NCBI GenBank assembly: GCA_022843325.1
Contig: JALHNV010000005.1
Location: forward strand, 27,158 to 91,157
Source of the DNA: Pseudolabrys sp.
GTDB lineage: Bacteria; Pseudomonadota; Alphaproteobacteria; Rhizobiales; Xanthobacteraceae
Length of the DNA: 64,000 nucleotides
Direction: 5' to 3'
Shown here piece by piece: positions 1-64,000 of this stretch (the first letter of the stretch is position 1; each line of letters opens with the position of its first letter). The position numbers were made by a program, and so were the translations under genes. Below the pieces are notes generated by a model. It saw only the letters and a list, made by a program, of their open reading frames with translations, did not search any database and had not been told where the DNA came from.

Positions 1-336
1 ACCGGCGCGGAGGGGATCGGCTCGCCGGCCTTCGCCACCTTGATGCGGCTGCTCGACACCGACCGCTGCTGGGTCAAGCTCGCCAGCCTGTACCGGCTTT
101 CGGCCGAGCCCTATCCGCACCGCGACATGCTGCCGATGATCGCGCGCGTCGTCAGCGCGCGTCCCGACCGCATTCTCTGGGGCAGCAACTGGCCGCACCC
201 GATCTGCCCGGTGCCGATGCCGAATGACGGCGATCTGGTCGATCTCGTGCCGCTGTGGTTTCCCGACGCGACCACGCAACGCCTCGCACTGGTCGACAAT
301 CCGGCGGCGCTGTACGGGTTCGACAGCGTCGCCTGA
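1..336 (+). CDS. amidohydrolase (TIM-barrel, amidohydrolase_2 family), C-terminal part; starts before window
   Basis: Open frame runs in from the left edge; ...RILWGSNWPHP...DNPAALYGF is typical of the C-terminus of amidohydrolase_2 proteins. Confidence 0.8.
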   Translation, partial: TGAEGIGSPAFATLMRLLDTDRCWVKLASLYRLSAEPYPHRDMLPMIARVVSARPDRILWGSNWPHPICPVPMPNDGDLVDLVPLWFPDATTQRLALVDNPAALYGFDSVA

Positions 337-343
337 GGCCGCG

Positions 344-1438
344 CTAGCGCCAATACGTATGGCGGGTCGGTCGCGGCCACGTCGTCGTCCAGGCGCGCCG
401 CTGAATCGTTGTCTGTGTCCGGATCGGAGCGGCAGCCGTGGTCTTGCGGTTGGCCGTGTGCCGGGTCGTTGCCCCGGTGGTGTGCGGTGGCTTCCTGGCG
501 ACGCTGATGGTCGTGGTTCGGCTGGCGACCTGGGTGCGCGCAGCTTCGGGCCGCGCTGCTGGAGGGCGGGGCAGGGCCGCGGTCACGGGACGCTCGGCCA
601 TGGCGGGCGCGCTGGTCTTCACCACGCGCGGCCAACTGCCGCTGTCGGCGACCGGTGTGTCGAGCTCCGGCACCGACCTCGGCCGATCGCCGGCCGGAAT
701 GGCGTGCACCACCTTGAAGCCGCGTTTCTTCAATTCGCGCAGCAGCACCGGCACCGCCATTGCGGTGGCGGGGTGAATGTCGTGCAGCAAGAGCACGCCG
801 CGGCCACGGCCTTCGATACGCTCCATCGCCTTGCGGACGATGTCGTCGGCGGTGACGTCGCGGAACCAGTCGTCGGCGACTTCGTCGGCGCTCCACACCG
901 ACAGCGACTTGGACGCCAGGTAGGTTTCGACCTGGCGGGTGCGCGCGAGTCCGGGGATGCGGAAGAACGGCGCCACCGCTTTCGGGTTGCCGGCGGCAGC
1001 CTGCACCGATGCGATCCCGGCGGTCACCTCGCGCTCGACCCGCGGCAACTCCATCTGGTCGAAGGTGAGCGGATGATTCTGGCTGTGCGTACCGATGACA
1101 TGGCCGGCGTTGTAGATGCGCCTCACCAGGTCGGGATGCGCGGTCGCCATGCGGCCGACCAGAAAGAACGTGGCCTGCACGCATTCGCGCGCGAGGGCGT
1201 CGAGCACGCGCGTCGTGTAGGGCGGCAGCGGTCCGTCGTCGAAGGTGATCACCACCTCGCGGTCATTGAGCGGCAGCGTGTTGCGGTATTGCACCGTACC
1301 GATGCGCGGGAAGGCCGAAGGCTCGACCGTGATGGTGCGCGCCGTCCCCAGCGCTTTCGGATTGCCGGGGCAGGGCGCCGCCATTGCCGGCGCAAGGGCC
1401 ACGGTCAGACAACACAACGCCAACGCAACGCGACGCAT
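344..1438 (-). CDS. polysaccharide deacetylase family protein (NodB domain), exported
   Basis: Signal peptide; VVITFDDGPLPPYT, GTHSQNHPLT, LLLHDIHP motifs. Confidence 0.9.
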   Translation of the reverse strand: MRRVALALCCLTVALAPAMAAPCPGNPKALGTARTITVEPSAFPRIGTVQYRNTLPLNDREVVITFDDGPLPPYTTRVLDALARECVQATFFLVGRMATAHPDLVRRIYNAGHVIGTHSQNHPLTFDQMELPRVEREVTAGIASVQAAAGNPKAVAPFFRIPGLARTRQVETYLASKSLSVWSADEVADDWFRDVTADDIVRKAMERIEGRGRGVLLLHDIHPATAMAVPVLLRELKKRGFKVVHAIPAGDRPRSVPELDTPVADSGSWPRVVKTSAPAMAERPVTAALPRPPAARPEAARTQVASRTTTISVARKPPHTTGATTRHTANRKTTAAAPIRTQTTIQRRAWTTTWPRPTRHTYWR

Positions 1439-1621
1439 GAAGCCCCCACTGTCCCCACTCGCACGCCTTCTGGCGCGACTCCGAAATGGGAAGGCTCATC
1501 AAAACTACGCGTCGCCACATTAACCAAAAATTAACCACGTTAAACCGCGTGCCTGTTGGGTTGCTGCGATTTGCCGACAGGCTGCGGCAAAAATGAAACG
1601 CTGTCCTGAAATGGCACAGTT

Positions 1622-2395
1622 TTAGTTCAGCGCACCGCGGATACCGGCGGGCACGACGTGAACGATGCGATAGCCGCGCTGCTTCAACGCGCGCAGAAAG
1701 GCGGGAAGCATGGCGGCGGTCTGCTGCTTGGTGTCGTGAAACAGCACAATGCCGCGTCCGGCCTGTTCGATGCGCGCCATGATCACGTCCAGCTGTTGCT
1801 CCGGCGACATCGGCAACCAGTCGCTGGCCCAGACATCGGCGCCGAATACGACAATGCCGCGATCGCTGAGGCGGTCGAGCAGGGGCTGGGTCGCGGCAAA
1901 TCCGGGAAAGCGGAAGAACGGCATCACCGGATCGGTACGGCGGTGGCCGTAGACGGCAAACTCGTCGGCCGCGATGCCACGGTCGATCTCCGCCTCTGCC
2001 TTGTCGAGCGGCATGCGGTTCAATTCGGGATGCGAATAGGTGTGGTGGCCGATGCTGTGGCCCTCGGCCAGCGTGCGCCGCGCCAGTCCGGCATTCGCTT
2101 CTGCATTGCGGCCGAGCAGAAAAAAGGTCGCGCGCACGCATTCGCGCTTCAGCGCGTCAAGCACCCGGGGTGTGGTGCCCGGCCACGGTCCGTCATCGAA
2201 GGTCAGCACGAGTTCCTTGGCGCGCAGCGGCAACGTCGTCGGGAAATGCTTGCGGCCGACGCGCGGCGTGGTCTTGACATCGACCTCGATCACCCGCGCG
2301 GTTCCCAGCGCCTGCGGAGAGCCAGGGCAGGGCTCCGCCAGAGCGGCCGAAGGAACAAGGGCCGCGGCCAGCGCGAGAGCGACGATGCGAGTCAT
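1622..2395 (-). CDS. polysaccharide deacetylase family protein, paralog of the neighbouring gene
   Basis: Signal peptide MTRIVALALAAALVPSAALA; LVLTFDDGPWPGTT, GHHTYSHPE, VLFHDTK. Confidence 0.9.
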   Translation of the reverse strand: MTRIVALALAAALVPSAALAEPCPGSPQALGTARVIEVDVKTTPRVGRKHFPTTLPLRAKELVLTFDDGPWPGTTPRVLDALKRECVRATFFLLGRNAEANAGLARRTLAEGHSIGHHTYSHPELNRMPLDKAEAEIDRGIAADEFAVYGHRRTDPVMPFFRFPGFAATQPLLDRLSDRGIVVFGADVWASDWLPMSPEQQLDVIMARIEQAGRGIVLFHDTKQQTAAMLPAFLRALKQRGYRIVHVVPAGIRGALN

Positions 2396-2548
2396 GTTTG
2401 CCTCTGAGGTGCTGCAATTGACCGCATGAAACCTGCTGCGGCAAGCGGGCATGTGTGACAGGGTTTACGCGTTAATCATTTGCGCTGCCGCGGCGGCGCG
2501 GCGTACAAGCGGACCACTCCCGTCCCGATAATCTGACAGAGGTCCGGC

Positions 2549-3940
2549 ATGGCCGACTCCCAAGACAGCACCTTGCCGTTGCGGAACGAGGATGGCGCCA
2601 TTCGCCCCGAATTCGTCGAGCGGGTCGAGAAGGCAATCGAGGCCGTCGACGTGGCCACCCTGCGTGAACAGGTCGCCGACCTGCACGAGGCCGACCTCGG
2701 CGACCTGGTGGAGGCGCTGCAACCGCCGCTGCGGTCGCGCCTCATCGAATTGCTCGGCATCGATTTCGATTTTACCGCGCTGACCGAGATGGATCACACG
2801 GTGCGCGGCGAGATCCTTGCGGAGCTGCCGCCGCGCACCGTCGCCGACGGTGTCCGCGACCTCGATACCGACGACGCGGTCGCGGTTCTGGCCGACATTC
2901 CGACCGAGGACCGCGCCGAGATCCTCAATCAGCTGCCGACCATCGAGCGTTTGGCGCTGTCCCGCAGCCTGGACTACCCGGCCGAGTCGGCCGGACGGCG
3001 GATGCAAACCGAGTTCATCGCCGTGCCGCCGGACTGGAATGTCGGGCAGGCCATCGACTACATGCGCGAGACCGCCGACCTGCCGGAGCGGTTCTATGAA
3101 CTGTTTGTGGTCGACGCGGCGGGCAAGCTGCTCGGCATGGTGGCGCTCGACCGCCTGTTGCGTGCCAAGCGGCCGGTGCCGATCGCCGACCTGATGGAAG
3201 AAGACCGGCCGCGGGTGCGCGCCGACCAGGACCAGGAAGAGGTGGCGCGGCTTTTCCAGCGCTACAACTGGGTCGTCGCCCCCGTGGTCGATGGCAACGA
3301 CCGGCTGGTCGGCGTCATCACCTTCGACGACGTCGCGGACGTGATCGACGAGGAGGCCGAAGAGGACATCAAGGCGCTGGGCGGCGTCATCAGCGACGAG
3401 GAATTGTCCGACACGGTTTGGACCGTTGTGCGCGGCCGTTTCAACTGGCTGCTGCTCAATCTCGGCGCTGCCTTCCTCGCCGCCAACGTGCTGGGCATGT
3501 TCGAGGGCCAGTTGCAGCAGATGGTGGCGCTGGCGGTGCTGGCGCCCGTGGTGGCCAACCAAGGCGGCAACGCCGCCATCCAGACCATGACGGTGGCGGT
3601 GCGCGCGCTTGCCACCCGCGAACTGAACGCCAGCAATGCCTGGCGCGTGATCCGGCGCGAATTGATGGTGGGACTGCTCAACGGCATCGTCTTCGCCGTC
3701 ATCACCGGCGTCGCCGCCTATGTGTGGTTCGAAGTGCCGGGGCTCGGCGTGGTGATCGGCCTGGCCATGATGTGCAACCTGATCGCCGGCGCGCTGGGGG
3801 GCATTCTGGTCCCCCTGGCCATGCACCGGCTCAAGGTCGATCCGGCGGTGGCGTCGAGCCCCTTCGTCATCATGGTGACGGATGCGCTGGGTTTCTTCGC
3901 GTTCCTGACCATCGCGTCGTTGTGGTTTGGCATGAGATAG
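2549..3940 (+). CDS. mgtE: magnesium transporter MgtE (N-domain, CBS pair, C-terminal TM domain)
   Basis: DADDAVAVLADI-like N domain, CBS repeats, PVVANQGGNAAIQTMTVAVRALA transmembrane motif. Confidence 0.93.
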   Translation: MADSQDSTLPLRNEDGAIRPEFVERVEKAIEAVDVATLREQVADLHEADLGDLVEALQPPLRSRLIELLGIDFDFTALTEMDHTVRGEILAELPPRTVADGVRDLDTDDAVAVLADIPTEDRAEILNQLPTIERLALSRSLDYPAESAGRRMQTEFIAVPPDWNVGQAIDYMRETADLPERFYELFVVDAAGKLLGMVALDRLLRAKRPVPIADLMEEDRPRVRADQDQEEVARLFQRYNWVVAPVVDGNDRLVGVITFDDVADVIDEEAEEDIKALGGVISDEELSDTVWTVVRGRFNWLLLNLGAAFLAANVLGMFEGQLQQMVALAVLAPVVANQGGNAAIQTMTVAVRALATRELNASNAWRVIRRELMVGLLNGIVFAVITGVAAYVWFEVPGLGVVIGLAMMCNLIAGALGGILVPLAMHRLKVDPAVASSPFVIMVTDALGFFAFLTIASLWFGMR

Positions 3941-4027
3941 CCCGGAAAACACGGTAGTTACGCTTCGTTCACCGTGTTTCCTGACCCGGCATTAAGGCTG
4001 AATCCGTAACCCTGTCGGTCTGGCGCA

Positions 4028-5887
4028 ATGGGGTGCGCCTGGGGTGATGCGGTGGACGGCGAGACCAGTGTGCAGGCGGCGGGGGCTAGCCTTGCGGGTG
4101 CGACCCGGGTGAGGGCACGGCGGCTGCTGTCCGCGTCACAGTGGATTGCCGTGCTGGCGATGCTCGCCGTCGGCGCCACCATGATCACCGCCGCCATCGG
4201 CTACGAAATGGCCCGTCGCAGCGACGAGCGCCTGTTGACCGAGCAGCGCGCCTCGCTGCGCAACGCCATGGCCGAATTCCGCGGCCTGTTCGGGCGCTCC
4301 GGCTCGCTCGACCCCGGCTTTGTGCGCATGGTTGAGCAGAATGCCGGCCTGCTGGACCTCAAGTTCGAAACCAATCCTGCTTCAAGCGGCCGCGAGATGC
4401 AGCCGGCCATCGATGCGCAGGGCCGCATCGCCGGGTTCTTCACCTGGGACCGGATCCATCCGATGACCGACACCATGAACCGGCTGATGCCGCTGATTGC
4501 CGGTATCGCCATCGTTCTGGTGATCTTCGCCGGCTTTGCGCTGGGAATGCTGCGGCGGGCCCGCAATGAACTGGCCGCCAGCGAGGAGCAGGCGCAACGT
4601 GTCGCCGACCACGACAAGCTCACCGGGCTGCCGAACCATGCCAAGATGCTCGAACAGCTTGATCTGGCGCTGACTGAGCGAGCCGCCTCCGAGATCACCA
4701 GTTTCGTGCTGATTGAAATCGATGGCATGGCCGATATCGATGCTCAACTTGGCCTGCTCGGCAGCGAAGACGTGATTGCGGCCGCGGCCGATGTGCTGCG
4801 CCAGGCCCTGCCTGCGGGGGCAGAACTGGGCCGGATTGGCAGCGACAAGTTTGCCATCACCATCACCGGCGAGGATGAAGTGGAGCCGGCGATCCGGGTC
4901 GCGCTCGACGCCTTGGCGCGTCCCGTTACAGGCGAAACAGCCGTCCGGATCAGCGCCTATGCCGGCTTTGCCCAGGCGCCGCGGCACGCCACCACCCGCA
5001 GCGAGCTGACCCGGCGGTCCGATCTGGCGCTGCGGGCCGCTGCCGAAAAAGGGCCGGGCTCAATCGTCGTCTTCGATATGTCGCTCGACGCCGCGTCGGC
5101 CGACCACAAATTCATTACACGCGAATTGCCGCGGGCGCTTGAGGCTAACGAACTCGAACTGCATTATCAGCCGATCGTCGCCGCCAATGGCGGACGGATG
5201 GTCGGCGTGGAAGCGCTGCTGCGCTGGACCCACCCGGTGCGCGGCGCGATCGGGCCGGCGGTGTTCATCCCGATTGCGGAGCGCATGGGGCTGATGGATG
5301 CGCTCGGCGCCTTCGTGCTGCGCCGCGCGCTGCAGGAGGCCAGACGCTGGCCGGATCTTTATATCGCGGTCAACCTGTCGCCGCTGCAAGTGCGCGACAG
5401 TAATCTGATCGAACTCGTGCGCGCCGCGCTTACGGAAAGCGGCGTCGCGCCGGAGCGGCTGGTGCTGGAAATTACCGAAGGCGTTCTGATCGACAATCCG
5501 GATGAGATGGTGCAGCGGATCGAGGAGCTGCATGCTCTCGGTGTCAGTGTCGCGCTGGACGACTTCGGCTCGGGCTACTCGAACCTCGGCTATCTGCAGC
5601 GTTTTCCGCTCGACAAGCTCAAGATCGATCGCAGCTTCGTGGCCGGGCTTGGCACGTCCGCCAACGGCGGGGTCATAATCCAGGCCATCGTGGCGCTCGG
5701 CCGCGCCCTTGGACTGACGGTGCTCGTCGAGGGTGTCGAGACCGAGCAGCAGCGGGTGTTGCTGAGGCTGGCCGGCTGCGACGAGATGCAGGGCTACCTG
5801 TTCGCCAAGCCGGCGCCGGCCCGGGCGATCGACCGGCTGCTGGCGCAGGTCAAGCAGGGCCGCACAGCGGGAGCCCTGACAGGGTAA
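4028..5887 (+). CDS. membrane-anchored GGDEF/EAL protein, degenerate GGDEF, intact EAL
   Basis: TM segments; GRIGSDKFAI in place of GGDEF; EALLRW, LDDFGSGYSNLGYLQRFPLDKLKIDRSFV, LVEGVET, QGYLFAKP. Confidence 0.9.
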   Translation: MGCAWGDAVDGETSVQAAGASLAGATRVRARRLLSASQWIAVLAMLAVGATMITAAIGYEMARRSDERLLTEQRASLRNAMAEFRGLFGRSGSLDPGFVRMVEQNAGLLDLKFETNPASSGREMQPAIDAQGRIAGFFTWDRIHPMTDTMNRLMPLIAGIAIVLVIFAGFALGMLRRARNELAASEEQAQRVADHDKLTGLPNHAKMLEQLDLALTERAASEITSFVLIEIDGMADIDAQLGLLGSEDVIAAAADVLRQALPAGAELGRIGSDKFAITITGEDEVEPAIRVALDALARPVTGETAVRISAYAGFAQAPRHATTRSELTRRSDLALRAAAEKGPGSIVVFDMSLDAASADHKFITRELPRALEANELELHYQPIVAANGGRMVGVEALLRWTHPVRGAIGPAVFIPIAERMGLMDALGAFVLRRALQEARRWPDLYIAVNLSPLQVRDSNLIELVRAALTESGVAPERLVLEITEGVLIDNPDEMVQRIEELHALGVSVALDDFGSGYSNLGYLQRFPLDKLKIDRSFVAGLGTSANGGVIIQAIVALGRALGLTVLVEGVETEQQRVLLRLAGCDEMQGYLFAKPAPARAIDRLLAQVKQGRTAGALTG

Positions 5888-5928
5888 GACGAAGGCGGTA
5901 ATGTCGTCGCCGATCCCGGGAGGACGCG

Positions 5929-7101
5929 ATGATCCCCAATGCATGGACGGGCTTCGACTTCGGCCTTGGCGCCGACGTCGATATGATCCGCACGACGGCC
6001 GGCGGCTTTGCTCAGGACCGCATCGCGCCGCGCGCTGCCGAGATCGACAGCCGCAACGAATTTCCCCGCGACCTCTGGCCGGAAATGGGTGCGCTGGGAC
6101 TGCACGGCATTACCGTCCCCGAAGACCTGGGTGGGGCGGGCCTCGGCTATCTGGCGCACTGCGTGGCGATGGAGGAGGTGTCGCGCGCCAGCGCTTCGGT
6201 CGGGCTGTCCTACGGCGCGCACTCCAATCTCTGCATCAACCAGATCAACCGCAACGGCAGCGCCGAGCAGAAACGACGGTATTTGCCGAAACTGATTGCC
6301 GGCGAGCACGTCGGCGCGCTGGCGATGTCGGAGCCAGGCGCCGGGTCCGATGTCGTATCGATGCGGACCCGCGCCGACAAGAAGGGTGACCGCTACATCC
6401 TCAACGGCACCAAGATGTGGATCACCAATGGACCGGTCGCCGACGCGCTGGTGGTCTATGCCAAGACCGACCGCACCGCCGGCGCCCGCGGGATTACCGC
6501 GTTCATCATCGAGAAGGGCATGAAGGGGTTTGCCCCGGCGCAGAAGCTCGACAAGCTCGGCATGCGTGGCTCGGACACCAGCGAACTGGTGTTCACCGAC
6601 TGCGAGGTGCCGGAGGAGAATGTGCTCGGCGCCGTCGGCAACGGTGTCAACGTGCTGATGTCCGGCCTCGACTACGAGCGCGTGGTGCTGGCCGCGGGGC
6701 CCCTTGGCATCATGCAGGCCTGCATGGATGTGGTGGTGCCTTATGTGCATCAGCGGCAGCAGTTCGGCCAGGCGATCGGCCGCTTTCAACTGGTGCAGGC
6801 CAAGATCGCCGACATGTACGTGACCATGAATGCGGCCAAATCCTACGTTTATGCGGTGGCGCGCGCCTGCGACGACGGCCGCACCACCCGGGAGGATGCC
6901 GCCGGCGCCATCCTGTATGCCGCCGAGCGGGCAACCTGGATGGCGCTGGAAGCGATCCAGTGCCTCGGCGGCAACGGCTATATCAATGACTTCCCGACCG
7001 GCCGGCTGCTACGCGATGCCAAGCTCTACGAGATCGGGGCGGGGACATCCGAAATCCGCCGGATGCTGATCGGACGGGAGGTCTTCGAGAAGACGCGCTA
7101 G
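5929..7101 (+). CDS. ivd: isovaleryl-CoA dehydrogenase-type acyl-CoA dehydrogenase
   Basis: 390 aa; [69 protein letters not shown]. Confidence 0.9.
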
Positions 7102-7109
7102 CGGGGTGG

Positions 7110-7134
7110 GTGTCACTATTTTCGCAAGTGACAC
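7110..7134. promoter_or_regulatory. inverted repeat GTGTCACT-N9-AGTGACAC upstream of the AbrB/PIN pair; candidate operator
   Basis: Perfect 8-bp arms, 28 bp upstream of the ATG at 7163. Confidence 0.5.
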
Positions 7135-7162
7135 TTTACCCTTCATCTGCTAAACCCGTGCG

Positions 7163-7597
7163 ATGGCACGCAGATCAAACCCGAAGGGCTTTGCCGAGCC
7201 GAAAACGCCTTACGGCGCTCCGCGCGCCGACGGCATCGTTGCGGACGACGTTGCACCGGGCAAACGCAGGCTTCCCGCGCCTGAAACGCTACCCGATGGC
7301 ACCACGCGTTATTTTCTCGTCTTGGGTCCGAAGGGCCGCGTCCTGTTGCCGGTCGACCTGCGCGAGGCGATGGGCCTGCAGGAAGGCGATGTCATCACCG
7401 GCTGGCTGAAGGATGGCGAGATACGGATGCACAGTCATCGGCACGGGCTCCGCAAGCTTCAAGGGGAGGCGTCTTCGAAGGCGGCCACTGGCGTTTATGC
7501 CTCCGACGAGTTGATCTCCGAGCGCCGCGCGGAGGCTGCCAAAGAAGATGAGGAAACGCTGCTGGAACGTCCTGCGCACAAGAAGCGACGCCGTTGA
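7163..7597 (+). CDS. AbrB/MazE-type (VapB-like) antitoxin with extended termini
   Basis: LVLGPKGRVLLPVDLREAMGLQEGDVITG swapped-hairpin AbrB motif; overlaps the downstream PIN gene. Confidence 0.8.
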   Translation: MARRSNPKGFAEPKTPYGAPRADGIVADDVAPGKRRLPAPETLPDGTTRYFLVLGPKGRVLLPVDLREAMGLQEGDVITGWLKDGEIRMHSHRHGLRKLQGEASSKAATGVYASDELISERRAEAAKEDEETLLERPAHKKRRR

Positions 7598-7599
7598 CC

Positions 7600-7977
7600 G
7601 TGGCGGTACTGGACGCCTCGGCGGTGCTGGCCGTCTATTTCAACGAACCGGGCGCCGAACCGGTGCGGGCGACCTTGCCGGGTGCGCTGCTGTCGTCGGT
7701 CAATTACACTGAGGTGATCGGCAAGTGCCTCGACCGAGGCGAAACAATTGGTGCCGTCATGCGCAACCTTGCCCTCATGGGCCTGACGATCATCGCCCAT
7801 GACGCCCGTTTGGCACGCCGTGCCGGCGAACTCCGTCCGCTCACAAAGGCACGGGGTCTGTCGCTTGCCGATCGCGCCTGTCTCGCTCTGGCCGAGCGCG
7901 AGGGAGGGCCCGTTCTGACCGCCGACCGCTCATGGCGGGTGCTTGGCCTAGACGTTGAGGTCCGCCTCATCCGCTAG
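7600..7977 (+). CDS. PIN-domain ribonuclease toxin (VapC family)
   Basis: VLDASAVLAVYFNEPG, NYTEVIGK, LSLADRACLALA, VLTADRSW give the acidic PIN quartet; start GTG 7600 or TTG 7594. Confidence 0.87.
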   Translation: MAVLDASAVLAVYFNEPGAEPVRATLPGALLSSVNYTEVIGKCLDRGETIGAVMRNLALMGLTIIAHDARLARRAGELRPLTKARGLSLADRACLALAEREGGPVLTADRSWRVLGLDVEVRLIR

Positions 7978-8052
7978 GCCATCGCCCATTAACTTTTGCC
8001 TGTCCCGAATCAGCTAGCTCATTGGCCGACCATCTTTTTGGGAGAGGCGGCC

Positions 8053-8340
8053 ATGATGCGGGTGCGGTTGAAGGCGGACGGGCGCATTGTCGAGATCCAG
8101 CCCGACGGCAGCGAGAAGACGCTCAATCATCGCGATCCGGCGAGCTTCGTGCGTCAGGTGCGGGCGCGCTGCGGCCTGACCCAGGCGGCCTTTGCCGAGA
8201 AAATCGAAGTGCCGATCGAGACCGTGCGCAATTGGGAGCAGGGCAAGCGCCATCCGCGGGGCCCCGCCCGCGCCTTGCTCAAGCTGATCGACAGCGCGCC
8301 GGAGGCGGCCTTCGCCGCCCTCGGCGGCGGTCGCCGTTGA
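8053..8340 (+). CDS. XRE-family helix-turn-helix regulator
   Basis: LTQAAFAEKIEVPIETVRNWEQGKRHPRGPARALLKLI. Confidence 0.85.
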   Translation: MMRVRLKADGRIVEIQPDGSEKTLNHRDPASFVRQVRARCGLTQAAFAEKIEVPIETVRNWEQGKRHPRGPARALLKLIDSAPEAAFAALGGGRR

Positions 8341-8470
8341 CAGGCTGAGGCTGCCGAAGACACTCCGGTTCCGGCCGGAGTACCCCCCGTTGGCAGCGCC
8401 GCGCCGAGCGGGCATTCTCCGCCGCGCGCCCGCCTGAAAACCAAAATCCCGCGCCTCAAGGAGATATGCG

Positions 8471-9295
8471 ATGCAGTACGTCGAAGCCCACGGTTGCCGA
8501 ATTCCCACCATCGGTCTTGGCACCATGACCCTGAAAGAGGACGTCTGCGTCCAGGCCGTGAAGACGGCGCTGCAAAACGGCTACAATCACATCGACACCG
8601 CCAATTTCTACGGCAACGAGAAAGAGAACGGCGAGGGGTTCCGGCAGTCCGGCGTCAAGCGCGAAGACATGTTCATCACCACCAAGGTGCGCGAGAACAA
8701 CCTGACGCCGGAGAATTTCCAGAAGTCGCTCGACCAGAGCCTGGCCAACCTGCAACTGCCTTACGTCGACCTGCTGTTGATCCACTGGAACAACAAGGAC
8801 ATTCCCTTCTCGGTCAGCATTCCGTCGCTGTGCAAGGCGAAAAAGGACGGCAAGGCCAAGCACGTCGGCGTCGCCAACTTCACCACCAAGATGCTGGACG
8901 AAGCCTGGGCCGTGACCACCGAGCCGCTGGTCTGCAACCAGATCGAGATGCATCCCTTCATCAACCAGGACAAGGTGCTGGCGGCGAGCAAGAAGCACGG
9001 CATGGCCGTGGTGGCCTATTGCCCGATCGCGCGCGGCAAGGTACCGGGTGCCGATGCGCTGGAGCGTATCGGCAAGGCGCACGGCAAGAGCGCGGCGCAG
9101 GTGTCGCTGCGTTATCTGGTGCAGCGCGGCGTCTCGGCCATCCCGCGCACCGCGACGCCCGACCACATGAAAGCCAATCTTGACGTGTTTGATTTCCAGC
9201 TCAGCGAGCCGGAAATGGCCGAGCTGAAGGCGCTCAACGCCACCAACATGCGCGTAGTCAATCCGCCGCATGCGCCGGTGTGGGACACGCCCTGA
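8471..9295 (+). CDS. aldo/keto reductase
   Basis: NHIDTANFYGNE, VDLLLIHW, VGVANFT, IPRTATPDHMKANLDVFDFQLS. Confidence 0.92.
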   Translation: MQYVEAHGCRIPTIGLGTMTLKEDVCVQAVKTALQNGYNHIDTANFYGNEKENGEGFRQSGVKREDMFITTKVRENNLTPENFQKSLDQSLANLQLPYVDLLLIHWNNKDIPFSVSIPSLCKAKKDGKAKHVGVANFTTKMLDEAWAVTTEPLVCNQIEMHPFINQDKVLAASKKHGMAVVAYCPIARGKVPGADALERIGKAHGKSAAQVSLRYLVQRGVSAIPRTATPDHMKANLDVFDFQLSEPEMAELKALNATNMRVVNPPHAPVWDTP

Positions 9296-9310
9296 TCTCG
9301 GCCACCGCCC

Positions 9311-9400
9311 GCTCATCCCCGCGAAAGCGGGGACCCGGAGCCAAGGCTTGCTGGCTCTGTCGTTGCAACCCTGGATTCCCGCGTGCGCGGGAATGAGCGG
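9311..9400. repeat. REP-like palindromic intergenic element, two inner hairpins
   Basis: CTCATCCCCGCGAAAGCGGGGACCCGG ... CCTGGATTCCCGCGTGCGCGGGAATGAGCGG; related copy at 32036-32122. Confidence 0.75.
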
Positions 9401-9409
9401 AGTGTGTTG

Positions 9410-10222
9410 ATGCAGACCGTCGACGCCAAGGGTTTCAAGCTGCCGATTATCGGTCTCGGGACCTGGGATCTGCGCGGGCGTGACTGCGCCCGCCTGGTCG
9501 AACAGGCGATCCGTCTCGGCTACCGCCACATCGACACCGCGCAGATGTACGACAATGAGCGCGAGGTCGGTGAGGGCGTGCACGCCTCGGGGCGGCGCGC
9601 CGAGGTGACGGTGACGACCAAGGTGCAGCCGACCATGCTGGCGCCGCACGATCTGGAGCGGTCGGTGAAGGCGAGCCTTGCCAAGCTGCGGCTCGACGTC
9701 ATCGACCTGTTGCTGATCCACTGGCCGAACCCGCGGGTGCCTTTGGCGGAGACGCTCGGCGCCATGGCCAAGATGAAGCGCGAAGGCATCACCCGGCAGA
9801 TCGGCGTGTCGAACTTCACCGTGGCGTTGCTGGAAGAGGCGACGAAGGTGTCGAGCGAGCCGCTGGTGTGCAACCAGATCGAGTGTCATCCGTTTCTCGA
9901 CCAGGACAAGGTCATCGCCGCCTGCCGCCAGCACGGCATGGCGGTGGTGGCCTACAGCCCAATCGCGCGCGGCGGCGCCAAAGGCGACGCGCTGCTGGAG
10001 AAGATCGGCAAGGCGCACGGCAAGACCGCTCCGCAGGTCTGTCTGCGCTGGCTGGTGCAGCAGGGCATCGTCGTGATCCCGCGCACCAGCAAGCGCGAGC
10101 GGCTGGAAGAGAACATCGCGATCTTCGATTTCGCACTGACCGATGCCGAGATGACGGCGATCGCGGGCCTGGCGCGCGGCGAGCGCATCGTCGACTGGAC
10201 CTGGTCGCCGAAGTGGGACTGA
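9410..10222 (+). CDS. aldo/keto reductase, paralog of 8471-9295
   Basis: [59 protein letters not shown]. Confidence 0.92.
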
Positions 10223-10950
10223 GCGCGCAGCCGGAGGCCGCGCTGGTGCTGTTCTCCGGCGGACAGGATTCGACCGTGTGCCTGGCCTGGGCGCTGGAGC
10301 GTTACGCCCGCGTCGAGACCGTCGGTTTTCATTACGGCCAGCGCCACGCCATCGAATTGGACGTGCGGCCGCGGCTGCGCGAGCGCATGGCGGCGCTGAA
10401 GCCGGAATGGGCGGCGCGGCTCGGCGAGGACCATATGGTCCGGCTTGACGCGCTCGCCACCATTTCCGACACCGCGCTGACCCGCGACACCGCCATCGCC
10501 ATGGCCGACAGCGGCCTGCCGAACACCTTTGTGCCCGGCCGCAACCTGATCTTCTTCTGTTTTGCCGGTGCGCTGGCCTACCGGCGCGGCGCGTCGCACA
10601 TCGTCGCCGGCATGTGCGAGACCGACTATTCCGGCTACCCGGACTGCCGCGACGATACGGTCAAGGCCATGCAGGTGGCGCTGAGCCTCGGCATGGACCG
10701 GCGGGTGGTCCTTCACACGCCGCTGATGTGGGTGGACAAGGCCGCCACCTTCGCCATGGCCGTGGAACTGGGCGGGGACGCCTTTCTCGACATCGTTGTC
10801 GAGGACACCCATAGCTGCTACGTCGGCGCCCGCTCCCACCGGCATGACTGGGGTTATGGCTGCGGAGCGTGCCCGGCCTGCGACCTGCGGGCGCGGGGGT
10901 TTGCGAAATTCCGTGATGGACGGCTGACGAATGACCAACGGCACGATTGA
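10213..10950 (+). CDS. queC: 7-cyano-7-deazaguanine synthase QueC
   Basis: [18 protein letters not shown]-loop; [19 protein letters not shown]...[14 protein letters not shown] zinc site; GTG start overlaps the upstream stop. Confidence 0.92.
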
Positions 10951-11503
10951 GACGCGCAAGACTATCGAAGGCGGCATTTTCCTCGTTTTGTTCTGCCTGA
11001 CCATACCGGTCGCGAACTGGATGATCGGCAATGTCGGGACCGTCTGCGGCCCCAAGAGCCCATGCCTGATTCCGGTGGCGCCGGGGCTGATGGCGCCGTC
11101 CGGCGTGCTGATGATTGGCGTGGCGCTGGTGCTGCGCGATCTGGTGCAGCGCCGGCTTGGCGTCGAGTTCGGCATCGCCGCCATTCTGGCCGGCGCGGCG
11201 ATTTCCGCCGGGGTTGCGCCGGCGTCACTGGTGATAGCCTCGACCACGGCCTTTTTGCTGTCGGAATTCGTCGACTTCGCGATCTATACGCCGCTGGCGC
11301 GACGCCGTCTGGTGACCGCGGTGGTGCTGTCGTCGATGGCCGGGCTCTTGGTCGACTCGATCGTCTTCCTGTGGTTGGCCTTCGGCTCGCTCGAGTATTT
11401 GGCCGGGCAGGTCGTGGGCAAGACCTGGATGGTGCTATTGTCGATCCCGCTGGTGGCGCTGCTGCGCCGCCGCGACGCGCGCCTCGGACTCACCGCTGCT
11501 TGA
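10931..11503 (+). CDS. VUT-family (DUF165/YhhQ-like) queuosine precursor transporter
   Basis: Multi-[44 protein letters not shown]; coupled to queC. Confidence 0.85.
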
Positions 11504-11515
11504 CGGAACGGACCC

Positions 11516-12211
11516 ATGACCACTGCGCTTGAAGCCCTGAAGAACATCACCACCGGCACCATCACCACGATGCTGCTGAAGAAAGGCATTCGCAGATCCT
11601 GGATGGCCGGCGCCATGCCGCTCGGCTTTTCCGGCAAGCGGGTGGTGGGTGAGGCCTTCACGCTTCGCTTCGTGCCGGTGCGCGAGGATCTGGCGACGCC
11701 CGAAAGCTGGAGCGCGCCGATCTCGACCCGCAGCGCCATCGAGGCCATGCCGGAGAACTGCATCGTGGTCGCCGACGCCATGGGCGTCACCAGCGCCGGC
11801 ATCTTCGGCGACATTCTCTGCATGCGCATGGTCAAGCGCGGCGTCACCGCGCTCATTACCGACGGCGTCATGCGCGACAAGCACGGCGTCCAGGCCACCG
11901 GCCTGCCGGTCTGGTGCGCCGGCATGGCGGCGCCGGCCTCGGTCAATCAGCTGACCTTCGTCGGCTGGAACGAGCCGATCGGCTGCGGCGGCTGCGCCAT
12001 CTTCCCCGGCGATATCATCGTTGCCGACGATGACGGCGCGGTGGTGATCCCGAAAAACCTCGTCGACTTCGTCGCCGAAGGCGGCGCCGAGCATGAGCTT
12101 CTGGAAAGCTGGCTGGTGCAGGAAGTGGAAAAGGGCGCCAAGCTGCCCGGCCTCTATCCGCCCAACGAAGAAAACAAGAAGCGCTACGAAGACTGGAAAA
12201 AGTCGCGCTAG
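11516..12211 (+). CDS. RraA-family protein (ribonuclease activity regulator / HMG aldolase-like fold)
   Basis: CIVVADAMGVTSAGIFGDILCMRMVKRGVTALITDGVMRD, PGDIIVADDDGAVVIPKNL. Confidence 0.88.
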   Translation: MTTALEALKNITTGTITTMLLKKGIRRSWMAGAMPLGFSGKRVVGEAFTLRFVPVREDLATPESWSAPISTRSAIEAMPENCIVVADAMGVTSAGIFGDILCMRMVKRGVTALITDGVMRDKHGVQATGLPVWCAGMAAPASVNQLTFVGWNEPIGCGGCAIFPGDIIVADDDGAVVIPKNLVDFVAEGGAEHELLESWLVQEVEKGAKLPGLYPPNEENKKRYEDWKKSR

Positions 12212-12286
12212 CGCGCCCTTGTCAAACCGTTGATTTCCACACGCGTTGGTTTAGGCTGGTCCGGTCCGCCAACCTGGGTCGCGCCG

Positions 12287-13384
12287 ATGATCGGCCTGCG
12301 CACCTATAGTGTGGGAATGCTGCTGGCCTTGTGTCCCGTCGCGGGCCTGGCGCAGCCGGCGGTCTCGTTGGCGTCGATTGACCGCGATCTCAGTCGGTTG
12401 TGCGCGCGCCTGCCCAATGCCGGCGAGGACGGTGCGGCGCTGCGCGCCCGCATGGCGCAACTCTGGCGGCAGCGCACAGCTTATCTGGCGACCCTGCCGG
12501 CCGGCCAGCGCGCCGCCGTTGAGGCGCAACCAAGCCAAGCCTCGTCGCAATGCCTGACGCAGGCCCGGGCCGCGGCGGCGCCGTTACGCCCTCTCAGCCA
12601 CGGCTCTGCGAAGAAATCCAACAGTCCGCTTGTCTATCGCGACGGCGTCGGCGAGTCGCCGACTGCCGCCGGCCGGCCCACGCCCGCCCGCCGCCCGGCT
12701 TCGGCCAATGGCGGCGGCCCTCCAGCGACAGTCGACACATCCATCTCCGTTGATCGGCAGCCTGTCAGCCGCGACGAGGCACAACTGACGCCGTTCTTTC
12801 CATGGCCGCCGCCGGCGCCATCCGGCCGGCGTCTGTTGCAGGTGGCCGACCTCGGCGGCAACACGCCAGTGAACACTTGGGGCCATGTCGCCGACCGATT
12901 TGTCGCCTACATCAGGGGCGGCCGGTTTCGATCCTGGGGCTTTTACTCCGCCCCCGGCGGCTTTGCCGTGGTGCCCCAGATCGAGCAGCTTGACGATCGG
13001 ACCGGCCAGGCGTTTCCGGGAGACGAACGCTGGGCCACCGAAATCCGCATTGCCAGCACCAGCGTGCTTGAGGGACTGCTTACGGTGCGACGGCCGAAAG
13101 GCATCTATCGCACCATCGTATTCGTGCTGACCACCGATCCGCGCACCGGCGATCCGGTGACCGATCCGCGCCGGATGATGGAGGCTGCACGCCGCTGGGG
13201 AATTTCGGGTGCTGTCGATTTGCCGGCATCGCTGCGCGACCGGCCTGTCACGCCGGACCAGCGCCTGTTTGCGCTCGTTTACGAATTCCAGAGTCCCATC
13301 AGCGGTCCGACCACCGTCAATTCGCCGGGCCGCTGGGACATCGACCGGCATCTGCGCGATGCCGGCCTGGCGCTGCCGCAATGA
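12287..13384 (+). CDS. exported protein of unknown function with Pro-rich linker
   Basis: Signal peptide MIGLRTYSVGMLLALCPVAGLAQ; conserved-looking C-terminal half; ATGA overlap with the next gene. Confidence 0.7.
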   Translation: MIGLRTYSVGMLLALCPVAGLAQPAVSLASIDRDLSRLCARLPNAGEDGAALRARMAQLWRQRTAYLATLPAGQRAAVEAQPSQASSQCLTQARAAAAPLRPLSHGSAKKSNSPLVYRDGVGESPTAAGRPTPARRPASANGGGPPATVDTSISVDRQPVSRDEAQLTPFFPWPPPAPSGRRLLQVADLGGNTPVNTWGHVADRFVAYIRGGRFRSWGFYSAPGGFAVVPQIEQLDDRTGQAFPGDERWATEIRIASTSVLEGLLTVRRPKGIYRTIVFVLTTDPRTGDPVTDPRRMMEAARRWGISGAVDLPASLRDRPVTPDQRLFALVYEFQSPISGPTTVNSPGRWDIDRHLRDAGLALPQ

Positions 13385-13794
13385 CCGTGCACAAAGCCAA
13401 GACTTGGTTGTTCATCGGCTGGGCCTGCGCCGTGGCGCCCTTGATGATCATCCTGGTGATGCGCCAGCTGGGCGGCGAGTACGGCAACGACGCTCAAGAT
13501 GTATGGAACTGGTTCAGCCAGTTTGTGCTGCCGACGCTCACATTGCTGATCGGCGCCTTCACGGTGTCGGCCGCTCCCGCCGATCACAAGCCGCTCGACC
13601 ATCCGATGCTGTTCTGGATCGCGGCTGTGCTGTCGTTGTTCTATATCGGGCTGCTGTATGTCGTTGTCGGCAAGCAGGTGTTCACGACCCTGACCTACCA
13701 GGAATATTTCAAGCAGACGGCGCTGTTCCTTAGCTTGATCCAGGCCGTGGTGATCGGCGTCGTCGGAAAATTCTTCATCGAAAGCGGCCGCTGA
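13381..13794 (+). CDS. small multi-TM protein of unknown function
   Basis: Hydrophobic helices; start overlaps the upstream stop. Confidence 0.75.
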   Translation: MTVHKAKTWLFIGWACAVAPLMIILVMRQLGGEYGNDAQDVWNWFSQFVLPTLTLLIGAFTVSAAPADHKPLDHPMLFWIAAVLSLFYIGLLYVVVGKQVFTTLTYQEYFKQTALFLSLIQAVVIGVVGKFFIESGR

Positions 13795-13860
13795 TCGACA
13801 GTTGATGCCGCGGTTGCTATGAACCGCCTGGCGGGAATGCGTTTTTCGAAGCGGGTTTGA

Positions 13861-14658
13861 ATGTTCTTCGTTCTGTCCAAGACCGTCGCCTTTCTGCTGA
13901 TGCCGTCCAATATTCTGGTGTTGTCGTGTGCTGCGGGCGTCGTCCTGCTATTCACGCGCTGGCGGCGCGCCGGCCGCTGGCTGGCAGGCGTCAGCGTCGT
14001 CGCGCTGCTGGCGATCGGCTATCTGCCGGTCGGCCGTCTTTTGCTCAACGTTCTTGAAGACCGCTTTCCGCGCTGGGACGCGTCGCGCGGCGCACCCGAC
14101 GGCATCGTCGTGCTGGGCGGCGCCATTCACGGCGTGCCCGGCCGCCCCGGCGACGAACCGAGTCTGACCGGCGACGGCGCGCGGGTTGTGGCCATCGGCC
14201 GGCTGGCGCGGGCTTATCCGAATGCACGGATTATTTACAGCAGCGGCGATGCCAGCCTGCTGGCGAACAGCCGGCCGGAAGCCGATTTCGTGCCGCCGTT
14301 GCTCGATGCCATGAGCGTGCCGCGTGAGCGCGTGACGCTGGAGGCGCGTTCGCGCAATACCCAGGAGAACGCCATCTTCAGCAAGGAATTGGCACAGCCG
14401 AAGCCGGGCGAACGCTGGCTGGTGGTGACCTCGGCTTTTCACATGCCGCGCGCCATGGGCTGCTTCCGGCGTATCGGTTTCGAGGTCGAAGCCTATCCGG
14501 TGGGCTGGCGGACGCCGCCAAAGGTATCGCTTTTGCCGCGCGGGGTGTTCGGCGCTGGACTGGCCATGACCGATTTTGCCGCACATGAGTGGATCGGGCT
14601 GGTGGCCTATTGGCTCACCGGCCGCACCAGCGAATTGCTGCCGGGCCCGACGGCCTAG
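13861..14658 (+). CDS. YdcF/ElyC-family (DUF218) membrane protein
   Basis: N-terminal TM; GIVVLGGAIHG, RSRNTQENAIFSKEL, WLVVTSAFHMPRAMGCFRRIGFEVEAYPV. Confidence 0.9.
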   Translation: MFFVLSKTVAFLLMPSNILVLSCAAGVVLLFTRWRRAGRWLAGVSVVALLAIGYLPVGRLLLNVLEDRFPRWDASRGAPDGIVVLGGAIHGVPGRPGDEPSLTGDGARVVAIGRLARAYPNARIIYSSGDASLLANSRPEADFVPPLLDAMSVPRERVTLEARSRNTQENAIFSKELAQPKPGERWLVVTSAFHMPRAMGCFRRIGFEVEAYPVGWRTPPKVSLLPRGVFGAGLAMTDFAAHEWIGLVAYWLTGRTSELLPGPTA

Positions 14659-15338
14659 TCGAACGCTCTGCGCGACTCCGACGAGAACTGCCGCCGCCAC
14701 ATCACGATCACCACGCCGGTGGTGGTCAGCACCAAGGGCAGCGGCCCCAGCAGCCAGCCGAGATAGCCGAGCGAGAAGAAGAAGGCGCGCTGGCCGCGGT
14801 TGAAGTGGCGGCCGGCGTCGGTGCAGACATGCGCCGCCCTCTGTACAAAGGCCCGCGCCGCCGGCGTGTCGCGCTCCTCCAGAGGCGGCGCGGCGCCGAC
14901 CATGATGGCGAAATAGTTGAACAGCCGGTACGCCCAGGCGAACTTGAAAAAGGCGTAGATGAAGATGACGATCAGGCCGAGCATCTTTACCTCCCACAGC
15001 TGCCGCGAGGGCAGTGCGCCCTGACCGAACAGCGAGATGACGGGCAGGATGTCGTCCGAGGCGCGCATCAACGTCAGCGCACCGCCGATGGCAATCAGGC
15101 TGGTGGAGGCGAAGAACGCCGTGCCGCTTTGCAGCGCCGCGGTGACCTGGGCATCGACCATGCGCATGTCACGCGCCACCAACCGCTCCATCCAGTCGTC
15201 GCGGTAGCCGTTCATCAGGGAGTTGAGGCTGGTTTTGCCCTTGGCGGTCTTCTCGATGACGATCGAGTAGATCAGCCAGGCGCCGACGAACCAGGCGACG
15301 GCGAGAATGTCGGGCAGCGTGATGGTGGCCATGGTCAT
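14655..15338 (-). CDS. DUF599-family membrane protein
   Basis: WFVGAWLIYSIVIE, FFASTSLIAIGGALTLM, FKFAWAYRLFNYFAIMVGAAP. Confidence 0.85.
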   Translation of the reverse strand: MTMATITLPDILAVAWFVGAWLIYSIVIEKTAKGKTSLNSLMNGYRDDWMERLVARDMRMVDAQVTAALQSGTAFFASTSLIAIGGALTLMRASDDILPVISLFGQGALPSRQLWEVKMLGLIVIFIYAFFKFAWAYRLFNYFAIMVGAAPPLEERDTPAARAFVQRAAHVCTDAGRHFNRGQRAFFFSLGYLGWLLGPLPLVLTTTGVVIVMWRRQFSSESRRAFD

Positions 15339-15457
15339 CGAACGACTCCTGCCGCAATGGTGCCCGTTCGGGCGGCCTGCGACAACCGGGGTCGGTCATC
15401 GGCCGGACACTTGAGCGGCGTTGGCGGCTCTGCCACCATGCCGCAAAAGGAGCTCTC

Positions 15458-15883
15458 ATGCCGCAGACGATTACCCTCGGGACCAAGGAACTGGTCGCCG
15501 CCGCCGAACGCGAGATCGAGACGATCCCGGTGGAGGAGGCGATCGCGCTCGCCGGCCGTGACGACACCGTCCTGATCGATATCCGCGACATCCGCGAATT
15601 GCAGCGCGACGGCAAGGTGCCCGGCGCCTTCCATTGCCCGCGCGGCATGCTGGAATTCTGGATCGATCCCCAGAGCAGCTATCACAAGCCGGTGTTCGCG
15701 CAGGACAAGCGTTACGTGTTCTTCTGCGCCGGCGGTTTGCGCTCGGCCTTGGCGGCGCATACGGCGCACACCATGGGTCTCAAGCCGGTCGCCCATATCA
15801 AAGGCGGATTCGGCGCCTGGAAGAAGGCCGGCGGCGCCGTTGAGGCGCCGGCGCCGAAACCGGACGTTGCGGCGAAGGCGTAA
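15458..15883 (+). CDS. rhodanese-like domain protein
   Basis: DDTVLIDIRDIRELQRDGKVPGAFHCPRGMLEFWID, YVFFCAGGLRSALAAHTAHTMG. Confidence 0.9.
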   Translation: MPQTITLGTKELVAAAEREIETIPVEEAIALAGRDDTVLIDIRDIRELQRDGKVPGAFHCPRGMLEFWIDPQSSYHKPVFAQDKRYVFFCAGGLRSALAAHTAHTMGLKPVAHIKGGFGAWKKAGGAVEAPAPKPDVAAKA

Positions 15884-15889
15884 CATGCC

Positions 15890-16564
15890 ATGGCGCTGAC
15901 GCTGATCATCGGCAACAAGAACTACTCATCCTGGTCGCTGCGGCCCTGGATCGCGATGAAGGCGGCGGGCATCGCTTTCGACGAGAAGGTGCTCCCGCTC
16001 TACGAGCCGGGCAGCCGCGAACAGGTGCTGGCTTTCTCGCCGGCCGGCAAGGTTCCTGTGCTGATCGACGACGGCCAGCCGGTCTGGGAGTCGCTGGCGA
16101 TTCTTGAGCACTTGGCGGAGCGCTTTCCCAGCGCGGGGCTGTGGCCGGCAGATCCGGTGGCGCGCAGCCACGCCCGCGTGGTTGCCAACGAAATGCACGC
16201 CGGCTTTCAGGCCCTGCGCAAGAACTGTCCGATGAACATCTGGCTGCCGCCGAAGCTGCGTCCGCAAGGCGACGACGTCATGGAGAACGTCTGGCGCATC
16301 GACGCGCTGTGGCGCGACTGCCGGGCGCGCTTTGGCCACAAGGGACCGTTTTTGTTCGGCGGCTTCGGCGCCGCCGATGCCATGTATGCGCCGGTGGTGT
16401 CGCGTCTGCACAGCTATGGGCTGCCGGTCAGCGAGGGGGCGACCGCCTACATGGCGGCGGTCATGGCAACGCCGGCCTGGCAGGAGTGGACGGCAGCCGC
16501 GCTGCAGGAGCCGTGGGTGATGCAGCACAATGAGCCGGATTGGCCGCTGGTACGCGGGGCCTGA
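15890..16564 (+). CDS. glutathione S-transferase family protein
   Basis: LIIGNKNYSSWSLRPWIAMKAAGI, PAGKVPVLIDDGQPVWESLAILEHLAERFP. Confidence 0.9.
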   Translation: MALTLIIGNKNYSSWSLRPWIAMKAAGIAFDEKVLPLYEPGSREQVLAFSPAGKVPVLIDDGQPVWESLAILEHLAERFPSAGLWPADPVARSHARVVANEMHAGFQALRKNCPMNIWLPPKLRPQGDDVMENVWRIDALWRDCRARFGHKGPFLFGGFGAADAMYAPVVSRLHSYGLPVSEGATAYMAAVMATPAWQEWTAAALQEPWVMQHNEPDWPLVRGA

Positions 16565-16656
16565 GAAACCAGCCAATTTTCATCACATCGGCGATCGAAC
16601 CAAAGTTCCCTTCGGGCGTTGAGTTCCCGGGTCTTCGCACGGGGTACAGCGCTCGG

Positions 16657-18762
16657 ATGATTCTCAAACCGGACCAGAACGTTTGGCGCACCGCGCCGGC
16701 GGCGCGGGCGGCCGTGCTGATAGATGGCGCCGAGTATTTCGCGGCGGCCCGCCAAGCGATGATCAAGGCCGAGCGTTCGATCATGATCGCCGGCTGGGAT
16801 ATTCACAGCAAGACGCGGCTGGTCGGCCCTTCGGGTGAAGCAGATGACGGTTACCCGCCGCTATTCGCGGAATTTCTCGCCCGGTTGGTGGTCGAACGCC
16901 CACAACTCCAGATCAATCTGCTTCTCTGGGATTTTTCCGTCCTCTATACCGGCGAGCGCGATCCGTTCCCGACCTTGGCGCTGCGCTGGTCGACTCCGGA
17001 CCAGATCAAATTCTGTCTCGACGACTGCGTGCCAATAGGCTCGTCGCAGCATCAGAAGCTGGTGGTGGTGGACGACAAGATCGCCTTCAGTGGCGGGCTG
17101 GACATCACCATGCGGCGCTGGGACACCGGCCGCCACGAGCTGGACAATCCGTACCGCATCGATCCGGACGGAAAAGCCTATGAGCCGTTTCACGATGTGC
17201 AGATGGTGGTCGACGGCGAGGCGGCACAGGCGCTCGGCGAATTGCTGCGCGACCGCTGGGCCTGCGCCGCCTGCGAGACCGTGCGCGCTGTCAAAACCGA
17301 GGGCGATCCGTGGCCTGACCACGTGACGCCGGAGTTCACGGATATCGAGGTCGGCATCGCACGGACCCTGCCGACCTACGAAGGCCAAACCGACATCCGG
17401 GAAGTGCAGCGCCTGTTTCTTGACAGCATCGACGCCGCGGAACGATCGATCTATATCGAAAACCAGTATCTCACGGTGGCAGCGGTCGCGGAGCGGTTGG
17501 CCCGGCGGTTGCGCGAAAAGCCCGAACTCGAAGTGTTGATCGTGGCGCCGAAGTCGCACGATTCGTGGCTGGAGGCGCACAGCATGCGCGCCGGCCGTAT
17601 CGCCTTTACGCGCACGGTGAAGCAAGCCGGCGGCGACCGTTTCCACCTCGTCTATCCGAAGATTACCGATGGGGAGCGCAGCGCCGCCACCATGGTGCAT
17701 GCCAAGGTGATGATCGTCGACGATACTTTCCTGCGCATCGGCTCGGCCAATCTCAACAATCGGTCCATGGGCACCGATACCGAATGCGACCTGATAATCG
17801 AGGCCAGCTCGGACAAGGAACGTGCCGGCATCGCCAATGTGCGCAACCGTTTGCTCGGCGACCACTGCGGCGCCAGCGCCGACGAGGTTGCCGCCGCACT
17901 GGAAAACGCGGGCGGGTCGCTGCTGACGGTGGCGAAAACGCTGAGCGCCAACGGCCACAGCCTCGCGCCGATCGAGGATACGTCGGAGGGCACCGAAGAA
18001 CTGGACACCGTGTTCCAGAGTGTGGCCGATCCGGAAAAGCCGATCGGCGCCGAAAAATTCGTCAGCAACATGACCGGCGGTATCGTGCCGGTCCGGCATA
18101 TCTCCACCGTGGTCAAGGTGGTGCTGGCGGGGCTGGTTGTGTTGGCGCTGGCGCTGGTCTGGCGCTACGTGCCGCTGGCCCGGCCCGACGAGGTTCGCGA
18201 GGCCTTTGCGTCCATCAACGGCAACGCCGCGGCGCCGTTGATCGTGGTCGGCATTTTTATTGCCGCCGGCCTCGTGTTTTTTCCGGTGATGGTTTTGATC
18301 GCCGCAACGGCCGCCGCTTTCGGCCCGTGGCTCGGCTTTGCCTACGCCACAGCAGGGGCGCTTGCCAGCGCGCTGGCGGCCTACGCCATCGGCCGGATGA
18401 TCGGAAAACGGCCGCTGCGTAATTTCCTCGGACCGCGGCTCAACCGCGTTCGCCAGCGTGTCGCCAAACGTGGCGTCATCACCATCGCTGCAGTGCGGCT
18501 GGTGCCGGTCGCACCGTTCACGGTGGTCAACCTGGTGGCCGGCGCCAGCGGCATCCGTGTTTTTGAGTACATGGCCGGCACCATGCTGGGCATGTTGCCG
18601 GGTCTCGTGATGATTTCGGCAGTCGGACATCAGATTGCCCGTATCATGACGGCGCCGACCCCGACCGACTTCGCTTTGCTAGCCGCCGTGGTGACGGGCT
18701 GGATCGCCGTGTCGGTCGGCGTGCAGGCTCTCGTGTCGCGCTACTCGACCGGCCAGGCGTGA
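16657..18762 (+). CDS. phospholipase D-like protein fused to a C-terminal VTT/SNARE-associated (DedA-like) membrane domain
   Basis: SSQHQKLVVVDDKIAFSGGLDIT and VHAKVMIVDDTFLRIGSANLNNRSMGTDTE; C-terminal TM region PLRNFLGPRLNRVRQRVAKRGVITIAAVRLVPVAPFTVVNLVAG. Confidence 0.9.
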   Translation: MILKPDQNVWRTAPAARAAVLIDGAEYFAAARQAMIKAERSIMIAGWDIHSKTRLVGPSGEADDGYPPLFAEFLARLVVERPQLQINLLLWDFSVLYTGERDPFPTLALRWSTPDQIKFCLDDCVPIGSSQHQKLVVVDDKIAFSGGLDITMRRWDTGRHELDNPYRIDPDGKAYEPFHDVQMVVDGEAAQALGELLRDRWACAACETVRAVKTEGDPWPDHVTPEFTDIEVGIARTLPTYEGQTDIREVQRLFLDSIDAAERSIYIENQYLTVAAVAERLARRLREKPELEVLIVAPKSHDSWLEAHSMRAGRIAFTRTVKQAGGDRFHLVYPKITDGERSAATMVHAKVMIVDDTFLRIGSANLNNRSMGTDTECDLIIEASSDKERAGIANVRNRLLGDHCGASADEVAAALENAGGSLLTVAKTLSANGHSLAPIEDTSEGTEELDTVFQSVADPEKPIGAEKFVSNMTGGIVPVRHISTVVKVVLAGLVVLALALVWRYVPLARPDEVREAFASINGNAAAPLIVVGIFIAAGLVFFPVMVLIAATAAAFGPWLGFAYATAGALASALAAYAIGRMIGKRPLRNFLGPRLNRVRQRVAKRGVITIAAVRLVPVAPFTVVNLVAGASGIRVFEYMAGTMLGMLPGLVMISAVGHQIARIMTAPTPTDFALLAAVVTGWIAVSVGVQALVSRYSTGQA

Positions 18763-19535
18763 CGGTGACGGCCCCGCCGACCGTCCGGGTCATGACCTGG
18801 AATATTCACGGTGCCTTCGGACGCAATCCGCGTTTCGATCTGGCGCAGGTCATCAAGCTGATCCGCCGCTGGCACCCCGACGTCGTTGCGCTGCAGGAGG
18901 TCGACTCGCGGCGCTGCATCGACGGTGCCGCCAATCCGTTCGAATTGCTGCCGGCGGCAATAGGCGTGCACGGCATCGGCGCCAAGGCGCTGACCACCAA
19001 AGACGGCGACTACGGGCAAATGCTGGTCAGCCGCTGGCCGATCGTGACGCATGAGGTGCGAGATATCTCGTTCGGCGAACGCGAGCCGCGGCGTGCCATC
19101 CGTGCCGAGGTCGATACGCCGTGCGGGCCCCTGACGGTCGTTGCAACGCATCTCGGCCTGAGCATCCGTGAGCGCCGCGATCAGGCGCGGGCGCTGATGC
19201 AACTGGCGGCGGGCGAGGGCCCCGCCGTGATCATCGGCGATTTCAACGACTGGTTCTGGCCGGGTTCTGTGCGGGCCGTGTTGTCCGGCGAATTTCCCGG
19301 GCGGACGACCAACCGGACCTTCCCATCATACTTCCCGCTGCTGCGCCTCGACCGGATTTATTGCCGGCCGCGCACGGCGCTGGTGCGCAGCTTCGTTGAT
19401 CCGGCCGGAAAGGCGTTGTCAGACCACCTGCCGGTCATCGCCGACATCGCGCTTGACGCTCACCAGGGCCGCTCCAGCGAATTGGTGACGTGTTCGCGGT
19501 CGGGCGAGGTAAAGCAGAGGCCAACGCACAAGTAG
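18759..19535 (+). CDS. endonuclease/exonuclease/phosphatase (EEP) family protein
   Basis: VMTWNIHGAFG, VVALQEVD, VVATHLGLSIRERRDQ, VIIGDFNDWF, SDHLPVIADI. Confidence 0.9.
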   Translation: MTVTAPPTVRVMTWNIHGAFGRNPRFDLAQVIKLIRRWHPDVVALQEVDSRRCIDGAANPFELLPAAIGVHGIGAKALTTKDGDYGQMLVSRWPIVTHEVRDISFGEREPRRAIRAEVDTPCGPLTVVATHLGLSIRERRDQARALMQLAAGEGPAVIIGDFNDWFWPGSVRAVLSGEFPGRTTNRTFPSYFPLLRLDRIYCRPRTALVRSFVDPAGKALSDHLPVIADIALDAHQGRSSELVTCSRSGEVKQRPTHK

Positions 19536-19873
19536 GGCAACTCCGGGTGCGGGTTGTGGCCGCGGTGGAATTTGGCGATCGGCTCCGAATAGCAGTCACC
19601 GGCCGTGGCTTTGACCAGGACGCCCTCTTCGAAATGCGCCTCAAATTGGCCCTGGAGGCAGACGAAGAACGCCGCGCCGTTGTGGCAATGCCAGTTGGTG
19701 TAACCGCCGGGGACGATTTCGGCATTGTAGATTTGCACCTTGGCCTGCGCGTCACGCGGCAGCGACGCATAAAGCGTGTCGAGCAGCAGATTTCGGTGAA
19801 AGCCGTGGCCGGGGGGCACAAAGCCTTGCAGCTTCAGTTTCAGATCCTTGTAATCGTCGGTGCGGGCGTCCAT
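19460..19873 (-). CDS. cupin-domain protein
   Basis: GGYTNWHCHNGAAFFVCLQGQFEAHFEEGVLVKATAGDCYSEP. Confidence 0.75.
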   Translation of the reverse strand: MDARTDDYKDLKLKLQGFVPPGHGFHRNLLLDTLYASLPRDAQAKVQIYNAEIVPGGYTNWHCHNGAAFFVCLQGQFEAHFEEGVLVKATAGDCYSEPIAKFHRGHNPHPELPYLCVGLCFTSPDREHVTNSLERPW

Positions 19874-19953
19874 GACATCGTCTCCATGCGGGAGATCGGA
19901 TGCTAATACGCCGGAACGCGCGGCGTGAAGACGTCCTAGGGCGCGAACAGCAG

Positions 19954-19982
19954 AAAGCCCGGCACGCGGGCCGGGCTTTCAA
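19954..19982. terminator. rho-independent-type hairpin downstream of the CsbD gene
   Basis: AAAGCCCGGC-ACGCGG-GCCGGGCTTT. Confidence 0.65.
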
Positions 19983-20003
19983 GTTCCGCCGAACGTCCAA
20001 CGA

Positions 20004-20186
20004 TCAATCGTTCACGGCGTCCTTGGCTGCGTCCTTCATGCCACCGATGGTGTTCTGAACCTTGCCGGCAACCTGCTGGGCCTTGCCCTCGGTCTCAAGC
20101 TTGGCATCGCCGGTTACTTTGCCCGCGACTTCCTTGACCTTGCCCTTGGCCTGCTCGTAGCTGCCTTCAACGCGATCCTTGTTCAT
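20004..20186 (-). CDS. CsbD-family stress protein
   Basis: MNKDRVEGSYEQAKGKVKEVAGKVTGDAKLETEGKAQQVAGKVQ. Confidence 0.93.
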   Translation of the reverse strand: MNKDRVEGSYEQAKGKVKEVAGKVTGDAKLETEGKAQQVAGKVQNTIGGMKDAAKDAVND

Positions 20187-20305
20187 GCAATTCCTCATCT
20201 TGTTGCTGCGGAGTGCTCACCAGGACAACGCTTGCCAGCTTCGACGGTTCCGATCTGCTGTCAGCGCGGCCGGTTGTCAGCAAGACTTTCGACGGCGGCG
20301 CATGA

Positions 20306-20336
20306 AAAAAAACCCCGCGCCGTAGCGCGGGGTTTG
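20306..20336 (-). terminator. rho-independent terminator for the exported protein gene at 20358-20804
   Basis: ACCCCGCGC-CGTA-GCGCGGGGT, followed on the minus strand by a run of T. Confidence 0.75.
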
Positions 20337-20357
20337 TCGTTCTCATATGAGACGGCG

Positions 20358-20804
20358 TTACTGCTTCTCGTTCATGCCGCCGCTGCGCGAGCCGGACGTG
20401 CCCTTTTCCGTACCAGCGTTCAGGCTGCCCGGGGGCGGACGATCGGCACCCGACGGCGCTGCGCCGGTCGTGGAAGGCGTGCCCATCGTGGCAGAGGCCG
20501 GCGACTGCGAACCGCTCATCGAGCCGGCCGAGGTGCCGCTCTGCGCGGCCGCATTCGGGGAACTCGGCGGCGGATTTTCCGCGGTGTTCGGCCCCGTAAT
20601 CGCGCTGTTACCTGGCATGCCGCCGGTACCGGCGGGCTGATTGCCGCTATTCGCGGGGGCGCCGGGTGAACCGGTCACGGCCCCGGCATTCAGATTGCTC
20701 GGCGACCCTGTTGCGGACTGCGGGCCGGCAGCATTCTGCGCGCTGGCGATCGACATGCCGGCAATGAGAGCTGCCGCAGCGGTCAATGTCGTAAGTGTCT
20801 TCAT
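20358..20804 (-). CDS. exported low-complexity (Gly/Ser/Pro/Asn/Ala-rich) protein
   Basis: Signal peptide MKTLTTLTAAAALIAGMSIASAQ; low-complexity mature part; terminator downstream. Confidence 0.75.
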   Translation of the reverse strand: MKTLTTLTAAAALIAGMSIASAQNAAGPQSATGSPSNLNAGAVTGSPGAPANSGNQPAGTGGMPGNSAITGPNTAENPPPSSPNAAAQSGTSAGSMSGSQSPASATMGTPSTTGAAPSGADRPPPGSLNAGTEKGTSGSRSGGMNEKQ

Positions 20805-20951
20805 CGGGAGTTCTCCTTGGATGAGGGCCGCGTTCACTGCGGCTTGATATGCCGCGTGTGTCGCAGCAACTGGGGGGACAACAGGCCAACAGGAACATAC
20901 GTTCCGGGAACTCACAGGGTTGTGCGCGAATGTTTCCCGGTTCGACGCGTG

Positions 20952-21257
20952 TTACTTCTGCTCACCGCTGTCGATGGTCGACGAACCTTTCATATCAGTC
21001 GCGTCTTTGCCGCTTGGTTCCGTGATCGGCTTATCGATATTTTCGCCGCGGCCTGGCTCAAGCTTGGTCGGGACGTTCTGACCGGTGGTCGCCGGTGACT
21101 TGCGTTCACCGGCATTCATCGGCGGCGCGATGATCTCGGCGGGAGCATTCTGATGCGCCGGCGGAGCGGGCTCCGGCGGCAGATTGGTTGTTTGGGCGGC
21201 GGCGAGATTGATGCCGAGCAGCAGTGCCGCCGTGGCGGTCGAGAGACGGATGATCAT
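20952..21257 (-). CDS. exported low-complexity Pro-rich small protein
   Basis: Signal peptide MIIRLSTATAALLLGINLAAAQ; RBS-like GAGG upstream. Confidence 0.7.
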   Translation of the reverse strand: MIIRLSTATAALLLGINLAAAQTTNLPPEPAPPAHQNAPAEIIAPPMNAGERKSPATTGQNVPTKLEPGRGENIDKPITEPSGKDATDMKGSSTIDSGEQK

Positions 21258-21392
21258 GATGGCTCCTCGGGGTTGCTGAAGGAGAACGTTTGCCCCGACC
21301 TGCCGGTTCCGGCTCTCTGCTGCGACGGATTTACCGGCATTGCCTAACCGGAGCCGCCAAGGCACCCTGACCCGCTTGCAGGGGAGGGGCTG

Positions 21393-23000
<1,608 letters not shown>

Positions 23001-23001
23001 T

Positions 23002-23460
23002 CTAAACTCCACCGGTCGAAGTCATGGGCGTGTTCGCGGGCGTAGCCGCGTTTGCTCTCCGAAGGAGTATTTTATCCTCAGCGCTTTGTAACGATTCTTC
23101 TGCTTCGATTGCCTTCCGGAGACCAGCTTGAAAAATATACAATCTCATCAAAGAACCGCAGAATAGAAAAACAAATCCTAGAGAGGCAGAAAAAATAAAC
23201 TCGTGGGAAGTCATTTCCGAAAATGTTGGCAATCGCAGGTATTTTGCAGCGTATATAAATACCAATAACAACGAACCACATACAAACATAATGTTTGACG
23301 CGGGCTGTTTTGCGAACTCGGTCGTTTCTTGAAGGACGATTTTGAATTGTTGAAGCCGTCCTTCCAGACTTCCTGTTGTTGGCGTGACGTCTGTTGAGCT
23401 TTCTGACAATTTTGCCTCCTCGCAACCACTATTGATGGTAGTTAAATAATATACAACCAA
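23002..23460 (-). CDS. two-TM protein of unknown function, AT-rich
   Basis: Two hydrophobic segments (IMFVCGSLLLVFIYAA; FIFSASLGFVFLFCGSLMRLYIF); base composition clearly lower in GC than its flanks. Confidence 0.6.
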   Translation of the reverse strand: MVVYYLTTINSGCEEAKLSESSTDVTPTTGSLEGRLQQFKIVLQETTEFAKQPASNIMFVCGSLLLVFIYAAKYLRLPTFSEMTSHEFIFSASLGFVFLFCGSLMRLYIFQAGLRKAIEAEESLQSAEDKILLRRANAATPANTPMTSTGGV

Positions 23461-23633
23461 AATGGGTTGTCCAACGAATACAGATTTTATGTTGTTCGGC
23501 GATTGAGGCTGTTCAGGCGGGCCCTGCCGGCGAACTTAAGAGCCTTGGCGAAGTGAAAGGCGATAAGGTTCGGCGCATAGCGTTTGGTAATTTCCCTAAT
23601 CGTTCCGAACACCCAACCACTGCGATTTCGCCG

Positions 23634-23852
23634 ATGCCCTCCACCCCCAAAAAACCGCCCGGCCACGATTGGGAAGTCTTCATCCGCTATCTCGATGACG
23701 GCGAGGATGACAGCATGGCGGTCGAAAGCTGCTGGACGCCGGAGGAGGCGATCGCCAAAGCGCGCGAGGCGCTCAACGCCTATGCCAAGAGCGACGACGA
23801 CAAGGATCAGTTCGAGGTGATGGCGGTGGTGCGGAGCGATGCGGAGATTTAG
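23634..23852 (+). CDS. small acidic protein of unknown function
   Basis: MPSTPKKPPGHDWEVFIRYLDDGEDDSMAVESCWTPEEAIAKAREALNAYAKSD. Confidence 0.6.
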   Translation: MPSTPKKPPGHDWEVFIRYLDDGEDDSMAVESCWTPEEAIAKAREALNAYAKSDDDKDQFEVMAVVRSDAEI

Positions 23853-23916
23853 GGCGGGCCGTTAGCTGCGATTCCGCACACTCTTCACCCCCCTCCAGGG
23901 GAGGGTAAACGCCGCG

Positions 23917-24252
23917 TCACGCCTTCTTTGCTTTTTTCTCCACCGGCAGCTTTGCCGCCTTGCGCAGCGTCTCGTTGATGCGGCTCTGCCAGCCGCGGCC
24001 CGTGCCGCGATAATAAGCGATGACATCGGGATCGAGGCGAAGGCTCAATGCGCTTTTCGGTGCAGGTGATTTCGGGCGGCCGCGCGGCACGGGCGTGCCC
24101 CCGATGTGAAACGTACCGCGCGCAAAGTCTTCGTCGGTCAGTTCGGGGATTTCGTCATAGTCCGCCTGCGTGAGCACATAAGCATCAACCTTCTTCAAGT
24201 CGCTGCCCAAGCGCCGCGAGCGTTTCGCCGTAACGCTTTTTTTCCCGGCCAT
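23917..24252 (-). CDS. brnA: BrnA-family antitoxin
   Basis: ALSLRLDPDVIAYYRGTGRGWQSRINETLRKAA BrnA motif; adjacent to brnT. Confidence 0.88.
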   Translation of the reverse strand: MAGKKSVTAKRSRRLGSDLKKVDAYVLTQADYDEIPELTDEDFARGTFHIGGTPVPRGRPKSPAPKSALSLRLDPDVIAYYRGTGRGWQSRINETLRKAAKLPVEKKAKKA

Positions 24253-24490
24253 TTGTCTTCCTCATCGAAATTATGTGACGCGCTTCGCCGCGCTGCGTCC
24301 AGCAGATGATCAGCATTCGTCCGTTAAGGTAGCCGACGGTGTTGATGCGGAATTCGCCGTAGTCATGCCTCGCGTCCGGAATGTCATAGGTCTCGCCGTC
24401 AAACACCCGCGCGGCGTCGAGAAAGTCCAGCCCGCGCTCGCGCAACGTCCAGTCGCGTTTGGCCGGGTCGAATGTGATTTTCCACGGCAT
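24185..24490 (-). CDS. brnT: BrnT-family ribonuclease toxin
   Basis: ITFDPAKRDWTLRERGLDFLDAARVFDG, GYLNGRMLIICWTQRGEARHIISMRKTNGREKKRYGE. Confidence 0.9.
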   Translation of the reverse strand: MPWKITFDPAKRDWTLRERGLDFLDAARVFDGETYDIPDARHDYGEFRINTVGYLNGRMLIICWTQRGEARHIISMRKTNGREKKRYGETLAALGQRLEEG

Positions 24491-24494
24491 TTAA

Positions 24495-24504
24495 TGTATA
24501 TACA
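24495..24504. promoter_or_regulatory. palindrome TGTATATACA immediately upstream of brnT; candidate operator
   Basis: Perfect 10-bp palindrome in an AT-rich patch 4 bp before the brnT start. Confidence 0.5.
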
Positions 24505-24560
24505 AAAAATGGCTTGGCAAGGGGCTTCACGTGGCGTTGTGGAACGGATTCTGCCATAGA

Positions 24561-25262
24561 ATGCCCCCCATGAAACACACCTCCGCGCTCATCGTCGGCG
24601 CCGGCTCCGGGCTCTCGGCCGCGCTGGCGCGCGCCTTCGCCAAGGCCGGCATCAAGGTCGCGCTGGCGGCGCGCTCCGTTGCCAAGCTCGCAGAGTTCAC
24701 CGACGCCACCGGCGCGCGCACGTTCGAATGCGATGCCGCGCAGGCCTATGACGTCGCCAAACTGTTCGGCGATCTCGATGCCGCCGGGCTGACGCCCGAC
24801 GTCGTCGTCTACAATCCGAGCTACCGCGTGCGCGGGGCGTTCATCGATCTCGATCCGGCCGAGGTCGAGAAGACTTTGGCCATCACCGCCTTCGGCGGCT
24901 TCCTGGTGGCGCAGCAGGCGGCCAAGCGCATGCTGCCGAAAGGCGCGGGCGCCATCCTGTTCACCGGCGCGTCGGCATCGGTGAAGGGCTACGCACAGTC
25001 GGCGCCATTCGCGATGGGCAAGTTCGCGCTGCGCGGGCTGTCGCAAAGCATGGCGCGCGAATTGTCGCAGCACGGCATCCATGTCTGCCATTTCGTCATC
25101 GACGGCGGCATAAGAAGCGCGCGCCGCGCCGAGCCCGCCGACAACCCGGACTCGCTGCTGGACCCGGATGCGATCGCCGCGAGTTACCTGCACGTGCTGT
25201 CGCAGCCGCGCAGCGCCTGGACATCCGAGCTTGAATTGCGGCCATGGGTGGAGAAATTCTGA
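24561..25262 (+). CDS. SDR-family oxidoreductase
   Basis: ALIVGAGSGLSAALARAFAKAGIKVALAARS; FTGASASVKGYAQSAPFAMGKFALRGLSQSMARE. Confidence 0.88.
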   Translation: MPPMKHTSALIVGAGSGLSAALARAFAKAGIKVALAARSVAKLAEFTDATGARTFECDAAQAYDVAKLFGDLDAAGLTPDVVVYNPSYRVRGAFIDLDPAEVEKTLAITAFGGFLVAQQAAKRMLPKGAGAILFTGASASVKGYAQSAPFAMGKFALRGLSQSMARELSQHGIHVCHFVIDGGIRSARRAEPADNPDSLLDPDAIAASYLHVLSQPRSAWTSELELRPWVEKF

Positions 25263-25996
25263 TGCTGGTTTCCGACGATGCGCAACATCTGGCGCCGACC
25301 GGGACGCTGCGCGCCGGTGTGGTCGCTGCGCCGTCGGGCACGGCCTTCTTCTGCACCCGCAAGGGCCAGGGCGATGCCGAGGGCGTCACCGCCGAGCTGA
25401 TGCGCGCATTTGCCGATACGTTGAAGGTGCCGCTGGCCTTGCAGGTCTACGACAATTCCGGCCAGGTCACCGAAGCGGTGGCCAGCGGCGAATGCGACAT
25501 CGCCTTCATGCCGCGCGATCCCGCGCGCGAGGCCAAGGTCGACTTCGGCCCGTCTTATTTCGTCATTGCCAGCACCTATCTGGTGCCGGCGGGCTCGACG
25601 ATCCAGAGCCTCGACGAAGTCAACCGGTCCGGCGTGCGCATTGTCGGCATTTCCAACACGACCACGGTGCGGAGTGCCCGGCGGACCGCGCCGGAGGCCA
25701 CCGTCGAGGAAGTTCCGAGCGTGGACCTGATGACCGAGATGGCGCGCAGCGGGAAAGGCGACGCCTTCGCGCTGACGCACGACTCGTTTGTCGGACTGCT
25801 GCCCGGTCTGCCCGGTGCGCGGGTTTTGCCCGGCCATTTCCAGCAGGTCGGTGTGGCGGTGGCGGTGCCGAAGGGCCGGCCCGAGGCGCTCAGGGCGGCC
25901 ACGGCGCTGATGGAGCACGCCAAGCAATCGGGGCTGGTGCGGCACGCTTTCGACAGCGCCGGCTTGCGCGATGCCGAGGTGGCGCCAGCAGTCTAG
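25262..25996 (+). CDS. transporter substrate-binding domain protein (SBP_bac_3 type)
   Basis: GVTAELMRAFADTLKVPLALQVYDNSGQVTEAVASGECDIAFMPRDPAREAKVDFGPSYFVIASTYLV. Confidence 0.85.
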   Translation: MLVSDDAQHLAPTGTLRAGVVAAPSGTAFFCTRKGQGDAEGVTAELMRAFADTLKVPLALQVYDNSGQVTEAVASGECDIAFMPRDPAREAKVDFGPSYFVIASTYLVPAGSTIQSLDEVNRSGVRIVGISNTTTVRSARRTAPEATVEEVPSVDLMTEMARSGKGDAFALTHDSFVGLLPGLPGARVLPGHFQQVGVAVAVPKGRPEALRAATALMEHAKQSGLVRHAFDSAGLRDAEVAPAV

Positions 25997-26535
25997 CCTT
26001 CCTGCACCCGCACCGGCGCTGCGGCGACGCGCCGGAACAGCTGGATGCGCCGCCGGATCGGCAGCCAGTCGTACAGATAGATTTCGATCGGCCGCCAGTT
26101 GGCGACCCAGCCGACGATGATAAGGCTTTCCTCCACCACCCGTGCCGCTGTCCGGTTTGGAATCATGGCGGCAAACACCTGGCTGGCGGTCAGGCAGGCC
26201 ACCAGCACGCCGACGCCGATCGCCAGTGAGCGGCGGCCGATCCGGAACAACTCGCGCAGTTCGTTTTCGCCGGCTTCGGCGCGGTCTTGGAAATAGTGCG
26301 CGAAGGCCTCGCCGATGCCGGCGGATTCCGGGCGGGCCGCTTCTTCCGGCGGCAGATGCACGACGATGTTGAAGGGCGCGCCAGGCGGCAGTTCGCGCAC
26401 CCAGCTGACCAGAAACTCCTCGACGCCGGTGTCGAGATCCTTTTCGCGGAAGGGCGAGGGATCGAATGAATTGAACAACTGCGAGATGGATCGTGTGCGT
26501 ACCGCGATTTCAATGGTGCCGTCAGGTCCGGTCAT
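25993..26535 (-). CDS. membrane protein of unknown function
   Basis: ATGA overlap with the upstream MFS gene; one or two TM helices. Confidence 0.7.
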   Translation of the reverse strand: MTGPDGTIEIAVRTRSISQLFNSFDPSPFREKDLDTGVEEFLVSWVRELPPGAPFNIVVHLPPEEAARPESAGIGEAFAHYFQDRAEAGENELRELFRIGRRSLAIGVGVLVACLTASQVFAAMIPNRTAARVVEESLIIVGWVANWRPIEIYLYDWLPIRRRIQLFRRVAAAPVRVQEG

Positions 26536-27743
26536 GGCATTGCCCGGGTTGCGGCGAAACGCCGGATGCCGGTCGCGGCGAAATACAGCAACGCCACGCC
26601 CGCGATGGCCCAGCACAACGCCGGCACCCATTGCAGCACAAGCCTGTATTCCGGCTCGCCGTTGATCCCGGTTGCCACCGCCGCCATGCGCACGAAAGTC
26701 GCCAGCGCCAGCGTCGAGAACAGCAGGCCGGACATGCGACCTTCTCCGCCATGGGCCCCGATCAGGAACGCCACCGTAAAGGCGCTCATCAGGATCGCGC
26801 CCCAGGCGGCGCCCGCCGCGAATTGCGCTACAATCAGCCATGGCAATGCCGGCGCCTGATGCGCCGCGAGAATGGCCAGCGCGCCGGCCAGTGCGGCGAC
26901 ACCCATCACCCAGTAGCCGCCAACGCGCTTGGTCACGAGGCCGGCCGGAAACATGGCGATGTTGAAGCCGATCCAGAACACCGGCATCAGCCATGGCAGG
27001 TCGGCCGGCGTGGCAAAGCGCAGGTACAGTGCGGCGCTGTCGAGCGCGAAATGCATCTGGTAGCCGAGCGCCAGCACGATCATGCCGAGTGCGAAAACGG
27101 TGGCTGGTGTGGTCAGCGTGCCGAAGGCGCGGGGCGGCGTGGTGTCGGCCTCCGGCCTCGGCACAGTCGCCAGTTGCCGTTCGGCCGCGATCATGCCCAA
27201 GGTCGTCAGCACCAATACAATGCTCGCCACCGCGAACGGCAGGCGTGGGTCGACGTCACGCAGCGCAAGGGCAAGATACGGCCCGACCGCGCCGGCAAGG
27301 CCGGTACCGAGCAGCGCCAGCGCCGCCAGATAGGGGATCGCCGGCTTGGCGGCGTATTTGCCGAGCAGCATCAGCGGCGGCGCGCGCAGCGCCGACGACG
27401 TGACGGTCCACACCAGCGTCACCGCGATCAGCAGCGGCGCGCCGGCAACCGCCACAAAGGGCAGGGCGATGAAGGCGGCGCAGGACACCGCGGTCGCCAC
27501 GGCGACCCAGACGCCGAGCCTGCCGAGCACGCGCGTGACCTTGTCGGCCGCGACGCCGGCTGCGAAGTCGCAGATTGTGAACACCGCCTGATCCAGCATC
27601 AGAATCCAGATCACCGCGCCCGGGGGCAGGCCGGCGCTGGCCGCCAGCTTCGGCAGGTAGATGACGTAGACCGTCCAGCACAGCGTGAACAGCAGCTGCA
27701 GCAGGGCCAAATACCAGCCGAAGCGGTGCGATACCGCGCTCAT
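26532..27743 (-). CDS. MFS transporter
   Basis: About 12 hydrophobic segments across 400 aa; MSAVSHRFGWYLALLQLLFTLCWTVYVIYLPKL start. Confidence 0.88.
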   Translation of the reverse strand: MSAVSHRFGWYLALLQLLFTLCWTVYVIYLPKLAASAGLPPGAVIWILMLDQAVFTICDFAAGVAADKVTRVLGRLGVWVAVATAVSCAAFIALPFVAVAGAPLLIAVTLVWTVTSSALRAPPLMLLGKYAAKPAIPYLAALALLGTGLAGAVGPYLALALRDVDPRLPFAVASIVLVLTTLGMIAAERQLATVPRPEADTTPPRAFGTLTTPATVFALGMIVLALGYQMHFALDSAALYLRFATPADLPWLMPVFWIGFNIAMFPAGLVTKRVGGYWVMGVAALAGALAILAAHQAPALPWLIVAQFAAGAAWGAILMSAFTVAFLIGAHGGEGRMSGLLFSTLALATFVRMAAVATGINGEPEYRLVLQWVPALCWAIAGVALLYFAATGIRRFAATRAMP

Positions 27744-27750
27744 GGGTAAC

Positions 27751-28725
27751 TCAGATGCTGATGACCACGTTTCCGACCGATACCTTCTCCACGGCCTCAT
27801 GCGCCGCCACGATGTCGTCGAGGCTAAAGGTCTGCGGAGCGATGCGGTGCTTCAGCGTGCCCGTCTCCAGCGCCCTGGTAATCGCTGTAACGACCCGCTC
27901 GCGCTCGGCGGCAGTGATCTCGTAGACGATGAAGAACTGGTACCGCGTCGCGTTCGGGATGCCGAAGCCGGCCGGGATGGTCGCCTGCGGATTTGACGTG
28001 CCATAGACGATGACGTTGCCTTTCGCCTTGAGCACGCCGGCGACGTATTTGGCGTTGCTGGCGATATCCATGTCGATGATGGCGTCGATTGGCTTGCTGT
28101 TGGTGATTGCCATCACGCGCGCGGGCACATCCTCGGTCCGGTAGTCGATGGTGTGGTCGGCCCCGACCTCTGTTGCCATCGCGCCTTTTTCCGCTGAGGA
28201 GACGGTGGCGATGACGGTCGCGCCGGCCGTCTTGGCGAACTGGATCACATATTGGCCGACGGCGCCGGCCCCGCCTGTGACCAGCACAACGCTGCCCTTG
28301 CCGATTTCAGCCAGCAGGACCGCGTGGTAGGCCGTCATTGCCGGAATGCCGAGACAGGCGCCCACCTCGAAGCTGATGCTGTCGGGTAGTTTGACGGCCT
28401 GGACCGCTGGCAACACGATGAATTCGGCGGCGGTGCCGTAGGGGCGCTGCCATTGGCCGTTCCAGACCCAGACGCGCTCGCCGATCCGCGCTTGCGGCAC
28501 GCCGTCTCCAACCTGGTCGATAACGCCCGCGCCATCACTGTGCGGGATCAGTTGCGGCCAGGCAATTTTGCGGCTGCCCTGACGGGCTTTTACGTCCGAT
28601 GGGTTGACGCCGGAGGTCGCCAGCTTGACCCGGACCTCGCCAGGCCCGGCTTGCGGCGTCGGCACCTCGCCGACGCGCATGACATCACGCGCAGAACCAT
28701 TGCGCTCGTAATAGGCCGCTTTCAT
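27751..28725 (-). CDS. NADPH:quinone reductase-like zinc-independent alcohol dehydrogenase (MDR family)
   Basis: GVNPSDVKARQG, GSVVLVTGGAGAVGQYVIQFAKTAGATVIATVSS. Confidence 0.92.
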   Translation of the reverse strand: MKAAYYERNGSARDVMRVGEVPTPQAGPGEVRVKLATSGVNPSDVKARQGSRKIAWPQLIPHSDGAGVIDQVGDGVPQARIGERVWVWNGQWQRPYGTAAEFIVLPAVQAVKLPDSISFEVGACLGIPAMTAYHAVLLAEIGKGSVVLVTGGAGAVGQYVIQFAKTAGATVIATVSSAEKGAMATEVGADHTIDYRTEDVPARVMAITNSKPIDAIIDMDIASNAKYVAGVLKAKGNVIVYGTSNPQATIPAGFGIPNATRYQFFIVYEITAAERERVVTAITRALETGTLKHRIAPQTFSLDDIVAAHEAVEKVSVGNVVISI

Positions 28726-28787
28726 TGAGGATGCCTCCGACAGGGAGGCACCACAGTAGCATGGCCGATTCTATTCGTGGAACGGCG

Positions 28788-28988
28788 TCAGCTGGTGATC
28801 TGATGTATCTGGGCGCGGGCGCGCTGCGTCAGCTGCTCCCACTTGGTCCCAACGACGTCCCAGTTCACCAATGTTCGTTCGGTCGTGGTTGGCGCCGTTG
28901 TCGCCATTCTGGTGTTGTTGGAATCGTAGAGAAAGGCGCCGCCGACGGTCAGAAGGCCGCCAATAATGATGCCGAGCAGAAGCCGCAT
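28788..28988 (-). CDS. small membrane-anchored protein of unknown function
   Basis: MRLLLGIIIGGLLTVGGAFLYDS signal/anchor, short soluble tail. Confidence 0.6.
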   Translation of the reverse strand: MRLLLGIIIGGLLTVGGAFLYDSNNTRMATTAPTTTERTLVNWDVVGTKWEQLTQRARAQIHQITS

Positions 28989-29204
28989 GGTTAATCTCCG
29001 CGTTCCCCGCATCAGAACGCTCCCGGGCAGGTTCCGGTTCCCTTCGCGGGCGCGGCTGGACGGCGGTTCGGCCATCCTGGGTCTCGTGCCGCAGCCCCAG
29101 AGGCCGCTAAAGTCCGCAGAAAAATCTTTCTAACATATTGAAATCATAGATATTTTTGCTCAAAAAACTTCCCCGGACGGCAAAATAACTGCTATATTAC
29201 CGGG

Positions 29205-29702
29205 ATGAGCAGACAGTCAGTGAAGGCTGCCGGGCGGTCCACCAAAACCGCCGGGCGCACCGTTAAGAAAAGCGCCAAAGGCGCGCGTGCGTCGGACAAG
29301 AAGCCGTCCAAGTCCGCGCGTAGTCCGGTTGGCAAATCCACCTCGACCAAATCGCGGCCGCCGCGCGCGGCGGCGCTTGCCGCGCCCAGTGCCGTGAAAT
29401 CCTCGGCGAAATCGCCGCCCAAGTCGGCCGCGGCGAAATCCGCTGCGATCAAGGCCGTGGCACCGATGGTGCACACGCCGAGCCCGCCGGTGCAGCCGGA
29501 CCAACCGCTCAAGGCGCACCGCTATACGGTCGGGGAGACGGTTTACTACACCTCGCCGACGTTCGGCCGCACCGCGGCGACCGGCAGCTATACCGTGATC
29601 AAGCTGCTGCCGTCGGAAAGCGACGACTACCAGTACCGGATCAAGAGCAACGTCGAGGCGTTCGAGCGCGTGGCCAAGGAAAGCCAGCTCGATAAGGCCT
29701 GA
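29205..29702 (+). CDS. protein with histone-H1-like Lys/Ala/Ser-rich N-terminal tail and small conserved C-terminal domain
   Basis: MSRQSVKAAGRSTKTAGRTVKKSAKG... tail then YTVGETVYYTSPTFGRTAATGSYTVIKLLPSESDDYQYRIKSNVEAFERVAKESQL. Confidence 0.8.
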   Translation: MSRQSVKAAGRSTKTAGRTVKKSAKGARASDKKPSKSARSPVGKSTSTKSRPPRAAALAAPSAVKSSAKSPPKSAAAKSAAIKAVAPMVHTPSPPVQPDQPLKAHRYTVGETVYYTSPTFGRTAATGSYTVIKLLPSESDDYQYRIKSNVEAFERVAKESQLDKA

Positions 29703-29807
29703 CGGGTTCCCGTTGCCTGCAGTGCGCCGGCGCGTCCGAGCGCGCTTTTGTCTCCATCATCGCATATAATGCCTTGGAGCGGCCCGGTTGGCCGCAGGAG
29801 AAACCGC

Positions 29808-30143
29808 ATGCCGATCTTCATCACCCAGGGCCGTTACACCCGCGACGCCATCAAGGGCATGATCGTCAAGCCCGAGGACCGCGCCGACCAGGTCTCTCGC
29901 ATGCTGTCGAAAGCCGGCGGCCGTCTGATCGGTTATTATGTCACCTTCGGCGAATATGATTTCATGGCGATCTGCGAGGCGCCCAGCGAGACGCAGATGG
30001 CGGCGGTGCTGATGGCGGCCGGCAGCAGCGGCGGCGTGACCGACCTGCGCACGACGCTGGCCATGACATCGGTGGAGGCGAAGGGCGCATTTGCCGCGGC
30101 CAGCGACCTCGCGCCGAGCTATCGCGCGCCCGGAGGGGCTTGA
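29808..30143 (+). CDS. GYD-domain protein
   Basis: MPIFITQGRYTRDAIKGMIVKPEDRADQVSRMLSKAGGRLIGYYVTFGEYDFMAICE. Confidence 0.88.
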   Translation: MPIFITQGRYTRDAIKGMIVKPEDRADQVSRMLSKAGGRLIGYYVTFGEYDFMAICEAPSETQMAAVLMAAGSSGGVTDLRTTLAMTSVEAKGAFAAASDLAPSYRAPGGA

Positions 30144-30221
30144 AGCATCCGGAATAACGTCCACTATCGCGGCGTTGTTATTTCAGACTGACAACAGAAA
30201 CGCACTCTAGGGAGATTGACG

Positions 30222-31187
30222 ATGAGGAAGATACTCGCGGCGAGCATTATGGCGGTGATGCCGGTGCTGATGGCGGCGCCGGCCGCGGCGCAGAAATATC
30301 CGGAGCGGACCGTGCGCATGATCGTACCGTTCGGCGCCGGCGGACCGGCGGATGTGTTTGCCCGTATCGTCGCGCAGCATCTTTCGGAAGAAACCAAGCA
30401 GCCCTTTGTGATCGAGAACCGGCCCGGCGCCGGCGCGGTGATCGGCACCGATGCGGTCGCCAAGTCGACGCCCGACGGCTACACGCTGCTGGTCATGTCG
30501 AACACGCACACCACCAATGAATCGCTGCTGCCCAACAAACCCTACGATCTGATGCGCGACTTCGTGCCGGTGGCGACGCTCAATTATTCCGACCTGATCA
30601 TGGTGGTGCACCCGTCGGTGCCGGCCAATACGGTGGCCGAATTCGTCGCGCTGGCGAAGAAGGACCCCGGCAAGCTGAATTATGCCTCGTCGGGTCCGGG
30701 CACGCCGTACCACATGGCGGGCGAGCTGTTCAAAGCCATGAGCGGCACCGATATCGTCCACATCCCGCACAAAGCCTCAGGCGACGCGCGCAACAGCGTG
30801 CTGTCCGGTAACGTGCAGATGATGTTCGATGCGGTTACGACCATGACCGAACTGGCCAAGAGCGGCAAGGTGAAGGCGCTCGGCACCACCGGCGTCAAGC
30901 GCACGCCGCTGACGCCCGACATGCCGGCGGTGGCCGAGACCGTGTCCGGTTACGAGGCCACCATCTGGCTTGGCGTCATGGCGCCGAAGGGCACGCCGCA
31001 GGAGGTCATCACGTTCCTGAATGGGGCCATCAACAAGGTCATCAACAGTGCGGCGGTGAAGGAAGCCTGGCTCAAGCAAGGCGCCATCCCGATGACCCAG
31101 ACGCCGGCCGAATTCGAGGCCTACCTGAAGAAGGACATCGAGAAGTGGGCCGGCGTGGTCAAGGCATCCGGCGCCAAGGTTCAGTAG
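30222..31187 (+). CDS. Bug-family (tripartite tricarboxylate transporter) substrate-binding protein
   Basis: YPERTVRMIVPFGAGGPADVFARIVAQHL, FVIENRPGAGAVIGTDAVAKSTPDGYTLL. Confidence 0.93.
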   Translation: MRKILAASIMAVMPVLMAAPAAAQKYPERTVRMIVPFGAGGPADVFARIVAQHLSEETKQPFVIENRPGAGAVIGTDAVAKSTPDGYTLLVMSNTHTTNESLLPNKPYDLMRDFVPVATLNYSDLIMVVHPSVPANTVAEFVALAKKDPGKLNYASSGPGTPYHMAGELFKAMSGTDIVHIPHKASGDARNSVLSGNVQMMFDAVTTMTELAKSGKVKALGTTGVKRTPLTPDMPAVAETVSGYEATIWLGVMAPKGTPQEVITFLNGAINKVINSAAVKEAWLKQGAIPMTQTPAEFEAYLKKDIEKWAGVVKASGAKVQ

Positions 31188-31214
31188 CCCAGGCGTGGGC
31201 GCATCGGTGAGGAC

Positions 31215-32027
31215 ATGGGTACAACGCCACTGATGCGCCTTGTGTTGATCGCCGCCGGGATCGCCGCCTGTTCTTTGGCGGCGGTCGCGGGGCTTGAGCG
31301 GCTGGCGCTCGACCAGCGTGCCGTCGAGCGGCGCGCGCTTCTCCAGCGGCACATGGAACTGAGCCTCGGCGCACTGGCGCCGGGGTCCGCACTCTCCTGT
31401 CTCGACGGTGCTGCCGGCGAGGCGATTGAGCAGGCCTGCGAGAAGGCCGTGTTTGCCTCGGCGCCAAGCGCGGCCGCCGCGGTCCAATATACGGGCGCGC
31501 GCCTGGCGCTGCTGGCGGACGCCGCACGCTTCGCGCCGGATAACGACCCGCCGTTCGGCATCGCCTTCGCCGCCAGCCGCCGCGCCATCGAACTCGATCG
31601 CTTCGGTATCGCCGCCCATGTGCTGGCGATCCGCGACGGCTGCACGCCGGAGCGCTGCGCTGGCTATGCACTGGTGCGCGACAGCGGCGTGCTGAAGGCC
31701 AACATGCGCAACCGGCTGTTCGAGCAATATACCGCCCGCCATGCCGAGAGCTGGAATAGGCCGGCTGGGCCGCCGGTCGCCCAGCAACCGCCGCAGACCT
31801 CCGAAGTCGACACGGCGCCGGTGGCAGCGATCGCCGAACCGCCCGCTATGGCGCGCGCCGCGACCGGCCAGAACAACCTGCCGCGCACGGTGATCCCGCC
31901 GGTCAGCATCATGGATACCGAGCCGCAGCTGGCAGCGGTGGGCGAGGTGGCCACCGGCGCCGTTGCCCCGGCCACCGACGCCGGCACGCCGTTGCCGCCC
32001 AGACGACCGCCACCGGCGGTGCGGTAG
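31215..32027 (+). CDS. exported/anchored protein of unknown function
   Basis: N-terminal hydrophobic segment; Pro-rich C-terminus. Confidence 0.65.
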   Translation: MGTTPLMRLVLIAAGIAACSLAAVAGLERLALDQRAVERRALLQRHMELSLGALAPGSALSCLDGAAGEAIEQACEKAVFASAPSAAAAVQYTGARLALLADAARFAPDNDPPFGIAFAASRRAIELDRFGIAAHVLAIRDGCTPERCAGYALVRDSGVLKANMRNRLFEQYTARHAESWNRPAGPPVAQQPPQTSEVDTAPVAAIAEPPAMARAATGQNNLPRTVIPPVSIMDTEPQLAAVGEVATGAVAPATDAGTPLPPRRPPPAVR

Positions 32028-32035
32028 GCATGCCC

Positions 32036-32122
32036 GTTCGTCCCCGCGCAAGCGGGGACCCAGGGCCCATTGTTGAAGCATGAGATTGTGGCTCTGGATT
32101 CCCGCTTGCGCGGGAATGAGCG
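32036..32122. repeat. REP-like palindromic intergenic element, related to 9311-9400
   Basis: TCCCCGCGCAAGCGGGGACCCAGGG ... CTGGATTCCCGCTTGCGCGGGAATGAGCGG. Confidence 0.75.
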
Positions 32123-32208
32123 GTGAGTGCGGTTGTGCGCACGCCAGAATAAAGATCGACGCTGCGCGGCCTTCCTCTACTATCCCGGCGCAACGAATGG
32201 GCCCGACG

Positions 32209-34179
32209 ATGTTCTCCTCCGTGCTGATCGCCAACCGCGGCGAGATCGCTTGCCGCATTGCCCGCACCGCGCGGCGGCTCGGTCTGCGCACCATCGCGGT
32301 CTATTCCGACGCCGACGCGCAGTCGCTGCATGTGCGGATGTGCGATACGGCGCACCGCGTGGGGCCGGCGCCGGCGTCCGAGAGCTATTTGCGCATCGAC
32401 GCGCTGATCGACGCGGCGAAGGCGTCCGGCGCCGACTGCATCCACCCGGGTTATGGCTTCCTGTCCGAAAACGCCGGCTTTGCCGAGGCCTGCCGCGATG
32501 CCGGCATTGTCTTTGTCGGCCCGCCGGCCGACGCCATCCGCGCCATGGGCCTGAAGGACCGCGCCAAGGCGTTGATGGAAAAGGCCGGCGTGCCGGTGGT
32601 ACCGGGCTTCCACGGTGACATGCAGGACCCGACCTTTCTCAAGCGCAAGGCGTTCGAGATCGGCTATCCGGTGCTGATCAAGGCGGTGGCCGGCGGCGGC
32701 GGCAAGGGCATGCGAAAAGTCGAGCGCCACGCCGATTTCGACACCGCGCTGGAGGCGGCGAAGCGGGAGGCGACGTCGGCGTTCGGCGACGCGCGCGTGC
32801 TGATCGAGAAATACGTTGGCAGTCCGCGCCACATCGAGATGCAGGTATTCGCCGACAGGCATGGCAACGTAATCCATCTCAACGAGCGCGACTGCACGCT
32901 GCAACGCCGCCACCAGAAGGTCATCGAGGAGGCCCCCGCGCCGGGCCTGAGCGCGGACCTGCGCGCCCGCATGGGGCAGGCTGCCGTCGCCGCCGCCAAG
33001 GCCGTCGGTTACGAAGGCGCGGGTACTGTCGAGTTCATCGCCGACGGCGCGCGCGGGCTGAAAGCCGACGGTTTCTGGTTCATGGAAATGAACACGCGCC
33101 TCCAGGTCGAGCATCCGGTCACCGAAGCGGTGACCGGGCTCGATCTGGTCGAATGGCAATTCCGCATCTCCGCCGGCGAGGCTTTGCCGCTGGCGCAAAA
33201 CGAGGTGCGGCTCGACGGTCACGCCGCCGAGGCCAGGCTGTATGCGGAGGATCCCGAGCGCGGCTTTCTGCCGTCGACCGGCCGCCTGATCGCGTTGCAG
33301 TTTCCGGCAGGCGAGGGCCTGCGCATCGACAGCGGTGTCGAGGCCGGCGATACGGTGACGCCGTTCTACGATCCGATGATCGCCAAGCTGATCGCGCATG
33401 GTGCGACCCGCGGCGAGGCGCTCGACCGGCTGGCCGATGCGCTGGACGCAACGGTGGTGATCGGGCCGCGCAGCAATGCCGGCTTTCTCAGCCGCCTGTG
33501 CCGCGCCTCGGGCTTTCGCGACGGCGAATTCGATACCGGCTTCATCGACGGCCATTTGGCGGAGTTGGGCGCAGAGCCGCTGGGGCTTGATGCCGCCGCG
33601 GCGGCGGCCGGCGTGGCCGGGTTGCTGCACCGTGAAGCTGCGCGCCTTGCCGCCGCGGAGGGTGAACCGGCCGCGCTGTCGTCGCCGTGGGACGCTACCG
33701 ACGCGTTCCAGTTGTCCGGTGCGCGCCGCGTGACGGTGCCGGTGCTGGCCGACGGCGAAAATGTCGTGGCGGAAGTCGCGTATCGGCCGGCGGGGCCCGA
33801 GGTGACCGTCGGTGGCGCTGTGGCGGCGCCGGATGCGGTGACGGTCGTGGACGGCGCGGCGGTCTATGTGCTGCGGCAGGGCCGGCAGACCAGAGTGGTG
33901 CTGCGCGATCTGGCCCTCGACGCATCTGGGGACGCCGGGGCGGGCGGCCTTGTGCGGGCGCCCATGCATGGCAAGGTGCTCGCCATTCTGGTGGAAAAGG
34001 GCGACCGGGTGACGCGTGGCCAACGTCTCGCCATCATCGAGGCCATGAAGATGGAGCACACGCTGGTGGCGCCGCTCGATGGCCTCGTGGCCGAGGTGGC
34101 CGTCGCTGCCGAGGCGCAGCTGGCCGAGGGGGCCCGGGTGATGGTGATCGAAGCTGTGGATGCCCCGTCCGAAAAGTAA
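32209..34179 (+). CDS. mccA: methylcrotonyl-CoA carboxylase alpha subunit (biotin carboxylase plus biotinyl domain)
   Basis: MFSSVLIANRGEIACRIARTARRLGLRTIAVYSDAD, AGGGGKGMRKV, EMNTRLQVEHPVTE, C-terminal IIEAMKMEHTL biotinylation site. Confidence 0.92.
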   Translation: MFSSVLIANRGEIACRIARTARRLGLRTIAVYSDADAQSLHVRMCDTAHRVGPAPASESYLRIDALIDAAKASGADCIHPGYGFLSENAGFAEACRDAGIVFVGPPADAIRAMGLKDRAKALMEKAGVPVVPGFHGDMQDPTFLKRKAFEIGYPVLIKAVAGGGGKGMRKVERHADFDTALEAAKREATSAFGDARVLIEKYVGSPRHIEMQVFADRHGNVIHLNERDCTLQRRHQKVIEEAPAPGLSADLRARMGQAAVAAAKAVGYEGAGTVEFIADGARGLKADGFWFMEMNTRLQVEHPVTEAVTGLDLVEWQFRISAGEALPLAQNEVRLDGHAAEARLYAEDPERGFLPSTGRLIALQFPAGEGLRIDSGVEAGDTVTPFYDPMIAKLIAHGATRGEALDRLADALDATVVIGPRSNAGFLSRLCRASGFRDGEFDTGFIDGHLAELGAEPLGLDAAAAAAGVAGLLHREAARLAAAEGEPAALSSPWDATDAFQLSGARRVTVPVLADGENVVAEVAYRPAGPEVTVGGAVAAPDAVTVVDGAAVYVLRQGRQTRVVLRDLALDASGDAGAGGLVRAPMHGKVLAILVEKGDRVTRGQRLAIIEAMKMEHTLVAPLDGLVAEVAVAAEAQLAEGARVMVIEAVDAPSEK

Positions 34180-34193
34180 GTTGGAAGTCCGTA

Positions 34194-34631
34194 ATGCCGC
34201 TTCATCTCATCAAGCTCTGCGTTGGCTGTGACTCGGTCGCCGATCTGGAAGACTGGATCAAGCAGAAGCTGAAAGAGAAAAAGTCCAAGGGTCAGAAGCC
34301 CGAGCACATCCACACCACGCGGATGGTGCCGAAGCGCGCCGAGGAACTGACCGATGGCGGTTCCCTGTACTGGGTGATCAAGGGTCAGGTGACCTGCCGA
34401 GAGCGCATTCTCGACATCCGGCCGTTCACCGACAAGGATGGTATCGGCCGCTGCCGCGTGGTGATGGACGGCAAGCTGGTGCTGGTCGAGCCGCGGCCGC
34501 GGTCGGCATTTCAGGGCTGGCGCTATCTCGAGCCGAAGGAAGCGCCGCGCGATCTGGCCCGTGCAGCGCCCGGCGCTGCCGCCATGCCCGAACAGATGCG
34601 GCGGGATTTGCGGGAACTGGGGCTGCTGTGA
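34194..34631 (+). CDS. DUF1489-family protein
   Basis: PLHLIKLCVGCDSVADLEDW, HTTRMVPKRAEEL.GGSLYWVIKGQVTCRERILDI. Confidence 0.87.
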   Translation: MPLHLIKLCVGCDSVADLEDWIKQKLKEKKSKGQKPEHIHTTRMVPKRAEELTDGGSLYWVIKGQVTCRERILDIRPFTDKDGIGRCRVVMDGKLVLVEPRPRSAFQGWRYLEPKEAPRDLARAAPGAAAMPEQMRRDLRELGLL

Positions 34632-34678
34632 GCTGACGGCGTCGGTGCCGCGCCCGTCACACGCCGCGCCCGACCTTG

Positions 34679-34875
34679 AGCCGGGCATCCACGTTTTACT
34701 TTCAACGCCAAGCAAGACGTGGATGGCCGGGACAAGCCCGGCCATGACGACACAGGGGGTGTTGCTACAGGCTGGATGCCCGCGTCCGCGGGCATGAGCG
34801 GAAGATGTTGCGGCGCGTGCCAGGTATTCTGCGTCATGCCCGGCCTTGTGCCGGGCATCCACGACTTTCTTGGTC
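34679..34875. repeat. mosaic of REP-like hairpins (GGATGCCCG/CGGGCATGA type)
   Basis: CCGGGCATCCACG...CGTGGATGGCCGGGACAAGCCCGGCCATGACG; CTGGATGCCCGCGTCCGCGGGCATGAGCGG; CGTCATGCCCGGCCTTGTGCCGGGCATCCACG. Confidence 0.75.
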
Positions 34876-34895
34876 AACGTCCGCAAGCGCGAGCG

Positions 34896-35750
34896 CTACA
34901 CCGCCAGATTATCGATCAGCCGCGTCTTGCCGATCTTGGCCGCCACCAGCAGCCGGATCGGGCCGTCGTTGCGAGACGTGACGGGGGCCAGCGTCAGCGC
35001 GTGGCGGGCCTCGAGATAATCGAGCGCGAAGCCGGCTTTGGCGATTTCCTTGCGGCCGGCGGCAATCACGGCGCCAACCGGCTCTTTGGCCCTGATGCCA
35101 GTGGCGCAGGCCCTCAACACCCGGTGCAGCACCGGCGCCGCGGCGCGCTCCGGCGCCGATAGATAGACGTTGCGCGAAGACAGCGCCAAACCATCCTTTT
35201 CACGCACCGTCGGCACACCGATGACTTTCACCGGCAGATCGAGGTCGCTCGCCATCTGCGTCACCACGCGAAGCTGCTGGTAGTCCTTCTGCCCGAACAG
35301 CGCCACGTCCGGCATGGCCTGGGTGAACAGCTTGGCTACGACGGTACAGACACCGCCGAAGAAATGCGGGCGGAATTTATCTTCGAGGCCGGCGAGTGCC
35401 GCGCCTTCCGGCGCGATCCGGGTGGCGAAGCCGTCCGGATACATCACCGCCGGCGGCGGCGCCCAGACCAGTTCGACCTGTTCTTCTGCGAGAGCTTTAA
35501 GGTCGGTGTCGAAGGTGCGCGGATAGCTGCCGAAATCTTCGTGCGGTGCGAACTGCGCCGGGTTGACGAAGATCGATACCACCACGCGCTCGGCGCGCCG
35601 CCGGGCGGCGCGCACCAGCGCCACATGGCCACGGTGAAGTGCTCCCATGGTCGGCACCAGGGCGATGCGTTCGCCTTGGTCCCGATAGGCCTGAATGCTG
35701 CGCCGGAGCGTGGAAATCGTGCGCGCAACGGTCGGGCGGTTTGTCATCAT
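34896..35750 (-). CDS. panC: pantoate--beta-alanine ligase
   Basis: [70 protein letters not shown]. Confidence 0.95.
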
Positions 35751-35910
35751 TGCGCTCCCGAATTGTGGGTGGTCCAGTTCCTGTGCTGGAACCTGCCAAG
35801 GCATTAGCAGGTGACGGAAGATGCGGCCACGTGGATTAATGGTAAAAACGCGATAAACTTGACTAAAGCACCGCAGAACATTGAGAATTGCCGGATTAAA
35901 GGGCGCGTCA

Positions 35911-36828
35911 ATGTTGGTTCAGCCGATCCAGGAGTCCCCGCAGTCTGCGCACGTCGTCGTGCTGGGCAACGAGAAGGGCGGTTCGGGCAAATCCACCACG
36001 GCCTTGCACATCGCCGTGGCGCTGATGAAGGCCGGCCAGCGCGTCGCCACAATCGATCTCGATTCGCGTCAGCAGAGCTTCACACATTACGTCGAGAACC
36101 GCCGCGCCTGGGCCGAGCGTGCCCGCCTCAAGCTCGAGCTGCCGACGCACTATTGCGTCGCCCGCGCCGACGGCAATTCGGTCGAGGCCAATGAGGCGCA
36201 GGAGTTCTCGAACTTCTCCAAGGCGATCGCCCGGATCGAGCATACGCACGACGTGGTCGTGATCGATACGCCCGGCAACGATACCTACCTGATGCGGCTG
36301 GCTCATTCGATGGCCGACACCCTGGTGACGCCGTTGAACGACAGCTTTGTCGACTTCGACGTGCTGGCCACGCTCGACCAGACCAATTTTACCGTTACTG
36401 GCGAGAGCCACTATGCGGAAATGGTGCGCGAGGCGCGGCGCCAGCGCCGGCTGGTCGATGGCCGCGTCACCGACTGGATCGTGGTCCGCAACCGTCTCGC
36501 CACGCTGGGCTCGCGCAACAAGCGGCTGGTCGGCGAGGGCATCAATCAGCTGGCCAAACGGATGGGCTTTCGCAGTGTCGATGGATTCGCCGAACGTGTC
36601 GTCTATCGCGAATTCTTCCCGCGCGGCCTGACCGCGCTCGACGATCTCGATGAAATCACCCTCGGCACGCGGCCGAGCATGTCGCATATTACAGCCCGCG
36701 AAGAAGTGATCTCGCTGCTCAATGCACTCCACCTGCCGCTGTCCGAAAACGGCCGCCGCCGCGCCAGCGCCCGCGCCGAGTGGTATTCGGTGATGGACCA
36801 GCCGCTCCAGGTCCACGACGTCATCTGA
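35911..36828 (+). CDS. mipZ: cell-division positioning ATPase MipZ
   Basis: [85 protein letters not shown]. Confidence 0.93.
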
Positions 36829-36929
36829 ATTCCTGCCGCCATTGCACCTTTTGCCGCACATCGCCATGTGAGCCGGATGCGCCCGCGGCGCGTTGAATCG
36901 GTGTAGACTGGGGCGATGAGAGCGATGTC

Positions 36930-37661
36930 ATGAGCAAGGACCGAACCCGCCAGACCCCGGCGCCCACCACCGCGGGCTCGGAACCGGCGTCGCGGACAGA
37001 GATCGACGCGTTTCTGGCCAAGGTACGCGCGCTGGGCCCAGCACCGACGGCGGGCCGGCGCGGCCGGTTGATCTTTGCTCTCGACGCCACCATGAGCCGG
37101 CAGCCGACCTGGGATTCCGCCTGCGCGTTGCAGGCCGACATGTTCCGCGAAGCCGCGTCGGTCGGCGGGCTCGATATCCAGTTGGTCTATTTCCGCGGCA
37201 TGAACGAGTGCCGCGCCTCAGGCTGGGTGGCCGACAGCGAGAAGCTGGCCGATCTGATGTCGCGCATCGATGTCCGCGGCGGTCACACCCAGATCGGCAA
37301 GGTGCTCAGCCACGCGCGGCAGGAGAGCGCCAAGCAGCGGGCGCAGGCGCTGGTGTTCGTCGGCGACGCCATGGAGGAGAGTATCGACGACCTCTGCGCC
37401 GCCGCAGGCGAACTGGGGCTGCTCGGCGTCCCGGTCTTCATGTTTCAGGAGGGGCACGATCCGGTGGCGGAAAACGCCTACCGCGAGATCGCCCGGCTGA
37501 CCCGGGGCGCCTATTCGCGCTTCGACACCGGCGCCGCCAGCCAGCTCGGCGAACTGCTGCGCGCCGTGGCTGCCTATGCCGCCGGCGGCATCAAGGCGCT
37601 GTCCGACCTCTCGGCGCGCAAGGCGGGCGGCGCACGCCTGCTCCTTGCGCAGATGAAGTAA
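36930..37661 (+). CDS. VWA-like domain protein
   Basis: LIFALDATMSRQPTWDSA...LVFVGDAMEESIDDL; followed at short distance by the DnaJ-domain gene. Confidence 0.82.
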   Translation: MSKDRTRQTPAPTTAGSEPASRTEIDAFLAKVRALGPAPTAGRRGRLIFALDATMSRQPTWDSACALQADMFREAASVGGLDIQLVYFRGMNECRASGWVADSEKLADLMSRIDVRGGHTQIGKVLSHARQESAKQRAQALVFVGDAMEESIDDLCAAAGELGLLGVPVFMFQEGHDPVAENAYREIARLTRGAYSRFDTGAASQLGELLRAVAAYAAGGIKALSDLSARKAGGARLLLAQMK

Positions 37662-37665
37662 GCCG

Positions 37666-38361
37666 ATGCTGGTTTTCGGTTTGGTCGCACTGGTGCTCGG
37701 GCTGTGGGCGTTGCACCTGATCTCCAAGGTCGATGCGAAGCTCGGCGCCCGCGTCCTCAAGGCCGGCGGCGGCATCGCCGCCCTCGGCGTCGGCGTGTTT
37801 CTCGGCCTGCGCGGCAACCTCGGCATGGGCATCATGGTCGGCGCTTTCGGTCTTGGCCTGCTCGGCTGGCTGCCGTTCGGGCCGGCCGGTTTTTCCGCCC
37901 GGTCACAAAAGAGCAGCGGGCAGGCGTCGCGCGTGCGCTCGACCTATTTCGAAATGGAGCTCGACCACGACACCGGCGCCATGCGCGGGCGCATTCTCGC
38001 GGGCCGTCTGCAAGGGGCTGCGCTCGACAAGGTCGACATCGCGACGCTGGTCGAGTTGCTGGGCGACGTCGACGACGAGAGCCGGGCCCTACTGATGGCG
38101 TATCTTGACCGCCGGGATTCCGGCTGGAGTGAATACGCGCAAGGTGACGCGGCAGCGGGGCGGGGCGCCGCGCCCGGGGGCAAAATGTCGGAGCAGGAGG
38201 CCTATCAGATCCTTGGCCTGCAGACCGGCGCGAGCGCCGACGACATCGGCCGCGCGCACCGCGCGATGATGAAAAAATTCCATCCCGATCAGGGAGGGTC
38301 GACCTATCTGGCGGCCCGCATTAACGAGGCCAAGGAAATTCTTCTTCGTCGCCATCGCTGA
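37666..38361 (+). CDS. membrane-anchored DnaJ-domain protein
   Basis: N-terminal TM; C-terminal EQEAYQILGLQTGASADDIGRAHRAMMKKFHPDQGGSTYLAARINEAKEIL. Confidence 0.9.
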   Translation: MLVFGLVALVLGLWALHLISKVDAKLGARVLKAGGGIAALGVGVFLGLRGNLGMGIMVGAFGLGLLGWLPFGPAGFSARSQKSSGQASRVRSTYFEMELDHDTGAMRGRILAGRLQGAALDKVDIATLVELLGDVDDESRALLMAYLDRRDSGWSEYAQGDAAAGRGAAPGGKMSEQEAYQILGLQTGASADDIGRAHRAMMKKFHPDQGGSTYLAARINEAKEILLRRHR

Positions 38362-38484
38362 GATACTCCTGACGCAACAATACCGTCAGCGGCTCCTGGC
38401 GTTCGACGCAGTCCTGTTATCGGCGGTTTCTTGTTTTGGTTTTTTTGTATTTTTTTGGTGTCTTCGCGCACCTTCAGGCGCGCG

Positions 38485-40086
38485 CTAGTTACTCCGCAGC
38501 ATCATGCAAGGGATGTCGCTGCGCTTGAGATTCTTGCAGGCGTTTTCGGCCTGATCCTTATCGATGCCGGCAAAACGAGCGCGGAAGAGCGACTTCGGGC
38601 CTTTCGCGATTTTTTCGGTAAAGGGGCTGGCGTCGCCAAGCTGGGCCTTGGCCTTGTCCTTCGCCTCGACCAGCCGCTCCTTGGCGGCGTTTTCCTCGTC
38701 AAACGCGCCGACCTGGATCATCCAGCCGCCGCGCGGGCGAGCAGCAAGTTCTGCCGTGGCTGCCGGGAGCGGGACCTGACCGCCGGCCGAAGCGACCTGA
38801 GCTGAAGCAACCTGAGGCGGCTTGGCCGGCAGGACGCCCAACACGCCGGGGGCAGCGCCCGGCGGTGGCGGCGGCAGATCGTTCTTCACGGTGGCGACCG
38901 TGGTGACGCTGGATGTGGTGCCGGCCGGCGCCCGGACCAGCCGGCGGTTATCCGGCGGCAGCGGCGACAGGGAAGCGGTGCTCACGGTGGCCGGCTGGAC
39001 GGCGACGGTGCGCACGGCAACGGGCTTGATGGGGTCGGTCGAGCCGGGGCTCACGACGGCCGTCGCCGGAGCGGCGATCGGGGCCGGCGTGGGGAGGGGC
39101 GTTGGCATCGCGGCAACCGCCACCTGGGCGGGGCGGGGATCGGCGGCCGGTACCGGCGGGGCCGCGGCGACCTGCACCTTTGCGCCGGTCCAGCCTTCGA
39201 CGACCAGAGGTGCGGTACGTCGGGTCGCGGCAATGTTGACGTTGTTGGCGATCAGGCTGCGCATGCGGGCGTCGCGCGCGGCCGCCGTGCTGCCGCCAAA
39301 CACCGCCGCCACGATATGGCGGTTGCCGCGGCGCACCGAGGTGACGACATTGAACCCCGAGGCGCGGATATAGCCGGTCTTGATGCCGTCGACGCCGTCA
39401 ACGCTGCCAACCAGACGATTGTGGCTGCGAATCGTCTGGCCGCGGAAGACGAAGCTCCTCGTCGAAAAGTAGTGATAGTACTGCGGGAAACGGTCCTGAA
39501 CGGCGCGGCCGAGAACGACCTGATCGCGGGCGGTGGTGATCTGTTCGTCGTCCGGCAGCCCGTGGGGATTGCGGTAGATCGTGTTGTTCATGCCGAGGGC
39601 GCGCGCCTTGGCGTTCATCTGGCGGCTAAAGGCCGGCACGTCGCCGGCGATTGCCTCGGCGATGACGACGGCGACATCGTTCGCCGATTTGGTGACGAGG
39701 GCGCGGATCGCGGTCTCGACCTGGATCGTCTGACCCGGCTTGAGCGCCAGTTTGGACGGCGCCTGGCGGGAGGCATTCAACGACACCGGCATTTCGGTGT
39801 TCAGCTTCATGCGGCCGGAGTCCAACTGCTCGAACAGCAGATAGAGCGTCATGATCTTGGTGAGCGAGGCGGGATGGCGCCGGGTGTCGGCATTGGTTGC
39901 CTGCAAAACCGCGCCGGAATTGACATCGATGACGAGAGACGCATACGGCGGCGTATAGGCCGGAGCAGGGCGTTTGCGCTTGCGGGCGTGGGCGTCAGTG
40001 CTGACGGCGGAGACGACAATGAGGGCCGCGAGACCCAGGGCGCCCCAACGGAGAGTTTGTTGGAAAATGGCTCCCGCACGCGACAT
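38485..40086 (-). CDS. D-alanyl-D-alanine carboxypeptidase (DacD/PBP5-like) with C-terminal SPOR domain
   Basis: HPASLTKIMTLYLLFE (SxxK), VTKSANDVAVVIAE (SxN), GIKTGYIRASG (KTG); WMIQVGAFDEENAAKERLVEAK SPOR. Confidence 0.93.
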   Translation of the reverse strand: MSRAGAIFQQTLRWGALGLAALIVVSAVSTDAHARKRKRPAPAYTPPYASLVIDVNSGAVLQATNADTRRHPASLTKIMTLYLLFEQLDSGRMKLNTEMPVSLNASRQAPSKLALKPGQTIQVETAIRALVTKSANDVAVVIAEAIAGDVPAFSRQMNAKARALGMNNTIYRNPHGLPDDEQITTARDQVVLGRAVQDRFPQYYHYFSTRSFVFRGQTIRSHNRLVGSVDGVDGIKTGYIRASGFNVVTSVRRGNRHIVAAVFGGSTAAARDARMRSLIANNVNIAATRRTAPLVVEGWTGAKVQVAAAPPVPAADPRPAQVAVAAMPTPLPTPAPIAAPATAVVSPGSTDPIKPVAVRTVAVQPATVSTASLSPLPPDNRRLVRAPAGTTSSVTTVATVKNDLPPPPPGAAPGVLGVLPAKPPQVASAQVASAGGQVPLPAATAELAARPRGGWMIQVGAFDEENAAKERLVEAKDKAKAQLGDASPFTEKIAKGPKSLFRARFAGIDKDQAENACKNLKRSDIPCMMLRSN

Positions 40087-40247
40087 CAACTCTCCCAACC
40101 CGCTTAATGGCCGTTCCTACGTCGCCTTTTAGGCGAATTTATAGCGCTTTCACGGCGCTTGCTAAGGGACGGTAGGAGAACACGGTTTACAACTTATTAA
40201 TGCCATGCCCGCAATTTGACGAGATTCTTCGCACTGCAGCAGCTGGC

Positions 40248-40275
40248 TTGACTTTTTTGTGCACTGCAATATAAG
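40248..40275 (+). promoter_or_regulatory. sigma70-like promoter of the phasin gene
   Basis: TTGACT-N16-TATAAG about 80 bp upstream of the ATG; GCACTGCA motifs at 40231 and 40261. Confidence 0.6.
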
Positions 40276-40353
40276 ATTAATCCAGTCCCGCCCTGCCGGG
40301 CTCGGACACTGAGCACATTGGACCCGCAATGGCGGGCCGGGAAAGGTACCACC

Positions 40354-40683
40354 ATGGTCAAGAATTTCGAGGACCTCCAGCAGGTCAGCAAAGAAAGTGC
40401 CGATATTGCCATGAAGTCGATGGGCGCGGTCTCCAAGAGCGCCCAGGCGATCGCCACCGAAATCGCCAGCTATTCGAAGAAGTCCTTCGACGAGAGCACG
40501 GTGGCTCTGGAAAAACTGTTCGGTGTGAAGTCGCTGGAAAAGGCGATTGAACTTCAGTCCGAATACGCCAAGTCCGCCTATGAAGGCTTCGTGGCCGAGG
40601 CCACCAAGATCAGCGAAATGTATGCTGATCTTGCCAAGGAGTCCTATAAGCCGTTCGAAGCCATGGTCGCTAAGGCCAAGTAG
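40354..40683 (+). CDS. phasin-family protein
   Basis: MVKNFEDLQQVSKESADIAMKSMGAVSKSAQAIATEIASYSKKSFDESTVALEKLFGVKSLEKAIELQSEYAKSAYEGFVAEATKISEMYADLAKE. Confidence 0.92.
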   Translation: MVKNFEDLQQVSKESADIAMKSMGAVSKSAQAIATEIASYSKKSFDESTVALEKLFGVKSLEKAIELQSEYAKSAYEGFVAEATKISEMYADLAKESYKPFEAMVAKAK

Positions 40684-40721
40684 GCGTCGCAGCAAACAAA
40701 TCTGCGTTCGATACGATAAAG

Positions 40722-40750
40722 CCCGGCTGAACCAGCCGGGCTTTATTTTG
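40722..40750 (+). terminator. rho-independent terminator of the phasin gene
   Basis: AAAGCCCGGCTG-AACC-AGCCGGGCTTT followed by ATTTTGTTT. Confidence 0.8.
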
Positions 40751-40767
40751 TTTGCCGCCAGGCGTGA

Positions 40768-42132
40768 CTATTTGGCGACCCGCAGCTTGGTCAGGTTGGT
40801 GCCGATGGCGGCAAACACGCTGCCGAGACCATTCGAATTGTTGACGATGAAGAACTTGTCGGCGCTGCTGGCGCAGTTCTGCAATAGCGTCGAGGTCGGA
40901 TCGTTGTCGGTGTTGACGTGAATGGTATAGATCGTCACGCCCGCCGCCTTGATGTTGGCGCAGGTGCCGGCGCCGTTCTTCGAGGAGTCGTACATCCGCT
41001 TGTCGACCTGGGTCTGGCTGGACGACCAGCGGTTCTGGGTGTTCAGCCCGTCCGACATCAGGATGATCACGTCCTGGTATTTATAATTTGGATCCTTGGG
41101 CGGCGCGGTGAGGGGGCCGCCACCGACCAGGGATTGCCAGGCCCAGACCAGGCCGATCGGCTGGTTGGTCATGCCGGCCGGTTTCATCGAGTCGACCAAA
41201 GTGTTCATCGCACCCCAGTTGTAATTCAGGCCCATCATCGCCACCGGGCAATTATCGTCCTGATCGGCCGGAAACAGCTTCGACGGGCTGGTGCTGGCGC
41301 TGCCGGTCGGCGCCTCGACGGTCTGGTCGTAGCTCTGGTCGCGGTCCGCGACGCAGCCGTTCCAGGTATTGTGGTTTGCCGGGACCCACGTGGTCGAGGT
41401 GGTGCACTTCTTCTTGTTCTTGCCGTTCTTGCCAGATTTCTGGTTGGCGCAGGTGGTGCTCGAGCTATCGTACCCGTTGTCGTCGTCCCAGTCCGACCAA
41501 TCGATCCAGTTCGCGTTGTAGTTGGACTTTCCGACATTGACGGTCTGGGCAAACGGAATGATCGACACATAGACGTCGCCGTTGGTGCTGGCCGTGCTCT
41601 GCAACTGAGTCAAAAGACTCTTGGTCGCCGACTTCAAGGCGGTCATCTTGCCGTCGCTCGACATCGAACCGGTGTTGTCCAGCGCCAATGCCACCCGCAG
41701 CCGTTCGGAGCCCCATTTCGATGTGGCTGAGCCGTTTACGGTCAGGCTGTTGAAACCCATGATGCCGAGGAAGTTGGTTGGCACCTCGGCAGATCCGTTC
41801 ACCACCACAGTCGAACCGCCGCTTGCGGTGTAAGTTGCGCCGATGCTGACATTGGTCGCATCCGGCCGGTTGAACAGCGAGTTGAAATAGCTCTTGGCCT
41901 TGACCTGCAAGGCGGCGTCGCTGAGCGTCGCAGCGTCTTTCGACAGCATCAGCGCGGTGGAGTCGAGGGCGGCCTGCATCGCGGCCTTGGCGGAATTGGC
42001 CTGACTGTAATCAACTGCGAAGCCGACCGTGCCGAGCACCGGCAGCGAGGCGATGGCGAAGATCATGGCGACATTGCCGCGGCTGTCGGCGCGGAAATTC
42101 TTGAGGCTGCGGACGATCCTGGTCCTGAACAT
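40768..42132 (-). CDS. TadG-like pilus-assembly/VWA-domain protein (paralog 1)
   Basis: SRGNVAMIFAIASLPVLGTVGFAVDYSQANSAKAAMQAALDSTALML Tad-type N-terminus; ALDNTGSMSSDGK MIDAS; IILMSDGLNTQNRW. Confidence 0.9.
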   Translation of the reverse strand: MFRTRIVRSLKNFRADSRGNVAMIFAIASLPVLGTVGFAVDYSQANSAKAAMQAALDSTALMLSKDAATLSDAALQVKAKSYFNSLFNRPDATNVSIGATYTASGGSTVVVNGSAEVPTNFLGIMGFNSLTVNGSATSKWGSERLRVALALDNTGSMSSDGKMTALKSATKSLLTQLQSTASTNGDVYVSIIPFAQTVNVGKSNYNANWIDWSDWDDDNGYDSSSTTCANQKSGKNGKNKKKCTTSTTWVPANHNTWNGCVADRDQSYDQTVEAPTGSASTSPSKLFPADQDDNCPVAMMGLNYNWGAMNTLVDSMKPAGMTNQPIGLVWAWQSLVGGGPLTAPPKDPNYKYQDVIILMSDGLNTQNRWSSSQTQVDKRMYDSSKNGAGTCANIKAAGVTIYTIHVNTDNDPTSTLLQNCASSADKFFIVNNSNGLGSVFAAIGTNLTKLRVAK

Positions 42133-42213
42133 GATGATCACCGGCGTTTGGGTTCACCGGAATACCTAGCCGCAGGAAATAAAGGGCCGGTTTACGGGTA
42201 GGGCGAAAATCAA

Positions 42214-42243
42214 ACGCCGCGGGTAAGTTCCCGCGGCGTTTTC
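42214..42243. terminator. strong GC hairpin between the two TadG paralogs
   Basis: AACGCCGCGGG-TAAGTT-CCCGCGGCGTT with T-rich sequence on both sides. Confidence 0.7.
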
Positions 42244-42277
42244 TCGGTTTTTTTGTGGTCGGTCAGTCGCTTGCATC

Positions 42278-42338
42278 GTTAACCGGACTTGCGGGCGATG
42301 ATGCCAATGCCAGCTAGTTCTTAGACGACACTGTTAAC
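42278..42338 (-). promoter_or_regulatory. 61-bp conserved upstream element, copy 1 (before TadG paralog 1)
   Basis: GTTAA-N23-AATGCCAgctAGTTCTTAGacGACACtgTTAAC (plus-strand reading); matches copy 2 with identical spacing. Confidence 0.6.
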
Positions 42339-42354
42339 GCCCGGTTGCCGGCTG

Positions 42355-44052
42355 TTACTTGGCCACGCGCAGTTTGGTCAGGTCGGTGCCGATGGCATTG
42401 AACGCCGTGACGATCTGGCTTGCCGAGGTCAGCAGAAAGAACTTGCTGGCGTCGACGAACTTGTCCGGGCTGCCGGCGCAATTCTGCAACAATGTCGAGG
42501 TCGGATCGCCGCCGGTGTTCACCTGGATCGTATAGATCGTCACACCGGCATTCTTGATGTTGGCACAGGTGCCGGCGCCGTTGTCGTACATCCGCTTGTC
42601 GACATCGGTGTTGGTGCTGGAGCCGTTGCCGTTCCAGCGGTTGAGCGTGTTCAAACCGTCCGACAGCAGGATGATGACGTCGGTATAGGTGTAATTGGCT
42701 TCCTTGGCAGGAGCGACGAGGGGGCCGCCCCCGACCAGCGACTGCCAGCCCCAGACCAGTCCGATCGGCTGGTTGGTGGCGCCGAGCGGATACAGGCTAT
42801 CGACCTGGCTCCGCATGGCCGCCCAGTTATATGACAGGCCCGACACCTGAGGCGAGCAGTTCTCGTTCTGCTCTGCCGGATATTTCGACGCCGCGATGTT
42901 GTTGCTCGGCGCCGTCACCAGCCGGTCGTAGTTGGAGACGGGACCGGCGGCGTTGCCACGGTCGGTAATACAGCCGTTCCAGGTGCTCCGGGCATTTGGA
43001 ATCCAGGTGTGGTTGTAGCCCGTCGTGGTCGTGACGGTTTGCACACAGCGCTTGTTGTTGCCGTTGCCGCTGCACGAGCAGTTCGACCTGTTGCCGCAAC
43101 TGGCGTTACGGCCGGTATCGACGGTATTGGTCGAGGTGCTGGTGATTGGAACGCTGTTGTAGCAGCCGTTATAAATGATGCCGATCTTCGTCGAATCCTT
43201 CCGGCCCGAATCCGTGCTGGGGCAGATCAATCCGGCATTGGCGCCGCTCGAGGGGATGGTGTTGGTGGTCGAGGAACTGGTTGGGCTCGTGGCGCAACCG
43301 AAGCCGTGATTGTTGTTGGAGAAAGGGCAGGAATCGCCGGGGCCGATGTCGTTCCAGTTGTTGGGCTTGTTGTTCTTCAGGATTGCGGGCTCCGACTCCC
43401 AGTCGGTCCAGTCGATATAATTGGCATTGAAATTGCCCGCCCCAAGATTGACGTTCTTGCTGAACGGGATCAGCGAGACATAGACGTCGCCATTGACGGC
43501 GGCTGCGTCCTGCAACTGTGTCAGCAGGCTTTTGGTGGCTGTCTTCAGCGCGCCGATCTTGTTGTCCGAGTTCATGGAGCCGGTGGTGTCCAGCACCAGC
43601 GCCACGCGCAACCGTGACGTGCCCCACTTCGACGTGGATGAGCCGTTCACCGTGATCTGGTTGTAACCGATAATGCCGAGCAAATTGGTCGGCACGTCGG
43701 CCGATCCTTTGACAATAACCGTCGAGCCGCCGTCGGCCGTGTAAGAGGCGTTGATCGTGATGTTCTTGGCGTCGGGCCGGGTAAACAGAGCCTCGAAATA
43801 GGTCTTCGCCTTGGCCTGCAACTGCGTGTTGTTGAGCGTTGCGGCGTCCTTCGACAGCATCAGTGCCGTCGAGTCGAGCGCCGACTGCATCGCGGCCTTG
43901 GCTGCATTTGCGCTGCTGTAATCGACCGAAAAGCCGACGGCGGCCAGAACGGGCAGGGCGGCGAGGGCGAAGGTGGTCGCAACGTTGCCACCCCTGGCCT
44001 TTCTGAAATGTCCGAGGCTGCGGCTCAGCTTTGTCCAGAAATGCGTCATCAC
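42355..44052 (-). CDS. TadG-like pilus-assembly/VWA-domain protein (paralog 2) with Ser/Thr/Asn/Cys-rich insertion
   Basis: GGNVATTFALAALPVLAAVGFSVDYSSANAAKAAMQSALDSTALMLSKDAATL; VLDTTGSMNSDNK; IILLSDGLNTLNRW. Confidence 0.9.
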   Translation of the reverse strand: MMTHFWTKLSRSLGHFRKARGGNVATTFALAALPVLAAVGFSVDYSSANAAKAAMQSALDSTALMLSKDAATLNNTQLQAKAKTYFEALFTRPDAKNITINASYTADGGSTVIVKGSADVPTNLLGIIGYNQITVNGSSTSKWGTSRLRVALVLDTTGSMNSDNKIGALKTATKSLLTQLQDAAAVNGDVYVSLIPFSKNVNLGAGNFNANYIDWTDWESEPAILKNNKPNNWNDIGPGDSCPFSNNNHGFGCATSPTSSSTTNTIPSSGANAGLICPSTDSGRKDSTKIGIIYNGCYNSVPITSTSTNTVDTGRNASCGNRSNCSCSGNGNNKRCVQTVTTTTGYNHTWIPNARSTWNGCITDRGNAAGPVSNYDRLVTAPSNNIAASKYPAEQNENCSPQVSGLSYNWAAMRSQVDSLYPLGATNQPIGLVWGWQSLVGGGPLVAPAKEANYTYTDVIILLSDGLNTLNRWNGNGSSTNTDVDKRMYDNGAGTCANIKNAGVTIYTIQVNTGGDPTSTLLQNCAGSPDKFVDASKFFLLTSASQIVTAFNAIGTDLTKLRVAK

Positions 44053-44197
44053 GGCTCACCATCGCTAGAGAGTACGGAGGCCGTCATAAGGTCCGGTGAT
44101 AAAAGGTCGGTGTACCGGGAAGCGCGAATCCGGGTTCCGCGGTAATTGTTTGCCGACATCGTCAGCCGTTAGTGGTGCACATTCAGCGGCTTGGCTG

Positions 44198-44258
44198 GTT
44201 AAAGGTCTGTGCTGCGGAAACGGCGAATGCCACGCAGTTCTTAGCGGACACCATTAAC
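44198..44258 (-). promoter_or_regulatory. 61-bp conserved upstream element, copy 2 (before TadG paralog 2)
   Basis: GTTAA-N23-AATGCCAcgcAGTTCTTAGcgGACACcaTTAAC (plus-strand reading). Confidence 0.6.
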
Positions 44259-44705
44259 AGAATGTTGCCGCGTGCGGCTCGAGATCGCCAGGCTCCGCCG
44301 TCGATCGCTGGTCCGAAATTGCCGGGATCAGAACAATTCTCCGAGATACCGTCGTCGCAGTGAGCCAAAACCCAGGTATTTGCATAAATTCGCCGCAGAT
44401 TTGGCGCGAAACGGGTTGTTATGCCGCTGCCGAGGGCTATCTGAGCAGGGTGCCGCCGCCTGCCGTTCGATCCTCCCGGAACGGGAAAACGAAATTCCTG
44501 GGCATTTGCCACCTTGGAATGACGGTGGCGGGGTCATTATGATGCGCCGAAGGCCCGGCAAACCGGGCACTTGCCAGTTCCGCCAACCGACTACCCGACC
44601 AGAACCATGACCGCCATTGCCAGAATGACCGACAGTTCCCACATGATAGCGGCGGCGACGTCGCCCGTGGCGGCGGATGCCGCGCGGTTGCGTTCGGTCG
44701 AGCGA

Positions 44706-45053
44706 ATGGCGGACGACGATCGGAAACGCAAAGGCGGCAACCCTGGCGAACCGACCGGGCCATCGACCGCCGTCATCACCAAGACCAAGCCGCAGACCAA
44801 GCGGCCGAACATGTATCGCGTGCTGATCCTCAACGACGACTACACGCCGATGGAATTCGTCGTGCACGTCATCGAGCGTTTCTTCGGCAAGGATCATGAA
44901 GCGGCCACACGTATTATGTTGCATGTCCATCACCACGGCATCGGCGAGTGCGGAACTTTCACATACGAAGTGGCTGAAACCAAAGTGACGCAGGTTATGG
45001 ACTTTGCCCGAAAACATCAGCATCCTTTGCAGTGCGTGATGGAAAAAAAGTGA
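44706..45053 (+). CDS. clpS: ATP-dependent Clp protease adaptor ClpS
   Basis: [61 protein letters not shown]. Confidence 0.95.
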
Positions 45054-45092
45054 GAGTCGGGGGGCGCCTGATACAATGAAGATGGGAAGCTA

Positions 45093-47549
45093 ATGCCAAC
45101 GTTTTCGCGCAGCCTTGAACAATCGCTCCACCGCGCTCTGGCTCTCGCCAATGAGCGGCATCACGAATACGCGACGCTTGAGCATTTGCTGCTGGCGCTG
45201 ATCGACGATCAGGATGCTTCCGCGGTCATGCGCGCCTGCACTGTCGATCTCGACAAGCTCAAGCGCAGCCTCGTGGCCTATCTCGAATCCGAGCTTGAAA
45301 ATCTGATCACCGACGGGGCCGAAGACTCCAAGCCAACCGCCGGCTTCCAGCGCGTGATCCAGCGCGCCGTCATTCACGTCCAGTCGTCCGGCCGCGAGGA
45401 AGTGACCGGCGCCAATGTGCTTGTGGCGATCTTCGCCGAGCGTGAGAGCCACGCCGCCTATTTCCTGCAAGAGCAGGACATGACGCGCTACGACGCGGTC
45501 AACTACATCAGCCACGGTATCGCCAAGCGGCCGGGCCTGTCGGAAACCAGGCCCGTGCGCGGCGCCGAAGAGGAGACCGACGCCAAGGGCGGCGGCAACG
45601 GCGACGAGCCCAAGAAGAAGGGCGATGCGCTCGAGGCCTATTGCGTCAACCTCAACAAGAAAGCCAAGGACGGCAAGATCGATCCGCTGATCGGCCGCGA
45701 CGGCGAGATCAGCAGGACGATTCAGGTCCTGTGCCGCCGTCAGAAGAACAACCCGCTGTTCGTTGGCGAAGCCGGCGTCGGCAAGACCGCCATCGCCGAA
45801 GGCCTGGCGCGCCGCATTATCCACGGCGAAGTGCCGGAGGTGTTGAAGAACGCCACCGTGTTCGCGCTAGACATGGGCACGCTGCTTGCGGGCACGCGCT
45901 ACCGCGGCGATTTCGAGGAGCGGCTCAAGCAGGTGATCAAGGAGATCGAGGCCTATCCGGGCGCGATCATGTTCATCGACGAGATACACACCGTGATCGG
46001 CGCCGGCGCGACCTCCGGCGGGGCGATGGACGCTTCGAACCTCCTCAAACCGGCGCTGGCCGGCGGTTCGATCCGCTGCATCGGCTCGACCACCTACAAG
46101 GAGTACCGCCAGTACTTCGAGAAGGACCGCGCGCTGGTGCGCCGCTTCCAGAAGATCGACGTCAACGAGCCGTCGATCCCGGATGCCATCGAGATCCTCA
46201 AGGGGCTGAAGCCTTACTTCGAGGAATATCACAAGCTCCGCTACACCAACGAGGCCATCAAGGCGGCGGTGGAGCTCTCGTCGCGGTACATCCACGACCG
46301 AAAGCTGCCGGACAAGGCGATCGACGTGATCGACGAGTCGGGCGCGGCGCAGATGTTGCTGCCGGAAGGCCGCCGCAAGAAAACCATCGGCATCAAGGAA
46401 ATCGAGACCACCATCTCGACCATGGCGCGGATCCCGCCCAAGACCGTGTCGAAGGACGACGCCGAGGTGCTGCGCCATCTCGAGCACACGCTCAAGACGG
46501 TGGTCTACGGCCAGGACAAGGCGATCGACGCGCTGTCGGCGTCGATCAAGCTGGCGCGGGCCGGCTTGCGCGAGCCGGAGAAGCCGATCGGCAGCTATCT
46601 GTTCTCGGGGCCGACCGGCGTCGGCAAGACCGAGGTCGCCAAGCAACTGGCTGCGTCGCTCGGGGTCGAACTGATCCGTTTCGACATGTCGGAATATATG
46701 GAGCGGCACACGGTGTCGCGCCTGATCGGCGCGCCCCCAGGCTATGTCGGCTTCGATCAGGGCGGCCTGCTGACCGACGGCGTCGATCAGCATCCGCATT
46801 GCGTGCTGCTGCTCGACGAAATCGAGAAGGCGCATCCCGACCTGTTCAACGTGCTGCTGCAGGTGATGGACCACGGCAAGCTGACCGACCACAACGGCAA
46901 GCAGGTCGATTTCCGTAACGTCATCCTGATCATGACCACCAATGCCGGTGCATCCGACATGGCCAAGGCGGCCTACGGCTTCACCCGTCAGAAGCGCGAG
47001 GGCGAGGATCAAGACGCGATCAACCGGCTGTTCACGCCGGAGTTCCGCAACCGTCTCGACGCCACCGTGACCTTCGCGCATCTGTCGCAGGACGTGATCG
47101 CCAAGGTGGTCGAGAAGTTCGTGCTCCAGCTGGAGGCCCAGCTCGGCGACCGCAACGTGACCATCGAGCTGTCGGAGGAGGCGGCGCGCTGGCTGATTGC
47201 CAATGGCTACGATGAACTGATGGGGGCCCGGCCGATGGCGCGGGTGATCCAGGAGCACATCAAGAAGCCGCTGGCCGACGAGGTGCTGTTCGGACATTTG
47301 AAGTCAGGCGGGCACGTCCGGGTCATCGTCGACCAGGACGAGCAGGGCCGCGACAAGATCGGCTTCCAGTACCTCGAAGGCCCGATTACGCCGAAGCCGG
47401 AGAAGTTGCCGGTGGTGCGCCCGAAAGCCAAGCGTCGCGCCTCACCGCGGCCCAAGCCGAAGGGTGACGGCAAGGGCAAAGGTGACGGTAAAGGCGATGG
47501 CGACGGCAAGAAGGGCTCGGTGCCGAAGGTGCCGCTGGCGAAGGTCTGA
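45093..47549 (+). CDS. clpA: ATP-dependent Clp protease ATP-binding subunit ClpA with Lys/Gly-rich C-terminal extension
   Basis: N-domain, two Walker modules (GEAGVGKTAIAEGL; GPTGVGKTEVAKQL), MLLPEGRRKKTIG; adjacent to clpS. Confidence 0.96.
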   Translation: MPTFSRSLEQSLHRALALANERHHEYATLEHLLLALIDDQDASAVMRACTVDLDKLKRSLVAYLESELENLITDGAEDSKPTAGFQRVIQRAVIHVQSSGREEVTGANVLVAIFAERESHAAYFLQEQDMTRYDAVNYISHGIAKRPGLSETRPVRGAEEETDAKGGGNGDEPKKKGDALEAYCVNLNKKAKDGKIDPLIGRDGEISRTIQVLCRRQKNNPLFVGEAGVGKTAIAEGLARRIIHGEVPEVLKNATVFALDMGTLLAGTRYRGDFEERLKQVIKEIEAYPGAIMFIDEIHTVIGAGATSGGAMDASNLLKPALAGGSIRCIGSTTYKEYRQYFEKDRALVRRFQKIDVNEPSIPDAIEILKGLKPYFEEYHKLRYTNEAIKAAVELSSRYIHDRKLPDKAIDVIDESGAAQMLLPEGRRKKTIGIKEIETTISTMARIPPKTVSKDDAEVLRHLEHTLKTVVYGQDKAIDALSASIKLARAGLREPEKPIGSYLFSGPTGVGKTEVAKQLAASLGVELIRFDMSEYMERHTVSRLIGAPPGYVGFDQGGLLTDGVDQHPHCVLLLDEIEKAHPDLFNVLLQVMDHGKLTDHNGKQVDFRNVILIMTTNAGASDMAKAAYGFTRQKREGEDQDAINRLFTPEFRNRLDATVTFAHLSQDVIAKVVEKFVLQLEAQLGDRNVTIELSEEAARWLIANGYDELMGARPMARVIQEHIKKPLADEVLFGHLKSGGHVRVIVDQDEQGRDKIGFQYLEGPITPKPEKLPVVRPKAKRRASPRPKPKGDGKGKGDGKGDGDGKKGSVPKVPLAKV

Positions 47550-47572
47550 CCGTCTCGCTTCTCAGAATCGTA

Positions 47573-47601
47573 CCGAAGGCCGGGCCATAAGCCCGGCCTT
47601 C
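47573..47601 (+). terminator. rho-independent-type hairpin after clpA
   Basis: GAAGGCCGGGC-CATAA-GCCCGGCCTTC. Confidence 0.65.
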
Positions 47602-47680
47602 GCATTTCGCGGGGTGCGCATGCGCCCGGCGCGGTCGCGCCCCGGTTGCAGATGGGGCAGGCCTATGACACCAAGCAGCC

Positions 47681-48409
47681 ATGCCGGTGTCAGCCACCTA
47701 CGACTCCTCGAGCGCCGCCTTTCTCGGGGGCGTGCGGCGGGCCGTGCGGTCGGTGTTCTTCCCCGTCATGATGGGCACCTATATCGGCATCGGCGCGCTC
47801 GCACATGATTTCGGCCTGACGCCGTGGTGGCTGGCTCTGTCGACGATCGTTGTCTGGGCGGCGCCTGCGCAGGTCATCCTGATCACGGCCATCGGGCTTG
47901 GCTCATCGATGATCGAGGCGGCGATTGCGGTATCGCTCAGTGCGATACGGCTGTTTCCGATGGCAGTATCGCTGCTGCCGCTGCTGCGTGGCCCCGGCAC
48001 CCGGGTGCGCCATTTGCTGCTCCCGGCGCATTTCACTTCGGTCAGCATGTGGATGGAGTCGCTGCGCTATCTGCCCGGCATTGCCCAGGAACGCCGCATC
48101 GCCTTCTGCAACGGCCTGTCGGTCACCTTCATGAGCACGGCGGTGACATTCGGTTTCATCGGCTTTTATCTCGCCGCCGGCCTGCCGACCGTGTTCGCAG
48201 CGGCGCTGCTGTTCCTGACGCCGCTGTCGTTCCTGATTTCGACCGCCAGCAACGCTCGCATGATGATGGACAGACTGGCGCTGGTGCTCGGCCTCGTGCT
48301 GCTGCCGTTGCTGGTCTACCTGGACGTCGGCCTCGATCTGATGTGGACCGGTATTATCGGCGGCACGCTGGCCTACGCTATTCACCGGCTGCGGGAAGCC
48401 ACCCGATGA
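47681..48409 (+). CDS. azlC: AzlC-family branched-chain amino acid exporter subunit
   Basis: GGVRRAVRSVFFPVMMGTYIGIGALAHDFGLTPWWLALSTIVVWAAPAQVILI. Confidence 0.85.
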   Translation: MPVSATYDSSSAAFLGGVRRAVRSVFFPVMMGTYIGIGALAHDFGLTPWWLALSTIVVWAAPAQVILITAIGLGSSMIEAAIAVSLSAIRLFPMAVSLLPLLRGPGTRVRHLLLPAHFTSVSMWMESLRYLPGIAQERRIAFCNGLSVTFMSTAVTFGFIGFYLAAGLPTVFAAALLFLTPLSFLISTASNARMMMDRLALVLGLVLLPLLVYLDVGLDLMWTGIIGGTLAYAIHRLREATR

Positions 48410-48753
48410 ATCCCGTGATCGCCGAGTTCTGGCCTTACCTGATGTTGGTGATCGTCGGATACCTGCCGAATGAGGTCTGGCGTGTGCTCGGGCTGGTGCT
48501 GGCGCGCGGCCTCAACGAGGATTCCGAGATCGTGATGTGGTCGCGCGCGGTGGCGACGGCGATCCTGGCCGGCGTCATCGCCAAGCTGATCCTCTTTTCG
48601 AGCGGTGCGCTCGACACCATTCCGATCTGGGTGCGGGTCGCCGCCACACTCTGCGGCTTCCTCGGTTTTCTCCTGATCAAGCGCTCAGCCCTTGCCGGCG
48701 TGGTGATCGGCCTCAGTACGCTGGTGCTCGGCGGCTACCTGACGACGCCCTGA
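48406..48753 (+). CDS. azlD: AzlD-family subunit
   Basis: Four-TM small protein, ATGA overlap with the azlC-like gene. Confidence 0.75.
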   Translation: MNPVIAEFWPYLMLVIVGYLPNEVWRVLGLVLARGLNEDSEIVMWSRAVATAILAGVIAKLILFSSGALDTIPIWVRVAATLCGFLGFLLIKRSALAGVVIGLSTLVLGGYLTTP

Positions 48754-48770
48754 GACCGAAAGGCGGGATG

Positions 48771-49199
48771 TCAGCCGGCGGCGAGGGCCGCCATCAGCGC
48801 CTTCGCCTGTTCGGCCAGGACCTCCGGCTTTTCCTTCGCGGCCGCCGGCGGTTTCATCGGCTGACCGGCCTTGCGGGGAATGACGTGGACATGAAGGTGG
48901 AACACCACCTGGCCGCCGGCGCCCTCATTGAACTGCTGCACCGTGATGCCGTCGGCCGCAAAGGCCGTCATCGCCGCCTTGGCGATCGTCTGCGCCACGG
49001 TGGCGACATGGGCGAGATCGTCGGCCGGTACGTCGAGGATGTTGCGGGCCGGTGCCTTCGGCAGCACCAGCGTATGGCCGGGCGCGCGGGGCATGATGTC
49101 CAGGAAGGCCAGTGCCTTGTCGTCCTCGTAGACCTTGTAGCAGGGCAGTTCGCCGCGCAGGATCTTGGCGAAGATATTGTTCGGATCGTAGCTCGGCAT
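48771..49199 (-). CDS. HIT-family protein
   Basis: DPNNIFAKILRGELPCYKVYEDDKALAFLDIMPRAPGHTLVLPK; GGQVVFHLHVHVIPR (HxHxH). Confidence 0.95.
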   Translation of the reverse strand: MPSYDPNNIFAKILRGELPCYKVYEDDKALAFLDIMPRAPGHTLVLPKAPARNILDVPADDLAHVATVAQTIAKAAMTAFAADGITVQQFNEGAGGQVVFHLHVHVIPRKAGQPMKPPAAAKEKPEVLAEQAKALMAALAAG

Positions 49200-49213
49200 C
49201 GGCGCTCCCCGGA

Positions 49214-50440
49214 TCATTCTTGCTCGGCCAAATCCTTGCGGAACGGCGCCGCCGCCGCAAGCTCTTCACCGGCGGCCTGTATATAGGCGCGCTCGCGCGC
49301 CAGATAGTCCGCAACGGCCCGCCGCAGCCCCGGATGGGCGATGAAATGCGCCGAATAGGTGGTCTGCGGCAGGTAGCCGCGCGCCAATTTGTGCTCGCCC
49401 TGGGCGCCGGCCTCGACCCGCGCCAGCTTGTGCGCGATCGCGTAGTCGATCGCCTGATAATAGCAGAGCTCGAAATGAAGAAACGGGTGATGCTCGACCG
49501 CGCCCCAGTTGCGGCCATAGAGCGCGTCGCCGCCAATGAAGTTGATCGCCCCGGCGATCCAGCGGCCGTCGCGCCGGGCCATCACCAGCAGGATCTTGTC
49601 GGGCATGGTGGCGCCGACAATCGAAAAGAACGCGCGGGTCAGATAGGGGCGGCCCCATTTACGGGACCCGGTGTCCATGTAGAACCGGAAGAAAGCGTCC
49701 CAGACATCCTCGGTCAGGTCCGAGCCGGTGAGCTGAACCACCTCGATCCCCGCCGCCAGCGCCTCCTTGCGTTCGCGGCGGATCGCCTTGCGCTTGCGGG
49801 ACGACAGCGCCGAGAGGAAATCCTCGAACGTGGCGTAGTCCTGATTATGCCAGTGAAACTGCTGATCGGTGCGTTGCAGATAGCTGCGCGCGCCGAGCAG
49901 GCAGGATTCCGCTTCGGTGAGGAAGGTGACATGGGCCGATGACAATTCGCTGGCCGTCGTGATCTCGCTCAGCGCATCGCCCAGCGCGCCGCGGATAATG
50001 GGCGCCTGCGGACCGGGGCGCACCAGCAGCCGTGGGCCGGTGACCGGGGTGAACGGCACGGCCACCTGAAGTTTCGGATAGTAGTCGCCGCCGGCGCGCT
50101 CGTAGGCATCGGCCCAGCCGGCGTCGAACACGTATTCGCCCTGCGAATGCGACTTCACATAGCAGGGAGCGCAGCCGAGCAGCCGGCCCGAGGCGTCCTC
50201 CGCCAGCAGATGCCGCGGTTGCCAGCCGGATCCGCCACCGACCGATACTGACTGTTCAAGACTATGTAAAAAAGAATGCGATATGAATGGATTATAAGGA
50301 TTTATTGATGTTGATAACTCTGAGGATAAGTGATCTTCACGTGATGCATTAACGGCCGGGATGGCACAGGCGTCCCAGGCGGCAGCAGGAACCTCGGTGA
50401 GGGACGGCGCGATGCGGATGCGAAGTTCGACCTCGGGCAT
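49214..50440 (-). CDS. GNAT-type (DUF482-like) N-acetyltransferase
   Basis: NPFISHSFLHSLEQS, GEYVFDAGWADAYERAGGDYYPKLQVAVPFTPVTGPRLL, HNQDYATFEDFLSALSSRKRKAIRRERKEAL. Confidence 0.88.
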   Translation of the reverse strand: MPEVELRIRIAPSLTEVPAAAWDACAIPAVNASREDHLSSELSTSINPYNPFISHSFLHSLEQSVSVGGGSGWQPRHLLAEDASGRLLGCAPCYVKSHSQGEYVFDAGWADAYERAGGDYYPKLQVAVPFTPVTGPRLLVRPGPQAPIIRGALGDALSEITTASELSSAHVTFLTEAESCLLGARSYLQRTDQQFHWHNQDYATFEDFLSALSSRKRKAIRRERKEALAAGIEVVQLTGSDLTEDVWDAFFRFYMDTGSRKWGRPYLTRAFFSIVGATMPDKILLVMARRDGRWIAGAINFIGGDALYGRNWGAVEHHPFLHFELCYYQAIDYAIAHKLARVEAGAQGEHKLARGYLPQTTYSAHFIAHPGLRRAVADYLARERAYIQAAGEELAAAAPFRKDLAEQE

Positions 50441-50496
50441 CCGGCCTTTATAGCGCGCATTGCGCCGGAAATCGTTCATTCGCTCAAAGCGAAGGC

Positions 50497-50784
50497 TCAA
50501 CGCCGGCAGGCTATCGCGTCGAATCCGGTCGGAACGCCGTTCCAATTGTACTGGGTGACAGGGTAGCAACCGGCCGGCACCGGCTGGCAGCCCATGAAAG
50601 TGCAGGCGACATGACGCTGCGGCTGAACCCGCCGCGGCGCCGGTCGCCGGACCTGCCTGGCGCTCCTGGCCTCTTTCTTGGAGGCCGCTGACAAAGTCGT
50701 GACCCCATCGGCGGGGCCCGCTTTGGCCACGGGCGCAGCGATGACGATGGCGGCGAGTCCGAGGACGAGGATCCAGGTTTTCAT
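50497..50784 (-). CDS. small exported Cys-containing protein of unknown function
   Basis: Signal peptide MKTWILVLGLAAIVIAAPVAKA; C-terminal CTFMGCQPVPAGCYPVTQYNWNGVPTGFDAIAC. Confidence 0.7.
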   Translation of the reverse strand: MKTWILVLGLAAIVIAAPVAKAGPADGVTTLSAASKKEARSARQVRRPAPRRVQPQRHVACTFMGCQPVPAGCYPVTQYNWNGVPTGFDAIACRR

Positions 50785-50858
50785 CTGCGGCTCCTTCGGC
50801 TGCTTCTCGCTTTAATACCCCCGAGAGCCACCGGTGTTCCGCCGGCGGGCCGAAAAAA

Positions 50859-51605
50859 TCAGGGCCGCCAGCCTTCGAAGATGACCTGGTCGGCCCAGCG
50901 CGCGGCGGTCTTGCGGTCGGCCTCGCTGCGCACGGTCCAGGTCAGCAGCGGCAGCCCGAACAGCAGGCGCGCCAGCACCGGCGCCGGGGATGGCAAATCC
51001 TTCACCGCATAGGCGGCAAAATGGGGCCGGGTGCGGTGCATGTGCAGCAGGTGCGCCAGCCGCCGCTTGGCGGGCTTCGGCATGCGGTCCCACTCGTGAT
51101 GGGCGTAATGGCGTTCGGCGACGATGCCGCGCGGCAGGCCGGGGGCGATGGCGCGCGCGGCCTCGATCAGGCCCGGATCGAAGGACATCACCGCGACCGG
51201 CCCGGCATAGCTGTTGAGGACGTCAGACACCCGCTGCACCAGCCGCACATCGCCGTCGAAATGGCCCTTGAGCTCCAGCAGCAGCGGGACGCGGCCGGCG
51301 ACTTGGTCGCACAACTCGCCCAGAGTCTGGATGCGGTCGGCGGTGGCCTTGAAGGGGACGGCCTTCAGTGCCGTCGCGGTCATGCCGGCGAGCGGACCGT
51401 GGCCGTCGGTCAACCGGCCGAGAGCATCGTCGTGATGCACCATGGCTTCGCCGTCGGCGCTGATCTGGAGGTCGGTTTCGATGCCGTAGTCGGCTGCGAT
51501 CGCCGCTGCAAAGGCCGACGCGGTGTTCTCGATCAGGCAAGCCGACGCGTCATGCAGCCCGCGATGGGCGATGGGGCGCGCGCTCAGCCAGTCGAGTCCC
51601 GCCAT
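50859..51605 (-). CDS. glycerophosphodiester phosphodiesterase family protein
   Basis: PIAHRGLHD, ENTASAFAAAIAADYGIETDLQISADGEAMVHHDDALGRLT. Confidence 0.93.
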   Translation of the reverse strand: MAGLDWLSARPIAHRGLHDASACLIENTASAFAAAIAADYGIETDLQISADGEAMVHHDDALGRLTDGHGPLAGMTATALKAVPFKATADRIQTLGELCDQVAGRVPLLLELKGHFDGDVRLVQRVSDVLNSYAGPVAVMSFDPGLIEAARAIAPGLPRGIVAERHYAHHEWDRMPKPAKRRLAHLLHMHRTRPHFAAYAVKDLPSPAPVLARLLFGLPLLTWTVRSEADRKTAARWADQVIFEGWRP

Positions 51606-51611
51606 GTCGTT

Positions 51612-52079
51612 TTATGCGACCTCGAACAGTCCTTCGACTTCGACCGCTGCATCCGCCGGCAGCGCCGAGACGCCGACCGTCGAACGGGCATGGCGGCCGA
51701 GGTCACCGAACACCTCGACCATCAGGTCGGAGGCGCCGTTCATCACCTTGGGACCATCGGTAAAGCCGGGGGCGGAATTGATGAAGCCGCCGAGCCGGAC
51801 CACGCGGGTGACCTTGTCGAGATCGCCGATCACGGCCTTGATCTGCGCGATCAGGTTGACCGCGCAGGCGCGCGCCGCGCGCTGGCCGTCCTCGACCGAG
51901 ACGCCGCCGCCGAGCTGTCCTTTGGCCACCAGTTTGCCGTCGTCGCCGAAGCAGAGCTGGCCCGATACGACCAGCAGATTGCCGGTGCGCACGCAGGCGA
52001 CGTAATTGGCGATGGGGGCAGCGGGGGTCGGCAATACGATACCCAGGCGGTCGAGCGTGTCTTCTGCTATTCCGGCCAT
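51612..52079 (-). CDS. RidA-family protein
   Basis: NLLVVSGQLCFGDDGKLVAKGQLGGGVSVEDGQRAARACAVNLIAQIKAV. Confidence 0.9.
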   Translation of the reverse strand: MAGIAEDTLDRLGIVLPTPAAPIANYVACVRTGNLLVVSGQLCFGDDGKLVAKGQLGGGVSVEDGQRAARACAVNLIAQIKAVIGDLDKVTRVVRLGGFINSAPGFTDGPKVMNGASDLMVEVFGDLGRHARSTVGVSALPADAAVEVEGLFEVA

Positions 52080-52290
52080 TCACGATCTCCCAATGAAGGT
52101 TATTCTATTGGCCGATCGGTTGGGCTTGCGCAAGGCAGCGCCGGCCCGCAATGCCCAAGATTGGGCTTTTGGTAAAGGAGGTCGGACATCGCCGGTTGCC
52201 GGAATCGGAGGCGGCCTCTATCCTGCTGCTTTCTTGTTCTTTGGTCGCCACCATGCGGCGCGTTGTGCGGCCGGGGAGAGGTTTTTGTCG

Positions 52291-53163
52291 ATGAACAGGC
52301 GCGTCACGGTCAAGCGAGTGGTTCCATGGGCTGCGGCTGCTGGCCTGGCGGCTGCCCTCGGGTACCCGGCGGGGGCCGCGCCCGCCGATGGCGCGGCGGT
52401 GCTGGCGCCGCACCGCGCCGTCTACGATCTCAAGCTCCTGAAATCGCGCGGCACCCGCGGCGTCGAGGCGGTGCGCGGCCGCATTGTGTACGACTTTTCC
52501 GGCAGCGCCTGCGCCGGCTACGATCTGCAATTCCGTCAGGTATCCGAACTCGACTCCGGCGAAGGCAAAGCCGTCGTCAGCGAAATGAGTTCGACGACCT
52601 GGGAGGACGGCAATGCCCGCAGGTTTCGGTTCAATTCGCAGAACAAGCTGAACGACAAACGCGCCGATGCGGTCGACGGTCGCGCCGAACGCACCGCCAA
52701 GGCGGTCGCGATCAACCTCAGCAAGCCGAAGCAGCGCAAGCTGACCGTGCCGGCCAGCGCGGTGTTTCCGACCGAACATATGCGCCGCATCCTCATTGCC
52801 GCGCGCGCCGGCCAGTCGATTCTGGAATTTCCCGTCTATGATGGCTCCGAGACGGGCGACAAGTTCTACAACACGCTGACCGTGATCGGCCGCGAGATCG
52901 CGCCGGACCAGAAGCCGGCGACCGACGCTGCCGCGAAGATCCCGGTGCTGGCCACACTCAAGCGCTGGCCGGTGAGCATCACCTATTTCGAGCAGCAGGA
53001 TGAGAAGACGGCGCGCAGCGGCGAGCAGTTGCCGGCCTATTCGATTGCCTTCGAGATTTACGAGAATGGTATCTCGCGCGCGCTGGTGCTGGATTACACC
53101 GATTTCACCATCAGCGCCGAATTGAGCCTGCTGGAAATGAAGACAGCAAAGCCGTGCCCCTGA
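52291..53163 (+). CDS. DUF1849 / EipB-like periplasmic envelope-integrity protein
   Basis: Signal peptide; LAPHRAVYDLKLLKSRGTRGVEAVRGRIVYDFSGSACAGYDLQFRQVSELD; C-terminal KPCP. Confidence 0.88.
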   Translation: MNRRVTVKRVVPWAAAAGLAAALGYPAGAAPADGAAVLAPHRAVYDLKLLKSRGTRGVEAVRGRIVYDFSGSACAGYDLQFRQVSELDSGEGKAVVSEMSSTTWEDGNARRFRFNSQNKLNDKRADAVDGRAERTAKAVAINLSKPKQRKLTVPASAVFPTEHMRRILIAARAGQSILEFPVYDGSETGDKFYNTLTVIGREIAPDQKPATDAAAKIPVLATLKRWPVSITYFEQQDEKTARSGEQLPAYSIAFEIYENGISRALVLDYTDFTISAELSLLEMKTAKPCP

Positions 53164-53403
53164 AGCCGATGAGCCGACCCGCTCGAATTTCATAACTGCT
53201 TATCGTTCCGTGCCGCGGCACTTATCTTTCTTTGCCGCTGAACCGGTATTCGGTTGCCGCGCTGTATCAACCTGACTGTTTTTGCGCTATTGCTGAAGCG
53301 CGCACATCATCGCAACGGACGCTGACGCCGGGAATGCAACGCATTGCAGTCCGGCGATCCGCTCGACCGCCTCCGTCACCTCTCACTGAAAGGCCAGGCG
53401 GAC

Positions 53404-54588
53404 ATGTCGACCGAACCAACCAACCATCGAGCCAACGTTCTTGTCGTCGAAGATGAAATGGTGCTGCGCATGCGCGCCGTCGACATCGTCGAGGATGCCG
53501 GCTTCACGCCGGTCGAGGCTGTCAATGCCGACGAGGCGCTGGCCATTCTCGAGTCGCGTTCCGATATCTCGCTGCTGTTCACCGACATCCAGATGTCGGG
53601 CAGCATCGACGGTCTCAAGCTGGCGCACGCCGTGCACAAGCGCTGGCCTGCCATCAAGATCGTGCTGGTGTCCGGCCAGGTGCGCCCCACTGTGGCTGAG
53701 CGGCCGGCCGACAGCCGCTTCTTCGGCAAGCCGCTGGAAGTCGCTCAGATGATTTCCGAACTGCAGGACATGGTCGGGGCCGGCGCGCTCAAGATCGTGC
53801 CGGATACCGCGGTCAGCCAGGCCGTCAACGCGCCGCGGCGCGGTCATACGCCGTCTGAGGACGTGCTGAGCGCCGAGAACGACAGCCTGCGGCTGCTGCT
53901 GGCGCAGGCCAGCATCGACGCCAAGGCCCTGCTGACGCAGGCCGGCATCGACGCCAAGGAGCGCGAGGCGGCCGACAAATTGCAGAAATTGATCCTCGAC
54001 GAGATGCACCATCGGATCAAGAATTCGCTGGCGACCGTCAGCGCGATTGCGTCGCAGAGCTTGCGCAATGCGACCAGCATCGCGCACGGCAAGCAGTCCA
54101 TCGAGGGGCGTCTGGTCGCGCTGGGGCGCGCGCACGATCTCCTGATGCAGGCGAGCTGGGCCAATGCCAGCTTGTCGCAGACCGTCCGGAGCGCCACCGA
54201 GCCCTACGACAGCGCCGGCGCCGGGCGGTTCTCGATCAAGGGGCGCGACACCGGAATAGCCTCCGGGGCGGTGATTGCGCTGGCGATGACGTTCAACGAG
54301 CTGTGCACCAACACGACCAAGTTCGGCGCGCTGTCGGTGCCGGCCGGTCACGTCGAGATCGTTTGGTCCATCGATGACGCAGCGCAGCGCCTGCGCTTGA
54401 CCTGGACCGAGATCGGCGGTCCGCCGGTGGAGGCGCCGACGCGGCGCAGCTTCGGCACGCGGATGATGGAATCGCTCGGTCAGCAATTGAGCGGCGAGGT
54501 CCGGCTGGACTACGAGCCGTCCGGATTCATCTACACGCTCGATGTGCCGCTCAGCGCGCTCGCCGCCAAAGGCGCCGTCGACCGCTAG
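53404..54588 (+). CDS. hybrid protein: N-terminal receiver domain and C-terminal HWE/HisKA_2-type histidine kinase
   Basis: [95 protein letters not shown]. Confidence 0.88.
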
Positions 54589-55832
54589 TCATCGTCCAGC
54601 GTCAGGCCCTTCACAACGGCGCCCTTACCGAATTTCGAGCGCAGCCGGTCGACGGCGTGCTCGGCTTCGGCGGCGCGGCGGTCGAGCAGGTCGGACAGGT
54701 CCGAGCCGTCGGTTTCCTGCAAATGGCTGACGCCGATGCCGATCAGCCGGAAGCGGGTGGCGCCGACCTCATGCTGCAGCAGGTCGCGGCCGGCGGCGAA
54801 GATGCGCGCCGCGAGCTGCGTCGGATGGCCGAGCGAGCGGGCCCGGGTGCGGGTCTTGAAATCGGCGCTCTTGAGCTTCAGCGTCACCGTCGATCCCGCC
54901 AGATGCTGCGCCTTCAGGCGCGATGACACCCGCTCGGTCAGATCCCACAGATGCTGCTCGAGCGGCCGGAAGTCGCCGATGTCCTGGTTGAAGGTGGTTT
55001 CCGCCGACACGCTTTTGGTCTCGCGCTCCGGATCGACGCGGCGCGTGTCGAGCCCGCGCGCCAGTTGCCACAGCCGCGTACCCTCGACGCCGTAGCGCCG
55101 CATCAGGTCGTGCTGGTCGGCCTGTTGCAGGTCGGCGATGGTGCGGAAGCCGTCACCGGCGAGTTTTGCCGCGCTGACGGCGCCGACGCCGTAGATGAAA
55201 CCGACCGGCTTCGGCGCCAGGAAGGCGGCCGCCTCGGCCTGGCCGAGCACGGCGAAGCCGCGCGGCTTATCCATGTCGGAGGCGATCTTGGCCAGGAACT
55301 TGTTAGCCGACAGGCCGATCGACACCGTGATGCCATGGTCGCGTTCGACGCGCGCGGCGAAGCGCGCCAGCACCCGCGCCGCGCTCATGCCGTGCAGCCG
55401 TTGCGTTCCGGTGAGATCGAGGAAGGCCTCGTCGATCGACAGCGGCTCGACCAGCGGCGTCAGCTCGAACATGGCGGTGCGCACGGCGCGGCCGACCTCG
55501 ACGTATTTGGCCATGTTGGGCTTGATGACCACCAGGGTCGGACATCGGCTCAGGGCCTCGAACATCGGCATGGCCGAGCGGATGCCATAGGTGCGCGCGA
55601 CATAACAGCAGGCGGCGACCACGCCACGCTTGCCGCCGCCGACCACCACCGGCTTGTCGGTCAGGGAAGGGTCGTCCCGCTTCTCGATGGTGGCGTAGAA
55701 CGCGTCGCAGTCGATATGCGCGATCGTCAGCGTGTCCAGTTCCGGATGCCGCGCCAGCCGTGGCGAGCCGCAGGCCGGACAGCGCCGCGCCGTTGCGGCC
55801 GTGTCGGCCAGACAGTCGCGGCAGAAACTCAC
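54585..55832 (-). CDS. dinB: DNA polymerase IV with N-terminal zinc-ribbon-like segment
   Basis: [70 protein letters not shown] at the N-terminus. Confidence 0.93.
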
Positions 55833-56128
55833 GGCACCTCGCGCTCCCAGTCGCCACCGCCCAGCGCAGCCCGGGCGCTACCAAGGTCAGCGGGGTGGAT
55901 CCCGGTTTCAGTAGCGAATTCGGTAACCATCTGCTCATGCCCGGCCACGTAATCAAGCACGCCGGCCAGAAAGCCCGGCTCGGCGCTGGCGGCGCGAATC
56001 TCGGCCGGCCCGATACCGGTGATTGCGAGGAACCGGCCCAGCCGCTCTGGGTCTCCCGCAATGTAGGTAAGGGCCTGGACGGCCAGCTTTTCCGCCGCTT
56101 CGACGGTCACGGGGCCACGCGCTTTCAT
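55829..56128 (-). CDS. DUF3572-family protein
   Basis: [57 protein letters not shown]. Confidence 0.88.
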
Positions 56129-56247
56129 CGGCCAAATTTGCCTTTCCGTAAGATTTCAGCACTACCGTACTCTCTCGATCATGCCTGATAGCGCGGTCTC
56201 TGGCGACGCCAGACGCTCCGGTGCGCTGGGGACAAAGGGGCGGGGGA

Positions 56248-56619
56248 ATGCCGAAGACCGTCCTGATCGTCGAGGACAACGAACTGAACATGAAGCTCTT
56301 CCACGATCTCCTGGAAGCGCATGGCTACGACACCGTCGGCACCCGCAACGGCATAGAGGCGCTCGATCTCGCCCGCAAGCACCGGCCCGATCTGATCCTG
56401 ATGGATATTCAACTGCCGGAAGTATCCGGTCTCGAAGTGACCAAGTGGCTCAAGGACGATCCAGAGTTGAAATCAATCCCGGTGGTGGCAGTGACCGCGT
56501 TCGCGATGAAGGGTGACGAGGAGCGTATCCGCGAAGGCGGCTGCGAGGCCTATCTGTCCAAGCCGATTTCGGTCGGCAAGTTCATCGAGACCATCCGTCA
56601 CTTCCTCGGCCCAGCGTAA
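56248..56619 (+). CDS. divK: response regulator DivK
   Basis: [69 protein letters not shown]; adjacent to pleD. Confidence 0.94.
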
Positions 56620-56629
56620 GAGTACCCCG

Positions 56630-58003
56630 ATGACCGCCCGTGTTCTTGTCGTCGATGACGTGCCGGCCAATGTGCGCCTGCTCGAAGCGCGCCTGTCGGC
56701 CGAATACTTCGACGTCGCCACCGCCTATAGCGGCGCCGAGGCGCTGGCTCAGTGCGAGCGCGCCGAGTGCGACATCGTCCTGCTCGACGTGATGATGCCG
56801 GACATGGACGGCTTTGAGGTCTGCCGTCAGCTCAAGGCCAATCCGGCGACCCATCATATTCCGGTCGTCATGGTGACGGCGCTCGATCAGCCGTCCGACC
56901 GCGTGCGCGGGCTGGAAGCCGGCGCGGACGATTTTCTGACCAAGCCGGTCACCGACGTGGCGCTGGTGTCGCGCGTGCGCTCGCTTGCGCGGCTGAAAAT
57001 GGTAACCGACGAACTGCGCATGCGGGCTTTGACCTCGCGCGAAATCGGCATCCAGGCGCCGGAGCGCGACGCGGTGGCGGAAACCGGCCGCAATGGCCGC
57101 ATTCTGGTGGTCGATGACCGCCAGTCGTCCTACGAGCGTATCGTTGCCACGCTGGAGACCGAGCACAAGGTCGACGTACAGGCAGACCCGAACGAAGGCC
57201 TGTTTCACGCCGCCGAGGGCAGCTACGACCTGATCATCGTCTCGCTGGGCCTTTCCAATTTCGACGGCCTGCGGCTGTGCAGCCAGCTGCGTTCGCTGGA
57301 GCGCACCCGCAACGTGCCGATCCTTGCCATCGCCGAGGCCGACAACAATGCGCGGCTGGTGCGCGGTCTCGAAATCGGCGTCAACGATTACCTGATCCGC
57401 CCGATCGACAAGAATGAGATGCTGGCGCGGGTGCGCACCCAGATCAAGAAAAAGCGCTACACCGAACGGCTGCGCGACAACGTGCAGATGTCGATCGAGA
57501 TGGCGATCACTGACGCGCTGACCGGCCTGTTCAATCGCCGCTACATGGAAACGCATCTGTCGAGCCTGGTCGATCAGGCGGCGGCGCGCGGCAAGCCGAT
57601 CACGGTGCTGATTGTCGACATCGACTTCTTCAAGGCGATCAATGACGGCCACGGCCACGACGCCGGCGACGACGTGTTGCGTGAATTCGCGCTGCGCATC
57701 CGCAAGTCGATCCGCAATATCGATCTGGCCTGCCGCTACGGCGGCGAGGAATTCGTCATCGTCATGCCGGAAACCGATATGACGGTGGCCGGCATGGTGG
57801 CCGAGCGGTTGCGCCGCCGCATCGCCACGGAGCCGTTCATCATCCAGCAGGGTGCCGGCGCGCTGGAAGTGACGATCTCGATCGGCATCGCCGCGCTCGG
57901 TCAGCCGGGTGACAACGCTGCGTCGATCCTGAAGCGCGCCGACCAGGCGCTGTACCGCGCCAAGCGCGACGGCCGTAACCGCGTCGTCCAGGACGCCGCC
58001 TGA
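56630..58003 (+). CDS. pleD: PleD-family response regulator diguanylate cyclase (REC-REC-GGDEF)
   Basis: Two REC modules (second lacks the phospho-Asp), RYGGEEFVIVMPET with RxxD I-site (RNID) five residues upstream. Confidence 0.95.
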   Translation: MTARVLVVDDVPANVRLLEARLSAEYFDVATAYSGAEALAQCERAECDIVLLDVMMPDMDGFEVCRQLKANPATHHIPVVMVTALDQPSDRVRGLEAGADDFLTKPVTDVALVSRVRSLARLKMVTDELRMRALTSREIGIQAPERDAVAETGRNGRILVVDDRQSSYERIVATLETEHKVDVQADPNEGLFHAAEGSYDLIIVSLGLSNFDGLRLCSQLRSLERTRNVPILAIAEADNNARLVRGLEIGVNDYLIRPIDKNEMLARVRTQIKKKRYTERLRDNVQMSIEMAITDALTGLFNRRYMETHLSSLVDQAAARGKPITVLIVDIDFFKAINDGHGHDAGDDVLREFALRIRKSIRNIDLACRYGGEEFVIVMPETDMTVAGMVAERLRRRIATEPFIIQQGAGALEVTISIGIAALGQPGDNAASILKRADQALYRAKRDGRNRVVQDAA

Positions 58004-58017
58004 ACCCGTCCGAAATG

Positions 58018-58042
58018 CAAAGGGCGCCCAGAGGGCGCCCCA
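58018..58042. terminator. hairpin between convergent pleD and rpmG
   Basis: GGGCGCCC-AGA-GGGCGCCC. Confidence 0.5.
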
Positions 58043-58065
58043 GCGTCAGCCGATGCGAACCAAAA

Positions 58066-58233
58066 CTACTTGATCTTGGATTCGCTGTACTCGACGTGCT
58101 TCTTGGCAATCGGGTCGTACTTGTTCTTCTTCAACTTGTCGGTCTGGGTGCGCGAGTTCTTCTTGGTCACGTAGAAGTGGCCGGTACCCGCGCTCGACAC
58201 GAGCTTGATCTTCAGACTGGCGGCTTTGGCCAT
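58066..58233 (-). CDS. rpmG: 50S ribosomal protein L33
   Basis: Translated from the minus strand (absent from the ORF track): [55 protein letters not shown]. Confidence 0.96.
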
Positions 58234-58324
58234 GGGATATCCCTCGAATTTCGGAACTTGTCGGCGGCTTTCGCCCGGTTGGCGCGGAACCTAGCGCCGG
58301 GGCGGGAAATGTCAAGAAATCACG

Positions 58325-58849
58325 CTAGCGCTCGGATTTGCTGCTTTTTTTGGCGTCCGCATTCCAGGCCCCCAGCATGATCTCCCAGGCGTTGAGAATG
58401 ATGACGCTCAGGAAAGCGAGATATGCGGCGGCGACGACATACATGCCGATACCGGGCCGGTAGATCAGGAGGGCGCCGCCGAGCGCGCCGCAGCAATAAA
58501 TGCCGGTGTAGACGAAGGCCCGTCGCACCGAGAGGCCGCCAAGGTCGTTTCTTCGCACGAAGCGCTTGTAGAGCGGAACGAGCGCGTTTCGCGACCAGAA
58601 CGCATTGATGGCAATCAATTCGGCCCCGAGCAGGGCAACCGGCTGCGGGATCAGTATCAGCGATGAGATCACGAGCAGGGTCAGCAGATAGAGAAGGTTG
58701 TTGCGCGCCCGCCAGCGGAACACACCGTTCTTCATAATGTGGTCGAGGTGGAGCGACATGGCGACGAACAAAAGGCCGATCAGCGCCGCCGCCGCGCCGC
58801 CGAGCATAATGTAGAGTTCTCGCCATTGTTCCGGATGATATGAGTTCAA
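58325..58849 (-). CDS. multi-TM membrane protein of unknown function
   Basis: LYIMLGGAAAALIGLLFVAMSLHLDHIMKNGVFRWRARNNLLYLLTLLVISSLILIPQP. Confidence 0.8.
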   Translation of the reverse strand: MNSYHPEQWRELYIMLGGAAAALIGLLFVAMSLHLDHIMKNGVFRWRARNNLLYLLTLLVISSLILIPQPVALLGAELIAINAFWSRNALVPLYKRFVRRNDLGGLSVRRAFVYTGIYCCGALGGALLIYRPGIGMYVVAAAYLAFLSVIILNAWEIMLGAWNADAKKSSKSER

Positions 58850-58864
58850 GCGTCCGACCTCGGC

Positions 58865-59611
58865 TTAGAGAAGCTCGCGGAGAAAGCGGCTGTCCTGCAT
58901 GTAATAGAACGGCACCGGCAGGTCATGCGCCATGCCGGCCTCGACTCTGGCCTCCAGCTCTTCCAGCACCACGCTGGTGATGGTCGGCATGTCCAGTTCG
59001 GTGGCCTCGTCGAGCGGCAGCCACACCAGTTCCACCAGCTCCGAATCCGGTCCGACAACGCCTTCGATCTTGTGGGCAATCGAGGTGGCGTCGCAGGTGA
59101 AAAATCGGGTGTCGAAGCGCTTCGGCCGCCGCGGCGGCGTGATGGCGCGGGCGATGAAGTGGATGTTGCCGAGATCGGGGTGAATCCTGGCTTTGGCAAA
59201 CTCGGTCCAGATTTCGCCGGGCGAGGCCGGCGGCTCGTCGCGCTGGACGCCGAGCAACAGGCCGGTTTCCTCCGCCATTTCCCGCACGGCCGCGAGCGCC
59301 ACGCCGCGCGCGAATTCAGGGCTCGGCGCAGGGACCCGTTCCAGCAGTTTGCGCTCCGTGCCGGGGTGCAGTTCGCTGACCGCGGACATGGCCCGGTCCA
59401 GCGCCTCGATACGGCCGCCCGGGAAGACGAATTTTCCCGGCATGAATTTGTGGCCATGGTGGCGGCGGCCGAGCAGCACCTTCGGCCGATCCGTGGCGCG
59501 GTCGATCAGCATGATGGTCGCCGCGTCGCGCGGCTCGCTGTCCGGAAACGTCTGTTCGCGTTCCATGTTTGTCATACGGGCGCTGAGGCGCGCGCCAAGA
59601 TCGGTGCTCAT
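58865..59611 (-). CDS. NUDIX hydrolase
   Basis: FVFPGGRIEALD ... GVALAAVREMAEETGLLLG. Confidence 0.9.
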   Translation of the reverse strand: MSTDLGARLSARMTNMEREQTFPDSEPRDAATIMLIDRATDRPKVLLGRRHHGHKFMPGKFVFPGGRIEALDRAMSAVSELHPGTERKLLERVPAPSPEFARGVALAAVREMAEETGLLLGVQRDEPPASPGEIWTEFAKARIHPDLGNIHFIARAITPPRRPKRFDTRFFTCDATSIAHKIEGVVGPDSELVELVWLPLDEATELDMPTITSVVLEELEARVEAGMAHDLPVPFYYMQDSRFLRELL

Positions 59612-61872
59612 CGTTTTTTCCGTTGCTGCCGGCGGTGCCGTTCCGGTTTGCTGTCCTTCGGCCGCCGCGCGCCGTGCGGGCGTTGCCGTGCGGCGCTGAT
59701 ACGCCCCTCCGAGAGAAGCTCAAAACGCAGGGCGCCCGCAACCGGGGCGGCCTCCACAAGTTTGACCGTCACCGTATCGCCCAGCCGGAACGTCATTCCC
59801 GACCGTGAGCCGACCATGGCGCGGCCGGGCTCGTCATAGCGGAAATATTCGTCGCCCATGGTGCGCGCCGGCACGAAGCCGTCGGCGCCGGTCTCCGCCA
59901 GTTTGACGAACAGGCCGGCGCGGTGAACGCCGGACACGCGGCCTTCGAAGCTGGCGCCGATCCGGTCGGCGAGGAAGTGCGCGATCAGCCGGTCATTGGT
60001 CTCGCGCTCGGCCAGCATGGCGCGGCGCTCGGTGGCGGAGATGTCCGCCGATATTTCGGCCAGCACCGCGTTGTCGAATGTCTCGGGCAGGCCGTCGCTG
60101 CCGAGCTTCATCGCGCGGATCAGGCCGCGGTGCACGATGAGATCGGCGTAGCGTCGGATCGGCGAGGTAAAATGTGCATAGCGGCGCAGGTTGAGGCCGA
60201 AGTGTCCGTAATTGTCGGCGGAATATTCGGCCTGCGCCTGGCTGCGCAGCACTACCTCGTTGACGAGCTGTTCGTTGTCGCGGCCCTTCATCTGCGACAG
60301 GATTCTGTTGAAAATCTCAGGCCGTAATGCGCCGGATTTGACCAGCGGGATGTCGAGGCTGGCGAGGAATTCACGCAGGGCGTTGATCTTCTCGATCGAG
60401 GGCTCGTCGTGCACGCGATAGATCAGCGGCACCCGCGCTTTTTCCAGCGTCTCGGCGGCGGCGACGTTGGCGAGGATCATGAACTCCTCGATCAGCTTGT
60501 TGGCGTCCTGTCGCTCCGGCACGATGACGCGATCGACGGTGCCGTCGGGCTTCAGCAGAATCTTGCGCTCCGGCAGATCGAGATCGAGCGGTTGCCGCTC
60601 CGCGCGCGCGCGCGTCAGCGCCTCATAGGCGGCATAAAGTGGCTTCAAGATCGGCTCGAGCAGCGGCCCGGTGACCTCGTCGGTCCGGCCATCGATGGCG
60701 GCCTGGGCCTGCTGATACGACAGCCGCGCCGCCGACTTCATCATGATGCGGTGGAAGGTGTGCGAGCGCTTGCGGCCGTCGGCGCCGATCACCATACGCA
60801 CGGCCAGCGCGGCACGGTCTTCAAGCGGACGCAGGGAGCACAGATCGTTGGAAATGCGCTCGGGGAGCATCGGCACGACGCGGTCGGGGAAGTAGACCGA
60901 GTTGCCGCGCACCAGCGCTTCGCGGTCGAGCGCGGAGCCCGGCGTCACGTAATGCGAGACGTCGGCGATGGCGACGGTGATGGCGAAGCCGCCGCCTGAC
61001 TCGGGCTCCGCATGAACGGCATCGTCGTGATCCTTGGCGTCGGGCGGATCGATGGTGACGAGAGGGAGGCGGCGCCAGTCTTCGCGGCCGGCCTGCGTGG
61101 CCGGCTTGGCCGCGTCCGCCTCCAATAAGGTATCCCGGCGGAACACATGCGGGATGGTGTGGGCGTGGATGGCGATCAGGCTGATGGCGCGTTCGGTGGC
61201 GAGCGAACCGAGCTTTTCGACGACGCGGCCGGTGGGTAGGCCGAAGCGCGGCGCCCGCCCGGTCTCGACCGCGACCAGATCGCCGTCTTTGGCGTCATCG
61301 GTACCGCCGGCCGGAATGGCGAATTCCTTGCCGAGCATTTTCTTGTCGACTGGCTCCAGCCGTCCGCCGCCCTTCGGATTGGAGCGGAAAATGCCGAGCA
61401 CGCGCTGCTTGGGGTGGTCGATGATCTTGATGACGCGGCCGCGATGGCGGATGCCGCCGTCTTCTTCGGTTTGCTGAACGTTCAGCAGCACCCGGTCGCC
61501 GATGCCGGCGGCGTCGCCTGGCCGGGTGGCACGCGGCACATGCAGGCGGATCTTCGGCGCGGGCCCGTGAGCGTCCGCGTCCCATTCGTCCGGGATCGCG
61601 ATCAGGTCGCCGTCGCGGTCGCGCGACACCACGTCCGCCAAGACGGTGTCGGGCAGGGTGCCGGCCTGGTGCAGCTTCTTGCGGCGCTTCTCGACCGATC
61701 CATCCGACGCGAGGTCCCGCAGCATGCGCTTGAGTTCGGCCCGCATGGCGTTCTTCAGGCCGAAGGCGCGGGCAATCTCACGGGTGCCGACCTTGCCGGT
61801 CTGCTTCGCGATGAAGGCGAGGAGTTCGTCCTTGGACGGCAGGGAGGGCTTGGCCTTGGGCGTTTTTTTCAA
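59608..61872 (-). CDS. rnr: ribonuclease R
   Basis: VTIDPPDAKDHDDAVHAEP, YVTPGSALDREALVRGNSVYFPDRVVPMLPERISNDLCSL, HFTSPIRRYADLIVHRGL; S1 domain; basic tail. Confidence 0.96.
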   Translation of the reverse strand: MKKTPKAKPSLPSKDELLAFIAKQTGKVGTREIARAFGLKNAMRAELKRMLRDLASDGSVEKRRKKLHQAGTLPDTVLADVVSRDRDGDLIAIPDEWDADAHGPAPKIRLHVPRATRPGDAAGIGDRVLLNVQQTEEDGGIRHRGRVIKIIDHPKQRVLGIFRSNPKGGGRLEPVDKKMLGKEFAIPAGGTDDAKDGDLVAVETGRAPRFGLPTGRVVEKLGSLATERAISLIAIHAHTIPHVFRRDTLLEADAAKPATQAGREDWRRLPLVTIDPPDAKDHDDAVHAEPESGGGFAITVAIADVSHYVTPGSALDREALVRGNSVYFPDRVVPMLPERISNDLCSLRPLEDRAALAVRMVIGADGRKRSHTFHRIMMKSAARLSYQQAQAAIDGRTDEVTGPLLEPILKPLYAAYEALTRARAERQPLDLDLPERKILLKPDGTVDRVIVPERQDANKLIEEFMILANVAAAETLEKARVPLIYRVHDEPSIEKINALREFLASLDIPLVKSGALRPEIFNRILSQMKGRDNEQLVNEVVLRSQAQAEYSADNYGHFGLNLRRYAHFTSPIRRYADLIVHRGLIRAMKLGSDGLPETFDNAVLAEISADISATERRAMLAERETNDRLIAHFLADRIGASFEGRVSGVHRAGLFVKLAETGADGFVPARTMGDEYFRYDEPGRAMVGSRSGMTFRLGDTVTVKLVEAAPVAGALRFELLSEGRISAARQRPHGARRPKDSKPERHRRQQRKKR

Positions 61873-62002
61873 AATAGGGAATCCTGCGCCAAATTGGCGC
61901 TTTCAACCGCAAATGTAGTGTCTGGCGGCCGTGTTCGCCAGCCATGCGCCGTACAGACGCCCGGCTGCGGAGCAGGGCGTCTGAACAGGCGTGCAGGGCA
62001 GG

Positions 62003-64000
62003 CTATTCCGCCGCCTTGCGGGCTGGCTTGGCCTTGGCAGCCTTCTTCGGCTTGGCCGCAGGCGCTTTGGCGGCTCCGGCTGCTGCCTTGCGCGGCGCCG
62101 CGCGGCGCGCTTTCGGCGGCCCATCGGATTCGGCCTTGGACGCTGACGTTGCCTTCGACGTCGCCTTGGCCGCCGGTTTGGCCGCGGCTTTCTTGCCGCC
62201 CTTGCGTTTGCCGGTCCCAACCTGGGCCGCGCGGGCGTCGAGCAGGACGATGGCCTCGTCGAGCGTGATCGTCTCCGGTGTCTTGTCGGCCGGCAGCGTC
62301 GCATTGACGCCGTTGTGGCTGGCATAGGCGCCGAAGCGGCCGTTCTTGACCACGATCGGCCCACCCTTGTCGGGATGGTCGCCCAGCGATTTGCCAGGAT
62401 CGGCACCGAAGCGGCGGCCTTTTTTCGGGTTGGCGATCTTGTCGGCGATGAGATGCATGGCCCGGTTCAGGCCGACGGTCAGTACGTCGTCGCCTTCCTC
62501 GAGGCTGGCGTAGACCTTGCCGTGTTTGACGTAAGGCCCGAAGCGGCCGACGCCGGCCAGGATCGGCTCACCGTCTTCCGGCGACAGCCCGACTACGCGC
62601 GGCAGCGACAACAGCGCCAGCGCCTTCTCAAGATCGATCTCGTCAGGCTCGACGCCTTTGGGCAGGCTGGCGCGCTTCGGCTTCTCCGGCGGCGGCGGCT
62701 TCGGACCCTTGGAGCCCTTCGGCCGCTTTTCCGCCGGCAGTTGTTCGCCGAGTTGCAGATAGGTGCCGAAGCGGCCGCCGCGCAGCGTGACTTCCAGATT
62801 GGTCTCGGGATCGACACCGAGCACCTTGGTCGTCTGCTGGCCGCCGGCGCCGGGCGTCATCTGCCTTGTGTAGCGGCATTCCGGATAGTTCGAGCAGCCG
62901 ATGAAGGCGCCGAAGCGGCCGACCTTCAGCGATAGCTGGCCAGTGCCGCAAGTCGGGCACTGGCGAACGTCGCCGCCGTCCTCGCGCGCCGGGAAGATGT
63001 GCGGCCCGAGCAGATCGTTGAGCGCATCGAGCACCTGCGTGATGCGCACTTCCTTGATCTCGTTGACCGCGCCGATGAAGTCGACCCAGAAGTCCTGCAG
63101 GACCTTCTTCCAGTCGAGCTCGTTGTTGGAAATGCGATCGAGCTGCTCTTCGAGATTGGCGGTGAAGTCGTATTCGACATAGCGCTGGAAGAAGCTTTCC
63201 AGGAAACCGACCACGACGCGGCCCTTGTCTTCCGGAATGAGGCGCTTCTTGTCGATGCGGACATAGCCGCGGTCCTGCAACACCTGCAGGATCGACGCAT
63301 AGGTCGACGGCCGGCCGATGCCGAGTTCTTCCATGCGCTTGACCAGCGCGGCTTCGGAAAAGCGCGGCGGCGGCTCAGTGAAATGCTGCGCAGCTTCGAT
63401 CGACTGCTTCTCCAGCCGCTCGGCTTCCGACATCGCCGGCAGGCGGCGCGACTCGTCGTCGTCCGAGGTGTCGTCCTGGCCCTCCTGATAGAGCGTCAGG
63501 AAGCCGTCGAACTTCACGACCTGGCCGCTGGCGCGCAGTTCGATGTTGCGGGCGCCGTTCCTGGCGAGGATGTCGACGGTGGTGCGCTCGAGCTCGGCCG
63601 ATTCCATCTGGCTGGCGACGGCGCGATTCCAGATCAGTTCGTACAGCCGCGCCTGGTCGCGATCGACATATTTGGCGACCTGTTCGGGCGTGCGCGCGGC
63701 GCCGGTCGGGCGCACCGCTTCGTGCGCTTCCTGCGCGTTCTTCGACTTGTTCTGGTAGGTGCGCGGCGAACCCGGCACGTATTCCTTGCCGTAGTTCTTG
63801 CCGATCATGGTGCGGATGTCGCCGATCGCCTCCGGCGCCATGTCGATGCCGTCGGTTCGCATATAGGTGATGAGACCGGTGGTCTCGCCGCCGATTTCGA
63901 CACCTTCGTAGAGTCGCTGCGCCAGCCGCATGGTGATCGCCGGCGCGAAGCCGAGCTTGCGGCTCGCTTCCTGCTGCATGGTCGACGTGGTGAAGGGCGG
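62003..64000 (-). CDS. topA: DNA topoisomerase I, C-terminal part; N-terminus lies beyond the window
   Basis: PFTTSTMQQEASRKLGFAPAITMRLAQRLYEG, LITYMRTDG, C-terminal zinc/DUF repeats and Lys/Ala-rich tail. Confidence 0.96.
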   Translation of the reverse strand, partial: PPFTTSTMQQEASRKLGFAPAITMRLAQRLYEGVEIGGETTGLITYMRTDGIDMAPEAIGDIRTMIGKNYGKEYVPGSPRTYQNKSKNAQEAHEAVRPTGAARTPEQVAKYVDRDQARLYELIWNRAVASQMESAELERTTVDILARNGARNIELRASGQVVKFDGFLTLYQEGQDDTSDDDESRRLPAMSEAERLEKQSIEAAQHFTEPPPRFSEAALVKRMEELGIGRPSTYASILQVLQDRGYVRIDKKRLIPEDKGRVVVGFLESFFQRYVEYDFTANLEEQLDRISNNELDWKKVLQDFWVDFIGAVNEIKEVRITQVLDALNDLLGPHIFPAREDGGDVRQCPTCGTGQLSLKVGRFGAFIGCSNYPECRYTRQMTPGAGGQQTTKVLGVDPETNLEVTLRGGRFGTYLQLGEQLPAEKRPKGSKGPKPPPPEKPKRASLPKGVEPDEIDLEKALALLSLPRVVGLSPEDGEPILAGVGRFGPYVKHGKVYASLEEGDDVLTVGLNRAMHLIADKIANPKKGRRFGADPGKSLGDHPDKGGPIVVKNGRFGAYASHNGVNATLPADKTPETITLDEAIVLLDARAAQVGTGKRKGGKKAAAKPAAKATSKATSASKAESDGPPKARRAAPRKAAAGAAKAPAAKPKKAAKAKPARKAAE

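Follow-up and report, generated by a model that had tools for sequence, protein, structure and literature searches.

A conserved upstream element of TadG/VWA genes in Pseudolabrys and its possible relation to CtrA-type promoters

Two tandem genes for TadG-like proteins of 457 and 565 amino acids, located in a stretch of 64,000 nucleotides of Pseudolabrys sp. DNA (the window), are each preceded by a copy of the same sequence element. This raises the question of what the element is for, which protein could recognise it and how it came to stand in front of both genes.

Two copies of one element upstream of tandem tadG genes

A sequence-only reading of this DNA had described the composite GTTAA-N23-AATGCCA-N3-AGTTCTTAG-N2-GACAC-N2-TTAAC, whose only matches in the window, both of them exact, are indeed located at 42278-42338 and 44198-44258; in 100 dinucleotide shuffles the 61-bp pattern was not matched once. 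On the gene strand the two copies read GTTAACAGTGTCGTCTAAGAACTAGCTGGCATT... and GTTAATGGTGTCCGCTAAGAACTGCGTGGCATT..., respectively. The element is real, but its limits had been drawn too narrowly: the conserved unit is an ungapped block of 86 bp (Table 1). Its proposed distance of about 145 bp to the genes holds for copy B, whose near edge is 146 bp (GTG 44052) or 149 bp (ATG 44049) away from the 565-aa gene; for copy A it applies only to the later of two starts of the 457-aa gene (137 bp to GTG 42141, 146 bp to ATG 42132). The additional similarity noticed closer to the genes also exists and forms a separate conserved block, denoted here as the proximal block. Across all 137 contigs of the genome (3.88 Mb) only the two copies match the core CTAAGAACTNNNTGGCATT without mismatch; at three mismatches four more sites appear, the same number as in a reversed-pattern control. 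A profile of the 86-bp block detected the two copies with E-values of 5e-18 and 5e-17, and the next match in this genome followed at 0.21.

Table 1 Positions of the element copies, their parts and the genes behind them (window coordinates; R1 denotes a sequence-only profile of the 86-bp block)
Feature	Position	Strand	Basis
86-bp block, copy A, 5' of the 457-aa TadG/VWA gene	42264..42349	-	R1 profile, 67 bits
86-bp block, copy B, 5' of the 565-aa TadG/VWA gene, divergent from clpS	44184..44269	-	R1 profile, 63.6 bits
CtrA-like box GCAACCGGGCGTTAAC, copy A, 11-bp period	42333..42348	-	TTAA column in 23/24 leaders; A4 and A5 invariant
CtrA-like box GCAACATTCTGTTAAT, copy B	44253..44268	-	block alignment, TTAA columns
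Core CTAAGAACT-N2-CTGGCATTGGC, copy A, binding factor putative	42303..42324	-	most conserved columns
Core CTAAGAACT-N2-GTGGCATTCGC, copy B, binding factor putative	44223..44244	-	most conserved columns
Second TTAAC half-site followed by CAA-N4-CTG (GGTTAACGATGCAAGCGACTG), copy A	42264..42284	-	
Second half-site (CTTTAACCAGCCAAGCCGCTG), copy B	44184..44204	-	
Proximal block GTAAACCGGCCCTTTATT, copy A, candidate -35-region activator box	42178..42195	-	aligned TATACC-N5-TTTAAC, 24 leaders
Proximal block GTACACCGACCTTTTATC, copy B	44098..44115	-	block alignment
Candidate -10 region (GGCTAGGTATT), copy A	42161..42171	-	inferred; aligns with the conserved TTATGA of relatives
Candidate -10 region (CCTTATGACGG), copy B	44081..44091	-	inferred from alignment
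TadG-like protein, split VWA domain, 457 aa	40768..42141	-	Pfam Tad, 6.5e-11
TadG-like protein, split VWA domain, 565 aa	42355..44052	-	Pfam Tad, 2.6e-8

Both gene products feature an N-terminal Tad (TadE/G) domain (PF13400 in Pfam) and a split VWA match that is below the curated cut-off in either case (VWA_2 at 0.022 for the 457-aa protein, VWA at 0.0011 for the 565-aa protein). The divergent genes clpS and clpA (window 44571-45053 and onward) adjoin the tadG pair; the locus is syntenic, and tadG and clpS have remained neighbours in many members of the genus. In many genomes the element is situated between two tandem tadG genes, i.e. it tracks tadG and not clpS, which makes a control of the divergent clpS by the element unlikely. 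Just 3' of the 457-aa gene, a strong hairpin with a T tail (window 40715-40747) likely constitutes a terminator common to this gene and its opposite-strand neighbour.

Conservation and geometry of the leaders

In the genus, 39 of the 41 genomes yielded TadG homologues. In more than 20 of the genomes NTAAGAACT-N4-GGCATT, with a few mismatches at most, precedes one TadG gene per genome at a distance of 183-207 bp, with the reservation that leaders were anchored by protein alignment, so that the assumed start codon can deviate by a few codons from the true one. The 86-bp block was found in about 23 further genomes approximately 190 bp upstream of a TadG/VWA gene, usually once per genome and here twice, the single copy being a tendency as some genomes are incomplete. 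The block aligns gap-free in 21 sequences with the consensus nYAAC-N6-GTTAAcGACgtcGnCTAAGAACTatyCGGCATTCGC-N10-GCA-N6-GTTAACCAnCCAAGccnTTG. Whether the element is better conserved in relatives than the rest of the leader had been named beforehand as a check, and this is the case (approximately 70% versus 41% identity): the mean pairwise identity is 0.70 and 0.68 for the two block halves as compared to 0.43 for the spacer, 0.41 for the mid leader and 0.39 upstream. As leaders were selected by core matches, the core owes part of its conservation in these values to this selection. This bias does not touch the TTAA sites, the CAAC half-site, the lower half, the proximal block or the ungapped spacing.

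The geometry of the leaders is fixed as well. In the genus the proximal block reads TATACC-N5-TTTAAC and is followed by TTATGA; it begins after the start of the 86-bp block at a distance of 151-156 bp in 24/24 leaders (154-156 bp in 23/24) with mostly variable sequence in between; the 68-70 nt after the 86-bp block are unconserved in sequence and fixed in length. Of the 24 leaders, 23 have TTAA at block column 13, 15 have it at column 68 and 19 at columns 168/169, and it occurs almost nowhere else (2.75 per leader versus 0.61 in mononucleotide shuffles). These fixed columns are in agreement with the earlier assumption of selection on TTAAC-type half-sites. Both copies in the window, however, have TTTA instead of TTAA as the proximal right half, which speaks against CtrA. 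Within the element two TTAAC-type sites, a CAAC-N6-TTAAC box and a TTAACCA-type half-site, are 55 bp apart, and the core CTAAGAACT-N4-GGCATTCGC sits between them. The candidate core promoter has no consensus -35 hexamer and features the activator-box-like TATACC-N5-TTTAAC instead; sigma-70-like promoters were not detected on the gene strand of the leaders. In leader A, the interval that separates the distal element from the proximal block additionally contains a perfect hairpin of 12 pairs (AAACGCCGCGGG...CCCGCGGCGTTT, window 42212-42241), which may be a terminator protecting the promoter behind it; among the other leaders that were folded, none had a perfect stem of this kind.

When the R1 profile was run against the family (250 genomes), every strong match of full length was located within the genus and upstream of TadG, and other genera gave matches at noise level only, none of them beside TadG. 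The element is absent upstream of Flp pilin genes, and a distant blastn search of a plasmid collection yielded no match. A TTAACCATACCTTGA site is present upstream of cpaB. In three tadG leaders of Bradyrhizobium (L038, L039, L041), sites of the type TTCACCA-N4-TTTA are found at approximately -65, and a TTAATC motif is present at a greater distance from the gene; in Bradyrhizobium tadG leaders the same -65 position is occupied by TTCACCATCTGTTTA or a similar sequence, which suggests that the architecture extends past the genus in a diverged form.

Candidate binding proteins and alternative readings

CtrA sites follow the register TTAA-N7-TTAA with a period of 11 bp. A full site of this kind is absent from the array, the best sites being NYAA-N7-TTAA, and the earlier statement that the element is not a canonical CtrA site is literally right; it missed that this TTAAC on the upstream side belongs, as right half, to CAAC-N6-TTAAC, which has CtrA spacing. 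In two relatives (L083 and L108) the column-13 site even reads CTAAC-N6-TTAA (CTAA-N7-TTAA). CtrA half-sites have also been described as TTAA or as an ungapped variant TTAACCAT (PMC6180460). TTAA is present at three fixed columns, and column 68, with TTAACCAG in copy B and TTAACGAT in copy A, reads TTAACCA(T/G) in many relatives, a sequence similar to this ungapped variant (PMC6180460). The early suggestion of a site for a cell-cycle regulator is the best reading.

CtrA itself is encoded in this genome (contig C16, 24962, 233 aa); over 80 aa it is 96% identical to the query from Caulobacter. CtrA-type boxes with at most one mismatch are in modest excess genome-wide (95 versus 76 for a reversed-pattern control). 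Exact TTAAC-N6-TTAAC boxes occur 11 times, some of them before genes for an MCP, CheA, a CHASE4-GGDEF protein and an Hpt protein, and boxes with one mismatch are located in front of PilZ and PodJ-like genes (the latter label was given by eye). These neighbours, which were read from the loci by eye and not against a matched control set, fit a CtrA regulon. Directly before a PAS-MCP chemoreceptor gene (C5:11625-11652) CTAAC-N6-TTAAC and TTAAC-N6-TTAAC overlap. A full CtrA box together with CTANNAAC was not found elsewhere in the genome. The best conserved part of the element, the core CTAAGAACT-N4-GGCATT, is not accounted for by CtrA and probably marks a second factor.

We favour, with a probability of roughly 0.58, a multi-site CtrA-type promoter of the TadG/VWA genes that includes an extra genus-specific core for a putative second factor. 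In this model, a conserved region that controls transcription would have the element as its upstream half. CtrA, or a close relative of the OmpR family, would bind to the TTAAC sites, the second factor would occupy the core CTAAGAACT-N4-GGCATTCGC jointly and perhaps cooperatively with CtrA, and the bound array may time or gate the transcription of one chosen tadG per genome, with two tadG genes carrying the array in the present one. Transcription presumably starts about 30 nt before the start codon. More tentatively, the same core could be the operator of an undescribed regulator which, with CtrA at fixed spacing, selects the single tadG paralog that is expressed per genome; in this lineage two paralogs carry the core.

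Conservation and fixed geometry in combination with the lack of RNA structure are what would be expected of a protein-DNA array that acts on transcription. For the 86-bp block, the consensus fold amounts to -0.17 kcal/mol with two pairs, no compensated pair and no covarying helices; this contradicts a structured RNA leader (riboswitch or thermosensor), for which the position upstream of a gene and the strong conservation would speak and which we regard as highly improbable. A dedicated regulator, for which the TTAAC sites and the core CTAAGAACT-N4-GGCATT together form the operator while CtrA is uninvolved, is less likely: in its favour, no other piece is as conserved and as specific for tadG as the core, the full TTAA-N7-TTAA is never present and no other gene in the genome has the element. 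Such a regulator would, however, leave aside the TTAA at three fixed places, one of them in the CtrA register, the occurrence of CTAAC-N6-TTAA in two relatives and the fact that pilus genes are known CtrA targets (PMC11264516, PMC4433202).

Quite improbable, in our view, is a core promoter inside the element, in which CAAC-N6-TTAAC would be the -35-region box, CTAAGAAC the -10 and the start near GGCATTCGC, resulting in a 5' leader of about 170 nt. CTAAGAAC does follow TTAAC after 8 nt, and the adjacent GGCATTCGC shows the conservation that might be expected of an initial transcribed region. On the other hand, the 68-70 nt after the block are constant only in length, the proximal block and TTATGA have a promoter geometry of their own, the proximal block is retained by paralogs that lack the upper half, and in copy A the hairpin at 42212-42241 would stand between element and gene. 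By eye, no fit to the conserved columns was obtained with the consensus sequences of sigma-54 promoters (-24/-12), EcfG-type promoters (GGAAC-N16-CGTT) and alphaproteobacterial LexA sites (GAAC-N7-GAAC). The CAA-N4-TTG in the block tail could presumably suit IHF or NtrX; the literature search for this combination returned nothing.

Related promoters and history of the two copies

The pilA promoter of Caulobacter crescentus contains four deviant CtrA sites (PMC11264516). It resembles the present array in that a pilus-type gene is preceded by a number of deviant TTAA-type sites, of which one is at the -35 region and the rest are more distant from the gene, and on this comparison it sets the precedent for a pilus promoter with multiple deviant CtrA sites. 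In contrast to pilA, the gene served here is an orphan tadG/VWA gene and not a pilin, the spacing differs and is fixed genus-wide, and the extra conserved core CTAAGAACT-N4-GGCATT is located between the sites. In Sinorhizobium meliloti, also a member of the Hyphomicrobiales, CtrA sites were detected at the promoter of the pilus gene pilA1 (PMC4433202), which resembles the present case together with other direct CtrA targets of that species. CtrA sites in the fla2 promoters of Rhodobacter sphaeroides end 23-24 nt upstream of the transcription start, with an A at -11 (PMC6180460). The proximal block is compatible with this arrangement, as the distance from TTTAA to the start predicted from the TTATGA of relatives would be the same 23-24 nt; unlike the present array, fla2 concerns flagellar genes with single sites and without a distal array. 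In the literature searched we found no description of tadG as a CtrA target or of the present array, and nothing linking CtrA to TadG, GCTANAWC, the Rhizobiales tad pilus or Pseudolabrys. The array represents a sharply defined genus-wide promoter array of fixed geometry for orphan Tad/VWA surface proteins, if the favoured CtrA-type reading is correct a possible case of cell-cycle control of surface attachment outside Caulobacter, and its specific 22-bp core offers a handle on the putative binding protein.

The tandem copies had been taken for a duplicated unit including its promoter. This is correct insofar as both are promoter-region DNA of paralogous tadG genes, but trees and leader identity do not support a recent duplication. 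The 565-aa gene falls within a supported 15-row paralog group of the genus, most members of which are devoid of the full element, and the 457-aa gene branches outside this group. Between leaders A and B the identity is 64% within the element and 49% downstream of it, no higher than for leaders of different species. Since the genes belong to different paralog groups and the leaders are no closer than between species, both copies are old and separately maintained. A functionless leftover of a recent tandem duplication, as the tandem arrangement and the long similarity between the coding sequences could indicate, is contradicted by these identities and by the conservation of the element across about 24 genomes, and has next to no probability. 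In other paralogs the upper half of the element is missing, while the proximal block and in some cases the lower half are retained; tandem paralogs with a common core promoter differ in having or lacking the upstream array. Three leaders (L105, L106, L111) of a separate paralog group feature only the lower half (GGC(C/T)TTCGA, GTTTACC...CAAG) and the proximal block.
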